Shown piece after piece: positions 1 through 64,000 of a stretch of DNA of 64,000 nucleotides. Position numbers and translations under genes: made by a program. Each line of letters starts with the position of its first letter. The first letter of the stretch is position 1. The notes under the pieces are model-generated. The model saw only the letters and a program-made list of their open reading frames with translations, did no database searches and had not been told where the DNA came from. Source of the stretch: Pseudomonas sp. HOU2 (GTDB lineage Bacteria > Pseudomonadota > Gammaproteobacteria > Pseudomonadales > Pseudomonadaceae); contig NZ_CP160398.1 of NCBI RefSeq assembly GCF_040729435.1, forward strand, positions 2,356,001-2,420,000, read 5' to 3'.

Positions 1-1071
<1,071 letters not shown>

Positions 1072-1118
1072 TCAACGCCTCTCGCCATACGGACGAGCCG
1101 AAAAACAATCAAGACATA

Positions 1119-1205
1119 AGACTCTTGCAAAAATGAGCGCAGCGACCCCAAAACACGACCTGCATCGCACGCCGACAGCCCATACAAACAGTTTTGCAAG
1201 AGACT
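1119..1205. repeat. interrupted inverted repeat in the obg leader
   Basis: Arms AGACTCTTGCAAAA (1119-1132) and TTTTGCAAGAGACT (1192-1205) are complementary at 13 of 14 positions and separated by 59 bases. They lie between rpmA and obg. They could form a long-range leader stem or be a small repeat element. No coding potential is seen between them. Confidence 0.5.
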
Positions 1206-1216
1206 CACCCCACAAA

Positions 1217-1244
1217 CGAAAAAGCCCCGTCGCAAGACAGGGCT
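1217..1244 (-). terminator. terminator or attenuator after rpmA
   Basis: On the reverse strand the stem AGCCCTGTC / GACGGGGCT (one mismatch) closes a TTGC loop and is followed by TTTTTCG. It lies 19 bases after rpmA and before obg, so it may end most rplU-rpmA transcripts while allowing read-through into obg. Confidence 0.7.
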
Positions 1245-1262
1245 CTTCCAGCGATCTCGCGA

Positions 1263-1520
1263 TTAAGCCGCGACAACGCTCACGTAACGACGACCGAAGG
1301 CGCCTTTTACTTCAAACTTGATCACGCCTTCGATTTTCGCGAAGAGGGTGTGATCTTTACCCATGCCAACGCCGTAGCCAGCGTGGAATTGGGTGCCGCG
1401 CTGACGCACGATGATGTTGCCGGCCTTGATGACCTGGCCGCCATACATCTTCACGCCAAGGCGTTTGGCTTCTGAGTCGCGACCGTTACGGGTACTACCA
1501 CCAGCTTTTTTGTGTGCCAT
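1263..1520 (-). CDS. rpmA: 50S ribosomal protein L27
   Basis: Component of the large ribosomal subunit whose N-terminus reaches the peptidyl transferase centre. The 85-residue protein begins [20 protein letters not shown] and carries the [17 protein letters not shown] signature, full length for the family. It starts 35 bases after rplU with a clear GGAGAA ribosome site and is co-transcribed with it. A stem-loop follows at 1217-1244. Confidence 0.97.
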
Positions 1521-1555
1521 GAGTTCAATTCTCCTAGTGAGGAATTAGGCTGTAA

Positions 1556-1867
1556 TTAAGCCTGAATACCGGTGATTTTGATCTCGGTGAACCACTGGCG
1601 GTGGCCCATACGCTTCATGTGGTGCTTACGGCGACGGAACTTGATGATGCGGACTTTATCGTGACGACCTTGGGAGATCACTTCAGCCTTGACGGTTGCG
1701 CCAGCAACAACAGGTGCGCCGATGTTCACGTCGTCGCCATTGGCGACCAGCAGAACGCGGTCAAAAGTCACGGATTCGCCAGTAGCGACTTCCAGTTTTT
1801 CGATCTTCAGGTATTCACCTTCAGCGACCTTGTATTGCTTACCGCCGGTAACGATTACTGCGTACAT
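1556..1867 (-). CDS. rplU: 50S ribosomal protein L21
   Basis: Large-subunit protein binding 23S rRNA. The 103-residue product [20 protein letters not shown] ... KITGIQA is full length and typical, including the basic [14 protein letters not shown] segment. A longer open frame extends upstream to 2041, but the ATG at 1867 gives the family N-terminus and has a GGAGAAAT ribosome site. It is the first gene of rplU-rpmA, driven by the promoter at 2001-2029. Confidence 0.97.
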
Positions 1868-2000
1868 GGTATTTCTCCGATAATCCTGCTCACCCAGCTC
1901 TTTATAAGAAGAGGTATTGGCTGGCATGGCTGCATGGGGCTGGAACGGCCCAAGTGCAATTGCGTAAGGCAGGTGCTGCCCAGGAAGTTCAGGGTGCGCG

Positions 2001-2029
2001 ATTGTACGCAAGCATCGAGAGTCACGCAA
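2001..2029 (-). promoter_or_regulatory. sigma-70 promoter for rplU-rpmA
   Basis: Reverse strand TTGCGT (2029-2024), 17-base spacer, TACAAT (2006-2001). It stands about 134 bases before the rplU ATG, in the region shared with divergent ispB. Match and spacing are close to consensus. Confidence 0.7.
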
Positions 2030-2108
2030 GTGGCCGTCCATCGCGCCTTGACAGGCCCCGGTGGGGGTCCTAGCATGCCGCGCAACCCTTCTGGAGCAAC
2101 TGTCGCTG

Positions 2109-3077
2109 ATGCAACCCCAAGCTTTCTACCGCGCGGTGGCGGACGATTTTAGCGCCGTCGACGGCATCATCAAGAAGCAGCTGACTTCCCGAGTGCCGCT
2201 GGTATCGAAAATCGGCGATTACATCACCTCGGCCGGCGGTAAACGCCTGCGTCCTTTATTGGTGCTGCTGTGTGGCAAGGCGCTGGGCCGCGAAGGCGAT
2301 GACCTGCGTCTGCTGGCCGCCACCATCGAATTCCTGCACACCGCGACCCTGCTGCATGACGACGTGGTCGACATGTCCGGCATGCGCCGTGGCCGCTCGA
2401 CCGCCAACGCCATGTGGGGCAACGCCCCAAGCGTACTTGTCGGCGACTTCCTGTACTCGCGCTCGTTCGAAATGATGGTCGAGCTGGGTTCGATGCCGGT
2501 GATGAAGATCCTGTCCCAGGCCACGCGCATCATCGCCGAAGGCGAAGTGTTGCAGCTGTCCAAGGTACGCGACGCCAGCACCACCGAAGAAACCTACATG
2601 GAAGTCATCCGCGGCAAGACCGCGATGCTCTTCGAAGCTTCGACCCACAGCGCTGCCGCACTGGCCGGTGCCACCGCCGAGCAGAGCGAAGCCCTGCGCA
2701 CCTTCGGTGATCACCTGGGCGTGGCGTTCCAACTGGTCGACGACCTGCTGGACTACAAGGGCGACGCCGAGACCCTGGGCAAGAACGTCGGTGACGATCT
2801 GGCCGAAGGCAAGCCGACCCTGCCGCTGATCTACACCATGCGTGAAGGCACGCCGGAGCAGGCTGCTCTGGTGCGCCAGGCGATCCAGAAAGGCGGGATC
2901 GAAGACCTCGAAAGCATTCGCATCGCCGTGGAAGCCTCGGGTTCGCTGGAGTACACCGCACAACTGGCCCGCGACTACGTGGCCCGTGCGATCAAGTGCC
3001 TCGACGCGCTGCCGGCCAGCGAATACCGCGATGCACTGGTAGAACTGAGCGAGTTTGCGGTCGCCCGCACGCACTGA
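2109..3077 (+). CDS. ispB: octaprenyl diphosphate synthase
   Basis: Trans-isoprenyl diphosphate synthase making the ubiquinone side chain from farnesyl-PP and isopentenyl-PP. The 322-residue protein has both aspartate-rich motifs: DDVVD (84-88, followed by MSGMRRG) and [11 protein letters not shown] in the C-terminal half. GGKRLRP near residue 43 is the substrate-binding segment. ATG 2109 gives the usual N-terminus [10 protein letters not shown]; an upstream start at 2061 would add 16 unconserved residues. It is divergent from rplU and followed by a good terminator. Confidence 0.95.
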
Positions 3078-3095
3078 TCACCGCGCAACCAAAGA

Positions 3096-3128
3096 GCCGC
3101 AGCCTTCTGCCGAAGCCTGCGGCTTTTT
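3096..3128 (+). terminator. terminator of ispB
   Basis: GCCGCAG ... CTGCGGC stem (3096-3123) followed by TTTTT, 18 bases after the ispB stop. Confidence 0.85.
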
Positions 3129-3201
3129 GTTGCCTGCCCTCTACGCGCTAAAACCTTATACAATGTGCGACTTTTAGCGATCCACATCCCAAGGAGCCTT
3201 A

Positions 3202-3543
3202 GTGAGCACGTTGCCACCCTGCCCGAAATGCAATTCCGAATACACCTACGAAGACGGTGCCCAACTGATCTGCCCAGAGTGCGCCCACGAGTGGTCGGCC
3301 AGCGGCGAAGCCGAAGTGGCATCCGATGATGCCGTGAAGAAAGATTCGGTCGGCAACGTGCTGCAGGACGGCGACACCATCACCGTGATCAAGGACCTGA
3401 AGGTCAAGGGCACCTCGCTGGTGGTCAAGGTCGGCACCAAGGTCAAGAACATCCGCCTGTGCGATGGCGACCATGACATCGACTGTAAGATCGATGGCAT
3501 CGGCCCGATGAAACTCAAGTCCGAGTTCGTCAGAAAGGTCTGA
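3202..3543 (+). CDS. yjdM: zinc-ribbon alkylphosphonate utilisation-type protein YjdM/PhnA
   Basis: Small cytoplasmic protein of the PhnA/YjdM family. Despite the historical name, its biochemical role is not settled. The 113-residue protein has an N-terminal zinc ribbon CPKC ... CPEC (residues 7-29). The conserved C-terminal domain carries [40 protein letters not shown] and a terminal EFVRKV. The start is GTG at 3202, with AAGGAG six bases upstream. It appears to be monocistronic. Confidence 0.9.
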
Positions 3544-3707
3544 TCCGCTTGTCATCCATCCCGCGCCCGCCGTGGGATGGAGCTTCGCCCTCCCCCGCTT
3601 TGCCCTCCCGCATTTTCGCGTAATAGCCAGACGCCAGCCGATTTGACCTTACGCAATCTTTACCCGGAAAAAATCGCATTCCGCCAATAGGCGCTTGCTA
3701 TTTGACG

Positions 3708-3726
3708 AATAAGAATTATTCTCATT
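3708..3726 (+). promoter_or_regulatory. Fur box overlapping a promoter
   Basis: AATAAGAATTATTCTCATT is a 19-base palindrome with one mismatched pair and fits the ferric uptake regulator site pattern. It overlaps a candidate -10 TATTCT (3717-3722) set 16 bases after TTGCTA (3695-3700). The downstream ATG at 3752 is 25 bases away. Iron repression of that gene is inferred. Confidence 0.65.
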
Positions 3727-3751
3727 GAAACCTTTCAAGGAGATGAGACCC

Positions 3752-4009
3752 ATGACTTATTTGATCGACGCCTGGCTGGATCGCCCACACCCGTACCTCA
3801 GAATCCTGCATCGGGAAACCGGCGAAGTCTGTGCAGTACTGGAAGAAGAAGCCCTGCATGAGCTGCAGGATCAGGGTGATCTGGATGTCAGCAGCCTGAA
3901 TTCCAGCGAACCGCTGGTGCTCAAGGAACTGGTGCGTAATCTGTTCCTGTTCTGCTATGCCCGGGCCTTGCGCCCGACCAATGAACTGCATCACAAGATC
4001 GAAATATGA
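3752..4009 (+). CDS. conserved small protein, probably iron-regulated
   Basis: 85-residue acidic cytoplasmic protein, MTYLIDAWLDRPHPYLRILH ..., with no recognised domain. It corresponds in position to PA4570 between ispB and fklB in P. aeruginosa. ATG 3752 has a strong AAGGAGATGAG ribosome site; an earlier start at 3725 would lie inside the promoter/Fur-box region and is rejected. The Fur-box-like palindrome directly upstream suggests expression under iron starvation. Molecular function is unknown. Confidence 0.8.
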   Translation: MTYLIDAWLDRPHPYLRILHRETGEVCAVLEEEALHELQDQGDLDVSSLNSSEPLVLKELVRNLFLFCYARALRPTNELHHKIEI

Positions 4010-4025
4010 ACAGCAACACAAAACA

Positions 4026-4113
4026 TGTGGGAGCGAGCTTGCTCGCGAAGGCAGCAACGCGATTACAGATTTGAACCGGATCGCCTGCATTCGCGAGCAA
4101 GCTCGCTCCCACA
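4026..4113. repeat. REP pair (GTGGGAGCGAGC class)
   Basis: TGTGGGAGCGAGCTTGCTCG and its inverted copy ending GCTCGCTCCCACA flank about 40 bases. This is a typical Pseudomonas REP doublet between convergent genes. Confidence 0.9.
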
Positions 4114-4119
4114 AAGGTT

Positions 4120-4737
4120 TTACAGAACGTCCAGCAGCTCGACGTCGAATACCAGAACGCTGTGCGGCGGGATGCTGCCAACGCCTTGAGCGCCGTAAGC
4201 CAGTTCGCTCGGCACGTACAGGCGCCATTTGCTGCCGGCATTCATCAGTTGCAGGGCTTCGGTCCAGCCGGCGATCACGCCGCCCACCGGGAATTCCGCT
4301 GGCTGGCCACGATCGTAGGAGCTGTCGAACACAGTGCCGTCGATCAGCATGCCGTGGTAGTGAGTACGCACGGTGTCTTCACGGGATGGCTTGGCGCCTT
4401 CGCCCTGGGTCAGCACTTCGAATTGCAGACCGGAAGCCAGGGTGGTGATGCCTTCTTTCTTGGCGTTTTCAGCCAGGAACGCACGGCCTTCGCCGGCAGC
4501 AGCTTCAGCCTTGGCAGCGGCTTCGGCTTGCATGATTTCGCGGATAACCTTGAAGCTGGCGGACATTTCTTCCTGGCCAACACGGCTTTCCTTACCGGCG
4601 AAAGCGTCGGTCAGACCGGCCAGGATCGCGTCCAGGCTGACACCCGGTGGCGGGTTGTCGCGCAGCTGGTCACCCAGCTGACGGCCAATACCGTAGCTGA
4701 CGCGGGTTTCGTCGGTGGACAGATTTACTTCGGACAT
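4120..4737 (-). CDS. fklB: FKBP-type peptidyl-prolyl cis-trans isomerase
   Basis: Proline isomerase/chaperone. The 205-residue protein starts MSEVNLSTDETRVSYGIGRQ, has a helical alanine-rich dimerisation region (about 1-100) and a C-terminal FKBP domain with VRTHYHGMLIDGTVFDSSYD, GWTEALQLM and FDVELLDVL. No signal peptide is visible, so it is probably cytoplasmic, like FklB. ATG 4737 is preferred over an upstream extension because it gives the family N-terminus. It occupies the place of PA4572. Confidence 0.92.
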   Translation of the reverse strand: MSEVNLSTDETRVSYGIGRQLGDQLRDNPPPGVSLDAILAGLTDAFAGKESRVGQEEMSASFKVIREIMQAEAAAKAEAAAGEGRAFLAENAKKEGITTLASGLQFEVLTQGEGAKPSREDTVRTHYHGMLIDGTVFDSSYDRGQPAEFPVGGVIAGWTEALQLMNAGSKWRLYVPSELAYGAQGVGSIPPHSVLVFDVELLDVL

Positions 4738-4856
4738 GACAATGCTCCGCTCTGGGGCGATCCGGAAGGAAATATTCTTACAACCCCCTCCGAAAAGCCC
4801 TACATGAAAAAGGGCGAGCAGACTAGCACAGATGCCCGGAGGATGGGACGCAAGGC

Positions 4857-5162
4857 CTACAGGGCCGAGCGCCAGGCCAGCGGCACTTTCAGGCTTTCTT
4901 CGCCACTGGCGCCCAGGCCGCACATTTCATCGTGTACCGAGGTGTGGACGAGGTTGAACGGCAGCACCGGAAAGTTATGCAGCACATCCCGCGCATGTTC
5001 CACCGAACGCAACATCAGCATGTTGCCCTTGGGATCACTCAGCGGATACGCCGCCCCATGCATCCGCGCCTCGAGCAGATAAAGTCCGCCCTCCATGGAG
5101 ATCAGGTTCAGCTCATCGACCTTTCTGGCGATGGCAAACGCATTCAATTCTTGCAGGTTCAT
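4857..5162 (-). CDS. DUF6482 family protein
   Basis: 101-residue protein MNLQELNAFAIARKVDELNL ... of a small family I assign to DUF6482, found across Pseudomonas in this position. It has no membrane segment or catalytic motif. Predicted beta-rich segments (GGLYLLEARMHG, NMLMLRSVEHA) suggest a compact domain. GAGGTG lies just upstream of the ATG. It follows the UPF0114 gene on the same strand but is separated from it by a strong hairpin, so it is probably transcribed alone. Function unknown. Confidence 0.75.
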   Translation of the reverse strand: MNLQELNAFAIARKVDELNLISMEGGLYLLEARMHGAAYPLSDPKGNMLMLRSVEHARDVLHNFPVLPFNLVHTSVHDEMCGLGASGEESLKVPLAWRSAL

Positions 5163-5240
5163 GAACGCACCTCGTGCGGTGGCGAGCCAGGACCTCTACA
5201 GGGATATGCCCGCGCGCACCAAAGCACAAGCCACAAACGA

Positions 5241-5279
5241 CACCGCCCGTCTGTTTCGCAACAGACGGGCGGTGTTTTT
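5241..5279 (-). terminator. strong hairpin after the UPF0114 gene
   Basis: A 14-base-pair perfect stem CACCGCCCGTCTGT / ACAGACGGGCGGTG (5241-5274) with a five-base loop. The T-run is on the plus strand (5275-5279); the reverse strand has the weaker tail GTCGTTTG. The only gene reading into it is the reverse-strand UPF0114 gene, so I assign it there, with orientation uncertain. Confidence 0.6.
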
Positions 5280-5297
5280 GCAGCGATCAGCCAATGA

Positions 5298-5786
5298 TCA
5301 GTGCTTGGTGAGCTTGTCCAGATAGCCCATGGCAAACGCCGAGATCACGAAGGTCATGTGGATGATCACGTACCACATCAGGTGCTCGGGATCGACGTTC
5401 TTGGCATCCATGAAGATCCGCAGCAGATGGATCGAGGAAATCGCCACGATCGACGCCGCCACTTTCATCTTCAGCGACGAGGAATCCATGGTGCCCAGCC
5501 AGCTGAGCTTCTCTTTGCCTTCGTCGATGTTCAGCTCGGACACGAAGTTTTCGTACCCGGAAATCATCACCATCACCAGCAGGCCGCCCACCAGCGCCAT
5601 GTCGATCAGCGACAGCAGCACCAGGATCAGATCCGATTCGGCCATGGAGAACACGTTGGGAATGACGTGAAACACTTCCTGGAAGAATTTCAATGCCAGC
5701 GCCAGCAGCCCGAGGGACAGCCCGATATAGATCGGCGCCAGCAGCCAGCGCGTGGCGTACATTGCATTTTCGATAAAGCGTTCCAT
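5298..5786 (-). CDS. UPF0114 family inner-membrane protein
   Basis: 162-residue integral membrane protein of the UPF0114/TIGR00645 (YqhA) family, role unknown. Three or four hydrophobic segments are visible: about 13-35 ([17 protein letters not shown]), 52-75 ([19 protein letters not shown]), 108-125 and 137-155. It begins [18 protein letters not shown] as in other members. It corresponds to PA4574 in P. aeruginosa. It is divergently transcribed from the lipoprotein at 5961. Confidence 0.88.
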
Positions 5787-5960
5787 TGACTCTCACACAA
5801 TAAGGATTGAAATCGGCGGCGAGTATACCAGCCGCCCGTGACGACCAGAAACCGCCCGGCTCGCACCTCCAATCACTGCAACCTGCGTGTGTAGGTGATT
5901 TTTTTTCTGCTACTGTCCAAACCATTGACCGCCTAGCGAAAGTGGACAGGACGACTGGAA

Positions 5961-7793
5961 ATGGATGTGCGATTACCGTTGACGACTGCCGGAATTTGCC
6001 TCGCTCTGCTGCTGGGTGGCTGCTCGCCCGGCGAAGAGAAAAAACCCTCGGTCAGCCTCGACGCGAAGACGGCAACCTTCGAACACTCACTGGACGCCAT
6101 TACCGACCCGAAACTCAAGGACGCCGTAACCGAACTCGGCGGTTCGCTGCTGCTGCTCGAACGCGCGCAGCTCAAGCTCGACAGCACCCCGCTGAAAACC
6201 GTCTACGGCGAAGACACCCTCGGCATCCTCAAGCACTACCCTTCGCCGCAGGCGCTGGTCGATACCTTTATCAACGGACTGTTCGTGCTGCACAAGGACG
6301 CCAGCTCCGATTACCTTACCGACCTGCAACCGGTATTCCCGTTCAACCTGAACATTCCCGGTGGCTTTCTATTCCCGCACGGCGTGGAATGGCAGTCAGT
6401 GACCCTGAGCAACAAGCGCGTGATCGCCTATCAGCCGGAGTGGTCGGAAACCGATCCCGGCATTCAGTTGAGCCCGTCCAGCTCCAACGTCAACAACCCC
6501 GATGACCTGACCGTGACCTACCCGTTCATCGAAGGGCTGGACGTGGACAAGAAGAGCCAGCCACAACCGGTGAGCCTGCAAGGCAAAGTCGAAGTCATCG
6601 CGCCGCGTCGCTTGTTCAGCTTCAACCTGAACCAGAAGGATGTCGGCCAGACCCGCACCGACGACAACCTCAGCGTCACTCTGCTGAAGCTTGAAAAGAA
6701 CTACGCCGAAGTCGAATTCAGCAACAGCCTGCCATTGGCACCTGAGGTCGAGGGTGCGCAGCTCAATCCAGTCATCGTTCAGGCCCGCGACCTCAGCGGG
6801 CAATACCTGGTGCGCGCCGGTTCGATCAACGAGAGCCCGGCACAAGTCGCCTTCTACGAGAAACAACTGGCGCATCTGCAACAGCAGAAAACCTGGAGCG
6901 AGGCGTTGGAAAAACAGCTCGAGGACGAACAGCAGACCTTCGAGCAGCAGCATCCGCGCCGCTACAACAAGGTCTACTTCAATGGCCCCATCGATACCCT
7001 GGAAGTCAGCGTGCTCGATTTCTCATCGGCAACCGTGACTCGCAAGGCGCTGGACCTGCCGGTGCGCACCTTCAGTCAGCACACCACCGAAAAAGCCATC
7101 CAGCCGCTGGACCCGGCGGTGGTCGTCTATGACGACCTGGCGCCGAACTGGCTCAAGGGCGCGAGCCTCACCGAGGAAGCGTTGAAGGCCGGCATCCGCA
7201 TCCATCAGTCCGTGGAGGATCCGAGCGCTGCACGCATCGAGTTCTCTCACCGTCGAACCTTCAACGATGAGCTGCTCGGCGATGACTTCAGCCCCGGCGA
7301 GAGTCCCGTGACCTTCTTCACCGAGAAACGCAGCGGCAAACTCGATGAGCCGATCGAACTGCCGCCCGAGGCGTATCAGGTCGATCCGCTGCAAGCGACG
7401 ATCACTTACGATTTGAACCTGTTTCCGGAAACCCCGGCGATTGCCGTGGGCTCGATGCCATTGTTTCTCGCGACCGTCGACAAGCAAACCTACGACGCCA
7501 AGTCCTTGCCCAAAGGCCTGGAGATCAAGAACAACATGCTGGTGGTGGACTTGAAACTGTTCCCGGCCAACGCCTGGCGATTCTTCGTCAAGGACGACAG
7601 CGGTAACTACCTGAAACAGATTCTTTCGGTCAGTCACGACGCGAGTGCGGATGGTCCGGCGCTGTTCGGCGTGCATTACTTCTATGGCCGTCCAACGCAT
7701 GTGGAGACCTATCAGAGAACCGAACTCAATACCGTGCAATACGGCTTTGAGGTCAAGCTCGACAAGGCGCAGCAGTCCGACACCGCGCCATGA
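5961..7793 (+). CDS. large lipoprotein of unknown function
   Basis: 610-residue exported protein. Residues 1-20 form a lipoprotein signal ending LLLGGC, with the lipidated cysteine at 21 followed by SPGEE, so outer-membrane sorting is likely. The mature part is acidic and beta-rich, with a coiled segment around 300-335 (KQLAHLQQQKTWSEALEKQL ... EDEQQ). No catalytic motif or known domain is recognised. The first ATG after the intergenic region gives a complete signal sequence. It is convergent with the next gene, seven bases apart. Confidence 0.85.
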   Translation: MDVRLPLTTAGICLALLLGGCSPGEEKKPSVSLDAKTATFEHSLDAITDPKLKDAVTELGGSLLLLERAQLKLDSTPLKTVYGEDTLGILKHYPSPQALVDTFINGLFVLHKDASSDYLTDLQPVFPFNLNIPGGFLFPHGVEWQSVTLSNKRVIAYQPEWSETDPGIQLSPSSSNVNNPDDLTVTYPFIEGLDVDKKSQPQPVSLQGKVEVIAPRRLFSFNLNQKDVGQTRTDDNLSVTLLKLEKNYAEVEFSNSLPLAPEVEGAQLNPVIVQARDLSGQYLVRAGSINESPAQVAFYEKQLAHLQQQKTWSEALEKQLEDEQQTFEQQHPRRYNKVYFNGPIDTLEVSVLDFSSATVTRKALDLPVRTFSQHTTEKAIQPLDPAVVVYDDLAPNWLKGASLTEEALKAGIRIHQSVEDPSAARIEFSHRRTFNDELLGDDFSPGESPVTFFTEKRSGKLDEPIELPPEAYQVDPLQATITYDLNLFPETPAIAVGSMPLFLATVDKQTYDAKSLPKGLEIKNNMLVVDLKLFPANAWRFFVKDDSGNYLKQILSVSHDASADGPALFGVHYFYGRPTHVETYQRTELNTVQYGFEVKLDKAQQSDTAP

Positions 7794-7799
7794 TTGCGC

Positions 7800-8129
7800 C
7801 TAGTGGTCGAACACGCCGACCGTACGCCCACGCCCGCCATTGATCTGGCGCAGCTGTGCCTGCAGGTGCAGACTCCAGATCTGCGGATCGTCGGCCAGCT
7901 CGTAACCGTGCATCGTCAGGCTTTCAACAATGGTGTCGAGAATCGACTCGGCGGCGACCGGCCCATGAAACGGGCCCTGAGCCTTGATGGCGGAAGGTTG
8001 TTCACCGGCCATGCCGGCAGCGAAGAGCAAGGTCCACATGCCGTTATCGCCGGCCAACGGCTTGATGGCGCATTCGATGCGGGTCACAAGACCCAGGCAT
8101 TGACGGGTGAGGCAGAGGTTGCGCGACAT
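7800..8129 (-). CDS. conserved hypothetical protein
   Basis: 109-residue protein, MSRNLCLTRQCLGLVTRIEC ... VGVFDH, without signal peptide or membrane segment. No domain is recognised. Composition and codon use fit a real Pseudomonas gene, and the frame ends seven bases from the convergent lipoprotein gene. The two N-terminal cysteines are not arranged as a zinc ribbon. Function unknown. Confidence 0.7.
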   Translation of the reverse strand: MSRNLCLTRQCLGLVTRIECAIKPLAGDNGMWTLLFAAGMAGEQPSAIKAQGPFHGPVAAESILDTIVESLTMHGYELADDPQIWSLHLQAQLRQINGGRGRTVGVFDH

Positions 8130-8332
8130 GGCGGCGACCCTCGGTAAAACCTGTATTCAGCCCTCACGCGAAGGCTGTTTCGATCCAGTGATACTGTCGA
8201 TGTCCTTGAGCTGAGAATAGAAGAAAAGTCCGCCGCGCAAGCCGGATGGAACCAGAAGGCGCCGAATGGTCATTGTGTGAATGTTGACGTCAGAGTAGTG
8301 GCACTTTTCGTTCGATTACACGCAAAAACAAA

Positions 8333-8422
8333 TGTAGGAGTGAGCCTGCTCGCGATAGCGGTATGTCAGATCAATCATTCGTTGACTGACACTCCGCTAT
8401 CGCGAGCAGGCTCACTCCTACA
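8333..8422. repeat. REP pair (TGTAGGAGTGAGCC class)
   Basis: TGTAGGAGTGAGCCTGCTCG and its inverted copy GCAGGCTCACTCCTACA. It fills most of the 311-base gap 8130-8440, in which I see no gene. Confidence 0.9.
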
Positions 8423-8440
8423 GTTTGACCGCGTTGAGGC

Positions 8441-10879
8441 TTACGCCGGTTTGGCCTCGGCCAACGCCTCCTGCGCCAATTCCTTCTCGGCCTCTTTCAG
8501 ATCGTCTTCACTGATCATCTCGGCAATCACCCGCAGACGCTCGACCACGCGCGCATTGACGCTGCCCTCAGGGAACTGACCGTCAGCATCCGGCTCACCG
8601 GCCGGCTCGCCGACCAACAGGCTCAACGCCTCGTCTGCCTGACGCACCGCGTACACGTGGAACTGCCCGGCGCGCACCGCCGCCAGCACCTTCTCGTCGA
8701 GCATCAGCGTGGCGACGTTGGCCTGTGGAATGATCGCGCCCTGCTCGCCGGTCAGCCCGCGGGCTTCGCAGAGACGGAAGAAGCCTTCGATCTTCTCGTT
8801 GACCCCGCCGACCGCCTGCACTTCACCGAACTGGTTGATCGAACCGGTGATCGCAAAGCACTGCTTGAGCGGAGTTTTCGACAGCGCCGAAATCAGCGTG
8901 CACGCCTCGCCCAGCGACGCACTGTCGCCATCGACATAACCGTAGGATTGCTCCAGCGCGATGCTCGCGGAGATCGCCAGCGGGAATTCCTGGGCGTAAC
9001 GGCTGCCCAGATACCCGGTGAGAATCATCACGCCCTTGGAGTGGATCGGTTGCCCAAGGTTGACCTCGCGCTCGATGTCGACGATACCGCTGCCGCCCGG
9101 GTACACCGTGGCGGAAATCCGCGCCGGCACACCAAACGCCGAGTCGCCGACTTCCAGCACGGTCAGCCCGTTGCACTTGCCAACCGCCGCGCCGTCAGTG
9201 TCGATCAGGATGATCCCGGCGAGCATGTCGTCGAGGATCCTTGCCGACACGCGACCGGTGCGGGTTGCCTTGGCTTTCAGCGCCCGCTCGATGTGCCCGG
9301 CATCGGTCATTTCATCACCGGCCAGATGGCGGATGAAATCCGCTTCGCTGACCAGTTGAAACAGATCACCGATCCGCGCCGACAAGCGCCCCTGATGCTC
9401 CGCCAGCCGCGCGCTATAGGTCGCCAGACGCGCCACCGCATCGGCGGTCAGCGGCGCCATGCCTTCTTCCGAAGTACGGGTTTTCAGCAACTGGGCGAAC
9501 TGCTCCAGGCTTTCGTCGACCATCGGAATGTCTTCGTCGAAGTCGACCAGCACGCGGAACATCTCCTGGAAGTCCGGATCCAGGTCCTGCAGCGTGTAAT
9601 ACAGCTGCCGCGCGCCGATGATGATGACTTTGACCTGCAACGGAATGTGCTGCGGGTTGAGAGTCACGGTGGCGAAACGGCCCATCTCGCCCAGCGGTGA
9701 TTCCATCTTCAGCTTGCGCGATTGCAGGGCACGCTTCAGCGCATCCCACACGAACGGCTCGCTGAGCATTTTTTCCGCTTCAAGGATCAGGAAGCCGCCG
9801 TTGGCGCGATGCAGTGCACCTGGGCGCAACTGCCGATAAGTGGTGTAGAGCGCCCCCTGATCGGTGGTGTATTCGATGCGGCCGAACAGATTCTCGTAAG
9901 TTGGGTGCGGTTCAAAAACCACCGGCGCACCGCCGCTGGCCGGATGCCCGACCACCAGGCTCGGCGCGTACTGCTCTTCCAGCAGTTTGCGCGCCACGGC
10001 GTCGGTCTTGCTGTCGTCGACCAGTTGCTCGACCACGGTTTTCAGCAGGTACACCTGCATCGCCTGCAGGTAACCGCAGACCGCAGCGTTCTCCGCGTAC
10101 TTCTCGGACAGCGGCGAGAGCAACGGCTGCAAGGCCAGAGTGATGGTTTCTTCGTTGAGCTGACGCAACTGATTGTTCGACTCGCGCTTCCACTGCGGCA
10201 GGCTCGCGAGTTCTTCATTCAGACGTTCCTCGAGCCCGGAGATGTCCTCGTGGAAACGCTCACGATCGGCTTCCGGCAATTGCGAGAACTCGGCCTCGTC
10301 CAGCGCCTTGCCTTCGAGCATCGGCGTGAAGGCGATATTGCTGCTGTCACGGTACAGGGCGACGTCTTTTTCCAGGGCCAGACGTTCGATGACGTCCAGC
10401 GCCTTGTCATAGCGCTGGTTGAAGGCGCGGTCGATGGCGCTTTTCTTTTGCTGGTAGGACGGGTGTTCGAACACCGCAGGGAAAGTCGCCAGCAGGTTGT
10501 CGATCAGCCCGTTGATATCGCCGATGAACGCAGCGGCCGTTCCCGAAGGCAGTTCCAGCGCGCGGGGCTCGCGCGGCTCATCGAAATTGTTGACGTAGAC
10601 CCAGTCCGCCGGGGTCTGCAGGCGTTTGCCTTCGGCCTTCAGGTAGCGTTTGACGAACGAAAACCGGCCGGTGCCCGGTTCGCCCATGACAAAGACGTTG
10701 TAACCGGGGCGTGGCATCGCCACACCGAACTGCAAGGCTTCGACCGCACGTTCCTGGCCAAGCACACCGCGAAAGGGCTCCAGATCATTGGTGGTAGTGA
10801 AGCTGAACTGTTCAGCGGAAAACGGACGAGTCAGCGCTTCGGGCGCTATACGCAGGCTGGCAGCAACAGGATCAGGCAT
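8441..10879 (-). CDS. Lon-family ATP-dependent protease (LonB/YcbZ-like)
   Basis: 812-residue AAA+ protease with the nucleotide-binding part in the N-terminal two thirds and a Lon S16 protease domain at about 560-780. The protease dyad is intact: Ser653 in DGDSAS and Lys696 in NEKIEG, 43 residues apart as in E. coli Lon. The Walker A motif reads GEPGTGRFS (66-74), with arginine where lysine is usual, and the Walker B-like segment is GGFLILEAE. There is no N-terminal Lon substrate domain, placing it in the membrane-free Lon-like group (PA4576). The start ATG has GGAAG upstream. Confidence 0.9.
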   Translation of the reverse strand: MPDPVAASLRIAPEALTRPFSAEQFSFTTTNDLEPFRGVLGQERAVEALQFGVAMPRPGYNVFVMGEPGTGRFSFVKRYLKAEGKRLQTPADWVYVNNFDEPREPRALELPSGTAAAFIGDINGLIDNLLATFPAVFEHPSYQQKKSAIDRAFNQRYDKALDVIERLALEKDVALYRDSSNIAFTPMLEGKALDEAEFSQLPEADRERFHEDISGLEERLNEELASLPQWKRESNNQLRQLNEETITLALQPLLSPLSEKYAENAAVCGYLQAMQVYLLKTVVEQLVDDSKTDAVARKLLEEQYAPSLVVGHPASGGAPVVFEPHPTYENLFGRIEYTTDQGALYTTYRQLRPGALHRANGGFLILEAEKMLSEPFVWDALKRALQSRKLKMESPLGEMGRFATVTLNPQHIPLQVKVIIIGARQLYYTLQDLDPDFQEMFRVLVDFDEDIPMVDESLEQFAQLLKTRTSEEGMAPLTADAVARLATYSARLAEHQGRLSARIGDLFQLVSEADFIRHLAGDEMTDAGHIERALKAKATRTGRVSARILDDMLAGIILIDTDGAAVGKCNGLTVLEVGDSAFGVPARISATVYPGGSGIVDIEREVNLGQPIHSKGVMILTGYLGSRYAQEFPLAISASIALEQSYGYVDGDSASLGEACTLISALSKTPLKQCFAITGSINQFGEVQAVGGVNEKIEGFFRLCEARGLTGEQGAIIPQANVATLMLDEKVLAAVRAGQFHVYAVRQADEALSLLVGEPAGEPDADGQFPEGSVNARVVERLRVIAEMISEDDLKEAEKELAQEALAEAKPA

Positions 10880-11178
10880 CGGGCTTCCTTAACAATCAGG
10901 CGGGGCAGATAGCGGCATTCTGGCGCTGCCCGTGCCCCACTGGCAAGGCGCGCCACACGACAAAGCATAGACAACCGGGCCACCCCGCTTCGCCCCCCGT
11001 GAATCCGGGGTTATCGCCAAATCTTTTGTAAAAAATCACGGAACCCCCGGAACGTGCCTAAACTCCAAACTGCGCGGCTGGAACTAATACCGGCCCACTG
11101 GCGCTTCAGGGGTCTGTTATCACAGAGCCTGGGGGTCAGAACCCTGTCCATTGGTATGCACACAAAGAGAACAAAGCT
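10880..11178. other. intergenic region between divergent genes
   Basis: About 300 bases between the Lon-like protease and the DUF3015 gene. I see no ORF with coding character. GGAACC/GGAACG stretches around 11040-11056 resemble half of an ECF sigma promoter but lack a convincing second half. Confidence 0.4.
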
Positions 11179-11667
11179 ATGAAACGGATTCTTCTCGGTA
11201 CTCTCTTCACCGCTGTTTCCATCAACGCCATGGCGCAAGCCCCGGGTGGCCCGGATTGCGGTTGGGGCAACATGCTGTTCGAAGGTCAGCGTGGCACCCC
11301 GGCACACTTCCTGGCATCCACCACTAACGGCACCTCCGGTAACGCTACGTTCGGTATGACTTCCGGCACCAACGGTTGCTCGACCAACGCGTCGCTGACC
11401 TACGGCGGTAAATCCTGGTTCGCCATGAATGGCATGATGAACGAGCTGTCCGAAGACATGGCCAAGGGCAACGGCGAAGCGCTGACGACCTATGCCGTGG
11501 TACTGGGCGTTGCGCCGGAAGACCGTGCGCACTTCGCTGCTGTCACTCACGAGCACTTCCAGCAGATCTTCAGCAAGGCTGACGTAACCGCCGAAGACGT
11601 GCATACCAACACCCTGGCCGTTCTGAAATCAGACCCACGTCTGGCCAAGTACGCAACTCAGGCTTAA
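11179..11667 (+). CDS. DUF3015 family exported protein
   Basis: 162-residue protein with a signal peptide (MKRILLGTLFTAVSINAMAQ, cleavage about residue 19-20). The mature domain is of the DUF3015 type: it starts PGGPDCGWGNMLFEGQRG and contains TNGTSGNATFGMTSGTNGCS and two cysteines that could form a disulphide. A periplasmic location is expected; function unknown. A terminator follows immediately. It corresponds to the small exported protein near the Lon-like protease in P. aeruginosa. Confidence 0.87.
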   Translation: MKRILLGTLFTAVSINAMAQAPGGPDCGWGNMLFEGQRGTPAHFLASTTNGTSGNATFGMTSGTNGCSTNASLTYGGKSWFAMNGMMNELSEDMAKGNGEALTTYAVVLGVAPEDRAHFAAVTHEHFQQIFSKADVTAEDVHTNTLAVLKSDPRLAKYATQA

Positions 11668-11677
11668 GCTCGACCCC

Positions 11678-11712
11678 ACCCGCTTCTTTCGGGAAGCGGG
11701 TTTTGTTTTTTT
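11678..11712 (+). terminator. terminator of the DUF3015 gene
   Basis: ACCCGCTTC ... GAAGCGGGT stem followed by TTTGTTTTTTT. Confidence 0.9.
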
Positions 11713-11762
11713 ATGGCCCACCCTTTTTGAGCAATGCAAGTCAGTTGTGACATGTGCCGAGC

Positions 11763-11864
11763 CCTGTGGCGAGGGAGCTTGCTCCCGCTGGAGTGCGCAG
11801 CGCTCCCGGTTTTCAAAGCGGGGCCGCTGCGCGCCCCAGCGGGAGCAAGCTCCCTCGCCACAGG
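11763..11864. repeat. REP pair (CTGTGGCGAGGGAGC class)
   Basis: Inverted copies of CTGTGGCGAGGGAGCTTGCT flank a GC-rich spacer. Confidence 0.9.
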
Positions 11865-11936
11865 GTTGGTGCGGGTTTGACTGATCGGCATTAATGCCTG
11901 GGGTCTTTGTCTTTCTTTCGACTTAAGTTGCCACTT

Positions 11937-13790
11937 ATGCTCAAACGCCTTGCCTGGCTGGCGCTCTGTGTCTGCGCCCCGCTGTCCGCCGCGCCTCACA
12001 TCGACCCTCAACGTTTGCAGCAACTGGCCAACGACCGCTTCTGGATTTCCCTCGGTCATTACGAAACCGCCAAGCTTGGTGGCTGGCGCAGCTATGTCAG
12101 CGACAGGAAATTCTTTCTTGCGCCCGATGGCAACGAACACCCCGACCATGAACTGGCTGCCACCGTGCAGGCACTGTACGCCCCCGCCAGTCTCGGCGAG
12201 CAGCATGCGCAATGCGTCTACCCGGCGCGCACCCGCTGGCTGAAAGCGCAGCTCAACCTCAGCGACCTGCCCGCCCCCGATTGCGCCGAATTCAACAAGT
12301 GGTTCAAGGACGTCTCGCCACACAGCGCGGTGATGATCTTCCCGGCGGCCTACCTCAACAGCCCGTCTTCAATGTTTGGCCACACCCTGTTGCGTATCGA
12401 TCAGGCCGACGTGCAGGCCGACAAGACCTCGCTGCTCAGCTACGCGATCAACTTCGGCGCCTACATCGAAGGCTCCGACAACAGCATTCTCTACGCCTGG
12501 AAGGGCTTGATGGGTGGCTATCCGGGGCTGTTTGCGCTGGTGCCGTATCAGGAAAAACTCTCCGAGTACCGCAGCCTGGAAAACCGCGACCTGTGGGAAT
12601 ACCGGCTGAACCTGACGCAAGCAGAAACCGCGCGCATGGTCGAGCATGTGTGGGAGCTGAAGCAGATCCAGTTCGACTATTTCTTCTTCGACGAAAACTG
12701 CTCCTATCGCCTGCTCGAACTGCTGCAGGTGGCACGCCCCAGCCTGCGCCTGACCGAGCAATTCCCGCTGACCGCCATCCCCACCGACACGGTCAAAGCG
12801 GTGAAGGAAGCCGGGCTGGTGGAAAGCATCGAATACCGCCCGTCACGCGAGCGTGAATTGCTCAGCCGCGCCGAACCGTTGAACAGCGAAGAACAGCAAT
12901 GGGTGCTGAAAGTCAGCGCCGATCAGCAGGTGCTGCAAGAGCCGACCTTCAAGGCCCTGCCCCGGGATCGTCAGGCGCTGATCATCGATGCGGCATATCG
13001 TCTGGAGCGCTACCGCGCCAACGGCCAGGAACGTGATGCGCAACGGTCGCAGCGCAGCTTCGACCTGCTGCGGGCGATCAACAAGAACCCGGCGCCGGAG
13101 CTGCAGATCCCGCAACCGGGGCTGCCCGAAGACGGCCACGAATCACGCACCTGGCAGGCCGGCGTCGGCACACGGGGCGATCGTGCCTTCGGCGAGTACG
13201 GTTTGCGCATGGCCTATCACGATCTCAACGACAACGCCGAAAGCTTCCCCCTTGGCGCGCAGATCGAAATCCTGCAGATGAAGCTGCGCCAGTATGAAGG
13301 CAATCAGTGGCAATTCCAGCAACTGGACCTGGCGACCATCCGCTCGCTGACCCCGCGCAATGAGTTGCTGCAACCACTGTCGTGGCAAGTCACCGGCGGC
13401 CTCGAGCGCGTACCGGGCAAGCATGATGACGAAAACCTGGTCAGCCACGTCAACGGTGGTGGTGGCGGTACTTGGCAGTTAGGCGAAGACACGCTCGGCT
13501 TTGCCCTTGGCACGGTGCGTATCGAGCACAACAATGACTTCGCCGGATTCGTCACGCCGGCCGCAGGCTTCAACACCGGCGTGCTGTGGAAAAACCCGTT
13601 GGGCAATCTCAGCGTCGAAGCCAAGGGCGATTACTTCACCAACGGCGAAGTACGCCGCAGCCTGAGCCTGAACCAGCAGTGGGAGCTGTCACGCAACCTC
13701 GGTTTGCGCCTGACGGCACAGCGTGAGTTCAGTCATGTGGCGACGCCGGAAACCGAGGTGATGCTTGAGGTGAAGTGGTATCACTACTGA
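11937..13790 (+). CDS. DUF4105 domain envelope protein
   Basis: 617-residue exported protein with a signal peptide (MLKRLAWLALCVCAPLSAAP). The DUF4105 region covers about residues 100-330, containing SPSSMFGHTLLRID, NFGAYIEGSDN and FFFDENCSYRLLEL. The GHTL histidine and ENCS cysteine resemble an NlpC/P60-like active site, although no activity is established. The C-terminal 200 residues look like an outer-membrane beta-barrel and end in aromatic residues (EVMLEVKWYHY). ATG 11937 is chosen because it gives the signal peptide directly. Confidence 0.85.
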   Translation: MLKRLAWLALCVCAPLSAAPHIDPQRLQQLANDRFWISLGHYETAKLGGWRSYVSDRKFFLAPDGNEHPDHELAATVQALYAPASLGEQHAQCVYPARTRWLKAQLNLSDLPAPDCAEFNKWFKDVSPHSAVMIFPAAYLNSPSSMFGHTLLRIDQADVQADKTSLLSYAINFGAYIEGSDNSILYAWKGLMGGYPGLFALVPYQEKLSEYRSLENRDLWEYRLNLTQAETARMVEHVWELKQIQFDYFFFDENCSYRLLELLQVARPSLRLTEQFPLTAIPTDTVKAVKEAGLVESIEYRPSRERELLSRAEPLNSEEQQWVLKVSADQQVLQEPTFKALPRDRQALIIDAAYRLERYRANGQERDAQRSQRSFDLLRAINKNPAPELQIPQPGLPEDGHESRTWQAGVGTRGDRAFGEYGLRMAYHDLNDNAESFPLGAQIEILQMKLRQYEGNQWQFQQLDLATIRSLTPRNELLQPLSWQVTGGLERVPGKHDDENLVSHVNGGGGGTWQLGEDTLGFALGTVRIEHNNDFAGFVTPAAGFNTGVLWKNPLGNLSVEAKGDYFTNGEVRRSLSLNQQWELSRNLGLRLTAQREFSHVATPETEVMLEVKWYHY

Positions 13791-13807
13791 TCCGGAACCT
13801 AGCCCCA

Positions 13808-13896
13808 TGTAGGAGTGAGCCTGCTCGCGATAGCGGTAGGTCAGACACAGCAACAGTGACTGGTAAATTGCTATCGCGAGCAGGCTCACTCCTACA
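13808..13896. repeat. REP pair (TGTAGGAGTGAGCC class)
   Basis: Second copy of the doublet seen at 8333, in the same arrangement. Confidence 0.9.
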
Positions 13897-14001
13897 GGGA
13901 TTTGTGGTGTTCAACGAATTACCTACATGCCTTTCACCAACGTCCGACGAATCACCTTCTAGACTTTCCCCATAAGCCGAAAATCGGCGCGGGAGAGTGC
14001 G

Positions 14002-14358
14002 ATGTGGCGGTGTGCGGGTTTGCTGGGTATTTTGCTGTTGCTCGGGGGTTGCCAGACCACCCACGAAGACTTGATCGCCAAAGGTTATCCACCGGCCTTC
14101 GCCGACGGTTTTGACGATGGCTGCATCAGTGGCCGGCAAGCCGTCGGTTCGATCAGCGGCGAGTTCCGCAAGAACGTGCCGCGCTATCTCAAGGACAAGC
14201 AATACGCCGAAGGCTGGACCGACGGCTTCCGCCAGTGTCAGGCAATGCTGGAAAACAAGGATCGCGAAGAGTATCGCAATGAGCACTGGGACGAACGCGA
14301 GCGCGCCTGGCAGCAACAGAAAGATCAGGACGCCGGGCGGGCTTATCGCTCGCAATAG
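14002..14358 (+). CDS. small lipoprotein
   Basis: 118-residue lipoprotein: signal MWRCAGLLGILLLLGGC with the lipidated cysteine at 17, then a short soluble domain containing FADGFDDGCISGRQA and a charged tail rich in E, R and Q. The glycine/aspartate repeats DGFDDGC and DGFRQC look like duplicated half motifs. Next residues after Cys are QTT, compatible with outer-membrane sorting. Function unknown. The GreA/B-like gene follows 70 bases later. Confidence 0.8.
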   Translation: MWRCAGLLGILLLLGGCQTTHEDLIAKGYPPAFADGFDDGCISGRQAVGSISGEFRKNVPRYLKDKQYAEGWTDGFRQCQAMLENKDREEYRNEHWDERERAWQQQKDQDAGRAYRSQ

Positions 14359-14428
14359 GTCGCTTCCAGACATCCAGTGAAACCAAATGCCGGCGACCAT
14401 GGCCCAATTCCTATAACAGGAGGACACC

Positions 14429-16350
<1,922 letters not shown>

Positions 16351-16456
16351 TTATGAAATTAAATGGTGCACAGGATATAAATCAGGTGGTTTTTTGAGCG
16401 GGTTTTGCACCTGAATGGGGAGATAAGATTGAAGTGATGCACCAACAGTTATACCG

Positions 16457-16525
16457 CCTTCGCGAGCAAGCTCGCTCCCACATTTGAAATGCATTCCCCC
16501 TGTGGGAGCGAGCTTGCTCGCGAAG
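16457..16525. repeat. REP pair (GTGGGAGCGAGC class, tail to tail)
   Basis: CGCGAGCAAGCTCGCTCCCA and the inverse TGTGGGAGCGAGCTTGCTCG with a short spacer, between gdhA and the ettA terminator. The order of arms is opposite to the 4026 pair. Confidence 0.9.
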
Positions 16526-16558
16526 GGCTCGACTCGGTTGCACCTGAAAAACCCAGGC

Positions 16559-16584
16559 AAAAAAAACGGAGCCCGAAGGCTCCG
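16559..16584 (-). terminator. terminator of ettA
   Basis: Reverse strand CGGAGCC TTCG GGCTCCG followed by TTTTTTTT: a stable tetraloop hairpin 23 bases after the ettA stop. Confidence 0.92.
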
Positions 16585-16606
16585 CTCTTTCTGCCACCAA
16601 CCCGAA

Positions 16607-18271
16607 TCAGGCCAGCTTCTTGTGACGCACCCGGTGTGGCTGGGCCGCCGCTTCGCCGAGGCGCTTTTTGCGGTCGGCTTCGTACTCGGTGTAGTTGCCT
16701 TCGAAGAACACTGCTTGCGAGTCGTCTTCGTACGCCAGGATGTGCGTCGCGACGCGGTCCAGGAACCAGCGATCGTGAGAGATCACAATGGCGGCGCCCG
16801 GGAAGTCCAGCAGGGCTTCTTCCAGGGAACGCAGGGTTTCAACGTCGAGGTCGTTGGACGGTTCGTCGAGCAGCAGGACGTTGCCGCCCTCCTTCAGGGT
16901 CAGCGCCAGGTGCAGACGACCGCGCTCACCACCGGACAGGTCCTTGACGAACTTCTGCTGGTCGCCGCCCTTGAAGTTGAAGCGACCGACGTAAGTGCGC
17001 GACGGGATCTCGTAGTTGCCGATGCGGATCTGATCCGAACCGTCGGAGATCTGCTGGAACACGGTCTTGCTGCCGTCGAGGTCTTCGCGGCTCTGATCCA
17101 CGCAGGCCAGTTGCACGGTTTCGCCGACTTCGATGGTGCCGGAATCCGGAGTTTCCTTGCCCATCAGCATGCGGAACAGGGTCGACTTACCGGCACCGTT
17201 ACCACCGATCACGCCGACGATGGCGCCCTTGGGCATGGAGAACGACAGGTTGTCGATCAGTACGCGATCGCCGTAGCCCTTGGTGACGTTCTTGAACTCG
17301 ATGACCTTGTCGCCCAGACGCGGACCGGCCGGGATGTAGATCTCGTTGGTTTCCGAACGCTTCTGGAATTCCTGCGACTGCATTTCTTCGAAACGCTGCA
17401 GACGTGCCTTGGATTTCGACTGACGGGCTTTCGCGCCTTTGCGCACCCACTCCAGCTCTTCCTTCATGGCTTTTTCGTGAGCCGATTGCTGCTTGGATTC
17501 CTGGGCCAGACGATCGGACTTGGCTTCCAGCCAACCCGAGTAATTGCCCTCGTAAGGAATGCCCGCGCCGCGGTCGAGTTCCAGAATCCAGCCGGCAACG
17601 TTGTCGAGGAAGTAACGGTCGTGCGTGATCGCGACCACGGTGCCCGGGAAGTCGTGCAGGAAGTGCTCCAGCCACGCCACCGAATCAGCGTCCAGGTGGT
17701 TGGTCGGTTCGTCGAGCAGCAGCATGTCCGGTGCGGACAGCAGCAGACGGCACAGGGCCACACGACGCTTCTCACCACCGGACAGGTGTTCGACCTTGGC
17801 ATCCCAGGCCGGCAGACGCAGCGCATCGGCAGCGACTTCCAGTTGGCGCTCAAGGTTGTGACCATCGCTGGCCTGCAGGATCGCTTCGAGCTTGGCCTGT
17901 TCGGCAGCCAGCTTATCGAAGTCGGCATCCGGGTCGGCGTAAGCGGCGTAGACCTCGTCCAGACGCGCTTGTGCGTCCTTGATCACGCTGACCGCTTCCT
18001 CGACCACTTCACGCACGGTCTTGGTCGGATCAAGTTGTGGCTCTTGCGGCAGATAACCGATGTTCAGGTCCGGCATCGGACGGGCTTCGCCCTCGAACTC
18101 GGTGTCGACGCCGGCCATGATTTTCAGCAGTGTGGACTTACCCGAACCGTTGAGGCCGAGTACGCCGATCTTGGCGCCGGGGAAGAACGACAGCGAAATG
18201 TTTTTCAGGATTTCCCGCTTCGGCGGAACAACTTTGCCCAGCCGATGCATGGTGAAGACGTATTGAGCCAT
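16607..18271 (-). CDS. ettA: energy-dependent translational throttle protein EttA
   Basis: ABC-F ATPase that binds the ribosomal E site and gates early elongation according to ATP/ADP. The 554-residue protein has two ABC domains. The first has Walker A GLNGSGKST (about 41-49), LSGGEKRR and LLLDEPTNHLD; the second has GGNGAGKST, LSGGERGR and LLLDEPSNDLD. Between them lies the charged linker WVRKGAKARQSKSKARLQRF. There are no transmembrane segments. The order and length are those of EttA rather than Uup or YheS. Confidence 0.96.
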   Translation of the reverse strand: MAQYVFTMHRLGKVVPPKREILKNISLSFFPGAKIGVLGLNGSGKSTLLKIMAGVDTEFEGEARPMPDLNIGYLPQEPQLDPTKTVREVVEEAVSVIKDAQARLDEVYAAYADPDADFDKLAAEQAKLEAILQASDGHNLERQLEVAADALRLPAWDAKVEHLSGGEKRRVALCRLLLSAPDMLLLDEPTNHLDADSVAWLEHFLHDFPGTVVAITHDRYFLDNVAGWILELDRGAGIPYEGNYSGWLEAKSDRLAQESKQQSAHEKAMKEELEWVRKGAKARQSKSKARLQRFEEMQSQEFQKRSETNEIYIPAGPRLGDKVIEFKNVTKGYGDRVLIDNLSFSMPKGAIVGVIGGNGAGKSTLFRMLMGKETPDSGTIEVGETVQLACVDQSREDLDGSKTVFQQISDGSDQIRIGNYEIPSRTYVGRFNFKGGDQQKFVKDLSGGERGRLHLALTLKEGGNVLLLDEPSNDLDVETLRSLEEALLDFPGAAIVISHDRWFLDRVATHILAYEDDSQAVFFEGNYTEYEADRKKRLGEAAAQPHRVRHKKLA

Positions 18272-18398
18272 GGAGAACCTTGGGTCAGTGACAGATGAAT
18301 GATTGGAGCGCAGGCGATGCCCGGCCAGGCCGATGCGCGTCGTTCACTTGATCACTTGATGGCCATCAAGGCGTGCGCGCTAAAAAAACCTGAGTCTA

Positions 18399-18568
18399 GG
18401 AGCTGGGCCAGACGCTGTTAAAACGTAACGAGCGAAGGAAAGACAAGGCGGAAACAGGCGAGGACCGGTCGGAGTCGCGCTCGACTTTACGGGTTGTAAA
18501 TGAGCAGTCCGAGCCTGTTTTCAACGCAGTATTTCCGAGCGCAGTAGTTTTAACAGTGTCTGGGCTCC
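18399..18568. repeat. 170-base imperfect palindrome, MITE-like
   Basis: The arms begin GGAGCTGGGCCAGACGCTGT and end ACAGTGTCTGGGCTCC and pair almost along the whole 80 bases of each side. Shared blocks include CTGTTAAAAC, GGAAA and GAAACAGGC. No ORF lies inside. It occupies the middle of the 448-base gap 18272-18719 between divergent ettA and morA; the flanks hold no gene. It is not one of the short REP classes. No target-site duplication is evident. Confidence 0.7.
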
Positions 18569-18719
18569 CGCGTAACCGGCAAAGCTACCTTAATGATGGA
18601 AGGCAGTCCAGCCGAGTGGGGCTGGCACTTCGCCACAACTCAAGGCATGCTAGCCGCCCTTCGGGCGTCCGGCTTATAGTGCACGTCGCGCCAGTCCAGC
18701 CAAACCGCAGGATTTCAGC

Positions 18720-21700
18720 TTGTCCAACGTTACCCCGCCAGCTTCTGTGAGCGCGTCCAATCCGGGGACCGGCACACCCCTGCGCGGAACATTGAAGGGT
18801 GCGTTGGCGACACTGGTACTTTTGCTGCTGGCACTGCTGTTCTGGCAACTGCTCGATCAATTGCGCGAGACCCAGAAAAACCAGCGCCAGTACACCATCG
18901 ACTACACCGCCGACCTCGCCTCGCAGGTCAGCCTGAACATGTCGCTGAATGCGCAAATCGCCCTCAACCTGCTACCGATCGTCGAACAGCCGCAGTCGTC
19001 CGACGAACAGCAGGCGCTGCTGCGCAAGCTCCAGCAATCGCTGCCGGACCTGCGCAGCCTGGCCTTGCTCAGCCCGTCCGGGAAAATCCTCAACGACAGC
19101 GCCAGCGACAGCCACGACGCCGATTACCTCGCCGAACTGGTGCGCCGCAGCCGCGCCCAGGCACATTACTTCAGCAATGCCGACGACGGCTCGGTAGTGC
19201 ACCTGTTATTGCATCAGGCCAGCGGCAGCACGCGCGGCTACTGGGTATTACGCCTGACTCCGACCTTCTTCGACTCGCTGACCAAGCTGGGCGAAACCGG
19301 CATCCGCCCGTTGTGGCTGGTGGAAAACCGTCTCAACCATCAAATCATCAGCCGCGACGAAGCGCTGTCTTCTGCAAGGCCCGGGGTGCTGAGCCCTGAC
19401 GACATGGCCAACACCGTGCTGACCGTGCCGCTGAGCAGCAGCGACTGGCAATTGCGCGGGTTGTTCGACCGTCAGCGGGTGCTCGAAGAGCTGCTGCCAG
19501 CGTTCATCGGCAAATGCCTGCTGGGCCTGGCGTTCTCGATGTTGCCGGTGATCGCCCTGCTGAACATGCGTCGCCGCCAACGTCAGTTGCACGAAGGCCG
19601 CCGGCGTTATCAGGACATCTTCGAAGGCACCGGCGTCGCCCTGTGCGTGCTGGATCTGTCGGGCCTCAAGCAGGTGTTCGACAAGGCACAGATCCAGACC
19701 AGCGACCAGCTCAAGGCCTGGCTCGACCAACCGGCCCAGCGCCAGCAACTGCTGCAAGAACTGCGCGTCACCGAGGTCAACCAGGTGGCGCTGCAACTGC
19801 TCAACGTCAATTCCTGCGAGCATGCGTGGCAATTGTTGATCGACGGACATCCACACCATCAATGCGCCATCGGCAACCAGGTGCTCGACGCCGTTCTGCA
19901 GCAGCAAAAGCAGCTGGAACTGGAAATCAGACTGCCGGATATCAACGGCCGCGATCAGCACCTGTGGATGGTCCTGCGCCTGCCCGAGGAACAGCACGAC
20001 TATAAAGCGGTGATTCTGAGCATCAACGACATCACCAGCCGCAAGCTGATCGAACTGTCGTTGCTGGAGCGCGAAGGTTTCTGGTCGGACGTGGTGCGCA
20101 CCGTGCCGGATCATCTGTATGTGCAGGACGTGATCAGCCAGCGGATGATTTTCAGCAACCACCACCTCGGCCAGACCCTCGGTTACAACCGCACCGAGCT
20201 GCATCAGATGGGCGAGTATTTCTGGGAAATCCTTCTGCACCCGGAAGATGCCGACTACTACCATCGCTCGCGGCAGATGCAGCGACACGCCGGTTACAGC
20301 CAGTTGTTGCAGTGCCAATTGCGCTTCCGCCATCGCGACGGCAAATGGCGGCGCTTCGACATTCGAGAGCAGGCGCTGGCCCGGGACAAGCACGATCAGG
20401 TCACGCGGATCATCGGCGTGGCCAAGGACATCACCGAGCAGATCGAGGCCAGTGAATCGCTGCGCGACAGCGAGCAGCGCTACCGGATGCTCGCCGAAAG
20501 CATCAGCGACGTGATTTTCTCCACCGACAGCAAGCTGTCGTTGAACTACGTCAGCCCGTCGGTGCAGGCGGTGCTGGGTTACGACGCCGAGTGGATTTTC
20601 CAGAACGGCTGGCAATCGACCATCGCCAACCCGCAGCAGCTATCGGGCATCTACACCCTGATGGATCGGGTCAGCAAGGCGTTGGACAAGCCAGAGCAAC
20701 TCGCGCAATTGCGCAGCCAGGTGCAGACGCAGATGTTCCTGTTCGACTGCCTGCGCGCCGACGGCCGCAAGATCCCGATCGAACTGCGTCTGGTGTTGGT
20801 GTGGGACGAACACGGCGCGTTCGAAGGCGTGCTCGGCGTCGGTCGCGACATCAGTCAGCAGCGCCGCGCCGAAAAAGATCTGCGCATGGCCGCCACGGTA
20901 TTCGAGCACTCGACTTCGGCGATCCTGATCACCGACCCTGCCGGTTACATCGTGCAGGCCAACGAAGCCTTCAGCCGCGTCAGCGGTTATGCCGTGTCCG
21001 AGGTGCTCGACCAGTTGCCGAACATGCTCACCGTCGACGAACAACAGGATGCGCACCTGCGCTACGTGCTCAAGCAATTGCATCAGCACAGCACCTGGGA
21101 AGGCGAAGTCTGGCTCAAGCGCCGCAACGGCGAGCATTACCCGGCGTGGGTCGGCATCACGGCGGTACTCGACGATGAAGGCGACCTCGCCAGTTACGTG
21201 TGTTTTTTCAGCGACATCAGTGAGCGCAAGGCCAGCGAACAGCGCATCCATCGTCTCGCCTACTACGACGCCCTGACCCACCTGCCGAACCGCACACTGT
21301 TCCAGGATCGCCTGCACACCGCGCTGCAATCGGCCGAACGGCAGAAGTCGTGGGTGGTGCTGATGTTCCTCGACCTCGACCGCTTCAAGCCGATCAACGA
21401 CTCCCTCGGCCACGCGGCTGGCGACCGCATGTTGAAAGACATGGCCACGCGCCTGCTGGCCTGCGTCGACGATGACGACACCGTGGCGCGCATGGGCGGC
21501 GACGAGTTCACCTTGCTCCTGCAACACCGCTCCAGCCGCGAAATGGCGCTGAACCGGGCGATTCATGTCGCCGAGCAGATCCTCGCCAGTCTGGTGCGTC
21601 CGTTCGTGCTGGAAGGTCGCGAATTCTTCGTCACCGCCAGTATCGGCATCGCCCTGAGCCCGCAGGACGGCAACGAACTCAGCCAGTTGATGAAGAACGC

Positions 21701-22568
21701 CGACACCGCGATGTACCACGCCAAGGAGCGCGGCAAGAACAACTTCCAGTTCTATCAGGCCGACATGAACGCCAGTGCGCTGGAACGTCTGGAGCTGGAA
21801 AGCGACTTGCGCCATGCGCTGGAGCAGAACGAATTCGTCCTGTATTACCAACCGCAATTCAGCGGTGACGGCAAACGCCTGACCGGCGCCGAAGCGCTGC
21901 TGCGCTGGCGTCATCCGCGTCGTGGACTGGTGCCGCCGGGGGATTTCATTCCGGTGCTGGAAGAGCTGGGTCTGGTGGTCGACGTTGGCGACTGGGTGAT
22001 CAGCGAAGCCTGCCGTCGGCTCAAGACCTGGCACCAGAATCGGGTGCGCGTGCCGAAAGTCTCGGTGAACATTTCGGCGCGGCAGTTCTCCGACGGCCAG
22101 CTCGGTACGCGTATCGCCACCATTCTGCGGGAAACCGGTCTGCCGCCGGCGTGCCTGGAGCTGGAACTGACCGAAAGTATCCTGATGCGCGAAGTCAGCG
22201 AGGCGATGCAGATCCTCGCCGGGCTGAAAAACCTTGGCCTGAGCATCGCGGTCGACGACTTCGGCACCGGTTATTCGTCGCTGAACTACCTCAAGCAATT
22301 CCCGATCGACGTGCTGAAGATCGACCGCACTTTCGTCGACGGCCTGCCGTCCGGCGAGCAGGACGCGCAGATCGCCCGCGCGATCATCGCCATGGCCCAC
22401 AGCCTCAATCTGGCGGTAATCGCCGAGGGCGTGGAGACCCATGAGCAACTGGATTTCCTGCGCGAGCACGGCTGCGATGAGGTTCAGGGGTATCTGTTCG
22501 GGCGACCGATGCCGGCGAGCCGGTTTGAAGCGCAGTTCAGTAACGACGCCCTGTTCATGTTCGACTGA
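18720..22568 (+). CDS. morA: membrane PAS-GGDEF-EAL cyclic-di-GMP enzyme MorA
   Basis: 1282-residue inner-membrane signalling protein. Transmembrane segments lie at about 24-43 ([19 protein letters not shown]) and 260-285, enclosing a periplasmic sensor region. A series of PAS/PAC domains follows (about 290-840), then GGDEF (about 925-929, preceded by ARMG) and EAL (EALLRWRHP about 1058, [13 protein letters not shown] about 1177). Both active sites are intact, so it may make and degrade c-di-GMP. The start is TTG at 18720 with a weak CAGGA upstream; no nearer ATG exists for 70 codons. The place between ettA and glyA matches MorA (PA4601). Confidence 0.88.
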
Positions 22569-22570
22569 AG

Positions 22571-22674
22571 AAAAGATCGCAGCCTCCGGCAGCTCCTACA
22601 GGGATTGATGTCGATCACAATCTTCGCAATCAGCCCCGATTACTGTAGGAGCTGCCGAAGGCTGCGATCTTTTC
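22571..22674. repeat. REP pair (AAAAGATCGCAGCC class)
   Basis: AAAAGATCGCAGCCTCCGGC and the inverse GAAGGCTGCGATCTTTT, two bases after morA. It probably also serves as its transcript end. Confidence 0.88.
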
Positions 22675-22804
22675 AGGCCGGCAAAAGCACCGCACATCTG
22701 GCATGAACGCCACTTGTCTGCGACATGATGTCGTTTCATATGCCATCCAAAACCCATTGGGTTAGAATGCCCCCCTTTTCTGCCCCCGATCCTTGAGGAC
22801 CGCC

Positions 22805-24058
22805 ATGTTCAGCCGTGATTTGACTATTGCCAAGTACGACGCCGATCTCTTTGCCGCCATGGAGCAAGAAGCTCAGCGCCAGGAAGAGCACATTGAGCTG
22901 ATCGCTTCGGAAAACTACACCAGCCCTGCGGTGATGGAAGCTCAAGGCTCGGTACTGACCAACAAATACGCCGAAGGCTACCCGGGCAAGCGCTACTACG
23001 GTGGTTGCGAGTACGTCGACGTGGTTGAGCAACTGGCCATCGACCGCGCCAAAGAGCTGTTCGGCGCCGACTACGCCAACGTTCAGCCGCACGCCGGCTC
23101 CCAAGCCAACGCCGCTGTCTACCTGGCCCTGCTGCAAGGTGGCGATACCATCCTGGGCATGAGCCTGGCCCACGGTGGTCACCTGACCCACGGCGCCAGC
23201 GTTTCCTCCTCCGGCAAGCTGTACAACGCGGTGCAGTACGGCATCGACGCCAACGGCCTGATCGACTACGACGAAGTCGAGCGTCTGGCGGTTGAGCACA
23301 AGCCGAAAATGATCGTGGCCGGTTTCTCTGCCTACTCGCAGATTCTCGACTTCCCGCGCTTCCGCGCCATCGCTGACAAGGTCGGCGCCTACCTGTTCGT
23401 CGACATGGCGCACGTGGCCGGTCTGGTCGCCGCTGGCGTCTACCCGAACCCGGTGCCTTTCGCTGACGTGGTCACCACCACCACGCACAAGACCCTGCGC
23501 GGTCCACGTGGCGGTCTGATCCTGGCGCGCGCCAACGCCGAGATCGAGAAGAAGCTGAACTCCGCGGTATTCCCGGGCGCCCAGGGTGGCCCGCTGGAGC
23601 ACGTGATCGCCGCGAAAGCGATCTGCTTCAAGGAAGCGCTGCAGCCTGAGTTCAAGGCTTACCAGGAACAAGTGGTGAAGAACGCCCAGGCCATGGCCGA
23701 AGTGTTCATCGAGCGCGGTTTCGACGTGGTGTCCGGCGGTACCAAGAACCACCTGTTCCTGCTGTCGCTGATCAAGCAGGACATCTCCGGTAAAGACGCC
23801 GACGCTGCTCTGGGCAAAGCGTTCATCACCGTGAACAAAAACTCGGTACCAAACGATCCACGCTCGCCGTTCGTCACTTCCGGCCTGCGCTTCGGTACTC
23901 CGGCTGTGACCACTCGCGGCTTCAAGCAAGCCGAGTGCAAAGAGCTGGCCGGCTGGATCTGCGACATCCTGGCTGACCTGAACAACGAAGCGGTGATCGA
24001 CGCCGTTCGTGAGAAAGTCAAAGCCATCTGCAAGAAACTGCCGGTATACGGCGCGTAA
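22805..24058 (+). CDS. glyA: serine hydroxymethyltransferase
   Basis: PLP enzyme interconverting serine and glycine with transfer of a one-carbon unit to tetrahydrofolate. The 417-residue protein is full length. The PLP lysine is Lys229 in [14 protein letters not shown], and the folate/substrate motifs [16 protein letters not shown] and [15 protein letters not shown] are present. ATG 22805 gives [12 protein letters not shown]; an earlier in-frame start at 22793 is within the ribosome-site region. A terminator follows 24 bases after the stop. Confidence 0.97.
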
Positions 24059-24082
24059 TCGCGACGTTAAATCCGCAGCATG

Positions 24083-24113
24083 AAAAACCGGCCAGAGATG
24101 GCCGGTTTTTTTT
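24083..24113 (+). terminator. terminator of glyA
   Basis: AAAACCGGCC AGAGAT GGCCGGTTTTTTTT. Confidence 0.93.
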
Positions 24114-24130
24114 CGCCTGTCGGAAAGATT

Positions 24131-24208
24131 AAAAGATCGCAGCCTTCGGCAGCTCCTGCATTTGGAATGCGCTCACCGGTGGGAGCTGCCGAAGGCTGCG
24201 ATCTTTTG
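24131..24208. repeat. REP pair (AAAAGATCGCAGCC class)
   Basis: Near-perfect inverted arms in the 326-base gap 24059-24384. The rest of the gap (24209-24384) must hold the promoter of the next transporter gene but shows no clear operator. Confidence 0.9.
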
Positions 24209-24384
24209 ATCTCTGGCCGCTGGTCAGACCGGTCATGCCAATTTCATGATTTTCACTTGTCATCCTGAAAAAACCGAGCGTAGACTGCACCCGCACTGGA
24301 CATACCGGTAAGACCACAATAATTAAGTCCTGAATCTGATGTGCTCCGCACACGGCAGCCAGGACACCGACCAGGATTCCTCCC

Positions 24385-25698
24385 ATGCTCAGATGGTGCT
24401 CGCGTTCAATCTTCCTCCAAGTGGTTCTCGGACTGGTGCTCGGCATCGTCTGCGGGCTGACCCTTCCCGAATATTCCGCTCAGCTCAAACCGCTGGGCGA
24501 CGGCTTCATCAAATTGATCAAAATGCTCATCGGCCTGATCGTGTTCTGTGTGGTGGTCAGCGGTATCAGTGGTGCGGGCGACCTGAAGAAGGTCGGACGC
24601 ATTGGCCTCAAGTCAGTGATCTACTTTGAAGTGCTGACCACCATCGCCCTGGTGATCGGTCTGGTGTTCGCTTTCAGCACCGGGATCGGCAGCGGCGCGA
24701 ATATCCATCTGGAGCAGTTGTCCGCCGCCGACATGGGCGACATCGCCGAACGCGGCCAGCACATGCACACCACCACCCAGTTCCTGATGGATCTGATCCC
24801 GACCTCGGTGCTCGGCGCCTTCGCCGACAACAACATTCTGCAAGTGCTGCTGTTCTCGGTGCTGTTCGGCAGCGCGCTGAATCTGGTGGGCGAAGCGGCT
24901 TCCGGGATCTCACGACTGATCAACGAGCTAAGCCACGTGATTTTCCGGATCATGGGCATGATCGTGCGCCTGGCGCCGATCGGCGTGTTCGGTGCCATCG
25001 CTTTCACCACCAGCAAGTACGGCCTCGATTCGCTGCAACACCTGGGCAGTCTGGTGGGTTTGTTCTACCTGACCTGCATGGCGTTCGTCAGCGTGATCCT
25101 CGGCGTGGTGATGCGCGCTTCCGGCCTGCGCCTGTGGCCGCTGCTCAAGTACCTGCGCGAAGAGTTGCTGATCGTCATGGGCACCGCATCCTCAGACGCC
25201 GTGCTGCCACAGATCATGCGCAAGCTCGAACATCTGGGCATCGGCAGCTCGACGGTCGGCCTGGTGATTCCCACCGGTTACTCGTTCAACCTCGACGGTT
25301 TTTCGATCTACCTGACCCTGGCCATCGTGTTCATCGCCAACGCCACCGGCACGCCGCTGGCGATGACCGACTTGCTGACGATTCTGCTGGTGTCGCTGAT
25401 CACCTCCAAGGGTGCGCACGGCATCCCCGGCTCGGCGCTGGTGATTCTGGCGGCGACACTGACGGCGATCCCGGCGATTCCGGTCGTGGGTCTGGTGCTG
25501 GTACTGGCGGTGGACTGGTTCATGGGCATCGGCCGGGCGCTGACCAACCTGATCGGCAACTGCGTCGCCACCGTGGCCATCGCCCGCTGGGAAAAAGACA
25601 TCGACGTACAACGCGCAAACAAAGTACTCAGCGGTCAGCAGGGCTACACCTTTCAACCGCGTAAAACCGGGACTCCGGCGCACCAGCAAGAGTTCTGA
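24385..25698 (+). CDS. DctA-type dicarboxylate/amino acid:cation symporter
   Basis: 437-residue inner-membrane transporter of the DAACS family, carrying C4-dicarboxylates or acidic amino acids with H+ or Na+. Hydrophobic segments run throughout. The signature GTASSDAVLPQIMRKLEHLG (about 271-290) is the serine-rich re-entrant loop, and GYSFNLDGFSIYLT and TSKGAHGIPGSALVIL are typical of the DctA branch. It lies before two GntR-type regulators on the same strand, which could control it. The substrate cannot be fixed from sequence alone; dicarboxylate is most likely. Confidence 0.87.
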   Translation: MLRWCSRSIFLQVVLGLVLGIVCGLTLPEYSAQLKPLGDGFIKLIKMLIGLIVFCVVVSGISGAGDLKKVGRIGLKSVIYFEVLTTIALVIGLVFAFSTGIGSGANIHLEQLSAADMGDIAERGQHMHTTTQFLMDLIPTSVLGAFADNNILQVLLFSVLFGSALNLVGEAASGISRLINELSHVIFRIMGMIVRLAPIGVFGAIAFTTSKYGLDSLQHLGSLVGLFYLTCMAFVSVILGVVMRASGLRLWPLLKYLREELLIVMGTASSDAVLPQIMRKLEHLGIGSSTVGLVIPTGYSFNLDGFSIYLTLAIVFIANATGTPLAMTDLLTILLVSLITSKGAHGIPGSALVILAATLTAIPAIPVVGLVLVLAVDWFMGIGRALTNLIGNCVATVAIARWEKDIDVQRANKVLSGQQGYTFQPRKTGTPAHQQEF

Positions 25699-25705
25699 TT
25701 TAACT

Positions 25706-25740
25706 CCTGTAGGAGCTGCCGCAGGCTGCGATCTTTTGAT
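25706..25740 (+). repeat. single REP unit
   Basis: One unpaired copy, CCTGTAGGAGCTGCCGCAGG followed by CTGCGATCTTTTGAT, immediately after the transporter gene. Confidence 0.8.
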
Positions 25741-25781
25741 CTTCGCTTGCCGGCTCCTTACGGGCATATGGAGCAAGACCC

Positions 25782-26486
25782 GTGATCACCACATCAACCG
25801 TCGTCAACTCAGTCGTAGAAAAACTCCGCGCCGCCCTCGCCCGCGGCCAGTGGCGCTCCGGCGACATGCTGCCGGGCCAGCGCGAACTGGCCGAACAACT
25901 GGGCATCAGCCGCCCAAGCCTGCGCGAAGCAGTGATCGTCCTGGAAACCCTTGGCCTGGTGCGTTCGATGCCGGGCAAAGGCGTGGTGGTGCTCGACGCC
26001 CAGCTCAGTGACAGCCAGAGCCACGACAGCGCGGTGGCCGGCGCCAGCCTCGAAGACGTGCTGCAACTGCGCTACACCCTTGAGCCATTCATCGTCGGTC
26101 TGGTGGCGCAGTCGATCAGCAGTAAGGAAGTCGGGCAATTGCGTCTGACCCTGATGGACATGCGCGAAGCCCTTGAAGCGGGCGACAGCGAAGCCGGGGT
26201 CAGCGCCTACATCGCCTTCCACGAAGAGCTGTTCACCCTGACTTCGAACCCGATCTTCCAGAGTGTGGTGCAGCAAACCAGCAATGCCCTCAAGCAAAGT
26301 GCCGACGTGCTGCGCAATTCGCCTGAGCACCTGGCTGAGCGTCTGGAAGAAAACGAAGCGGTGGTGCGCGCAATCCGCAGCAAGAACAGCGCCCAGGCCA
26401 GCGCCGAAATGCGTCGGCACATCCTGCGCGAAGGCCAACGGATGGGCGTTGAATTGAACATTCCAGATGACAACCTCAGCCACTGA
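25782..26486 (+). CDS. FadR-subfamily GntR transcriptional regulator
   Basis: 234-residue repressor-type protein. The winged helix at about 5-75 includes LPGQRELAEQLGISRPSLRE and the wing GLVRSMPGKGVVV. The FCD ligand-binding domain (about 90-225) carries the usual metal-site histidines (FHEELF, RRHILREG). The start is GTG at 25782. It is followed after 23 bases by a second GntR gene and preceded by the DctA-type transporter, whose substrate is the probable effector. Confidence 0.87.
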   Translation: MITTSTVVNSVVEKLRAALARGQWRSGDMLPGQRELAEQLGISRPSLREAVIVLETLGLVRSMPGKGVVVLDAQLSDSQSHDSAVAGASLEDVLQLRYTLEPFIVGLVAQSISSKEVGQLRLTLMDMREALEAGDSEAGVSAYIAFHEELFTLTSNPIFQSVVQQTSNALKQSADVLRNSPEHLAERLEENEAVVRAIRSKNSAQASAEMRRHILREGQRMGVELNIPDDNLSH

Positions 26487-26509
26487 AGAACTCACACTGG
26501 AGACCGGCC

Positions 26510-27220
26510 ATGAACAGTCTTGCCACGTCGCCGCACACTCGTCAGATGTCGGCCCCCCTGCCCTTCTCCCGCCTGCAGGCGCCGGCAGATGATCTGTACC
26601 CGCGGCTGTTCGACGCGATTCTGGACCGGCGAATCGACCCGGCCAGCCGTTTCACCGAAGACAGTCTCAAGCAGATGTTTGGCGTCAGCCGCGCCGATGT
26701 GCGCCGGGTGCTGACACAGTTATCCCATGAGCAGGTGATTGTGTTGCGCGCCAACCATCGGCCACGGGTGGCCGCACCGGATGCCGAGCAGACCCGGCAA
26801 ACCCTGCACGCCCGGCGCCTGACCGAAGCGACGCTGGTGCGCCTGGCTTGTCAGAATGCGTCAGCGGAGGGTTTGAAACGCTTGCGCACGCTGGTCGAAC
26901 GCGAACGTCTGGCCGTGACACAGGAACGGCGTGCGGCGGCGATTCGTTTGTCCGGCGAGTTTCATCTGCAGTTGGCACGGATGGCGGGGAATGCACCGTT
27001 GGCGCATTTTCTCGGCAGTCTGGTGCCGTTGACGTCGCTGGCGATTGCGCGAAGTGAGTGCCAGACGCATAGCTGTTGCGCATGGCAGGAGCATTTGGCG
27101 TTGGTTGAGGCAGTGGAGCTTCGGGATGTTTCCAAAGCAGGCATGCTGATGAATCGGCATCTGGATCATCTTGAGCAGACGCTGCTGGAGCCAACCGGCA
27201 AGCGTTGCGTTGTCGGTTGA
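26510..27220 (+). CDS. second GntR-family regulator with FCD domain
   Basis: 236-residue regulator with a GntR helix-turn-helix at about 30-90 (RFTEDSLKQMFGVSRADVRR) and an all-helical C-terminal FCD domain with histidines in EFHLQLA, EHLALVEA and NRHLDHLEQ. It differs from its neighbour in having a 25-residue N-terminal extension. ATG 26510 has GGAGA upstream. It is probably co-transcribed with the preceding regulator. The target is not known. Confidence 0.82.
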   Translation: MNSLATSPHTRQMSAPLPFSRLQAPADDLYPRLFDAILDRRIDPASRFTEDSLKQMFGVSRADVRRVLTQLSHEQVIVLRANHRPRVAAPDAEQTRQTLHARRLTEATLVRLACQNASAEGLKRLRTLVERERLAVTQERRAAAIRLSGEFHLQLARMAGNAPLAHFLGSLVPLTSLAIARSECQTHSCCAWQEHLALVEAVELRDVSKAGMLMNRHLDHLEQTLLEPTGKRCVVG

Positions 27221-27225
27221 ATCGT

Positions 27226-27316
27226 CATCGCGGGCAAGCCCGCTCCCACAGGGTTATTGTCGTTCACAGATTGTGTGTACACCTGTAAACCTGCGAGAGC
27301 GGGCTTGCCCGCGATG
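27226..27316. repeat. REP pair (CATCGCGGGCAAGCC class)
   Basis: CATCGCGGGCAAGCCCGCTC and the inverse GAGCGGGCTTGCCCGCGATG, between convergent genes. Confidence 0.9.
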
Positions 27317-27342
27317 GCGTCAGCCCTGACACCGAAGAACCA

Positions 27343-28314
27343 TCAGGCAGCAGCCACCTTGGCAAACCCCGCCCGAATCTTCTCTTCCGGCAAATCATCG
27401 GCAATAAACACAATCACACTCTCCCGCGCCTCACCCTCGGCCCACTCGGTGTCCCAGTCGAAACCATAGAGTTTCAATACGCCCTGAAACACCAGACGCC
27501 GATCCTCACCAGCAATGTTCAACACGCCCTTGTAGCGCAACAACTGCTTGCCATGTTCTTCCAGCAGCTCATTCATGAACTCGCTGAGCTGATCGATATC
27601 CAGCGGCTGGTCAGTGCGCAGCACCAGGCTGGAGATACGGTCGATGGAGGGCGCTTTGCTCACCGGACGCAGACTCACTCCGCCACCGAGGTCGGCGTTG
27701 AGATTGAAGCCGCGCACATCGAGCAGTTCCGCCAGATCGATGTTGCCGTGCTCGACCACGCGGATCGGCGCGCGCCGGTTGATTCGCGTCAGGCGTTCGC
27801 TCAGTGCGTTGAACGTAGTCTCATCCACCAGATCGGTCTTGCTCACCAGCAGGCGATCGGCGAAACCGATCTGCGCCTGGGCGATGGTCTGGGTCAGGTG
27901 CAGGTCGGCGTGGGCGGCATCCACCAGGGTGATGATGCCGTCGAGCAGATAACGCTCGCGCAATTCTTCATCGATGAAAAAGGTCTGCGCCACCGGAGCC
28001 GGATCGGCCAGCCCGGTGCACTCGATCACCAGCCGGTCGAAGGCGATTTCGCCGCTGTCCAGGCGTTCGAGCAGCAGGTACAGCGCCTTGGTCAGATCGG
28101 TGTGAATGGTGCAGCAGACGCAGCCGTTGGCCAGGGTCATGACTTGCACCGGTTCGTCGCCCAGCAACTGGGTGTCGATGCCGGCGTCGCTGAATTCGTT
28201 CTCGATCACGGCGATCTTCAGGCCGTGCTCGGCTTTAAGCAGATGGCGCAGCAAGGTGGTCTTGCCGGCGCCGAGGAAACCGCTGAGTACCGTTACGGGT
28301 ATGGGAGAAGACAA
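27343..28314 (-). CDS. yjiA: CobW/COG0523-family GTPase YjiA
   Basis: Metal-binding G3E P-loop GTPase proposed to deliver metal to client proteins. The 323-residue protein has Walker A GFLGAGKTT near the N-terminus, the metal motif CVCC (in ANGCVCCTIHTD), ECTGLADP (G3-like) and SKTDLVD (guanine specificity). A CobW C-terminal domain follows. The best start is TTG at 28314, with AGGAG eight bases upstream. Third gene of the operon btsT-like, yjiX, yjiA, the order of the E. coli locus. Confidence 0.87.
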   Translation of the reverse strand: MSSPIPVTVLSGFLGAGKTTLLRHLLKAEHGLKIAVIENEFSDAGIDTQLLGDEPVQVMTLANGCVCCTIHTDLTKALYLLLERLDSGEIAFDRLVIECTGLADPAPVAQTFFIDEELRERYLLDGIITLVDAAHADLHLTQTIAQAQIGFADRLLVSKTDLVDETTFNALSERLTRINRRAPIRVVEHGNIDLAELLDVRGFNLNADLGGGVSLRPVSKAPSIDRISSLVLRTDQPLDIDQLSEFMNELLEEHGKQLLRYKGVLNIAGEDRRLVFQGVLKLYGFDWDTEWAEGEARESVIVFIADDLPEEKIRAGFAKVAAA

Positions 28315-28346
28315 AACACGATCTCCTGAAACAAACACAAAACAAA

Positions 28347-28436
28347 TGTGGGAGCGAGCTTGCTCGCGAAGGGGTCGTGCCAGTCGACATCATTGCTCGA
28401 TGACACACCGCTTTCGCGAGCAAGCTCGCTCCCACA
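28347..28436. repeat. REP pair (GTGGGAGCGAGC class)
   Basis: Inverted arms TGTGGGAGCGAGCTTGCTCG / GCAAGCTCGCTCCCACA inside the operon, between yjiX and yjiA. It may protect or attenuate the transcript. Confidence 0.9.
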
Positions 28437-28465
28437 GGGGATGACCTCAACCTTGTGCTGTCAGC

Positions 28466-28663
28466 TCAACAGCACTTCGGCCCACCCTTGCCACCGTAAC
28501 GCGCTTCCTGACGTTCGCGGAAGAACATCTCGTAGCTCATCACCGGTTTGTCCGGGTGTTTGGTTTGCATATGCTCGACGTAGGTGTCGTAGTCGGGCAT
28601 GCCGACCATCAGGCGCGCGGCCTGACCGAGGTATTTACCGAGGCGACTCAGGTCATTGAACAT
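28466..28663 (-). CDS. yjiX: YbdD/YjiX-family small protein
   Basis: 65-residue cytoplasmic protein, [20 protein letters not shown] ..., ending GGKGGPKCC. This family nearly always follows a CstA/BtsT carbon-starvation transporter. Conserved features here include [14 protein letters not shown] and the [11 protein letters not shown] segment. It starts 15 bases after the transporter stop and is probably translated from the same message. Its role with the transporter is not established. Confidence 0.92.
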
Positions 28664-28678
28664 GGTGCAATCCTCTGG

Positions 28679-30745
28679 TTACGCGTCCGGCAGAGCCTGG
28701 AATGGCGATTCTTTATCCGTACGCTCTTTTTTGCCCCAGGCGGCGATGCCGACCTTGAGCGCATAGAACAGGATGCTGAACACCACGAACAGGAACAGCG
28801 CGGTGAGCGTTGCGTTGGTGTAGGCGTTGAAGATCACGTGCTGCATCTGTTCGATGCTCTTGGCCGGGGCAATCACCTGGCCGGCGGCCAGCGCATCGCT
28901 GTACTTCTTGGCCAGCGACAGGAAGCCGATCGCCGGGTTGGCGTCGAACAGCTTGATGAAGCCTGCAGTGGTGGTGCAAATCAACAGCCAGGCGGCTGGC
29001 AGCAGGGTGACCCAGATGTAGCGCTGGCGCTTCATCTTGATCAGGACCACGGTGCCGAGCATCAGCGCGATACCGGCGAGCATCTGGTTGGAGATGCCGA
29101 ACAGCGGCCACAGGGTGTTGATGCCGCCCAGTGGATCGATCACGCCCTGATACAGCAACCAGCCCCACATCGCCACACAACCGGCGGTGGCGATCAGGTT
29201 GGCGGTCCACGATTCAGTGCGCTTGAGCGCCGGAACGAAGGAGCCGAGCAGGTCCTGCAGCATGAAGCGCCCGGCACGGGTGCCGGCGTCCACGGCAGTC
29301 AAAATGAACAGCGCTTCGAACAGGATCGCGAAGTGGTACCAGAACGCCATGGTGTTTTCACCCGGCAGGACACTGTGCAGGATCTGCGCGATACCGACCG
29401 CCAGGGTCGGCGCACCGCCGGCACGGGCCAGAATGGTGGTTTCGCCGATGTCATGCGCCACGGCTTGCAGCGCCTCCGGCGTGATCGCAAAGCCCCAACT
29501 GCTGACCATTTGCGCCACCGATGCGACGTCACCGCCGACCACGGCAGCCGGGCTGTTCATGGCGAAGTACACGCCCGGCTCGATCACCGAAGCGGCAACC
29601 ATCGCCATGATCGCCACAAACGATTCCATCAGCATGCCGCCGTAACCGATGTAACGCGCGTTGGTTTCGTTATCCAGCAGCTTAGGCGTGGTGCCCGAAG
29701 AGATCAGCGCATGGAAACCCGATACCGCACCGCAAGCGATGGTGATGAACAGGAACGGGAACAGACCGCCCTTCCACACCGGCCCGGTGCCGTCGACGAA
29801 CTGGGTCAGCGCCGGCATTTTCAGCTCGGGCATGGTCACCAGAATGCCGATTGCCAGGGCGATGATGGTGCCGATCTTGAGGAAGGTAGAGAGGTAGTCG
29901 CGTGGCGCCAGAATCAGCCACACCGGCAGCACGGCGGCAACGAAGCCATAACCGATCAGCATCCAGGTGATTTGCACGCCGGTGAAGCTGAAGGCCTTGG
30001 CCCACACCGGATCAGCGGCAATCTGCCCACCGAGCCAGATCGAACCGAGCAGCAGCAACACACCGATGACCGAGATCTCGCCAATGCGGCCCGGACGGAT
30101 GTAGCGCATGTAGATGCCCATGAACATCGCGATCGGGATGGTCGCCATCACGGTGAAGATGCCCCACGGACTCTCTGCCAGTGCCTTGACCACGATCAGC
30201 GCCAGCACCGCGAGGATGATGATCATGATCAGGAAGCAGCCGAACAGTGCGATGGTGCCGGGGATGCGGCCCATTTCTTCACGCACCATGTCGCCCAGCG
30301 AACGGCCGTTGCGCCGGGTCGACATGAACAGAACCATGAAGTCCTGCACCGCGCCCGCCAGCACCACGCCGGCTATCAGCCACAGCGTACCGGGCAGATA
30401 GCCCATCTGCGCCGCCAGTACCGGGCCGACCAGAGGCCCTGCGCCGGCGATGGCCGCGAAGTGGTGACCGAAAAGAATGTGTTTGTTGGTCGGAACGTAG
30501 TCCAGACCGTCGTTGTTGAGCACGGCGGGGGTGGCCCGACGCGGATCCAGTTGCATCACATTGTTGGCGATGAACAGGCTGTAGTAACGGTACGCAACCA
30601 GATAAATGGCCACTGCCGCGACCACGATCCACAAGGCGTTGATCGCCTCTCCTCGGCGCAATGCCACTACGCCCAGGGCGCACGCTCCTACGATTGCCAG
30701 CACTAGCCAGGGTAAGTGGCGTAGCAGGCTATTATTATTTTTCAT
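28679..30745 (-). CDS. btsT: carbon starvation CstA/BtsT-type pyruvate transporter
   Basis: 688-residue inner-membrane transporter with about 16 hydrophobic segments. The CstA signature stretch near the N-terminus reads NKHILFGHHFAAIAGAGPLV, followed by VLAAQMGYLPGTLW. The E. coli homologues import pyruvate or peptides. ATG 30745 (MKNNNSLLRHLPWLV) gives the family N-terminus; the open frame upstream to 30862 would add a non-conserved 39 residues. Neighbouring yjiX and yjiA favour the BtsT (YjiY) branch. It occupies the position of P. aeruginosa PA4606. Confidence 0.9.
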   Translation of the reverse strand: MKNNNSLLRHLPWLVLAIVGACALGVVALRRGEAINALWIVVAAVAIYLVAYRYYSLFIANNVMQLDPRRATPAVLNNDGLDYVPTNKHILFGHHFAAIAGAGPLVGPVLAAQMGYLPGTLWLIAGVVLAGAVQDFMVLFMSTRRNGRSLGDMVREEMGRIPGTIALFGCFLIMIIILAVLALIVVKALAESPWGIFTVMATIPIAMFMGIYMRYIRPGRIGEISVIGVLLLLGSIWLGGQIAADPVWAKAFSFTGVQITWMLIGYGFVAAVLPVWLILAPRDYLSTFLKIGTIIALAIGILVTMPELKMPALTQFVDGTGPVWKGGLFPFLFITIACGAVSGFHALISSGTTPKLLDNETNARYIGYGGMLMESFVAIMAMVAASVIEPGVYFAMNSPAAVVGGDVASVAQMVSSWGFAITPEALQAVAHDIGETTILARAGGAPTLAVGIAQILHSVLPGENTMAFWYHFAILFEALFILTAVDAGTRAGRFMLQDLLGSFVPALKRTESWTANLIATAGCVAMWGWLLYQGVIDPLGGINTLWPLFGISNQMLAGIALMLGTVVLIKMKRQRYIWVTLLPAAWLLICTTTAGFIKLFDANPAIGFLSLAKKYSDALAAGQVIAPAKSIEQMQHVIFNAYTNATLTALFLFVVFSILFYALKVGIAAWGKKERTDKESPFQALPDA

Positions 30746-30904
30746 TTTATTATTCCAGCCAGGGTGGACAAGAAAGACAGCCACCTCGAGTTTAGCGCTA
30801 CTGGCGGTAAAGACCATACCCCGACATAGGTCTAGACGGCTTGTTGATTGGCAGCCACCCAATGGTCGGGTCTATAGTCAGCGAACTCTCCCGAGGATTG
30901 CGCC

Positions 30905-31273
30905 ATGAGCGAGCACCCAGCCAACCGTCGTCGCTTCAAACGTATTGCGTTCGATGCCAGAACCGAGCTGAGTCAGGGCCAATACATCTGGCCGGTGAAA
31001 CTGATCGATCTGTCGCTCAAGGGGTTGCTGATCGAGCGGCCGGAGCCGTGGCTGGGGGATAAGGAGCAGGATTTCTTCGTCGACATTCATCTGAGCGATG
31101 ACGTGGATATTCAGATGGATGTGCATCTGGCCCATGAAGATCATGGGCAACTGGGCTTCGTGTGCCGGCATATCAGCCTGGAGTCGATCCAGCGCTTGCG
31201 GCGGTTGATCGAGCTGAATCTGGCTGACGAAGCCGAGCTTGAGCGCGAACTCGGCGCACTGATCGAAATCTAA
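30905..31273 (+). CDS. mapZ: PilZ-domain c-di-GMP receptor MapZ
   Basis: 122-residue single PilZ domain. The c-di-GMP binding residues are all present: the N-terminal arginine run R8-R9-R10 with R13 (RRRFKR) and D35-S37-G40 (DLSLKG), at the same numbering as P. aeruginosa PA4608/MapZ, which acts on the chemotaxis methyltransferase CheR1. Position between the carbon-starvation transporter and radA agrees. It could be an effector for c-di-GMP made by MorA, encoded 8 kb away. It is divergent from btsT. Confidence 0.92.
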   Translation: MSEHPANRRRFKRIAFDARTELSQGQYIWPVKLIDLSLKGLLIERPEPWLGDKEQDFFVDIHLSDDVDIQMDVHLAHEDHGQLGFVCRHISLESIQRLRRLIELNLADEAELERELGALIEI

Positions 31274-31306
31274 AATAATGCTGCTCAGGTACGGGTGACG
31301 CTGCCA

Positions 31307-31416
31307 CTGTGGCGAGGGAGCTTGCTCCCGCTGGGTCGCGAAGCGGCCCCTGCTCTTCACTAAAAAAAGCAAGGGACTGCTGCGCAGTCCAGCGGGAGCA
31401 AGCTCCCTCGCCACAG
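31307..31416. repeat. REP pair (CTGTGGCGAGGGAGC class)
   Basis: Inverted arms around a 55-base spacer, between convergent mapZ and radA. Confidence 0.9.
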
Positions 31417-31466
31417 ATTATTTTTGCCGAATGGGCAGTATTTGCGGCTGGAGAGAGCGTAAGCAG

Positions 31467-32834
31467 TCACTCGAAGAGTGCGTCGAGCGCTTGTTCCAGC
31501 CGCGTCACAGCAATGATCTGCAACCCCGGCGGCGCCTCTTTCGGCGCATTGCCCTTGGGCACGATCGCGCGTTTGAAGCCATGTTTGGCCGCTTCCTTCA
31601 GACGCTCCTGCCCACTCGGCACCGGACGCACTTCGCCAGACAAACCGACTTCGCCAAACACCAGCAGATCATGCGGCACCGGCCGGTTGCGCAGGCTCGA
31701 CATCACCGCCGCCATCAGCGCCAGGTCAGAAGCCGTTTCCAGCACTTTCACCCCGCCGACCACGTTGAGGAACACATCCTGATCGTGGGTCGGAATGCCG
31801 CCGTGGCGGTGCAGCACAGCGAGCAACATCGCCAGGCGGTTCTGGTCCAGACCCAGCGTAACCCGGCGCGGATTGGCCAGATGGCTGTCATCCACCAGCG
31901 CCTGCACTTCCACCAGCATCGGCCGGGTGCCTTCCCACGTCGCCATGACCACACTGCCCGGGACTTCTTCCTGGGCACGGGTGAGAAAAATCGCCGAAGG
32001 GTTGGAGACTTCTTTCAGGCCCTTGTCGGTCATGCCGAACACGCCGAGTTCGTTGACCGCACCGAAACGGTTCTTCACCGCCCGCAGCAAGCGCAGACGC
32101 CCATCGGACTCGCCTTCAAAATAGAGCACGGTATCGACCATGTGCTCCAGCACCCTGGGGCCGGCGAGCGCGCCTTCCTTGGTGACGTGACCGACGAGGA
32201 AAATCGCTGTGCCGCTCTGCTTGGCATAACGCACCAGCAAGGCCGCGCTCTCACGTACCTGCGAGACGCCACCCGGCGCTGATTGCAGCTGTTCGGTGAA
32301 AATGGTCTGGATCGAGTCGATCACCATCACCTTGGGTTTTTCCTGACGGGCGGTGGCGATGATGGTTTCGATGCAGGTTTCGGTCATCACCCGCAGTTGA
32401 TCCTGAGGCAAACCCAGACGCCGGGCACGCATCGCCACTTGCTGCTGGGACTCTTCGCCGGTGACGTACAGCGCCGGCATACTCTTGGCGAGGTTGCACA
32501 GGGTCTGCAACAGAATCGTCGACTTGCCGATGCCCGGGTCACCACCGATCAGCACCACCGAGCCGTCGACCAGACCACCACCCAAAACCCGGTCCAGTTC
32601 ACCGGACGCGGTGGAGAAGCGCGGAATCTCCTCGATGCTGACTTCGGCCAGGGTCTTGATCTGCGCCTGCTGCCCGGCCCAGCCGGTACGTCCGGTGGGC
32701 GCCGTGGCCCCGCCGCTTTCGATCATGGTTTCGGTCAGGGTGTTCCAGGCGCCGCACTCGCCGCACTGGCCCGCCCACTTGGGAAAGGTTGCGCCGCACT
32801 CGGTGCAGCCGTACATGCGCTTGGCCTTGGCCAT
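31467..32834 (-). CDS. radA: DNA repair protein RadA
   Basis: Branch-migrating RecA-like ATPase of recombinational repair. The 455-residue protein has an N-terminal C4 zinc finger (CTEC ... CGEC, residues 10-27). The RecA core has Walker A GGDPGIGKST and the RadA-specific KNRFG motif (in LRAVKNRFGAVNELG). The C-terminal Lon-like domain contains GEVGLSGEVRPV. ATG 32834 gives the family start MAKAKRMYGCTEC. It is full length. Confidence 0.96.
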   Translation of the reverse strand: MAKAKRMYGCTECGATFPKWAGQCGECGAWNTLTETMIESGGATAPTGRTGWAGQQAQIKTLAEVSIEEIPRFSTASGELDRVLGGGLVDGSVVLIGGDPGIGKSTILLQTLCNLAKSMPALYVTGEESQQQVAMRARRLGLPQDQLRVMTETCIETIIATARQEKPKVMVIDSIQTIFTEQLQSAPGGVSQVRESAALLVRYAKQSGTAIFLVGHVTKEGALAGPRVLEHMVDTVLYFEGESDGRLRLLRAVKNRFGAVNELGVFGMTDKGLKEVSNPSAIFLTRAQEEVPGSVVMATWEGTRPMLVEVQALVDDSHLANPRRVTLGLDQNRLAMLLAVLHRHGGIPTHDQDVFLNVVGGVKVLETASDLALMAAVMSSLRNRPVPHDLLVFGEVGLSGEVRPVPSGQERLKEAAKHGFKRAIVPKGNAPKEAPPGLQIIAVTRLEQALDALFE

Positions 32835-32877
32835 CTGGATCCCCCGGCAAAAACCGCGATGATAACGCAGCCACCGC

Positions 32878-33414
32878 TCAGCGCGGCGCGGCGGTGCGGA
32901 TTTCGCCGTTGGCCAGACGCGCGGCGCTGTTGCCCAGCGGATCCTCGGCATTGAGGTCGGCGCCCTTGGCCTTGAGCGCATCGAGCAGTTCGACACGCTT
33001 GAATAACCCGGCGTACATCGCCGCAGTCTGGCCTGCGCCGTTGCGCTGATCGGGGCTGCAATCGGTGGCCATCAGTCGTCGAGCAATCTGCATCTCGCCT
33101 TTGAAAATCGCGCCCATCAGCGCCGTGTTGCCGCGTTGGTCCTGCGCGCAGGCATCAGCGCCTGCGGCCAATAACCGGTCAACTGCCGCACTCTGGCCGT
33201 GATACGCCGCCAGAATCAAAGCGGTGTAGCCCTTGCTGTCGCGGGTATCGAGGGAATAACCGGATTCGATAAACGTCTCGAGCATCGGCACATCGCCACG
33301 CCGTGCGGCGTCGAAATAGTAATCCTGCAACTGGGCCTTGATCGCCTTGGGGTTCTGTTCGGCCAGCGCAGTAAATGACAGGCAACCGAGCAGCAATAAC
33401 AGACAAAATCGCAT
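32878..33414 (-). CDS. ankB: periplasmic ankyrin-repeat protein AnkB
   Basis: 178-residue exported protein. The signal peptide is MRFCLLLLLGCLSFTALAEQ, with cleavage near ALA-EQ. About four ankyrin repeats follow (GYTALILAAYHGQSAAVDRL, GNTALMGAIFKGEMQIARRL, GQTAAMYAGLFKRVELLDAL). In P. aeruginosa the homologous AnkB lies beside KatB and is needed for full catalase activity in the periplasm. Here it follows katB by 60 bases on the same strand, the same pairing. Confidence 0.93.
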   Translation of the reverse strand: MRFCLLLLLGCLSFTALAEQNPKAIKAQLQDYYFDAARRGDVPMLETFIESGYSLDTRDSKGYTALILAAYHGQSAAVDRLLAAGADACAQDQRGNTALMGAIFKGEMQIARRLMATDCSPDQRNGAGQTAAMYAGLFKRVELLDALKAKGADLNAEDPLGNSAARLANGEIRTAAPR

Positions 33415-33474
33415 TCGCCGTCTCCTTGAGCAGAACGGGGCCTGAATTAGGCCCCGCGTGGCAGGGCATCGAGA

Positions 33475-35016
33475 TCAGTCGACCAGTTTCGCTGCCAGCG
33501 CCTTGACCCGGCCAAGGTCACCCTTGGCCACTTTGGTTACGCCAGTGCCGTATTCCGGATCGGCCTTATAAAGGAAGGACAGAATGATGTGCTTGCTCTC
33601 GTCATCGGTGGTCGCCAGCGAGCCGCCGAAACTGGCGATCAGGTCCTGACGTTCCTGCTGGCTGAACGAGCGATACAGATCACCGGCCTGTTTGAAGTTC
33701 TGCTCACGCTGAATCTTCGCCTGCTGGGTGCTGCCCGACAGTGCCAGTTGGCTGTAACGCGCGCTTTGCGGCTCTTCACGCGGTTGCAGGCGGCTTGGCT
33801 GATAGTTCACGCCAGACTGCGTGGCTGCGAAGTTCATCGCGCCGTCCTGATTGCCGTTGTTGACGGCAACTTTCGGTGCATTGATCGGCAGTTGCAAAGC
33901 ATTGGCGCCCAGACGATACATCTGCGTATCGGCATAAGAAAACACTCGGCCTTGCAACAGACGGTCTTCTGAAGGTTCGATACCCGGCACAATATTGGCG
34001 GGGGCCATCGCCACTTGTTCGGTTTCCTGGAATACGTTTGCCGGATTACGGTTCAACACCATTTGTCCAACTTTTCGCTCAGGAACATTCGGCCAGATCT
34101 TGGTAGCGTCCAATGGATCGAAATCAAACTTGGACAAATCTTGCGGATTCAGCACTTGGATGTACAAGTCCCATTTCGGGAAATCACCCTTGTTGATATG
34201 GCTGACCAGATCATTAGTCATATGACTGTAATCCTTGCCCTGAACTTTCTCGACTTGTTCAGGTGTAAGGTTTTTGATGCCCTGCAAACTTTTCCAGTGG
34301 AACTTCACATAGTGCACTTCGCCTTTGGCGTTAACCAACTTGTAGGCATGCACGCCATTACCGTCCATCTCCCGATAACTGGCTGGAGTACCCGAATTGG
34401 AATACAGCTCGGTCAGCGTGCGAGTAGCTTCCGGCACGTGGGAGAAGAAGTCGAAACGACGTGAGTCATCGTCAAGGTTGGTACGTGGATCGGGCTTGAA
34501 GGCGTGGACCATGTCTGGAAACTTGATCGCATCGCGGATGAAAAAGGTCGGGAAGTTGTTGCCGACCAGGTCCCAGTTGCCATCGGCGGTGTAGAACTTG
34601 GTGGCAAAACCCCGTGGATCGCGCAGGGTTTCCGGGGAGTGGTTGCCGTGAACCACCGCGGAGAAGCGCACGAACACCGGGGTGACCTGGCCGGCGGCAA
34701 ATACCTTGGCCTTGCTCAGGTCGCTGAGGTCGTTAGTCACCGTGAAGGAGCCATGGGCACCGGTACCCCGGGCATGCACCACACGCTCGGGAATGCGCTC
34801 ACGGTCGAAACGCTGGAGCTTCTGGATCAGTTGCACATCCTGCAGCAGCACCGGGCCGGTGGCGCCGGCGGTCTGCGAATTCTGATTATCGCCGACCGCC
34901 GCGCCGTTATCCCGGGTCAGGGGCGCGGCGTGCACGGAGAAGGTCAGCAAGCTGGCGGTAAGCACGCCGAGCGTACGGCGATGGGGAAAAGCCCCCAGTC
35001 CAAGAGTGGAATTCAT
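33475..35016 (-). CDS. katB: periplasmic haem catalase KatB
   Basis: 513-residue monofunctional catalase with an N-terminal signal peptide (about 1-31, ending FSVHAA). The distal histidine is His81 in RVVHARGTGAHG, the asparagine segment is GNNFPTFFIRDAIKFPD, and the haem-ligand tyrosine lies in RVFSYADTQMYRLG. ATG 35016 is chosen over the longer frame to 35046 because it gives the signal. It decomposes hydrogen peroxide in the periplasm with AnkB. Peroxide induction through OxyR is expected from the family but no clear OxyR site was found. Confidence 0.95.
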   Translation of the reverse strand: MNSTLGLGAFPHRRTLGVLTASLLTFSVHAAPLTRDNGAAVGDNQNSQTAGATGPVLLQDVQLIQKLQRFDRERIPERVVHARGTGAHGSFTVTNDLSDLSKAKVFAAGQVTPVFVRFSAVVHGNHSPETLRDPRGFATKFYTADGNWDLVGNNFPTFFIRDAIKFPDMVHAFKPDPRTNLDDDSRRFDFFSHVPEATRTLTELYSNSGTPASYREMDGNGVHAYKLVNAKGEVHYVKFHWKSLQGIKNLTPEQVEKVQGKDYSHMTNDLVSHINKGDFPKWDLYIQVLNPQDLSKFDFDPLDATKIWPNVPERKVGQMVLNRNPANVFQETEQVAMAPANIVPGIEPSEDRLLQGRVFSYADTQMYRLGANALQLPINAPKVAVNNGNQDGAMNFAATQSGVNYQPSRLQPREEPQSARYSQLALSGSTQQAKIQREQNFKQAGDLYRSFSQQERQDLIASFGGSLATTDDESKHIILSFLYKADPEYGTGVTKVAKGDLGRVKALAAKLVD

Positions 35017-35163
35017 ATCAGGTTCCTCTGGTTTTTTTGGGCGCATCCAGGTGCGCCAACCAGAGGCTAGAGGGCTACGCCGGTGAACATAAATAGAAAG
35101 TTCACAACCCGACGATTGAAAAAAATGGCTTTGCGATCAGCGATTTACGGCGTATTTCGCGCG

Positions 35164-35191
35164 CGATTAGTGGCACTTTGCAAACTAATCG
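35164..35191. promoter_or_regulatory. inverted repeat between katB and mscL
   Basis: CGATTAGT and ACTAATCG, eight-base perfect arms with a 12-base spacer, in the 286-base AT-richer region between divergent katB and mscL. This is a possible operator; the regulator is unknown. No other feature was recognised in the gap. Confidence 0.4.
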
Positions 35192-35302
35192 TCGATTCAT
35201 ATGTCGATAAAAACGGGCATTGTAAGAAGGTGTTTCGCGCAGGACGCGTTTTGCTGATTTACACTGCGTACACCAAACTCATCTGTAACAAGGAAATAAC
35301 CT

Positions 35303-35716
35303 ATGGGCGTGCTAAGTGAGTTCAAGGCCTTCGCGGTCAAAGGCAATGTGGTCGACATGGCCGTCGGTATCATCATCGGTGCCGCCTTCGGCAAAATCGT
35401 TTCGTCGTTTGTCGGCGACGTGATCATGCCGCCAATCGGCCTGCTGATCGGAGGGGTGGACTTCAGTGATCTGGCCATTACGCTAAAAGCCGCCGAGGGC
35501 AACGCCCCTGCCGTGGTATTGGCTTACGGTAAATTCATCCAGAGCATTCTGGACTTCGTGATCGTCGCCTTCGCGATTTTCATGGGTGTCAAAGCCATCA
35601 ACCGTCTGAAACGCGAAGAAGCCGTAGCCCCTTCCCTGCCACCGGTTCCGACCAAGGAAGAAGAGTTGCTTGGTGAGATCCGCGATCTGCTCAAAGCCCA
35701 GAACAACCGGCCTTGA
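35303..35716 (+). CDS. mscL: large-conductance mechanosensitive channel
   Basis: 137-residue homopentameric inner-membrane channel that opens under hypo-osmotic shock. It begins [20 protein letters not shown] and has the pore-lining TM1 ([21 protein letters not shown]), TM2 around 75-98 ([18 protein letters not shown]) and the C-terminal helix [14 protein letters not shown]. It is followed by a bidirectional terminator shared with the converging fpr gene. Confidence 0.97.
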
Positions 35717-35729
35717 CTGCTTTATGAAT

Positions 35730-35759
35730 AAAAACGGCGCCTGATGGCGCCGTTTTTTT
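35730..35759. terminator. bidirectional terminator of mscL and fpr
   Basis: ACGGCGCC TGAT GGCGCCGT stem, with A-run on the left and T-run on the right. The right end overlaps the fpr stop codon. Confidence 0.92.
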
Positions 35760-36534
35760 ACCAGTAGTTTTCCACCGCCACCTGCCCCGGTCGCCGCGTC
35801 AGGCTCAGGCTCATGTGGCGTTGTTTCAGCAGTGCCCTGGTGTCATCGATCATCTGCGGATTTCCGCACAGCATGACGCGCGAGTGCTCGGGGGTCAGTT
35901 CAACGCCGGCTTCACGCTCCAGCTCGCCGTTTTCAATCAGCGTGGTGATGCGACCGTGCAAGGCGCCCGGCAATTGTTCGCGGGTAACCGTGGGGATAAA
36001 CCGCAGCTTATGGGCATGTTCTGCCAGGTAATCACGCCTGGACAGTTCTGCAATCAACGGCTGATAGGCCAGTTCCCGCGCTTCGCGCACGCTGTACACC
36101 AGAATGATCCGCTCAAAACGCTCCCACACCTCGAAGTCCTGCAGGATCGACAGAAACGGCGCAACCCCGGTCCCGGTGGATAACAGCCACAGGTCCCGAC
36201 CGTCGACAAACCGATCCAGCGTCAGGTAACCAAAGGCCTGGCGCTCCACCAGCAGGGTATCGCCGACCTGCAGCCGGCTCAGTTCACCGGTGAATTCGCC
36301 ACCCGGCACCACGATGGAGAAGAACTCGAGAAACTCGTCATGAGGCGAAGAGACCATCGAGTAGGCACGCCACACCGTACTGCCATCAGCCTTGGTCACC
36401 CCCAGGCGGGCGAATTGTCCTGCCCGAAACCTGAAACCCGCATCGCGTGTGGTACGCAGGGTAAACAGGCTGGGGGTCAAGGGCTGCACGTCGAGCAGGG
36501 TCTGGGCGGTAAACTTCTCTGCGCTGACAGTCAT
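35758..36534 (-). CDS. fpr: ferredoxin-NADP reductase
   Basis: 258-residue flavoenzyme moving electrons between NADPH and ferredoxin or flavodoxin. The FAD site is WRAYSMVSSP, the NADP site LLSTGTGVAPFLS, and the C-terminus VENYW is typical of the subclass. ATG 36534 gives MTVSAEKFTAQTLLDV. Position next to mscL matches P. aeruginosa PA4615. It is probably linked to oxidative-stress or iron metabolism. Confidence 0.92.
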   Translation of the reverse strand: MTVSAEKFTAQTLLDVQPLTPSLFTLRTTRDAGFRFRAGQFARLGVTKADGSTVWRAYSMVSSPHDEFLEFFSIVVPGGEFTGELSRLQVGDTLLVERQAFGYLTLDRFVDGRDLWLLSTGTGVAPFLSILQDFEVWERFERIILVYSVREARELAYQPLIAELSRRDYLAEHAHKLRFIPTVTREQLPGALHGRITTLIENGELEREAGVELTPEHSRVMLCGNPQMIDDTRALLKQRHMSLSLTRRPGQVAVENYW

Positions 36535-36777
36535 GGGGCACTCCACTGAAAAGTCCCTTACAGTCTCGCGCAAACCCAGAGCATAAAACACCACTGATTT
36601 TGTAATGACTTCCTATTCACGGAGCCCAGCTCAATGAGAAGTAGACCCATATACAGTTAATACAGCGCTATCCATAAGCACATTGAATGACAGGCTACAT
36701 ACAATGAGTTATTGATGAGTCATAACTTTTCCAGCAACTAACACCCCCCTATAAGAGCAAAAAAATTCAACGCCTCT

Positions 36778-36795
36778 TGTAGGACCTGTCCTACA
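36778..36795 (+). promoter_or_regulatory. lux-box-like palindrome before the LuxR gene
   Basis: TGTAGGAC CT GTCCTACA, eight-base perfect arms with a two-base centre, 69 bases before the ATG of the LuxR-type gene. Size and symmetry fit LuxR-family sites, though it is not the P. aeruginosa las/rhl consensus. The remainder of the 330-base gap 36535-36864 is AT-rich and holds no gene. Confidence 0.5.
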
Positions 36796-36864
36796 CTCCG
36801 TTGCGTGCAGGATCCGATTGGATCCAAGCAAGCACCCCCGAAAACAACTCATGGAGAGTTTGTG

Positions 36865-37593
36865 ATGGAAATGTGGAAGGAGTCGCAATTAAAGCAACTG
36901 ACTTTCGCAAGAGAAATAGAGACCGCTTATCCGATCCTGCTGCGATTCGCTCAAAATATTGGGTTCAATTTTTGTGCTATCTCATTAACATCAATGAATC
37001 GGAACGCTGACTTCAAAGCCTTGCAAATCAATAACTATCCGATGGAGTGGAATCAACTTTATGAAAAACAGTGCTACAGCAAAATCGATCCGGTAATAGC
37101 ACACTGCAATCACTCGATGCTGCCGATTGTCTGGACCGAGGACGTGTTCTCGCAGACCCTGCTGCTATGGGGTGCCCAACAGAAACATGGGTTGCGCCAC
37201 GGCTGGTCGCAGTCGTTTCACCATGAAGCCAGCGGCCTGTGCAGCACGCTCAGCCTTGTCAGAAAAAATGGCCCACTGAGCCCGCTGGAGTTGTACGAGC
37301 ATTTTGGCTACATGTTTTACGCAACCAGCCATCTGAGCGATCTGTTCGCCAGAACCTTGCCCAGAGCACCGAAAAAGCCGCAGCACCCGCACCTCTCACC
37401 ACGTGAACTGGAAGTGTTGAAGCTCTCGGCGCTCGGCAAAACGGCCTATGAAATCGCCAGAATCCTCTGCCTGAGCGAACGGACCGTGAATTACCACGTG
37501 CAAAACGTGATTATCAAACTGAACGTCTGTAACAAGATTTCGGCGGTCATCGCTGCCAGCCGCTGTGGCCTTCTCGATGCCCCGATCGCCTAA
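36865..37593 (+). CDS. LuxR-family quorum-sensing regulator without a partner synthase
   Basis: 242-residue regulator with an N-terminal autoinducer-binding domain (about 15-165) and a C-terminal GerE helix-turn-helix (LSPRELEVLKLSALGKTAYE, ILCLSERTVNYHVQNVIIKL). Counterparts of the six acyl-homoserine-lactone pocket residues are present: W62, Y66, D75, P76, W90 and G113. So it should bind an acyl-homoserine lactone rather than a plant signal. ATG 36865 follows GGAGAG. No luxI-type gene is in the window. AT content is higher here than in its neighbours, suggesting acquisition. Confidence 0.87.
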   Translation: MEMWKESQLKQLTFAREIETAYPILLRFAQNIGFNFCAISLTSMNRNADFKALQINNYPMEWNQLYEKQCYSKIDPVIAHCNHSMLPIVWTEDVFSQTLLLWGAQQKHGLRHGWSQSFHHEASGLCSTLSLVRKNGPLSPLELYEHFGYMFYATSHLSDLFARTLPRAPKKPQHPHLSPRELEVLKLSALGKTAYEIARILCLSERTVNYHVQNVIIKLNVCNKISAVIAASRCGLLDAPIA

Positions 37594-37743
37594 AGCCACG
37601 AGTAATTCAACAGAAAAAAACGTACCATTTGCGACCTTCCTGAGTGATGACGTGAACCTTGACGTTGTATTTCACTCGGACGGTTCCGCTGCGCGACACC
37701 CTGGGCTGCGGGCCACCCGTTGATTAACCAGAGTTCCCGTACC

Positions 37744-38868
37744 ATGCCCTTGCTCGATACGCCCTTCGCCCAACTCGACCTGATCCGTCAGCCAGAACAG
37801 CAGAACGAACCGCTGCAAGCGTTCGACGCGGCTGACGAATACCTGCTCAATCATCTGGCCGCGCAGCAACCGACGGCAGACACCCGGGTATTGGTACTCA
37901 ATGACAGCTTCGGAGCGTTGGCGGCAAGTCTGGCGGGCAAGGTACAGGTCAGCAGCAGTGGCGACTCGTTTCTCGCATTCCAGGGGCTGGAAAAGAACCT
38001 GGTACGCAACGGCCTGGCATTTGATGCGGTGCGCGGGATTGCGGCCAGTGAGCCGTTGGTCGGACCGTTCGACCGAGTGCTGATCCGCGTCCCCAAGACG
38101 CTGGCATTGCTGGAAGAACAACTGATTCGCCTGCAAGGGCAACTGGCACCTGGCGCCGAAGTGGTGGCAGCGGCCATGGTCAAGCATTTGCCGCGTGCTG
38201 CCGGTGATCTGCTGGAGCGTTACATCGGTCCGGTACAGGCCTCACTGGCGGTGAAAAAGGCGCGCCTGCTGATCGCCACGCCCGAGGCCAAAGCCCCGGC
38301 GACCTCGCCCTATCCTTCGCGTTACCAACTCGACGAGCCGGCCATCGAATTGCTCAACCACGCCAACGTGTTCTGCCGTGAAGGTCTGGACATCGGCACC
38401 CGAGCCTTTCTCCCACACCTGCCAAAAAACCTCGGCAGCGCCCGCGTCGCCGACCTCGGCTGCGGTAACGGCGTACTGGCCATCGCCAGTGCCCTGCACA
38501 ACCCTGAGGCGCACTACACGCTGGTCGACGAATCGTTCATGGCCGTGCAATCGGCCGCCGAGAACTGGCGTGCCGCGCTGGGCGAGCGCGAAGTGATCGT
38601 GCGGGCCGGCGATGGCCTGGCCGGTCAAGAGCCGCAATCGCTGGACGTGGTGCTGTGCAATCCGCCGTTCCACCAGCAGCAGGTGGTTGGTGACTTCCTC
38701 GCCTGGCGCATGTTCCAACAGGCCCGTGAGGCGCTGGTGGTGGGCGGTGCGCTGTACATCGTCGGCAACCGGCACTTGGGTTATCACAGCAAACTGGCGC
38801 GGCTGTTCCGTGGCGTCGAGCAAGTGGCGGCCACGCCGAAATTCGTGATTCTCAAGGCCCGCAAGTAA
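37744..38868 (+). CDS. rlmG: 23S rRNA (guanine-N2) methyltransferase RlmG
   Basis: 374-residue methyltransferase of the RsmC/RlmG group. The SAM-binding motif is VADLGCGNGVLAIASAL (about 237-253) and the catalytic NPPF sits in LCNPPFHQQQ. The N-terminal half is a degenerate duplicated methyltransferase domain, as in RlmG. It is close in length to the E. coli enzyme that modifies G1835. ATG 37744 is preferred over 37720. Confidence 0.87.
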   Translation: MPLLDTPFAQLDLIRQPEQQNEPLQAFDAADEYLLNHLAAQQPTADTRVLVLNDSFGALAASLAGKVQVSSSGDSFLAFQGLEKNLVRNGLAFDAVRGIAASEPLVGPFDRVLIRVPKTLALLEEQLIRLQGQLAPGAEVVAAAMVKHLPRAAGDLLERYIGPVQASLAVKKARLLIATPEAKAPATSPYPSRYQLDEPAIELLNHANVFCREGLDIGTRAFLPHLPKNLGSARVADLGCGNGVLAIASALHNPEAHYTLVDESFMAVQSAAENWRAALGEREVIVRAGDGLAGQEPQSLDVVLCNPPFHQQQVVGDFLAWRMFQQAREALVVGGALYIVGNRHLGYHSKLARLFRGVEQVAATPKFVILKARK

Positions 38869-38877
38869 AACCTCAGG

Positions 38878-38907
38878 CAAAAAAAACCCTCCGCGGTACA
38901 GAGGGTT
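38878..38907 (-). terminator. terminator of the cio operon tail
   Basis: On the reverse strand AACCCTC ... GAGGGTT is followed by a run of T (A-run 38878-38886 on the plus strand). It lies 35 bases after the DUF2474 gene. The plus-strand side has no T-run, so it is not the main rlmG terminator. Confidence 0.8.
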
Positions 38908-38942
38908 GTAAACCGTGCCCAAGGGCCACGGGACGGGATGTA

Positions 38943-39110
38943 TCAGTGCGTGGTCAAACCGGCCGCGTTCATGAACAGGCGCATCAGGCTGGCGGCAATG
39001 AACAGCGCGCCGACGCTACCGATCCAGATCAGGGCCAACCAGCCGAGCCGCTGCCACAGCGGTTTTTTTTCGGCTTCTTCAATCTCGTGCAGGGAATGTT
39101 TGCCGTTCAT
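38943..39110 (-). CDS. DUF2474 small membrane protein of the cyanide-insensitive oxidase operon
   Basis: 55-residue protein MNGKHSLHEIEEAEKKPLWQ, then a single transmembrane segment (LGWLALIWIGSVGALFIAASL), ending GLTTH. A strong GGAGG lies ten bases before the ATG. Proteins of this DUF2474 type normally follow cioB directly and may play the part of CydX in stabilising the oxidase. Here an IS110-family element separates it from cioB, so expression now depends on read-through of an antisense insertion or on a new promoter. Confidence 0.85.
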   Translation of the reverse strand: MNGKHSLHEIEEAEKKPLWQRLGWLALIWIGSVGALFIAASLMRLFMNAAGLTTH

Positions 39111-39150
39111 TGCATCGTTCCTCCATCAGGCGATGACGTCGCCAAGGACG

Positions 39151-39170
39151 CCATCGCGAGCAGGCTCGCT
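39151..39170. repeat. left half of a REP unit interrupted by the IS element
   Basis: CCATCGCGAGCAGGCTCGCT ends exactly at the element. The missing right half CCCACAGG resumes at 40338-40345. Joining the two restores a canonical REP unit. Confidence 0.85.
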
Positions 39171-39185
39171 TGTATGTTTAGACTT

Positions 39186-39322
39186 GAAGGGGTGGGCGGG
39201 ACTACAGACTCGATTCTGACTCTGACCAGTACAGACCGTGGGAGACTTCTCGTCCCGCCCCTTCTACCCAAAGCGCCAATAAGGAATTCATCGGTAAACC
39301 GACGACAGAGACAAGCCAGCGC
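39186..39322 (+). ncRNA. predicted IS110 bridge RNA
   Basis: Non-coding left end of the element with two loops. Loop 1 is closed by GAAGGGG...GGCGGGAC (39186-39202) and GTCCCGCCCCTTC (39252-39264). It contains CAGACTCGAT (39205-39214, 8 of 10 like the left target CAGGCTCGCT) and GTGGGAG (39238-39244, exact complement of the right target CTCCCAC). Loop 2 is closed by GCGC (39273-39276) and GCGC (39319-39322), with an inner hairpin TCGGTAAACCGA. It contains GGAAT (39283-39287), close to the left donor end AGAAT, and GAGACAAG (39308-39315), 6 of 8 complementary to the right donor CTTGTATG. Ends of the RNA are not determined. Confidence 0.7.
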
Positions 39323-39370
39323 AACGGTAGACCCCAACAAGCTCTTAAACCCTAGCTCCGAGGATTCGTC

Positions 39371-40306
39371 ATGACAATCCTTACTTCGCAGACGGTTGTT
39401 GGTATCGATATCGCCAAGGCCGAAATCGTTGTCTATCGCGCCGACCTGGAAACCATTGAAGCGGTCAAGAATGATCGTGCCGCCCTCAAACGTTGGCTCA
39501 AAACTCTGCCCGCGCAAAGCGCTATCGCTGTCGAAGCCACCAATATCTACCATTTGGAGACTGTTGATCTGGCTCATGCGATGGGACATCAGGTCTATGT
39601 GGTGGATGCTTATCGAGTCAGCCACTATCGTCGCGGTGTCGGTCAGCGAGCCAAAAATGATCCCTGCGATGCACGCGTGCTCGCACGCTATCTGACGAAT
39701 GAACAAAGCAAACTGCGGCTTTGGAACCCGCCTCCTAAAGCCTACACCGTACTGAAAAGCTTGCTGCACAGACGCGCGACGCTGATTCAGAACCATACGG
39801 GTCTGATGTTGAGCTGGGCCGATGAACCCTTGCTGAAGAAAGAACGTACGGCTCAGCAAAAGGCATTCGAGCGATCCGACAAGGTCATTCAAAACCTGCT
39901 GCGCAAAGTCAGCAAAGAGGCCGGTATTGATGACAATATTGGCCGCTGCAAAGCAATCGAGGGCGTGGGAGAGCTGACTGCGACTGGGTTGGCAACGACC
40001 TATATGCGCGGTGACTTTGCCAACAGCGACGCGTTCATCGCGTTTTTGGGTATGGATCTGACGGTGGACGATTCGGGGAAAAAGAACGGCCCGAGGTTCC
40101 TGAGCAAAAAAGGAGATCCGGAGATCCGTCGATTAGCCTACAACGCCGCAATGGCGGCGTGTCGCTCAACCAAGTGGAAGCCTTTTTACGAGTCTTACCT
40201 GGCCAGAGGCTTCTCGAAAACACAGGCATTGGTAGCTCTTGCTCGCAAGCTCTGCCGAGTGGCATTCACCCTGATGAAGAATCAGGGCGAATACCGATCA
40301 ATTTGA
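39371..40306 (+). CDS. IS110-family transposase/recombinase
   Basis: 311-residue recombinase. The N-terminal RuvC-like domain carries the DEDD set D13 (GIDIAK), E55 (VEATN), D97 and D100 (KNDPCDAR), with spacing close to IS621. The C-terminal transposase_20 domain contains IEGVGELTATGLAT and the segment SGKKNGPRFLSKKGDPEIRR (from residue 235), in the region where the catalytic serine of the family is expected. Length is complete and the frame is uninterrupted, so it may be active. It is oriented against the flanking cio genes. Confidence 0.95.
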   Translation: MTILTSQTVVGIDIAKAEIVVYRADLETIEAVKNDRAALKRWLKTLPAQSAIAVEATNIYHLETVDLAHAMGHQVYVVDAYRVSHYRRGVGQRAKNDPCDARVLARYLTNEQSKLRLWNPPPKAYTVLKSLLHRRATLIQNHTGLMLSWADEPLLKKERTAQQKAFERSDKVIQNLLRKVSKEAGIDDNIGRCKAIEGVGELTATGLATTYMRGDFANSDAFIAFLGMDLTVDDSGKKNGPRFLSKKGDPEIRRLAYNAAMAACRSTKWKPFYESYLARGFSKTQALVALARKLCRVAFTLMKNQGEYRSI

Positions 40307-40337
40307 GATTCTAGGGTTGCTGAGCAACATAGAATCT
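40306..40337 (+). terminator. right-end hairpin of the IS element
   Basis: AGATTCTAGGGTTGC TGA GCAACATAGAATCT pairs along nearly its whole length and ends exactly at the CT core. It may end transposase transcription and also mark the right end. There is no T-run. Confidence 0.6.
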
Positions 40338-40361
40338 CCCACAGGTGAGCAGAGCGAGAGA

Positions 40362-41369
40362 TCAGTGGTAACCGTCTTCATGGGTGACCTTGCCGCGGAA
40401 CACGTAGTAGCTCCAGAAGGTGTAACCCAGGATGAACGGGATGATGAACAGCGTGCCGACCAGCATGAAGCCCTGGCTCTGCGGCGGTGCGGCGGCGTCC
40501 CAGATCGAGATCGACGGCGGCACGATGTTCGGCCACAGGCTGATGCCCAGACCGCTGTAACCGAGGAAGATCAGCACCAGGGTCAGCAGGAACGGCATGT
40601 AGTTGGCGTTGCGCGCCACCGCGCGAATCAAGCCGTACAGCGTTACCAGCACCAGAATCGGTACCGGCATGAACCAGAACAGGTTCGGCATGCTGAACCA
40701 GCGTGTGGCGATTTCCGGGTGAGCCAGCGGTGTCCACAGACTGACGATGCCGATCACCGCCAGCAGCACGAACGCCAGCGGTCGCGCGAGGTTGTGCATC
40801 TGCTCCTGCAACTTGCCTTCGGTCTTCATGATCAGCCAGGTGCAACCGAGCAAGGCATAGGCCACCACCAGCGCGGCGCCGCAGAACAGAGTGAACGGTG
40901 TCAGCCAATCCAGTGAACCGCCGGCGTATTGCCGATTGACCACCGGCAAACCGTCGATGAAGGCCCCGAGTGCCACGCCCTGGAAGAACGTCGCCGCCAC
41001 CGAGCCGCCGATGAACGCTTTGTCCCACAGGTGGCGTTTGTCGTCCTTAGCCTTGAAGCGGAACTCGAACGCCACACCGCGGAAAATCAGGCCGATCAGC
41101 ATGAAGATCAGCGGCAGGTACAGCGCCGACAGCACTACCGAATAGGCCAGCGGGAACGCGCCGAACAACGCCGCGCCGCCCAATACCAGCCAGGTTTCAT
41201 TGCCGTCCCACACCGGAGCGACGGTGTTCATCATCACGTCACGGTCGGTCTTGCCCGGGATGAACGGGAAGAGAATCCCGATCCCCAGGTCAAAACCGTC
41301 CATGACCACGTACATCATGATGCCGAAGATGATGATCACGGCCCAGATCAGCGGAAGATCAATACCCAT
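40362..41369 (-). CDS. cioB: cyanide-insensitive quinol oxidase subunit II
   Basis: 335-residue membrane subunit of a bd-type quinol oxidase (CydB family), with about eight hydrophobic segments. Conserved segments include VVMDGFDLGIGILFPF, VWDGNETWLVLGGAALFGAFP and RGVAFEFRFK. With CioA it reduces oxygen from quinol without a haem-copper centre and resists cyanide. It starts three bases after the cioA stop, so translation is coupled. The IS element begins 24 bases downstream of its stop. Confidence 0.94.
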   Translation of the reverse strand: MGIDLPLIWAVIIIFGIMMYVVMDGFDLGIGILFPFIPGKTDRDVMMNTVAPVWDGNETWLVLGGAALFGAFPLAYSVVLSALYLPLIFMLIGLIFRGVAFEFRFKAKDDKRHLWDKAFIGGSVAATFFQGVALGAFIDGLPVVNRQYAGGSLDWLTPFTLFCGAALVVAYALLGCTWLIMKTEGKLQEQMHNLARPLAFVLLAVIGIVSLWTPLAHPEIATRWFSMPNLFWFMPVPILVLVTLYGLIRAVARNANYMPFLLTLVLIFLGYSGLGISLWPNIVPPSISIWDAAAPPQSQGFMLVGTLFIIPFILGYTFWSYYVFRGKVTHEDGYH

Positions 41370-41372
41370 GAG

Positions 41373-42815
41373 TCAAATCTCCTTTTCCAGGCTGCGATGC
41401 GAACCAGCGTCAGTGCCCTCGTCATCGGCGGCGGACAACGGCCGAGCCGGTGTGCGTTTCTGGCCAGGACCACCGTCGTTGGTTTCCTTGCCTTCGTCGG
41501 TTTTCGGTCCTTTGCGCACCAGACGCATCATGTAGCCGAGCCCCGCACCGAACAGCGCGAAATACACCACGACAAACATGATCAGGGTGATGCTCATCTG
41601 CATGAAGCTGTGGTTGGACGAAGCATCCGCCGTGCGCATCAGCCCGTAGACCACCCACGGCTGACGACCGATTTCAGTGGTGAACCAGCCGGCGAGGATC
41701 GCGACCAGGCCGGACGGCCCCATCCACAGCGCCAGATACAGGAACGGCCGCGAGGTGTAGAGCGAATCGCGCTTGCGCAGCCACAGGCTCCACAGACCGG
41801 TGAAAATCATCAGGAAGCCGAGGCCGACCATGACCCGGAACGACCAGAACACGATGGTCGAATTCGGCCGGTCTTCAGGCGGGAACTCCTTGAGTGCCGG
41901 CACCTGCTTGTCCAGCGAGTGGGTCAGGATCAGGCTGCCGAGGTAGGGGATTTCCACGGCGAACTTGGTTTTCTCTTCCTTCATGTCCGGCCAGCCGAAC
42001 AGAATCAACGGGGTCGCTTCGTTGCCTTTGTTTTCCCAGTGACCTTCGATCGCGGCGATTTTCGCCGGCTGATGCTCAAGGGTATTGAGGCCGTGGAAGT
42101 CACCGATAACCGCCTGGATCGGCGCGACGATTAGCGCCATCCACATCGCCATCGACAACATGGTGCGGATCGCCGGGTTGTCCTTGCCGCGCAGCAGGTG
42201 CCAGGCCGCCGACGAGCCAACGAAGAACGCCGTGGCGACGAACGCAGCAGTGGCCATGTGCATCAGGCGATAGGGGAACGACGGGTTGAAGACGATGGCC
42301 AGCCAGTCGGTCGGGATCACTTGACCGTTGACGATCTCGAAGCCTTGCGGGGTCTGCATCCAGCTGTTGGAAGCGAGAATCCAGAATGTCGAGATCAGCG
42401 TGCCGATCGCTACCATCACTGTGGAGAAGAAGTGCAGTTTGCGTCCGACCTTGTTCCAGCCGAACAGCATCACCCCGAGGAAACCGGCTTCGAGGAAGAA
42501 TGCCGTGAGCACCTCGTAGGTCAGCAATGGTCCGGTGACGGAGCCGGCGAAGTCCGAGAAACGACTCCAGTTGGTACCGAACTGGTAGGCCATGACCAGA
42601 CCGGAGACCACACCCATGCCGAAGTTGACGGCAAAGATCTTCGACCAGAAGTGGTAGAGGTCCCGGTAGGTGTCGTTATGGGTTTTCAACCACAGCCCTT
42701 CGAGCACCGCCAGGTAGCTCGCCAGACCAATGGTGATGGCCGGGAACAGGATGTGGAACGAGATGGTGAACGCGAACTGAATTCGGGCGAGATCGAGTGC
42801 CTCTAAACCGAACAT
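41373..42815 (-). CDS. cioA: cyanide-insensitive quinol oxidase subunit I
   Basis: 480-residue CydA-family subunit carrying the haems. It begins MFGLEALDLARIQFAFTISF with the haem-ligand histidine in FHILFPAITIG. It contains the GRQPW motif (TTEIGRQPWVVYGLMRT) and a short Q loop, the mark of CIO-type rather than E. coli-type bd oxidases. ATG 42815 is chosen over the long upstream frame. An ANR-box palindrome lies 161 bases upstream. The C-terminal tail after the last membrane segment is hydrophilic and variable. Confidence 0.95.
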   Translation of the reverse strand: MFGLEALDLARIQFAFTISFHILFPAITIGLASYLAVLEGLWLKTHNDTYRDLYHFWSKIFAVNFGMGVVSGLVMAYQFGTNWSRFSDFAGSVTGPLLTYEVLTAFFLEAGFLGVMLFGWNKVGRKLHFFSTVMVAIGTLISTFWILASNSWMQTPQGFEIVNGQVIPTDWLAIVFNPSFPYRLMHMATAAFVATAFFVGSSAAWHLLRGKDNPAIRTMLSMAMWMALIVAPIQAVIGDFHGLNTLEHQPAKIAAIEGHWENKGNEATPLILFGWPDMKEEKTKFAVEIPYLGSLILTHSLDKQVPALKEFPPEDRPNSTIVFWSFRVMVGLGFLMIFTGLWSLWLRKRDSLYTSRPFLYLALWMGPSGLVAILAGWFTTEIGRQPWVVYGLMRTADASSNHSFMQMSITLIMFVVVYFALFGAGLGYMMRLVRKGPKTDEGKETNDGGPGQKRTPARPLSAADDEGTDAGSHRSLEKEI

Positions 42816-42976
42816 ATGGCTTCCTCTGTCAGGTAATACCGGCATTGGGGCTTGTGGCCCCTGCCTACTGCCCCCACGGATATCGAGTGCGGCGAATTCT
42901 GATTCGTTCTTTTTAATAACCATCGCAACGCAGGGAGTCTGGCCATCGGGCCACCAGACCATGGCCCGCGAGGGTC

Positions 42977-42990
42977 TTGATCTGGATCAA
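42977..42990 (-). promoter_or_regulatory. ANR/FNR box upstream of cioA
   Basis: TTGATCTGGATCAA is a perfect TTGAT-N4-ATCAA site. In P. aeruginosa cioAB is repressed by ANR at low oxygen, so an operator role is plausible. The 545-base gap 42816-43360 contains this site, a REP pair and no gene. Confidence 0.75.
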
Positions 42991-43110
42991 GCAACGTTAA
43001 AAGAGTAGTCCCATTTCCGACGAAGGACGGCGTGGTCGTTTGCCGCGTGACAAGTTGCCTCATTGCCTGGGCAACGCTCTGAAACAGATATCCCAGAGCC
43101 GAGAAACCCT

Positions 43111-43244
43111 CTGTGGCGAGGGAGCTTGCTCCCGCTCGGCTGCGCAGCAGTCGTAAAAAGATTTTCCAGCGCTTGCCTGAAAGCAGGATTGCGCTGGATT
43201 GGGGCCGCTTCGCGACCCGGCGGGAGCAAGCTCCCTCGCCACAG
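43111..43244. repeat. REP pair (CTGTGGCGAGGGAGC class)
   Basis: Inverted arms separated by a 90-base spacer that itself contains partial stems. Confidence 0.9.
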
Positions 43245-43360
43245 AGAGAGGGGTATCCGGATAATCGATGTCTGGCTAACTAAATTTTCTGTCATAGCAA
43301 CTTCCTGTTACAGACTGGTGATAACCTCGCCGTTCCCCCCCGAGCCAGACCTGCCTTCAG

Positions 43361-44599
43361 ATGCCCAGCCAAGAGCCCCTGCTGTTACGTCACCATCGTC
43401 CATTTCTCGCGTTCTGGTTCGCCCGGATCTTTACCGCCAGCGGTTTTCAGATGCTCACCGTGGCGATCGGCTGGAATCTGTACCAGCTGACCGGCAACGT
43501 GCTCGACCTGGGGTTGGTCGGGCTGGTCGAGTTCGCGCCTCGGGTGCTGTTCATGCTACACACCGGGCATGTCGCCGACCGTTATGACCGGCGTCGGGTC
43601 GCGGCAATCTGTCAGTCGTTGCAGGCGTTGATTGCCCTGGCGCTGGCCATCGGCAGTGCGACCGATCACGTCACCCGGGAAATGATCTTTATCCTCGCCT
43701 TCCTGCTCGGTGCGGCGCGCTCCTTCGAAATGCCGACGACCCAGGCGCTGCTGCCGAGCATCGTGCCCAGCGCCCTGTTTCCACGGGCGGTCGCCGCCGC
43801 GCAATCGGCTCAACAGTCAGCCACCATTGTCGCTCCAGCCCTCGGTGGCTTGCTTTACGCGTTCGGCAGCGTCTGGGTCTACGGCCCGACGGTATTGCTC
43901 TACGTCATCGCCTGCACCTTGATGCTCAACCTGCCCGCGCGACAAACGCCGTTGAACAAGGGCAAAGCCACGCTGGATTCGTTGCTGGCGGGTATCCGCT
44001 TCATTCGCAGTCGGCCGGACATTCTCGGAGCGATCTCGCTGGATCTGTTCGCGGTGTTGCTCGGTGGCGCTACCGCATTGCTGCCGGTGTTCGCCAAGGA
44101 CATCCTGCTCACCGGGCCGTGGGGTCTGGGCCTGCTGCGCTCGGCGCCGGCGGTTGGCGCGTTGGGGATGTCACTGTTTCTGGCGCGATTTGCCGTCGAA
44201 CGCAACGTTGGCCGGGTGATGTTCACCGCGGTCGGCGTGTTCGGCGTGGCGACCATCGCCTTTGGCCTGTCGACGTCGTTCTGGTTTTCACTGGCGGTGC
44301 TGGTGGTGCTCGGCGCGGCGGACATGATCAGCATGGTGATCCGCGCGTCCTTCGTGCAACTGGAAACCCCCGACGAAATGCGCGGTCGGGTCAGCGCGGT
44401 GAACGGCCTGTTCATCGGTGCCTCGAACCAGCTGGGCGAATTCGAATCCGGCCTCACCGCCCACTGGTTCGGCACCGTGCCGGCGGTGGTGATGGGCGGA
44501 ATCGGCACGTTGGTGGTCACCGGGACCTGGATCAAACTGTTCCCGACCCTGGCCAACCGCGACCGGATGCATGTGCCGGTGGAAGAGGCGAAGGTCTGA
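43361..44599 (+). CDS. MFS transporter (EntS/MFS_3-like)
   Basis: 412-residue inner-membrane protein with about twelve hydrophobic segments. It resembles the EntS-like exporter branch: the N-terminus is FLAFWFARIFTASGFQMLTV, the loop-2 motif is GHVADRYDRRRV, and the C-terminal half carries LETPDEMRGRVSAVNGLFIG. Export of a siderophore or drug is a family possibility; the substrate is unknown. It is convergent with the DJ-1-like gene, six bases apart. Confidence 0.83.
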   Translation: MPSQEPLLLRHHRPFLAFWFARIFTASGFQMLTVAIGWNLYQLTGNVLDLGLVGLVEFAPRVLFMLHTGHVADRYDRRRVAAICQSLQALIALALAIGSATDHVTREMIFILAFLLGAARSFEMPTTQALLPSIVPSALFPRAVAAAQSAQQSATIVAPALGGLLYAFGSVWVYGPTVLLYVIACTLMLNLPARQTPLNKGKATLDSLLAGIRFIRSRPDILGAISLDLFAVLLGGATALLPVFAKDILLTGPWGLGLLRSAPAVGALGMSLFLARFAVERNVGRVMFTAVGVFGVATIAFGLSTSFWFSLAVLVVLGAADMISMVIRASFVQLETPDEMRGRVSAVNGLFIGASNQLGEFESGLTAHWFGTVPAVVMGGIGTLVVTGTWIKLFPTLANRDRMHVPVEEAKV

Positions 44600-44605
44600 G
44601 GCTCG

Positions 44606-45166
44606 TCAAACCAACATCTCCCCCGCCACTTTCGCCCGCAACGCCTTGCCACCAAGCTGCTCCACCAGCGTCAGGGCAAACGCCAGTGCGGCGCCGGAGC
44701 CTTGGGCGGTGATGCAGTTGCCGTCGACCACCACCGGTTGGTCAACAAACGTACAGCCTGACAGTTGATGGCTGGCGCTTGGCAGGCAGGTCATGCGCCG
44801 CTGGCGCAATACGCCAAAGGCTTGCAGGGCGACGGCCGGCGACTCGGCGATGGCGGCGAACAGGCGCCCGGCGCTGGCCTGGTCCTTGAGTAATTGCTGC
44901 AGCGGCTGATGCGCCGCCAGATGTTGTGATCCGATGGCACCACCGGGCAGGACGATCAGGTCAAAATGCTGCGCCAATACATCCACCAGCATGCCATCGG
45001 CCGTCAGGCGTGTACCGCGCGCGCAGGTCAGCATGCGCCGGCCTTCGATACTGGCCGCGACGACTTCGATGTCGGCGCGGCGCAGCACGTCGATCAGGGT
45101 CACGCTTTGCAGATCATCGATGCCCTCGGCGAGGGTAATCAGGGCTCTAAAGGTCATGGGCGCCAT
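44606..45166 (-). CDS. DJ-1/PfpI-family protein lacking the usual cysteine
   Basis: 186-residue protein with the DJ-1 fold: FRALITLAEGIDDLQSVTLI with the conserved glutamate, and LIVLPGGAIGSQHL. At the nucleophile elbow the usual I-C-A-x-P is IAESP (106-110), so alanine replaces the catalytic cysteine. The rest of the fold appears intact (GNCITAQGSGAALAFALTLV). It may be a non-catalytic or altered-function member. ATG 45157 (MTFRAL) is an alternative start. Confidence 0.8.
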   Translation of the reverse strand: MAPMTFRALITLAEGIDDLQSVTLIDVLRRADIEVVAASIEGRRMLTCARGTRLTADGMLVDVLAQHFDLIVLPGGAIGSQHLAAHQPLQQLLKDQASAGRLFAAIAESPAVALQAFGVLRQRRMTCLPSASHQLSGCTFVDQPVVVDGNCITAQGSGAALAFALTLVEQLGGKALRAKVAGEMLV

Positions 45167-45224
45167 CCGCTGAGTGATCTTTAAAGCGTAGTCAGCTTTG
45201 CCCTGCCCTGTTCGGTGACAGCCG

Positions 45225-45674
45225 TTACTTGATGTAAAGCTGGGTCGACATGGAGTTGCGTGGCGCGTTGATCGAGGTGTTGCTGAAACTGAACGTGCCT
45301 TCCTGCTTGCCCGCCAGATCGAAGGTATACAGCGAGCCGACAGTTTTGCTGCCGGGCGTGCACTCGGTCAGATTACCGTTATCGAAAGCACACACCGGGG
45401 CGCGGGTGCCGTTGACTTCAAAGCCGTCCAGCGTGGCGTGTGGCTGGTTCTGGCCGTAACCGACTTCCAGCACATACACCTTGATGCCCGGCCCGGCGTG
45501 ATTGCATTGGGTCTGCGACTGGCCATCGCCAATGTCTTCCAGGCCACAGGCCGGCGACTGGACCTTGATCACCTTCACTTCCGTCAACGGTGGCGCCGAG
45601 GCTGCCAGCGCCGCCGTCGACCCGGCCATCAACCCTGCCACTACCCCGAAAGCCTTCATCCAGCACTTGCCCAT
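45225..45674 (-). CDS. DUF4879 family exported protein
   Basis: 149-residue protein with signal peptide MGKCWMKAFGVVAGLMAGST (cleavage about LAA-SAP). The mature domain is of the DUF4879 type, with LTEVKVIKVQSPACG, four cysteines able to pair, and a beta-rich end NSMSTQLYIK. ATG 45674 has GGGGAA upstream; a second ATG at 45659 also gives a signal. Location periplasmic or secreted; function unknown. Confidence 0.75.
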   Translation of the reverse strand: MGKCWMKAFGVVAGLMAGSTAALAASAPPLTEVKVIKVQSPACGLEDIGDGQSQTQCNHAGPGIKVYVLEVGYGQNQPHATLDGFEVNGTRAPVCAFDNGNLTECTPGSKTVGSLYTFDLAGKQEGTFSFSNTSINAPRNSMSTQLYIK

Positions 45675-45898
45675 GTGGTCGCAATTCCCCGAAAAATTCA
45701 GCGCGCAGTATGGCGCAGATAACCCTGTGGCAAAACTTCGACGACGTTCGGCACCAACATCCGCCATATTCCTCACGCGGCTGGTATGATGCGCGGCTTT
45801 TTCCGGCCCACCACAATTTTCCAGGCGCTTGCGACGGTCTGTGCTTTGCTGTTGAGGTCGATACATTCACGGCGCCACGCGCGCCACGGGGAGCAGAC

Positions 45899-47194
45899 AT
45901 GCTGGAAAGGCTGTTTCAACTCAAGGCACACAACACCAACGTGCGCACCGAGATTCTTGCGGGCGTCACGACCTTCCTGGCCATGGCCTACATTCTGTTC
46001 GTCAACCCGAGCATTCTCGGCGAGACCGGCATGGACAAAGGCGCGGTGTTCGTCGCCACCTGTCTGGCAGCCGCCATCGGCTCGACCATCATGGGCCTGA
46101 TCGCCAACTACCCGATCGCCCTCGCACCGGGCATGGGCCTGAACGCCTTCTTTACCTACACCGTGGTCCTGCACATGGGCCACACCTGGCAAGTGGCGCT
46201 GGGCGCGGTGTTCATCTCGGCGGTGTGCTTCTTCCTGCTGTCGATCTTCCGCATCCGCGAATGGATCATCAACAGCATCCCGCTGCCACTGCGCTCGGCG
46301 ATTGCTGCCGGTATCGGCCTGTTCCTCGCGCTGATCGCCCTGCACAACGCCGGCATCGTGGTCAGCAACCCGGCGACCATGGTCGGCCTCGGTGACCTGA
46401 AAGCCCCGGCGCCGATTCTCGCCACCCTCGGTTTCGCCCTGATCGTCGCCCTCGAAGCGCTGAAAGTGCGCGGCGCGGTGCTGATCGGCATTCTGGCAGT
46501 GACCATCATTTCCATCGCCATGGGCTTCACCCCGTTCGGCGGCGTGACTTCGATGCCACCTTCGCTGGCGCCGACCTTCATGCAACTGGACATCAAGGGC
46601 GCACTGGACATCGGTCTGGTCAGCGTGATCTTCGCCTTCCTGTTCGTCGACCTGTTCGACAACTCCGGCACCCTGATCGGCGTCGCCAAGCGTGCCGGCC
46701 TGATGGGCAAGGACGGCCATATGCCGAAAATGGGTCGTGCACTGATCGCCGACAGCACCGCGGCCATGGCCGGTTCGCTGCTGGGCACTTCGACCACCAC
46801 CAGCTACATCGAATCGGCTGCCGGCGTGAGTGCTGGCGGTCGCACCGGTCTGACGGCCATCGTCGTGGCGATCCTGTTCCTGCTGGCGCTGTTCTTCTCG
46901 CCACTGGCGGCCAGCGTTCCAGCCTTCGCCACCGCTCCGGCACTGCTGTTCGTCGCCGTGCTGATGACCTCGGGCCTGGCGGAAATAGACTGGGAAGACA
47001 TTACCGTCGCCGCGCCGGTGGTGGTCACTGCGCTGGCGATGCCGTTCACTTACTCGATCGCCAACGGCATCGCGTTCGGCTTCATTTCCTGGACCGTGAT
47101 CAAGCTGCTGTCGGGCCGCGCCCGTGAGCTGAACCCGGCGCTGGTAATTCTGTCGATTCTGTTCGTGATCAAGTTGGGTTGGTTCAACGCATGA
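45899..47194 (+). CDS. NCS2 family purine permease (AzgA-like)
   Basis: 431-residue inner-membrane symporter. It starts [20 protein letters not shown], then [20 protein letters not shown], typical of the AzgA/YjcD branch for adenine, guanine or hypoxanthine. The family motifs [34 protein letters not shown] and [20 protein letters not shown] are intact. The ATG at 45899 follows GGGGAG. Its stop overlaps the trmA start (ATGA), so translation is coupled. Confidence 0.92.
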
Positions 47195-48270
47195 CTTTCG
47201 ATTCCCAGGCCTACGCCACACAGCTCGAAGAAAAGGTCACGCGCTTGCGTGACCTGCTGGCCCCGTTCGATGCGCCGGAGCCGACGGTATTCGACTCGTC
47301 GCTGCAGAACTTCCGCCTGCGTGCGGAATTTCGCCTGTGGCGCGAGGCCGGCGAGCGGCACTACGCGATGTTCTCCCAGGACGACAAACGCACGCCGATC
47401 CTGATCGAAGAATTCCCGATTGCCAGCCTGCGCATCAACCAGTTGATGCCGCAGCTCAAGGCGGCATGGCAGGCCAGTTCGGCGCTGAGCCACAAGCTGT
47501 TCCAGGTGGAGTTCCTGACCACGTTGGCCGGCGATGCGATGATTACCCTGTGCTATCACCGTCCGCTGGACGAGCACTGGCATGCGGCCGCGTCGAAGTT
47601 GGCAGCTGATCTCAACGTCAGCGTCATCGGGCGTTCCAAGGGCAAGCGCGAAGTCATCGGCCACGATTACGTGGTGGAGAAACTCGAAGTCGGCGGCCGC
47701 ACGTTCAGCTATCGCCAGCCGGAAGGCGCGTTCACCCAGCCCAACGGCACGGTGAACCAGAAGATGCTCAACTGGGCATTCGAAGCGCTGGGCGATCGCA
47801 GCGATGATCTGCTGGAGCTGTACTGCGGCAACGGCAACTTCACCCTGCCGCTCGCCACCCGTGTGCGCAACGTACTGGCCACCGAGATCAGCAAGACTTC
47901 GGTCAACGCCGCACTGAGCAACCTCAGCGAAAACGCTGTGGATAACGTCACGCTGGTACGGCTGTCCGCCGAAGAGCTGACCGAAGCGCTCAACGAAGTG
48001 CGCCCGTTCCGTCGCCTGCAAGGCATCGACCTGAAAAGCTACGAGTTCGGCAGCGTATTCGTCGACCCGCCACGCGCCGGCATGGACCCGGACACCTGCG
48101 AGCTGACCCGGCGCTTCGACAATATCCTGTACATCTCGTGCAACCCGGAAACCCTCGCGGCCAACATCGCCCAGCTGCACGACACGCACCGCATCACCCG
48201 CTGCGCGATGTTCGACCAGTTCCCCTGGACGCATCACATGGAGTCCGGGGTGTTGCTGACCCGGCGCTGA
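47191..48270 (+). CDS. trmA: tRNA (uracil-54-C5)-methyltransferase
   Basis: Makes ribothymidine at position 54 of tRNAs. The 359-residue protein has the SAM site [16 protein letters not shown], the catalytic cysteine in [14 protein letters not shown] and the general base glutamate near the end (HHMESGVLL). It is full length for TrmA, without a TRAM domain. ATG 47191 overlaps the permease stop by four bases. A terminator follows 20 bases after the stop. Confidence 0.96.
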
Positions 48271-48290
48271 TGGCGAATGCCGGATACGAG

Positions 48291-48317
48291 AAAGCCGTCT
48301 TGATTGACGGCTTTTTT
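48291..48317 (+). terminator. terminator of trmA
   Basis: AAAGCCGTC TTGATT GACGGCTTTTTTG. It can also serve the converging DUF2442 gene. Confidence 0.9.
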
Positions 48318-48325
48318 GTTCCTGC

Positions 48326-48772
48326 TTACGGTGCAGTGTCGGTCTTACGTGGACGCCCGCCCTTCTTGCCATTTGCTCGTGCAGCTTCGGATTTTGCCGC
48401 ACTGCTTTGACGACCGTTGCGCGACGCAACCACCGAAGCCGCCATCCTCATGAGTGACGGGCTCGCCGAAATCATTCCGGAGATGGAAACGTCGAGGTCT
48501 TTGCCCTCGTGGCAAAGCGCAGTGCCTGCATAGCCGACTGTCAGGTTCGCATAATCGTCTGAATCAAACCCGTCGAACTCCGAATACTGGCTCACCGGTA
48601 GCAAAACACCGCTGCCGTCTTCAAAACGAATGACCAGAGAGGGGTTTTCAAAGGTCACGGAAACAGCCTGCAAGCTGCTAGCTTGTCGCGCTTCGCCACG
48701 TTTTATCGCGGCATCAAGCATTTCTTCCGTCAGCGGACGATGTTCGGACGGCTTTGCCTTGATGACTTTCAT
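48326..48772 (-). CDS. DUF2442 domain protein with AT-hook-like tail
   Basis: 148-residue protein. The DUF2442 domain (about 35-105) contains AVSVTFENPSLVIRFEDGSG and LPVSQYSEFDGF. The tail is basic and ends NGKKGGRPRKTD, with a GRPRK core like an AT-hook. Its ATG overlaps the stop of the DUF4160 gene by four bases, so the two form a translationally coupled pair. Such pairs recur in accessory regions and look like toxin-antitoxin or similar modules, but function is not known. GC content is lower than in neighbours. Confidence 0.78.
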   Translation of the reverse strand: MKVIKAKPSEHRPLTEEMLDAAIKRGEARQASSLQAVSVTFENPSLVIRFEDGSGVLLPVSQYSEFDGFDSDDYANLTVGYAGTALCHEGKDLDVSISGMISASPSLMRMAASVVASRNGRQSSAAKSEAARANGKKGGRPRKTDTAP

Positions 48773-49197
48773 AAATCGATTTCAACTCCTGCCAGTTTGC
48801 CGAGCAATGTCAGAACAGTCTTGTCTGCTTCTGGCTCATAACGCGCCGAACTGATCCTGTAGGTCGTAGCGGTGACCGGTTTCATCACGGGGACTTCGTT
48901 TGACTCGCAGTCCCACACCTGATTGTCGAGACAAACTGTCTGCAAGCCTGACCACCAGATCCCTCGTGCGCGACGCAGATGAGCAGGTTGCCCCAGTGAT
49001 CGACACAATCCTTCCAGCACCGCCAGCGGCGGTCGACGTGAAAGCGGCACGACATCCCACAGATCAATGTCGTTGTGCCAGAAACTGAACTGAAATCGGG
49101 CATTCCAGGCGCCTGCATTAACGTGAACATGTGGCGGGCAATGCTCATCTCGCAACATGATGCTTATCGACAATCCCTTGTAGTTGCATACTTTCAT
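48769..49197 (-). CDS. DUF4160 domain protein
   Basis: 142-residue protein. The N-terminal DUF4160 domain has the signature ISIMLRDEHCPPHVHVNAG (about 11-29), whose histidines are the conserved feature of the family. The C-terminal 60 residues (from QTVCLDNQVWDCESNEVPVM) resemble a second small DUF2442-like domain. It is the first gene of the pair with 48326. The operator-like inverted repeat 49200-49218 lies directly over its ribosome site. Function unknown. Confidence 0.78.
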   Translation of the reverse strand: MKVCNYKGLSISIMLRDEHCPPHVHVNAGAWNARFQFSFWHNDIDLWDVVPLSRRPPLAVLEGLCRSLGQPAHLRRARGIWWSGLQTVCLDNQVWDCESNEVPVMKPVTATTYRISSARYEPEADKTVLTLLGKLAGVEIDL

Positions 49198-49199
49198 GC

Positions 49200-49218
49200 T
49201 AACCCATCCGTTAGGTTA
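49200..49218 (-). promoter_or_regulatory. inverted repeat over the DUF4160 ribosome site
   Basis: TAACC ... GGTTA arms in a 19-base segment ending two bases before the ATG. It may be an autoregulatory site or an RNA hairpin hiding the Shine-Dalgarno sequence. The rest of the gap to 49397 shows no gene. Confidence 0.4.
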
Positions 49219-49397
49219 ATAAGTTTCAGGATTCGATTTTCCTTTCATATCCGACGGCCGGTGCTGCACAGCTCCTCAATGCCTTTCACCACATTCAGAC
49301 TAGCGTCGGCACGGATGAGGAAGCGCTGCATCTTCGAAAAAAAACGTAAGCAAAACTGTCGATACAATTCGGAAAATCTGAATGCGATGTAGCTTTT

Positions 49398-49412
49398 GTG
49401 CGATCACCGAAC
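49398..49412 (-). promoter_or_regulatory. PcaR-type operator-like box before aroQ
   Basis: GTGCGATCACCGAAC matches 13 of 15 positions of the box found before quiC (53784-53798), which is a perfect reverse complement of the PcaR site GTTCGATAATCGCAC. With the following AC the match is 15 of 17. It stands 116 bases before the aroQ ATG. Confidence 0.55.
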
Positions 49413-49450
49413 ACAAAACCATCGGGTTAAATCAGTTCAATTGACCATGG

Positions 49451-49470
49451 TAACCATCTGGTACATTTTA
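49451..49470 (+). promoter_or_regulatory. shared promoter element of aroQ
   Basis: TAACCATCTGGTACATTTTA shares TAACC-N2-CTGGTACA-N-TTTA with the quiC promoter, in the same orientation relative to its gene. TACATT can be the -10, with TTGACC at 49441-49446 as a close-set -35 (15-base spacer). Confidence 0.6.
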
Positions 49471-49527
49471 CCTCCACAGGCTGAAACCTTCGGCCCAAGC
49501 CAAAAACAATAAGTGGAGTTTGCCCCC

Positions 49528-49977
49528 ATGCCCCCTATCGTTCTGGTGCTCAACGGCCCGAACCTGAACCTGCTCGGCACTCGTGAACCGGCGACCTACG
49601 GTCACGAAACCCTGGCTGATATTTCTGCTCTGTGCGGCCGCGCTGCCGAAGAATTCGGCTTGGCCGTGGAGTTTCGCCAGACCAATCACGAAGGCGAATT
49701 GCTCGACTGGATTCATGCGGCACGCGGCCGTTGCGCCGGGATCGTGATCAACCCGGCGGCGTGGACACACACCTCGGTGGCAATCCGCGACGCGCTGGTG
49801 GCCAGTGAGTTGCCGGTGATCGAAGTGCACCTGTCCAACGTGCATGCGCGTGAGCCGTTCCGCCATCACTCCTTCGTTTCTGCCATCGCTACGGCGGTGA
49901 TGTGCGGCTTCGGCAGCCATGGCTATCGCCTGGCGTTGGAGCATTTCAGTCAACGGCTGAAAGGACGCGCAGCATGA
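49528..49977 (+). CDS. aroQ: 3-dehydroquinate dehydratase, type II
   Basis: 149-residue dodecameric enzyme converting 3-dehydroquinate to 3-dehydroshikimate. It has the N-terminal [20 protein letters not shown] with the catalytic loop arginine and tyrosine, and [18 protein letters not shown] with the substrate histidine and arginine. ATG 49528 has GTGGAG upstream. It overlaps the next gene by ATGA and is set apart from the biosynthetic genes, so a catabolic role in quinate use is likely. Confidence 0.95.
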
Positions 49978-50828
49978 TCCGCAAGAACGTAATACTCGCC
50001 GGACTGATCGGTGCGGGCATTCAGGCCTCGCGCACGCCAGCCCTGCATGAACACGAAGGCGATGCCCAAGGCCTGCGTTACCTGTATCGGCTGATCGACC
50101 TCGATCAGTTGCATCTGGACAGCAACGCCCTGCCCGACTTGCTGCAGGCCGCCGAACGGATGAACTACACCGGTCTGAACATCACTTTCCCGTGCAAGCA
50201 GTCGATCATCCCGCTGCTCGATGAGCTGTCGCCGGAAGCCCAAGGCATCGGCGCGGTCAACACGGTGGTGCTCAAGGATGGCAAGCGCATCGGCCACAAC
50301 ACCGATTGCCTGGGTTTTGCCGAAGGTTTTCGTCGGGGCCTGAAGGACGCTGCGCGTGAACGTGTGGTCCAGATGGGCGCCGGGGGAGCAGGGGCGGCGG
50401 TGGCCCACGCGCTGTTGAGTGAAGGCGTACAGCAGCTGAGCATTTTCGACGTCGACCGCGAACGCGCCGAGAGTCTGGCGAACAACCTCAACCAGCATTT
50501 CGGCTCAGGCCGCGCGCTGGCCGGGCGTGATCTGCCGGGCACGCTGAATCAGGCCGATGGCCTGGTGAACACCACGCCGATGGGCATGGCCAAACTGCCG
50601 GGGATGCCGGTGCCGGTGGAGTTGCTGCGCAAGGAACTGTGGGTCGCGGAGATCGTTTACTTCCCGCTGGAAACCGAGCTGCTGCGCAACGCCCGCGCGC
50701 TGGGTTGCCGCACGCTGGACGGCGGCAACATGGCGGTGTTTCAGGCAGTTAAGGCGTTTGAGCTGTTCAGCGGCGTGGTGCCGGATGCGCAGCGGATGCT
50801 GGCGCATTTTCAAAGCATGAACGTTTAA
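49974..50828 (+). CDS. shikimate/quinate 5-dehydrogenase, catabolic type
   Basis: 284-residue NAD(P)-dependent dehydrogenase of the AroE/YdiB fold. The catalytic lysine lies in [20 protein letters not shown], the nucleotide loop is [15 protein letters not shown], and [14 protein letters not shown] and [17 protein letters not shown] are AroE hallmarks. Coupling to aroQ by a four-base overlap and closeness to quiC suggest oxidation of quinate or shikimate for catabolism rather than aromatic amino-acid synthesis. Which substrate and cofactor it prefers cannot be told here. Confidence 0.9.
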
Positions 50829-50834
50829 AAGATC

Positions 50835-50902
50835 AAAAGATCGCAGCCTTCGGCAGCTCCTACAGGGCCTTGTGTAGGAGCTGCCGAAGGCTGCGATCTT
50901 TT
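50835..50902. repeat. REP pair (AAAAGATCGCAGCC class)
   Basis: Almost perfect palindrome with a short spacer between converging aroE-like and tetR genes, so it likely also terminates transcription. Confidence 0.92.
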
Positions 50903-50907
50903 GCTTG

Positions 50908-51585
50908 TCACGGCTGCAAGTAGCGCAACACCGACTCGCAGATCATCTCGCGATGACGCTGCTTGATGCTTTCATCCGGCAGGTCGATCTGAAAAATCTC
51001 ACCGAACGTATGGCGGTTCGAGACGCGATAGAAGCAGAACGAGCTGATCAACAGGTGCACGTCCAGCGCGTCAAGGCCTGCGCGGAACACGCCTTCTTCA
51101 GCACCACGGCGCAAAATCTCGCCCAGCGAATCGAGGATCGTGTTGTTCATAGCCTTGATCGCATCGGAACGCTTCACGAACTCGGCGTTGTGGATATTTT
51201 CGATACAGACGATGCGCACGAAATCGACGTTGCGGTCGTGGTGATCAAAGGTGAACTCCACCAGTCGGCGGATCGCCACCACCGGCGGCAACTCGGCCAG
51301 GTGCAGGCGGTTTTCGGTGCTGCGGATGTCCCCGTAAAGCTTCTCCAACACCTCGACGTACAACTGTTCCTTACTGCCGAAGTAGTAATAGATCATGCGT
51401 TTGGAGGTGTGGATACGCTCGGCGATCGCGTCGACGCGGGCGCCGGACAAGCCCTGCTGGACGAACTCGACGATCGCCTCCTGCAGGATGTTCTCGCGGG
51501 TCTTTTCCGGGTTGTTCTTGCGACTCTTGCGCGGCTCGATGCCGGATTCGACGGGAGCGGCGGGAAGTTCTGAAGTCATTGTCAT
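50908..51585 (-). CDS. TetR/AcrR-family regulator of the hydroaromatic locus
   Basis: 225-residue regulator. The N-terminal helix-turn-helix (about 28-75) reads TRENILQEAIVEFVQQGLSG, then HTSKRMIYYYFGSKEQLYVE. The helical ligand domain includes EFTFDHHDRNVDFVRIVCIE. It lies between the aroQ operon and quiC, and is the nearest candidate to act on the shared elements at 49451 and 53757. A second ATG at 51579 is possible. Confidence 0.85.
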   Translation of the reverse strand: MTMTSELPAAPVESGIEPRKSRKNNPEKTRENILQEAIVEFVQQGLSGARVDAIAERIHTSKRMIYYYFGSKEQLYVEVLEKLYGDIRSTENRLHLAELPPVVAIRRLVEFTFDHHDRNVDFVRIVCIENIHNAEFVKRSDAIKAMNNTILDSLGEILRRGAEEGVFRAGLDALDVHLLISSFCFYRVSNRHTFGEIFQIDLPDESIKQRHREMICESVLRYLQP

Positions 51586-51687
51586 TGCGGGCTCACGGCC
51601 ATCACTGCACAGGTTGGCGATTATGGGCCGCGCTGCACAGTGAAGGAAGCCACGCGGCTCGTGTTTAATCCCGCGTTTACGAATTTC

Positions 51688-53589
51688 CTACAACTTCGCC
51701 TGACGCACGGCGCCGCTGCGTGATTTGGCCATCGCCGCCAGACGGACCGCGACGTTCGCCGCACCATAACCGGCATAACCGTTTTTACGCTGGATGATCT
51801 CGAAGAAGAAGCGTCCCTCGAACGGCTCGGTGTACACGTGGAACAGCTCGCCGCCCTGCGCGTCGCGGTCGTAGAGCACGTTGTAGTACGCCAGCTCGCT
51901 GAGGAATTCGTCGTCGAAATCGAAGCGCGCAGCGAGGTCGTCGTAATAGTTCAGCGGGATATCCAGCAGCGGCACACCGGCCTCCTTGGCGCGACTGACT
52001 TCGGCGAAGATGTCGTCACAATCGAAGGCGATGTGATGCACGCCCGAGCCGCGATAACTCGACAGCGCATGGGAGATCGCGGTGTTGCGATTCTCGGAGA
52101 TGTTCAGCGGTAGACGGATCGAGCTGTCGCGGCTGCGCAACGCGCGGCTCTTCACCAGGCCGTAAGGGTCGGGCAGTACCACTTCATCATCGGCCTCGAA
52201 GTCCAGCAGGCTCTTGTAGAACAGCACCCAACTGTCGAGGCTGTCCGCCGGCAACGCCATGGCCATGTGATCAATGCGCTTGAGGCCGCCACGGGCCTGA
52301 GCGTTCGGCAGCAGATTGAAGTCGGTGCCATAAACGTCCGCCGCTTCATCCACCAGATAAATCAGGCTGCCGTCCGGCGCGCGTACGGCGGCCAGTTCCA
52401 GTTCGTTGGGGCCGACCAGCCCGCGATAGGGCTGGCCTTTGTAGGCAACGGCGCGGGCCAGAGCGCTGGCGCTATCCTTGACCCGCACGGCAGTGGCGCA
52501 CAGCGACGGGCCATGGGCCTCGAAGAAACTGTGGCCGAACGAATACGGTTCGGCGTTAAGGATCAGGTTGATATCGCCCTGACGCAACAGGCTCACACTC
52601 TTGGAGCGGTGTTGCCCGGCCTTGACGAAACCCAGGCGTTCCAGCCAGTTGCTCAGTTTGGCGCCGAGGCTTTCGTCTACGGCGAACTCAAGAAACTCGA
52701 TGCCGTTGTACTCGCTGGCCTTTGGCGTTTCGAAGAGGATGTCGCGGTTACTCACCGGCGTTACCTGCTGCTCCAGACGCTGGCGGGTTTTCTCCTCCAG
52801 ATACAGCAGCGACCGCAGACCATCGGCGGCATTGGCCCGTGGCGGCGCGGCGCGGAAGCCATCGTTGAAGATTTCCAGCGACAACGGCCCGGTGTAACCG
52901 CTCTGGATGATCGGCGCGAGGAACCCCGGCAGATCGAACTCGCCCTGCCCCGGGAAGCAACGGAAATGCCGGCTCCACTCCAGGACATCCATGGCGAGGA
53001 TCGGCGCGTCGGCCATTTGCACGAAGAAGATCTTGTCGCCTGGAATGTCGGCGATCGCGCCTGGATCACCTTTCAGCGACAAGGTGTGAAAGCTGTCGAG
53101 CAGCACGCCGAGTGCCGGGTGATCGGCCTGGCGGACGATGTCCCAGACCTGTTGATAAGTATTGACGTGCCGGCCCCAGGCCAGCGCTTCATAGCCGATG
53201 CGCAACCCGCGAACGCCGGCACGTTCAGCCAGCAGCCGCAGGTCATCGACGAGAATCTGCCGGTCGCCGACGCTGTCCGCCGAGGCGTTGCTGCAGACCA
53301 ATACCAGATCGGTGCCCAGTTCCTGCATCAGGTCAAATTTGCGCTCGGCCCGTTCCAGATTGCGCGCCAGACGATCACGGCGGCAGCCTTCAAAATCGCG
53401 GAACGGCTGGAACAGGGTGATGGCGATCCCCAGGTCAGCGCACATCTGCCTGATTTCCCGCGGACTGCCGTCGTAATACAGAAGATCGTTTTCAAAGATC
53501 TCGACCCCGTCGAACCCGGCGGCGGCAATGGCTTCAAGCTTTTCCGGCAGGGTGCCGCTCAGGGAAACGGTGGCAATGGAACGCTGCAT
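51688..53589 (-). CDS. quiC: 3-dehydroshikimate dehydratase fused to a 4-HPPD-like VOC domain
   Basis: 633-residue enzyme converting 3-dehydroshikimate to protocatechuate. The N-terminal TIM barrel (about 1-290) has the metal ligands in GYEALAWGRHVNTY, LDSFHTL and SLEIFNDGF. The C-terminal half (about 300-620) is a VOC/hydroxyphenylpyruvate-dioxygenase-like domain (RIDHMAMALP, GVHHIAFDCDDI, FFEIIQRKNGY). This fusion is known in pseudomonads as the QuiC type. ATG 53589 gives MQRSIATVSLSGTLPEKL. It is divergent from the MFS importer. Confidence 0.94.
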   Translation of the reverse strand: MQRSIATVSLSGTLPEKLEAIAAAGFDGVEIFENDLLYYDGSPREIRQMCADLGIAITLFQPFRDFEGCRRDRLARNLERAERKFDLMQELGTDLVLVCSNASADSVGDRQILVDDLRLLAERAGVRGLRIGYEALAWGRHVNTYQQVWDIVRQADHPALGVLLDSFHTLSLKGDPGAIADIPGDKIFFVQMADAPILAMDVLEWSRHFRCFPGQGEFDLPGFLAPIIQSGYTGPLSLEIFNDGFRAAPPRANAADGLRSLLYLEEKTRQRLEQQVTPVSNRDILFETPKASEYNGIEFLEFAVDESLGAKLSNWLERLGFVKAGQHRSKSVSLLRQGDINLILNAEPYSFGHSFFEAHGPSLCATAVRVKDSASALARAVAYKGQPYRGLVGPNELELAAVRAPDGSLIYLVDEAADVYGTDFNLLPNAQARGGLKRIDHMAMALPADSLDSWVLFYKSLLDFEADDEVVLPDPYGLVKSRALRSRDSSIRLPLNISENRNTAISHALSSYRGSGVHHIAFDCDDIFAEVSRAKEAGVPLLDIPLNYYDDLAARFDFDDEFLSELAYYNVLYDRDAQGGELFHVYTEPFEGRFFFEIIQRKNGYAGYGAANVAVRLAAMAKSRSGAVRQAKL

Positions 53590-53626
53590 GTTTCTACTCC
53601 CGATGGAGATCGTCTTGTCACGCGTC

Positions 53627-53702
53627 CCTGTAGGAGCTGCCGAAGGCTGCGATCCTTTGATCTTCACAAACAAAGATCGCAGCCTTCGGCAGCGCCTGCA
53701 GA
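53627..53702. repeat. REP pair (AAAAGATCGCAGCC class)
   Basis: Inverted arms in the quiC leader, between the shared promoter element and the ATG. It will form a strong hairpin in the quiC 5' untranslated RNA. Confidence 0.88.
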
Positions 53703-53756
53703 GGCCCGTTTTTTATCGTGAGGAAATTATTGGCTGCATCGTCTTCAGCAGCAATT

Positions 53757-53776
53757 TAAAGTGTACCAGCCGGTTA
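53757..53776 (-). promoter_or_regulatory. shared promoter element of quiC
   Basis: On the reverse strand TAACCGGCTGGTACACTTTA, the counterpart of the aroQ element at 49451-49470. TACACT may be the -10; no good -35 is present, which fits activation from the adjacent PcaR-type box. Confidence 0.6.
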
Positions 53777-53783
53777 GTTTTGC

Positions 53784-53798
53784 GTGCGATTATCGAAC
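53784..53798 (-). promoter_or_regulatory. perfect PcaR-type operator
   Basis: On the reverse strand GTTCGATAATCGCAC, identical to the 15-base site bound by PcaR at pca promoters of P. putida, as I recall it. It lies seven bases upstream of the shared element, between divergent quiC and the MFS gene. This links the protocatechuate-forming step to the protocatechuate pathway regulator or another IclR-type protein. Confidence 0.65.
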
Positions 53799-53932
53799 AC
53801 TATGGCGTTTCGGCGAATTGACGATTTTTCGTCCACTGCCCACCATCGACTCCACATTGAGTCCGGAAATGAACCTTCGGTCGCAGTGCGTGCAAACAAC
53901 ACCACATAACAAATTCAAAAACGGGTGGAACA

Positions 53933-55270
53933 ATGATTCCTTCACAGACTTCCCGCATGGCCCCGGCCATGAGCACTGCCACGGGTGGCATCGGCGACAA
54001 GATCCGCGGCGCCATGGCCGTCGGCAAGACCCGTTGGGGCATGCTGGCGCTGGTGTTTTTCGCCACGACCCTGAACTACATCGACCGCGCCGCCCTCGGC
54101 GTCATGCAGCCGATCCTCGCCAAGGAAATGAGCTGGACGGCGATGGATTACGCCAACATCAACTTCTGGTTCCAGGTCGGCTACGCCATCGGCTTCGTCC
54201 TGCAGGGACGCCTGATCGACCGGGTCGGCGTCAAGCGCGTGTTCTTCTGCGCGGTGCTGCTCTGGAGCCTGGCCACCGGCGCTCACGGTCTGGCAACGTC
54301 GGCGGTCGGCTTCATGGTCTGCCGCTTTATTCTCGGCCTGACCGAAGCGGCCAACTACCCGGCCTGCGTGAAAACTACGCGCCTGTGGTTCCCGGCCGGT
54401 GAACGCGCCGTGGCCACCGGTATCTTCAACGCCGGCACCAACGTTGGCGCGATGTTCACGCCGATGCTGCTGCCGCTGATCCTGCACGTGTGGGGCTGGC
54501 AGGCGGCGTTCCTGTGCATGTCGGCACTGGGCGGGATCTGGCTGCTGTTCTGGGGCCTGAAATACTTCAACCCGGAAGACCATCCACGTGTGAAGAAATC
54601 CGAACTCGACTACATCCAGCAGGAAGTCGAACCGGAACAGGCCCGCGTCCCGTTCTCACGCATCTTGCGCATGCGCGGCACCTGGGCGTTCGCCCTCGCC
54701 TATTCGCTGACGGCGCCGGTGTTCTGGTTCTACCTGTATTGGCTGCCGCCGTTTCTCAATCAGCAATACAACCTGGGCATCAACGTCACCCAGATGGGTA
54801 TTCCGCTGATCATCATTTACGTGACGGCCGACTTCGGCAGCGTCGGTGGCGGCATCCTGTCTTCGTTCCTGATCGGTCGCGGCATGAACTCGATCAAGGC
54901 GCGACTGCTGTCGATGTTCCTGTTCGCCTGCTGCATCATCGGCGTGGTCATGGCCGCCGGTTCGAGCAATCTGTGGGTCGCCGTCGCGGCAATCTCTCTG
55001 GCCATCGGCGCGCATCAGGCCTGGACTGCGAACATCTGGAGCCTGGTGATGGACTACACGCCCAAGCACATGATGAGCACTGTGTTCGGTTTCGGCGGTA
55101 TGTGCGCCGCGATCGGCGGGATGTTCATGACTCAGATCGTCGGCCACATCCTGACCGTCACCAATAACAACTACACGGTGCTGTTCACACTGATCCCGGC
55201 GATGTACTTCCTCGCGCTGACCTGGATGTACTTCATGGCCCCGCGCAAGATTCCAGACGTCACCGAATAA
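53933..55270 (+). CDS. MFS importer, probable quinate/shikimate transporter
   Basis: 445-residue inner-membrane permease of the anion:cation symporter (ACS) branch, with twelve hydrophobic segments. It shows TTLNYIDRAALGVMQPILAK, the loop-2 motif GRLIDRVGVKRVFF and the RFILGLTEAANYPACVKTTR segment typical for uptake of organic acids. It is divergent from quiC across a region with the PcaR-type box, so a hydroaromatic acid is the probable cargo. A strong palindrome follows the stop. Confidence 0.85.
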   Translation: MIPSQTSRMAPAMSTATGGIGDKIRGAMAVGKTRWGMLALVFFATTLNYIDRAALGVMQPILAKEMSWTAMDYANINFWFQVGYAIGFVLQGRLIDRVGVKRVFFCAVLLWSLATGAHGLATSAVGFMVCRFILGLTEAANYPACVKTTRLWFPAGERAVATGIFNAGTNVGAMFTPMLLPLILHVWGWQAAFLCMSALGGIWLLFWGLKYFNPEDHPRVKKSELDYIQQEVEPEQARVPFSRILRMRGTWAFALAYSLTAPVFWFYLYWLPPFLNQQYNLGINVTQMGIPLIIIYVTADFGSVGGGILSSFLIGRGMNSIKARLLSMFLFACCIIGVVMAAGSSNLWVAVAAISLAIGAHQAWTANIWSLVMDYTPKHMMSTVFGFGGMCAAIGGMFMTQIVGHILTVTNNNYTVLFTLIPAMYFLALTWMYFMAPRKIPDVTE

Positions 55271-55288
55271 CCGGCCTACCCCTCCCCT

Positions 55289-55368
55289 TGTAGGAGCTGC
55301 GGCACGCTGCGATCTTTTGATCTTGATTTTGAAGATCAAAAGATCGCAGCGTGCCGCAGCTCCTACAC
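55289..55368. repeat. REP pair forming a near-perfect 80-base palindrome
   Basis: TGTAGGAGCTGCGGCACGCT and its inverse. It lies between converging MFS and EamA genes and includes GATCTTGATTTTGAAGATC at the centre; probably a shared transcript end. Confidence 0.92.
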
Positions 55369-55385
55369 AGGAATTTGTGGATCCT

Positions 55386-56264
55386 TCAGCGACGGCTTTG
55401 TTGCCAAGCCGCCGCCAGGCCGCTGCAGCAGATCACCGCAATCCCGATCACCGTCAGCAGACTCGGCGTGTGGTTGAACACCACCCACCCCAGCAGCCCC
55501 GCGAACACGATCTGGCAATAACCGAACGGCGCCAGCAGGGCCGGTGCCGCGTGGCGAAACGCCTGGGTCAGAAACAGATGCGCAGTCATCCCGCAGCTGC
55601 CCAGCGCCAGCATCAACACGGCGTGCGACAAGGTCGGCACTTGCCAGAAGAACGGCACCAGCGCACTCATCACCAGCGTGTTGCACAGACCGGCGAAGAA
55701 GTTGCTGGTGGTCGGACTGTCGACCTCACTCAGCTTGCGCGTCAGCAGTTGATAGAAGCAGAAAAACAGCGCCGAGCAGAACGGCAGCAGCACCGCCGGG
55801 GTGAACAGCTCGCCGCCCGGATGGACGATGATCAACACTCCGATAAAACCGCAGATCACCGCGATCCACTGCCCGCGCGTCACCCGCTCCTTGAGCAACG
55901 GCACCGACAACGCCGTCACCAGCACCGGCGCAAGAAAGTTGACCGCCGTGGCCTCGGCCAGCGGGATGTACAGCAGCGCCGTGGTGAAAAACAGACTGGT
56001 GCCGAGCAGGCACAGCGCCCGCGCCAACTGCCATAACGGCCGTTTGGTGCGCAGCACGCGCAGCCCGGACTGCGGCAGGAAAATCCCCGCCATCAGCAAG
56101 GTGTGCACCAGATACCGCGCCCACACCACCATGACGATCGGGTAGAAACCCGAGAGGTATTTCGACAGCGCATCGTGGCTGGAGAACAGGAAAGTCGCCA
56201 CGACAATCAGCAAGATCCCCTTGAAGGGTTGGTTGACACCGGAGAGCGGGGTGCTGACGGTCAT
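55386..56264 (-). CDS. EamA/DMT-family transporter
   Basis: 292-residue inner-membrane protein with ten hydrophobic segments in two EamA repeats (about 15-140 and 155-285). Typical stretches are FLFSSHDALSKYLSGFYPIV, PLAEATAVNFLAPVLVTALS and FLTQAFRHAAPALLAPF. ATG 56264 is preferred to the frame opening at 56318. It is the last gene of an operon with the Gfo/Idh/MocA oxidoreductase and TIM-barrel protein. Substrate and direction unknown. Confidence 0.85.
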   Translation of the reverse strand: MTVSTPLSGVNQPFKGILLIVVATFLFSSHDALSKYLSGFYPIVMVVWARYLVHTLLMAGIFLPQSGLRVLRTKRPLWQLARALCLLGTSLFFTTALLYIPLAEATAVNFLAPVLVTALSVPLLKERVTRGQWIAVICGFIGVLIIVHPGGELFTPAVLLPFCSALFFCFYQLLTRKLSEVDSPTTSNFFAGLCNTLVMSALVPFFWQVPTLSHAVLMLALGSCGMTAHLFLTQAFRHAAPALLAPFGYCQIVFAGLLGWVVFNHTPSLLTVIGIAVICCSGLAAAWQQSRR

Positions 56265-56328
56265 TGGATATCTCTGAAGGAAAAATAAACAGTGACGGGG
56301 ACGCTGGCGCCCCGCCACAAAAACTGAC

Positions 56329-57150
56329 TTACAACTGCGCCAACAATTCCCGCGTCCTGTCGAGCGCCATCTGCGCTCTTTGCAATCCGCTTACACCCTG
56401 CTCCAGCAGTTTTACCGTGGGGATCTCCAGGCTCAGGGGAATATTAGCTGGCAGACTGCGCAACAAACCGTGCAGGTCACAATCGCCCTCGCCGGGAAAC
56501 CGCCGCTCATTGCGCGCCTGACGCAAGATCTCGGCCATGTCCGCCGGTCGCGGTCCCGCCACATCGCACAATTGCGCATAACGCAGGCGCGCGGGCGCAA
56601 CGCTGGCCAGGTCCTCCAGCCGTGAACCGGAGCGATCGAAATGAAAGGCATCGACCAGCACCGCGGCATTTTCCCGGTCAGCACTGGCAACGATGCGCAA
56701 CGCCTGCTCGAGATTGCACGCATCGGTCCAGGGCATGAACTCCAGATGCGGATGCAAACCGTAAGGCGCCGCCAGATCACACAGCGCGGCAAAGTTGTCG
56801 GTGAGCCGTTGCTCGTCAGGATCATTGCCGGCGACCAGTAATTCACTGGCGCCGAACTCCGCGCCGACGGCCAGCAGCTTGTCGAAATCGGCGACCACGG
56901 TTTGCGGTTTCAGACGCAGGATTTCCACGTCGAGCACAGCGATGCCAGTGTCGCGCAAACGCGCCAGCGTCTGACGCCGTAAACCGCCATCGGCCACCAA
57001 TGGAAAGTGATATTCCTCAGGCGTCGCCGGCTCCAGGCGCAGGCCGACATGGCTGTAACCAGCACGCGCCGCCACCTCGACCATTTGCGGCGGTGACAAC
57101 TCGAGTACGGTGAGGCTGGCCAGAGACAGAATTCGTTCGTTCATGCTCAC
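56329..57150 (-). CDS. TIM-barrel sugar phosphate isomerase/epimerase-like protein
   Basis: 273-residue protein of the AP-endonuclease-2-like TIM barrel family (xylose isomerase-like). Metal-site residues are suggested in HLEFMPWTDA, VLVDAFHFDRSG, QLCDVAG and GEGDCDLHGLL. The start may be GTG at 57150, overlapping the preceding stop by four bases, or ATG at 57144. Members act as isomerases, epimerases or dehydratases on polyols and sugar acids. Here the operon suggests catabolism together with the neighbouring oxidoreductase. Confidence 0.83.
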   Translation of the reverse strand: MSMNERILSLASLTVLELSPPQMVEVAARAGYSHVGLRLEPATPEEYHFPLVADGGLRRQTLARLRDTGIAVLDVEILRLKPQTVVADFDKLLAVGAEFGASELLVAGNDPDEQRLTDNFAALCDLAAPYGLHPHLEFMPWTDACNLEQALRIVASADRENAAVLVDAFHFDRSGSRLEDLASVAPARLRYAQLCDVAGPRPADMAEILRQARNERRFPGEGDCDLHGLLRSLPANIPLSLEIPTVKLLEQGVSGLQRAQMALDRTRELLAQL

Positions 57151-58208
57151 GCCTCGACCGCTGCTGGGGAACAGGCACGACCGCTGGCCGCCGCCTCGCG
57201 AATCGCCTCGACCAGTGCCAATGTTCGCGCGGCATCGGCGGCACTGACCAAGGGTTCGACTTCACGCCGCGCGACCTGCACAAAATGCTCCAGCTGCAAC
57301 CGCAAAGCATCCCCGGTCGCGCAATGTTCTTGCACCGCAATCAACGGTTCGTGCCAACCGGCATCGACTTGATCGGCAGGGTAATGCCAGCGCTTGAGTT
57401 GCGGAAGGCTCAGCGCCCCGGCGGTACCCGCCAGCAGATAACACGGCTGATCGACCTGACGCGGATAGACCGGGTTCTCTCCGGAATTCAGCTCCCAGCT
57501 CCACGGCGCGGCGACTGCATCGGAACCGCTCAGCGTACCGAGTGCACCGTCGGCAAATTGCAGTAACAGCGCCACGCTGTCTTCGTTGGCAAAACCACGC
57601 ACTGCGTTGTCGGTGACGGCCTGCACCGCCTGCACTTCACCGCACAGGTGACGCAGCAGGTCGAGGTCATGAATCAGATTGGTCAGCAACAGGCCCGCCC
57701 CCGGCTCACGGCGCCACGGGACCTCGAAATAACGGTCGGGTTTGCGTAACTGGAACAGCGCGGTAACCGTGGTCAGGCGCCCGAGCGCGCCGCTGCGCAG
57801 CAATTGGTGGGCGCGCACGATCAACGGATTGTGCCGCCGATGATGGCCGACCAGCACCGGCACGCCACTGCGTTTGACTGCCGCCACCAAATCACGCACC
57901 TCATCCAGGTGCACGCCCACCGGTTTCTCCAGCAGCACCGCAACCCCGGCGGCGAGGCAATCCAGCGCCGTGCTGACGTGCTGATTATTCGGATTGGCCA
58001 CGATCACCGCGTCGGGCCGCACCTGCTCCAGCATCTGCCGATGATCAGCGAAATACGCCACGCCCCACTGCGCCGCCAGCGCGGGAGCCTGCGGGCCGGG
58101 ATCGGCCACTGCGCACAACCGGGCTTCTTCGAGGGTTTGCAGGTGCTGGTAATGCTGCTGGCCCATGTTGCCAGCGCCGATCAGGGCGATACGAAGGGGC
58201 GGAGTCAA
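57147..58208 (-). CDS. Gfo/Idh/MocA-family oxidoreductase
   Basis: 353-residue NAD(P)-dependent dehydrogenase. The N-terminal Rossmann fold has IALIGAGNMGQQHYQ, the family motif is EKPVGVHLDE (about 94-103), and the C-terminal domain has the catalytic-region histidine in TNLIHDLDLLRHLCG. Such enzymes oxidise inositols, sugars or hydroaromatics. First gene of a three-gene operon. An IclR-type palindrome lies 50 bases before its ATG. Confidence 0.87.
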   Translation of the reverse strand: MTPPLRIALIGAGNMGQQHYQHLQTLEEARLCAVADPGPQAPALAAQWGVAYFADHRQMLEQVRPDAVIVANPNNQHVSTALDCLAAGVAVLLEKPVGVHLDEVRDLVAAVKRSGVPVLVGHHRRHNPLIVRAHQLLRSGALGRLTTVTALFQLRKPDRYFEVPWRREPGAGLLLTNLIHDLDLLRHLCGEVQAVQAVTDNAVRGFANEDSVALLLQFADGALGTLSGSDAVAAPWSWELNSGENPVYPRQVDQPCYLLAGTAGALSLPQLKRWHYPADQVDAGWHEPLIAVQEHCATGDALRLQLEHFVQVARREVEPLVSAADAARTLALVEAIREAAASGRACSPAAVEA

Positions 58209-58258
58209 GGCGCGATCCTTTTGTGATTGTTGTTGGAAATGTCACTCCAGCAACAATT

Positions 58259-58273
58259 TAGAACCGCGTTCCA
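58259..58273 (-). promoter_or_regulatory. candidate IclR operator for the Gfo operon
   Basis: TAGAACCGCGTTCCA: arms of a TGGAA-N5-TTCCA pattern with one deviation. It resembles the site at 59338-59352 on the other side of the iclR gene. Confidence 0.45.
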
Positions 58274-58338
58274 CAATCAAACACCCAGTGATGGGAAAAC
58301 CGTGCGAACACCGCACAACTTCATACACGACGCTCAAC

Positions 58339-58420
58339 CTGTAGGAGCTGCCGCAGGCTGCGATCTTTTGACTTTGATTTTCAAGATCAAAAGATCGCAG
58401 CCTTCGGCAACTCCTACAGG
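58339..58420. repeat. REP pair (AAAAGATCGCAGCC class)
   Basis: CCTGTAGGAGCTGCCGCAGG and the inverse ending CGGCAACTCCTACAGG, downstream of iclR. Confidence 0.92.
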
Positions 58421-58427
58421 GGACAGG

Positions 58428-59204
58428 TCACACGAACAATTCCGATGCCAGACTCGCCGCCGACAATTCCTCAGTGAACGTCAGCAGCAACGGCGCCAAT
58501 TCGTGCAGCCGCGCGCCGGGCATCCGCGCGCTTGGCCCGGCAATGCTCAGTACACCGATCACCCGCCCGTCAACCGGATGCTTGACCACCGCGGCAATCG
58601 CCGAGGTGCCCACCGCCGAACTTTCCTCGACACACGCATACCCCTGCTCTCGCGCCAGACGCAGGCGTTCCAGCAGTTCGATATTGGAGCGCGGCGCATT
58701 CGGCCCCACGCCTACCGGTACTTCCACGCCCTGGCGCTCAACCAGCGACAATGCTTCGGCATCGCTCATGCAGGCCAGCCACGCATTCCCGGAAGCGGTG
58801 TAGAACAACGGCGCGTCGCGGCCCATGTCCGGGTCATAACGCAGGCCTGTCCGTGCGCCCTGCGCCTTGGCGATCCAGGTCTGGCGCTCGCCATCGATCA
58901 CCCCCAGACGCACCAGCTCGCCGGTTTCCTGAGCCAGTCGATCCAGCACCGGTTGCACGATGTCGGCACCGCTGCTCGACAGGTACTGAAACCCCATCGC
59001 CACCAGTTTGGTCGACAGGTGATAGCGCAAAGTGTCGGCATTCTGCCGCACGTAGCCCAGCCGGATCAGCTCCGCAAGCATGCGATGAGTGGCACTTTTC
59101 GGGATATCCAGTTGCTCGGCCAGGGTCTGCATCGGCAGCCCGCGCGGCTCACTGGTGAGGCTTTCCAGCACGCTGAAAACCCGTTCGATCTGACTGCCGG
59201 CCAT
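58428..59204 (-). CDS. IclR-family transcriptional regulator
   Basis: 258-residue regulator with a winged helix at the N-terminus (about 5-65: IERVFSVLESLTSEPRGLPM, then SATHRMLAELIRLGYV) and an IclR effector domain (about 75-250, with GSGNAWLACM-like ASGNAWLACMSDAE and ESSAVGTSAIAA). ATG 59204 is preferred to TTG 59216. It lies between the reverse-strand Gfo operon and the plus-strand FAD dehydrogenase, and palindromes near both arms suggest it controls both. Confidence 0.88.
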   Translation of the reverse strand: MAGSQIERVFSVLESLTSEPRGLPMQTLAEQLDIPKSATHRMLAELIRLGYVRQNADTLRYHLSTKLVAMGFQYLSSSGADIVQPVLDRLAQETGELVRLGVIDGERQTWIAKAQGARTGLRYDPDMGRDAPLFYTASGNAWLACMSDAEALSLVERQGVEVPVGVGPNAPRSNIELLERLRLAREQGYACVEESSAVGTSAIAAVVKHPVDGRVIGVLSIAGPSARMPGARLHELAPLLLTFTEELSAASLASELFV

Positions 59205-59337
59205 GGGAAGGTCCAAGTGAAATTTTGCCGATTCTAGAAGACATCCGAGACAAAGCGAAATCCGGAACTGGCCGTGCGATAACCGCCCACTTTACTGAAA
59301 CACACCTTGTTGCATTCGCACCTCATTGGTTAATTTC

Positions 59338-59352
59338 TGGAATCAAATTCCA
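59338..59352 (+). promoter_or_regulatory. candidate IclR operator for the FAD dehydrogenase operon
   Basis: TGGAATCAAATTCCA: six-base perfect arms with a three-base centre, 27 bases before the FAD-dehydrogenase ATG. It fits the TGGAA-N5-TTCCA layout of IclR-family sites. Confidence 0.55.
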
Positions 59353-59379
59353 ATAAAACCAGATCCGGAGCTTTGCCTG

Positions 59380-61119
59380 ATGCCTGCCGAACTTCCCGAA
59401 ATCGACTGCGACGTTCTGGTCGTCGGCTCCGGTGCCGCCGGTTTATCCACAGCGGTCACTGCCGCTTGGCACGGTCTGAAAATCATCGTCGTCGAGAAAG
59501 ACCCGGTGTTTGGTGGTGCCACTGCGTGGTCCGGGGGCTGGGCATGGGTGCCGTGCAATCCGCTGGCCCGGCGCGCCGGCATCGTCGAAGACGTCGAGCA
59601 ACCGCGCACGTACCTGCGCCATGAACTTGGCGAGCATTACGACCCGGCAATGGTCGACGCTTTCCTCACTGCCGCGCCACACATGGTGGCGTTCTTCGAA
59701 CAGCACACCGCCCTGCAATTCGCCGATGGCAACGCCATTGCCGACATTCATGGCGATACACCCGGCGCCGGCACGGGCGGTCGCTCGGTGATCGCGGCGC
59801 CTTACGACGGACGACAAGTCGGACGCCTGCTCAAGCGCCTGCGTACAACCATGCGCGAAACGTCCTTCATGGGCATGCCAATCATGGCCGGCGCCGACCT
59901 TGCGGCGTTCCTCAATCTCAGCCGATCGCTGAAAGCCGCGTGGCATGTAACCCGGCGTTTTACCCGACACTTGCTCGATCTGGCGGTACACGGCAGGGCC
60001 ATGCAATTGGTCAACGGTGTGGCGCTGGTTGCAAGGCTGGCGAAGTCCGCCGAGGACCTTGGCGTTTTGTTATGGGAGTCGGCACCCGTGACCGAACTAC
60101 TGCGCGATGAAGCAGGGGTTTGCGGTGCAGTGGTCAGCAGCGCCAAAGGCCCGATCCGTATTCAGGCACGCAAAGCCGTGGTGCTCGCCGCCGGCGGTTT
60201 TGCCAACGACATCGAGCGGCGCAAGGCCTTGTTTCCGCGCACGCCCACGGGTCATGAACACTGGGCACTGCCACCGCTGGCGGTGAACGGCGACGGCCTG
60301 CGTCTGGGCGAAAGCGTCGGCGCCACGGTCAACACCGACCTGGCGTCGCCCGTGGCCTGGGCGCCGGTCTCGCAAGTGCCGCATGCCGACGGCAGCATCG
60401 GCCATTTCCCGCACATCATCGAACGCGGCAAACCGGGGATCATCGGCGTACTGCGCAACGGCCAGCGCTTCGTCAACGAAGCCAACGGTTACTACGACTA
60501 CGTCAGCGCCATGGTTGCCGCCGCCCCTGAAGGCGAGGAAGTCGCCTCATGGCTGATCTGCAGCCGCGCCTTTCAACGGCGATATGGTCTGGGCATGTCG
60601 CGGCCATTTCCCGTTCCGGTGTCAGGGTTTATCCGCAGCGGCTATCTGAAAACCGGCAACACCCTTGAAGAATTGGCCAGCGCCTGCGGCATCGATCCCG
60701 TTGGATTACGTCACACGGTGGATCACTACAACCTGCAGGCTGGCCTTGGCGAAGACCCGTTGTTCGGTCGCGGTTCCACGCCCTACAACCGCAAGCAGGG
60801 CGATCCGGCGAACCTTCCCAACCCTTGCGTTGCCCCAATAGAGGCCGGCCCTTTTTATGCCGTGAAAGTGCAACCGGGCTGCTTCGGCACCTTCGCCGGG
60901 CTCAAGGTCAACCCGCAGGCGCAAGTGCTCGACGCCCATGCCCAGCCCATCGCCGGGCTCTACGCGGCTGGTGGCGACATGGCCAGCATCATGGGCGGGC
61001 ACTATCCGGCGGGAGGGATCAACCTCGGCCCGGCGCTGACTTTCGGCTACATCGCCGCCCGGCATATCGCCGGCATTACTGCTTTCGAACAGGAGATCGA
61101 CCATGCAGCACATCGTTAA
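59380..61119 (+). CDS. FAD-dependent dehydrogenase (fumarate reductase/ketosteroid dehydrogenase-like)
   Basis: 579-residue flavoprotein. The FAD motif is CDVLVVGSGAAGLSTAVTAA near residue 10, with GGATAWSGGWAWVP following. The second dinucleotide segment is AVVLAAGGFANDIE, and the C-terminal FAD-contact region is YAAGGDMASIMGGHYPAGG. Enzymes of this group add or remove hydrogen at alpha,beta positions of ring ketones or acids. ATG 59380 has CCGGAG upstream. It overlaps the aldo/keto reductase gene by 17 bases. Substrate unknown. Confidence 0.85.
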   Translation: MPAELPEIDCDVLVVGSGAAGLSTAVTAAWHGLKIIVVEKDPVFGGATAWSGGWAWVPCNPLARRAGIVEDVEQPRTYLRHELGEHYDPAMVDAFLTAAPHMVAFFEQHTALQFADGNAIADIHGDTPGAGTGGRSVIAAPYDGRQVGRLLKRLRTTMRETSFMGMPIMAGADLAAFLNLSRSLKAAWHVTRRFTRHLLDLAVHGRAMQLVNGVALVARLAKSAEDLGVLLWESAPVTELLRDEAGVCGAVVSSAKGPIRIQARKAVVLAAGGFANDIERRKALFPRTPTGHEHWALPPLAVNGDGLRLGESVGATVNTDLASPVAWAPVSQVPHADGSIGHFPHIIERGKPGIIGVLRNGQRFVNEANGYYDYVSAMVAAAPEGEEVASWLICSRAFQRRYGLGMSRPFPVPVSGFIRSGYLKTGNTLEELASACGIDPVGLRHTVDHYNLQAGLGEDPLFGRGSTPYNRKQGDPANLPNPCVAPIEAGPFYAVKVQPGCFGTFAGLKVNPQAQVLDAHAQPIAGLYAAGGDMASIMGGHYPAGGINLGPALTFGYIAARHIAGITAFEQEIDHAAHR

Positions 61120-61936
61120 CGCCCAGGGTTTGAACATGCCGAAACTGGGCCTCGGCACCTGGCCGATGCTCGGCGACGAATGCACCCGTGCCGTCGAGCA
61201 GGCGCTGGAACTCGGCTACCGGCACATCGACACGGCAGCGGCCTACAACAACGAAGACGCGGTCGGACAAGCATTGGCGAACACACCGACACCCCGCGAG
61301 CAGATTCACGTCACCACCAAGGTCTGGTGGGACCAGTTGCAACCCGACGCCATGCGTCACTCGCTGGAACGAAGCCTCAAAGCCTTGCGCAGCGAGTACG
61401 TCGACCTGTTCATGATCCATTGGCCGACCACCGACTGGGACCTGCCGCGCACCCTTGAAACCCTCGCTTCGTTCAAGGAGCAGGGGCTGGCTCGCAACAT
61501 CGGTGTAGCGAATTTTCCGCTGCCGTTGCTGCGCAAAGTCGTCGAGGAATACGGCATCCCTCTGTCAGCGATCCAGGTCGAGTACCACGTCCTGCTCGGC
61601 CAGAACGCCCTGCTCGACTACGCCCGTCAACACGATCTGGCGCTGACGGCCTACACGCCGCTGGCACGCAACAAGGTCTCGGACATTGCGCAGATTCAGC
61701 AGATCGCGAAAAAACACGGCGTGCTGCCGACTCAGGTGGCGTTGAAATGGCTGCTGGATCAGCCCAACGTCGCGGCGATTCCCAAAGCCAGCAGCCGCGC
61801 CAATCAACTGGCGAACCTGGCTTCGCTGCAGGTTGAACTGGACGCTGAAGACCGCGCACTGATCGCCGCCCTGCCGAAGAATCAGCGTCAGGTCAGCCCG
61901 GATTTCGCCCCGGTGTGGGATGCCTTCGATCGCTAA
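61103..61936 (+). CDS. aldo/keto reductase
   Basis: 277-residue NADPH-dependent reductase with the complete catalytic tetrad: Asp and Tyr in HIDTAAAYNNE, Lys in VTTKVWW and His in LFMIHWP. The cofactor segment IPKASSRANQ is present. It belongs to the 2,5-diketogluconate-reductase-like group by length. It starts inside the end of the FAD dehydrogenase gene, so the two are co-translated. It may reduce an aldehyde or ketone produced by the other enzymes of the cluster. Confidence 0.88.
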   Translation: MQHIVNAQGLNMPKLGLGTWPMLGDECTRAVEQALELGYRHIDTAAAYNNEDAVGQALANTPTPREQIHVTTKVWWDQLQPDAMRHSLERSLKALRSEYVDLFMIHWPTTDWDLPRTLETLASFKEQGLARNIGVANFPLPLLRKVVEEYGIPLSAIQVEYHVLLGQNALLDYARQHDLALTAYTPLARNKVSDIAQIQQIAKKHGVLPTQVALKWLLDQPNVAAIPKASSRANQLANLASLQVELDAEDRALIAALPKNQRQVSPDFAPVWDAFDR

Positions 61937-62001
61937 GGCACAGCGCGCCGAGAGAAATCCGTCAACGGATTGAATTAGTCGCGCACGCGCTCGTCAATAA
62001 C

Positions 62002-62037
62002 AAGCCCGCCCTCGTCACCCGAGGCCGGGCCTGTTTG
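62002..62037 (+). terminator. probable terminator after the aldo/keto reductase
   Basis: GCCCGCCCTCG TCAC CCGAGGCCGGGC with one mismatch, then CTGTTT. The T-run is weak. Confidence 0.6.
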
Positions 62038-62125
62038 CGTGCACGCCAATAGACGGACGACCGGACTGGCGCCACACTCCCACACCAGCAACACTCATCA
62101 CCACGAACAGAAAGAGGATTCGCAC

Positions 62126-63016
62126 ATGCTATGGAAAAAAGGCCGACGCAGTGACAACGTCGTCGATGCCCGTGGCGATGATAGCGGCGGCGGCGGTGGC
62201 ATGCGGTTCGGTGGCGGCAAAGGCCTGAGCCTGGGGGCGATCCTGCTGATCGTCGGCATCGGCTGGATCACCGGCCAGGATCCGTTGCAGATCCTTGGCC
62301 AGCTCACTGGGCAAATGACCGAGCAATCGGCACCGGCCAGTACGCAGACGCGTCAGGCGCCACCGGCCAACGACCAGCAGGCCGAATTCGTGCGTTCGAT
62401 CCTCGGCGATACCGAAGACACCTGGGGCGCCATCTTCCAGCAGGCTGGTCGCCAATATAAGGACCCGACCCTGGTGCTGTTCAGCAACCGGGTGAATTCC
62501 GCCTGCGGTCTGGCGACTTCGGCGACCGGCCCGTTCTATTGCCCGGCAGATCAGAAAGTCTATCTGGACATGGCCTTCTTCCAGGAAATGGCCCAGCGCT
62601 TCAAGGCCGCCGGCGACTTCGCCCAGGCCTACGTGATCGCGCACGAAGTCGGCCACCATGTGCAGACGCTGCTCGGCGTCTCGGCAAAAATTCAGACGGC
62701 CCGTCAGCAGGGCCGGCAGATGCAGGGCGACGGTGGTTTGCTGGTGCGTCAGGAATTGCAGGCCGACTGTCTGGCCGGCGTCTGGGCCTACCATGCGCAG
62801 AAGCGCCTGAACTGGCTGGAACCGGGTGACGTCGAAGAGGCCTTGAATGCGGCCAACGCCATCGGTGATGATCGCCTGCAACAACAGGGTCAGGGCCGCG
62901 TGGTACCGGACTCGTTTACCCATGGCACGTCGGCGCAGAGGGTGCGCTGGTTCAAAACCGGTTTCGCCCAGGGCCAGGTCGGCCAGTGCGATACCTTCGC
63001 GGCGAAAAATTTGTAA
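62126..63016 (+). CDS. neutral zinc metallopeptidase (YpfJ family)
   Basis: 296-residue membrane-anchored protein. A short cytoplasmic glycine-rich N-terminus is followed by a transmembrane segment (about 33-48, LSLGAILLIVGIGWITG), and the rest is periplasmic. The zinc motif HEVGHH lies in VIAHEVGHHVQTLLG, with the downstream glutamate in QELQADCLAGVWA. ATG 62126 has AGAGGA upstream. Substrate unknown. The hydrolase gene begins immediately after its stop. Confidence 0.9.
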   Translation: MLWKKGRRSDNVVDARGDDSGGGGGMRFGGGKGLSLGAILLIVGIGWITGQDPLQILGQLTGQMTEQSAPASTQTRQAPPANDQQAEFVRSILGDTEDTWGAIFQQAGRQYKDPTLVLFSNRVNSACGLATSATGPFYCPADQKVYLDMAFFQEMAQRFKAAGDFAQAYVIAHEVGHHVQTLLGVSAKIQTARQQGRQMQGDGGLLVRQELQADCLAGVWAYHAQKRLNWLEPGDVEEALNAANAIGDDRLQQQGQGRVVPDSFTHGTSAQRVRWFKTGFAQGQVGQCDTFAAKNL

Positions 63017-63967
63017 ATGCGCAAATGGCTTCTGGCTTTACTGATCATCGGCGGCAACGCGCACGCGGCAGGCGTCGATGCCATCAGCCCCGGGCGCTTG
63101 CAGTTCGAGGCCGGCGAAATGGCCGTCGGCATCAGCCCGGCACCGGAAAAAATCGAACGGGTGCTGATCGTCATTCACGGTCGGCTGCGCAATGCCGAGA
63201 CCTATCGCAAGAGTGCCGAGCGCGCCACCGAACTGGCCGGGCAAACCGCGCACACGCTGGTGATCGCGCCACAGTTTCTCAACGAAAGCGATGTCGCTTT
63301 GTACTCCCTGCCCAACACATTGCTGCGCTGGAAAGGCAACGAGTGGATGGGCGGCGGGTTATCCACAGGGCCGAAGCCGCTGAGTTCCTACGCCGCACTC
63401 GACGCCATCGTCGCCCGGGTCAGCGACCGCAAGCAGTTTCCGGACGTGCAGCAGATCGTGATTTTCGGCCATTCCGGTGGCGGCCAGGTGGTGCAGCGCT
63501 ACGCCCTGCTGGCCAAGGATCAGCCGGCGCTGAAGGCCAATGGCATTCGCCTGCGCTATGTGGTGGCCAATCCGTCGTCGTACGCTTATTTCAATGAACA
63601 GCGGCCGGTGGCGTTCGATCACGCACAGTGCCCGGGTTTCAATCGCTGGAAGTACGGTCTGGCAGACATGCCGGTATACGCCGGTGGGCAAACGCCGTTG
63701 CAGCTTGAGAGCAGCTACATCAAACGCGAAGTGATTTATCTGCTGGGGCAGCAGGATATAGACCCGCAACATCCGGCGCTGGACAAGAGTTGCGCCGCCG
63801 AGGCCCAGGGCGCGTATCGGCTGGAGCGCGGCAAGCTGTTTTTCGGCTACCTGCTGCGTCGCCATCCGGAAGGGGTCAATCAGCGGCTGGTTGAAGTGCC
63901 CGGGGTCGGGCATAACGGCGATGGGATGTCGACGTCGCCGGAGGGGCAGAAAGCGTTGTTTGATTAA
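63017..63967 (+). CDS. exported alpha/beta hydrolase
   Basis: 316-residue protein with a signal peptide (MRKWLLALLIIGGNAHAAGV, cleavage about AHA-AG). The nucleophile elbow is GHSGGGQ (about 155-161), the oxyanion region is VIHGRLRNAETY, and the C-terminal histidine is probably in VPGVGHNGDGM. It starts directly after the metallopeptidase stop and is presumably translated from the same message. Substrate unknown; a lipase/esterase-like or peptidase activity is possible. Confidence 0.83.
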   Translation: MRKWLLALLIIGGNAHAAGVDAISPGRLQFEAGEMAVGISPAPEKIERVLIVIHGRLRNAETYRKSAERATELAGQTAHTLVIAPQFLNESDVALYSLPNTLLRWKGNEWMGGGLSTGPKPLSSYAALDAIVARVSDRKQFPDVQQIVIFGHSGGGQVVQRYALLAKDQPALKANGIRLRYVVANPSSYAYFNEQRPVAFDHAQCPGFNRWKYGLADMPVYAGGQTPLQLESSYIKREVIYLLGQQDIDPQHPALDKSCAAEAQGAYRLERGKLFFGYLLRRHPEGVNQRLVEVPGVGHNGDGMSTSPEGQKALFD

Positions 63968-64000
63968 TGACTTGTGGTGACTGTTGAGGCGCCATCGCGA

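Follow-up and report, generated by a model that had tools for sequence, protein, structure and literature searches.

Bridge RNAs of IS110 elements are known, and guide-target covariation has been reported across thousands of elements (PMC11208160). The RNAs are programmable. In IS621 of E. coli, as set out in PMC11208158, the right guides are followed by bases that, in strand exchange, pair with position 7 of the donor and of the target. That IS110 elements of Pseudomonas target REPs was described in 2006 (PMC1525189). According to that account, ISPpu10 and ISPpu9 of P. putida KT2440, which share family and target with the element studied here, belong to the IS110 family, have all their copies (7 of 7 for each) in REPs and show a 2-bp repeat where they are inserted. 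Bridge RNAs were predicted in PMC11208160 for a set of six elements that includes ISPpu10, and a prediction is given for ISPa11 as well. ISPpu9 differs in having other small RNAs, Asr9 and Ssr9 (PMC8450116). In ISEc21 and ISMch6 an upstream non-coding RNA (seekRNA) guides the IS110 element, and ISMch6 offers a published natural redirection through altered guide bases, in a close pair (PMC11187229).

We analyzed a 64,000-nucleotide stretch of DNA from Pseudomonas sp. HOU2 (the window), in which an IS110-group element interrupts a REP. The original prediction, made from this one copy, was that the element encodes a bridge RNA that reads its REP target. The target half of that claim held, through covariation among relatives and a control for REP composition; the donor half is plausible. 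We are highly confident in the reading as a whole, that of an IS110-group element whose bridge RNA would select the REP variant, which draws in part on IS621.

Results

The element and its insertion site

By its sequence, the element at 39171-40335 (+ strand, 1165 bp) is an autonomous IS110-group insertion sequence. It begins with TGTATG, ends with TAGAAT and has CT outside both ends, boundaries given by seven copies in differing flanks and by an empty site in genome G254. On the same strand, the left half of the interrupted REP (39152-39170, CATCGCGAGCAGGCTCGCT) holds the left target AGGCTCG (39162-39168) and the core CT (39169-39170), as in the uninterrupted homologous site in G254; the core CT and the right target CCCACAG lie beyond the right end (40336-40344, +). 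The non-coding left end (39171-39370, +, 200 bp) starts with the right donor TGTAT (39171-39175, +) and holds the predicted bridge RNA. The recombinase gene (39371-40306, +, 311 aa) is followed by a right end of 29 bp (40307-40335, +) whose terminal ATAGAAT is the left donor. The left end is thus the longer one and the non-coding stretch lies upstream of the gene, as in the IS110 group. Membership in the IS1111 group, in which the guide region is downstream of the gene, was ruled out by a right end of just 29 bp.

The recombinase had a DEDD RuvC-like domain (PF01548) and a Tnp domain (PF02371), both above cut-off, and also scored above the cut-off of NCBIfam NF033542, 'IS110 family RNA-guided transposase'. 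By sequence (phmmer), its best match in the PDB was ISCro4 (9t56, E 1.2e-18), a likeness taken from the protein, followed by IS621 (E 3.4e-18). A serine in the Tnp domain, a candidate for the catalytic one, aligned with a serine of ISCro4. Rfam gave no bridge-RNA family in 38500-41500 at E up to 1, the sole sub-threshold match being located elsewhere, and nothing at gathering thresholds for the loci of five relatives. A sigma-70 scan of 39100-40400, which covered the integrated form, found no promoter within the integrated element.

The element is flanked on the minus strand by a 55-aa DUF2474 gene (38943-39110) and by cytochrome bd oxidase genes (40362-42962; subunit II, PF02322, and subunit I, PF01654). 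Because it lies between these same-strand genes, it may separate the small protein gene from the operon; G254 has no element at this place. Further upstream is a LuxR-type regulator with an autoinducer-binding domain (36805-37593, +).

All copies in the genome were at one point in REPs. The genome (6.05 Mb, one contig) contains nine IS110-type genes. Seven belong to copies of the window element, six of which show 2 to 5 differences from the one in the window; the remaining two are those of a sister element present in two copies. Each of the seven copies lies between ...GCT and CTCCCAC..., preceded by TCGCGAGCA, then G or A, then GCTCGCT, and followed by CTCCCACA. The CT core flanks both sides in all seven, with no further target duplication, in agreement with the empty site. 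At that site, the corresponding chromosomal position in the near relative G254, the element is absent and the core occurs once (GCTCTCACAG). The reading of uninterrupted sites covered L140 (G254), which was clear, and L142 (G214), which was element-free with a shortened REP; L141, L143 and L144 were left out as the anchor was not found.

The sister element occupied a different REP variant. Both of its copies are preceded by CGCTGGCAAGCCAGCT and followed by CTCCCACA. Protein identity to the window element was 51% (best tblastn segment), and the left ends were 77-78% identical over about 185 bases. The sister guide has CAG where the window element has TCG, and the sister occupies the CAG variant: guide ...CCAG in sites ...CCAG, versus guide ...CTCG in sites ...CTCG.

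Guide matches in the single copy

The predicted target-binding loop spans 39186-39264 (+), with a stem of 39186-39202 with 39252-39264 and an inner hairpin at 39215-39235. It holds the left target guide AGACTCG (39206-39212, +, positions 1-7), identified by covariation and by the REP-abundance test below, then AT opposite the core (39213-39214, +), and the right target guide GTGGGAG (39238-39244, +) with a handshake-type base, A, at 39245. The predicted donor-binding loop (39266-39329, +) is closed by GCGC (39273-39276) with GCGC (39319-39322) around a hairpin at about 39292-39301. Its putative left donor guide, AAGGAAT (39281-39287, +), matches GAAT of the right terminus, and its putative right donor guide, ACAAG (39311-39315, +), is the complement of CTTGT and is followed by a handshake-type C at 39316; neither was significant alone.

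The strings originally claimed for the two loops were all at their positions. As claimed, CAGACTCGAT (39205-39214) is like the left target CAGGCTCGCT at 8 of 10 positions and GTGGGAG is exactly complementary to CTCCCAC; on the donor side, GGAAT (39283-39287) agrees with the donor end AGAAT at 4 of 5, and GAGACAAG (39308-39315) with the complement of the donor end CTTGTATG at 6 of 8. The target guide pair occurred in order in 4 of 20,000 dinucleotide-preserving shuffles of 39186-39322, the donor guide pair in 5,526 (28%), and all four guides in none. Because the donor pair is so common in shuffles, the donor half gives no evidence when taken from one copy. One copy sufficed for a good observation of the target half, not of the donor half.

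Predicted structure of the left end

The two-loop organization was conserved. It was present in 43 of the 44 distinct left ends, the exception being G091, which has no second loop. That left end (L041) is 125 nt long, with the donor-binding loop wholly absent and a guide fit of 3 of 7, and is probably a decayed copy. In the window, the first loop (39186-39267) folded better than shuffled sequences (z -3.25; 1 of 200 as good), the second (39268-39340) no better (z -0.75; 44 of 200), and the whole 200-nt left end only somewhat better (z -1.96; 6 of 200). In the minimum-energy folds the two target guides partly pair with each other within the first loop, leaving the guide bases not all free.

We aligned 37 of the 44 distinct left ends, excluding G091, for want of the second loop, and L046, L104, L108, L111, L114 and L123, which are near-identical to others. 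From this alignment RNAalifold predicted an outer stem, the hairpin of the target loop along with part of that loop's stem, and a donor-loop stem. Of 30 predicted pairs, 3 had changed on both sides. In the consensus, part of the right target guide, which the loop model would leave free, is paired to nearby 3' bases, and the stem alignment between the two clades was poor around this guide. Target-loop stem arms gave -21.9 and -23.0 kcal/mol within clades and about -17 if swapped (43 left ends; the hairpin was empty for G000_L001, G216_L022 and G011_L023, where the pattern matched inside the guide). All four GCGC pairs of the donor-loop stem were invariant and hence without covariation; since the donor loop is conserved chiefly in sequence, covariation there is little informative.

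Guides covary with targets among relatives

A search of 398 genomes of the genus gave relatives in 51 (E <= 1e-60, at most 5 candidates scored per genome). Among ten named loci with a gene for a relative, nine were from Pseudomonas and one was a partial match in an Acidobacteria MAG; no relative was found on plasmids at the limits applied. We used 44 of the 51 genomes (leaving out G005, G009, G264, G283, G356, G364 and G390), did not take every listed copy, and scored 128 of 132 listed copies. The four dropped were L020, which duplicates the location of L006; L016 and L017, which lack the left junction and the right end, respectively; and L018, which is too short. L010-L015 and L019 were outside the counts.

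The left guide tracked the left target. Mean agreement over the 128 copies and 21 guides was 6.00 of 7, versus 4.71 (sd 0.18) when guides were re-dealt (0 of 10,000 as high), and 6.27 versus 5.27 with G-U pairs counted (0 of 10,000); the guide register was allowed to shift one base, equally in observed and permuted scores. The predicted covariation of guide segments with flanks was therefore borne out, and sites followed the guide against REP abundance (below). Copies with the same guide had like targets with few exceptions, and insertion of same-guide copies into unrelated targets was not the rule. Matches to the donor guides were present and conserved among relatives, and the donor ends themselves were nearly invariant in the relatives used.

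Several copies did not follow a simple reading of the guide. Opposite the CT core, the 21 left guides had AT (12), CA (5), AA (1) and CT (3). In G139/G004, 4 of 5 copies were in AAGCCCC with the guide AAGCCCG, differing at position 7, and in G383/G128, 6 of 8 copies were in AGGCTCG despite the guide AAGCTCG. G213/G066 and G385 fit only partially. G091, L046 and two G214 copies fit poorly, and the left flanks of L046 and G214 were odd or indel-bearing. The AAGCCCC insertions were L025, L058 and L059 (G139) and L026 (G004); position 7 seems tolerated there. At L046 (G186) the left flank is not the left half of a REP, and CTCCCACATTTGGTAGCT is present on both sides, as after rearrangement. Some left guides have an extra U, resembling a bulge: AAGCC-U-AGCT in L035 (G301) and AAGCC-U-CGCT in L017 and L018, with sites readable for G301 and for the left side of L017.

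Site choice is not explained by REP composition

We counted intact REPs of five variants in the 44 genomes; 104 of the 128 copies were in these variants. The window genome had 809: 45 AGGCTCG, 139 AAGCTCG, 117 AAGCCCG, 507 AAGCCAG and 1 AAGCCGG. The window element, whose guide has G at position 2, had 6 of its 7 copies in AGGCTCG, a 5.6% share (45/809; binomial 2e-7), and 1 in AAGCTCG. With 6 of 7 copies in the best-fitting but scarce variant, the REP composition of the host does not explain the match. In G254, both copies were in AGGCTCG (50 of 1284 REPs). The arm make-up of REPs varied strongly among species of the genus, with 822 AGGCTCG in G124, 1430 AAGCTCG in G267 and 592 AAGCCGG in G385.

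Across all genomes, the best-fitting variant held 79 of 104 copies versus 50.9 expected from abundance. Per element-genome group the proportion was 0.73 versus 0.51 (sd 0.04; 0 of 20,000 draws), and with G-U pairs counted the excess was smaller yet persisted (6.57 versus 6.34 of 7; 0 of 20,000); these tests assume independent copies or element-genome groups, which is not fully true. Among copies in ?GCTCG, guide and target agreed at position 2 in 47 of 62 (26 G-G, 21 A-A, 8 A-G and 7 G-A). Eight of the 39 groups were below the abundance expectation (G139, G334, G128, G385, G267, G205, G111 and one guide of G290). The 4 matches of G301 are uninformative because four variants tie as best.

These results bear on whether the recombinase protein alone recognizes the REP palindrome, with the likeness of guide and target reflecting variation shared within host lineages. 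REP targeting was credited to transposases in 2006, in the account of PMC1525189, and REP composition does differ strongly between hosts. Against this, two sister elements in one genome occupy two REP variants, each fitting its own guide, and the use of sites is shifted from REP abundance toward the guide by the excess just given. Moreover, at L133 and L097, which by eye have no REP left arm, 7 and 6 of 7 guide-matched bases are still present. We regard such protein-only targeting as very improbable, and rejected a purely protein-based recognition of the REP hairpin on the within-genome REP-variant test.

The left-end structure might instead chiefly regulate expression of the recombinase, as a leader or antisense RNA. 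Such a role was proposed for ISPpu9, another element of Pseudomonas REPs, for which PMC8450116 describes a long structured leader together with an antisense RNA. Regulation, however, gives no reason for loop bases to track the flanking DNA, and we give regulation in place of guiding just as slight a chance, while a regulatory role could exist beside the guide role. Judging from the guide-target comparisons, the element very probably makes a guide RNA that chooses the REP to be entered.

Right guide and handshake bases

Most elements combined the right guide GTGGGAG with CTCCCAC. In G094, the right guide was CGTAGGAG and 3 of 3 copies were in CT followed by CCTACG. In G080, it was AGTGAGAG and 2 of 2 copies were in CT followed by CCCACT, with one mismatch, though a guide A follows the target T. 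On these sequences, the right guide has altered together with its target in one lineage (G094) and partly in another (G080).

The bases after the right guides were nearly constant. Directly after the right target guide, all 37 aligned left ends have an A, opposite the donor T; 41 of the 43 distinct left ends with a second loop have a C directly after the right donor guide, and target position 7 was G in 122 of 128 copies. The A and C thus fit donor T7 and target G7 in a handshake of the IS621 type, as given in PMC11208158. In G080, a handshake base G occurs with a C at target position 7 (2 of 2 copies; a single event), and in G139/G004 a T, which does not fit, occurs with a target C in 4 of 5 copies. 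The right donor guide was read by eye in five rows (G139, G334, G245 and G385 twice), where the pattern took the hairpin CAAG. We do not claim an IS621-like two-nucleotide AU match on the 5' side of the right donor guide; window copies have AC there, and the AU may belong to a hairpin.

Changes of the guide on the recombinase tree

The guide arm (positions 4-6) had changed at least 15 times on the recombinase tree (46 rows; commonest target arm, 17). Guide and target arms agreed in 37 of 46 rows versus 14.7 when shuffled (maximum 25); guides were labeled by the better register, which slightly favors agreement, and the tree excludes copies whose gene contains stops. Among independent tree pairs, arms CTC and CCC had none in the wrong direction, with numbers too small for significance, and for CCA (2 pairs) some pairings went the wrong way. 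Guide columns had about three times the mean column variability in both clades (0.57 versus 0.18 and 0.97 versus 0.34 bits), and some hairpin-loop columns were as variable as guide columns. Sister elements divided REP variants in the window genome; in G290 two guides were in one variant, which is against division as a general rule.

Discussion

Relatives such as IS621 have already revealed the mechanism, and the window element is a well-supported new example of it, not a system of a new kind. Sequence comparison shows that the element inserts at a CT core within REPs and that the REP variant used follows two short segments in the first loop of the conserved two-loop left end: one resembles the left target, the other complements the right target. 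If the element works as IS621 does, the left end would give rise to an RNA, probably at the highest level when the element is circular, and the DEDD recombinase would bind this RNA; the first loop would base-pair with the REP, the second loop with the joined termini of the element, and recombination would take place at CT.

The element shares with IS621 the IS110 group, the DEDD RuvC and Tnp domains, a left-end guide RNA (predicted here), a target loop before a donor loop, the CT core and the REP target. The right donor CTTGTAT of IS621, taken from residue names in PMC11208158, is also that of the window element. The two differ in that the proteins are distant, with the phmmer match given above, and the left guide of the window lineage mostly mismatches the first core base. 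Going by the description of the IS621 RNA, the predicted outer stem closes the whole RNA in the window element whereas IS621 has a 5' stem-loop, and spacing within the right donor guide may differ. ISEc21 and ISMch6 target IS3-family genes, not REPs, and the redirection described in PMC11187229 is one, in a single copy, versus many changes in the Pseudomonas lineage.

The notable part is what reads as repeated natural rewriting of the target guide, in an unusually clear record. A search of open-license PMC literature on IS110 bridge RNAs and Pseudomonas REPs yielded just the two Nature papers of 2024, and the phrase 'natural retargeting' was not found in an open-license PMC listing on retargeting; other print is possible in both cases. 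The lineage adds 21 natural guides and their sites in close relatives, with the many unused REP variants of each host as a built-in control. This set of natural guides yields mismatch tolerance per position without experiment, and guide-target coevolution becomes directly testable in the Pseudomonas lineage.

The chances seem about even that in the Pseudomonas lineage the target guide has been repeatedly rewritten, in the left arm, in the right guide and once in the handshake base, and that sister elements on one scaffold can split the REP subfamilies of a host. If true, a programmable recombinase would be in continuing coevolution with a family of repeats, and guides and sites would keep a readable record of it.
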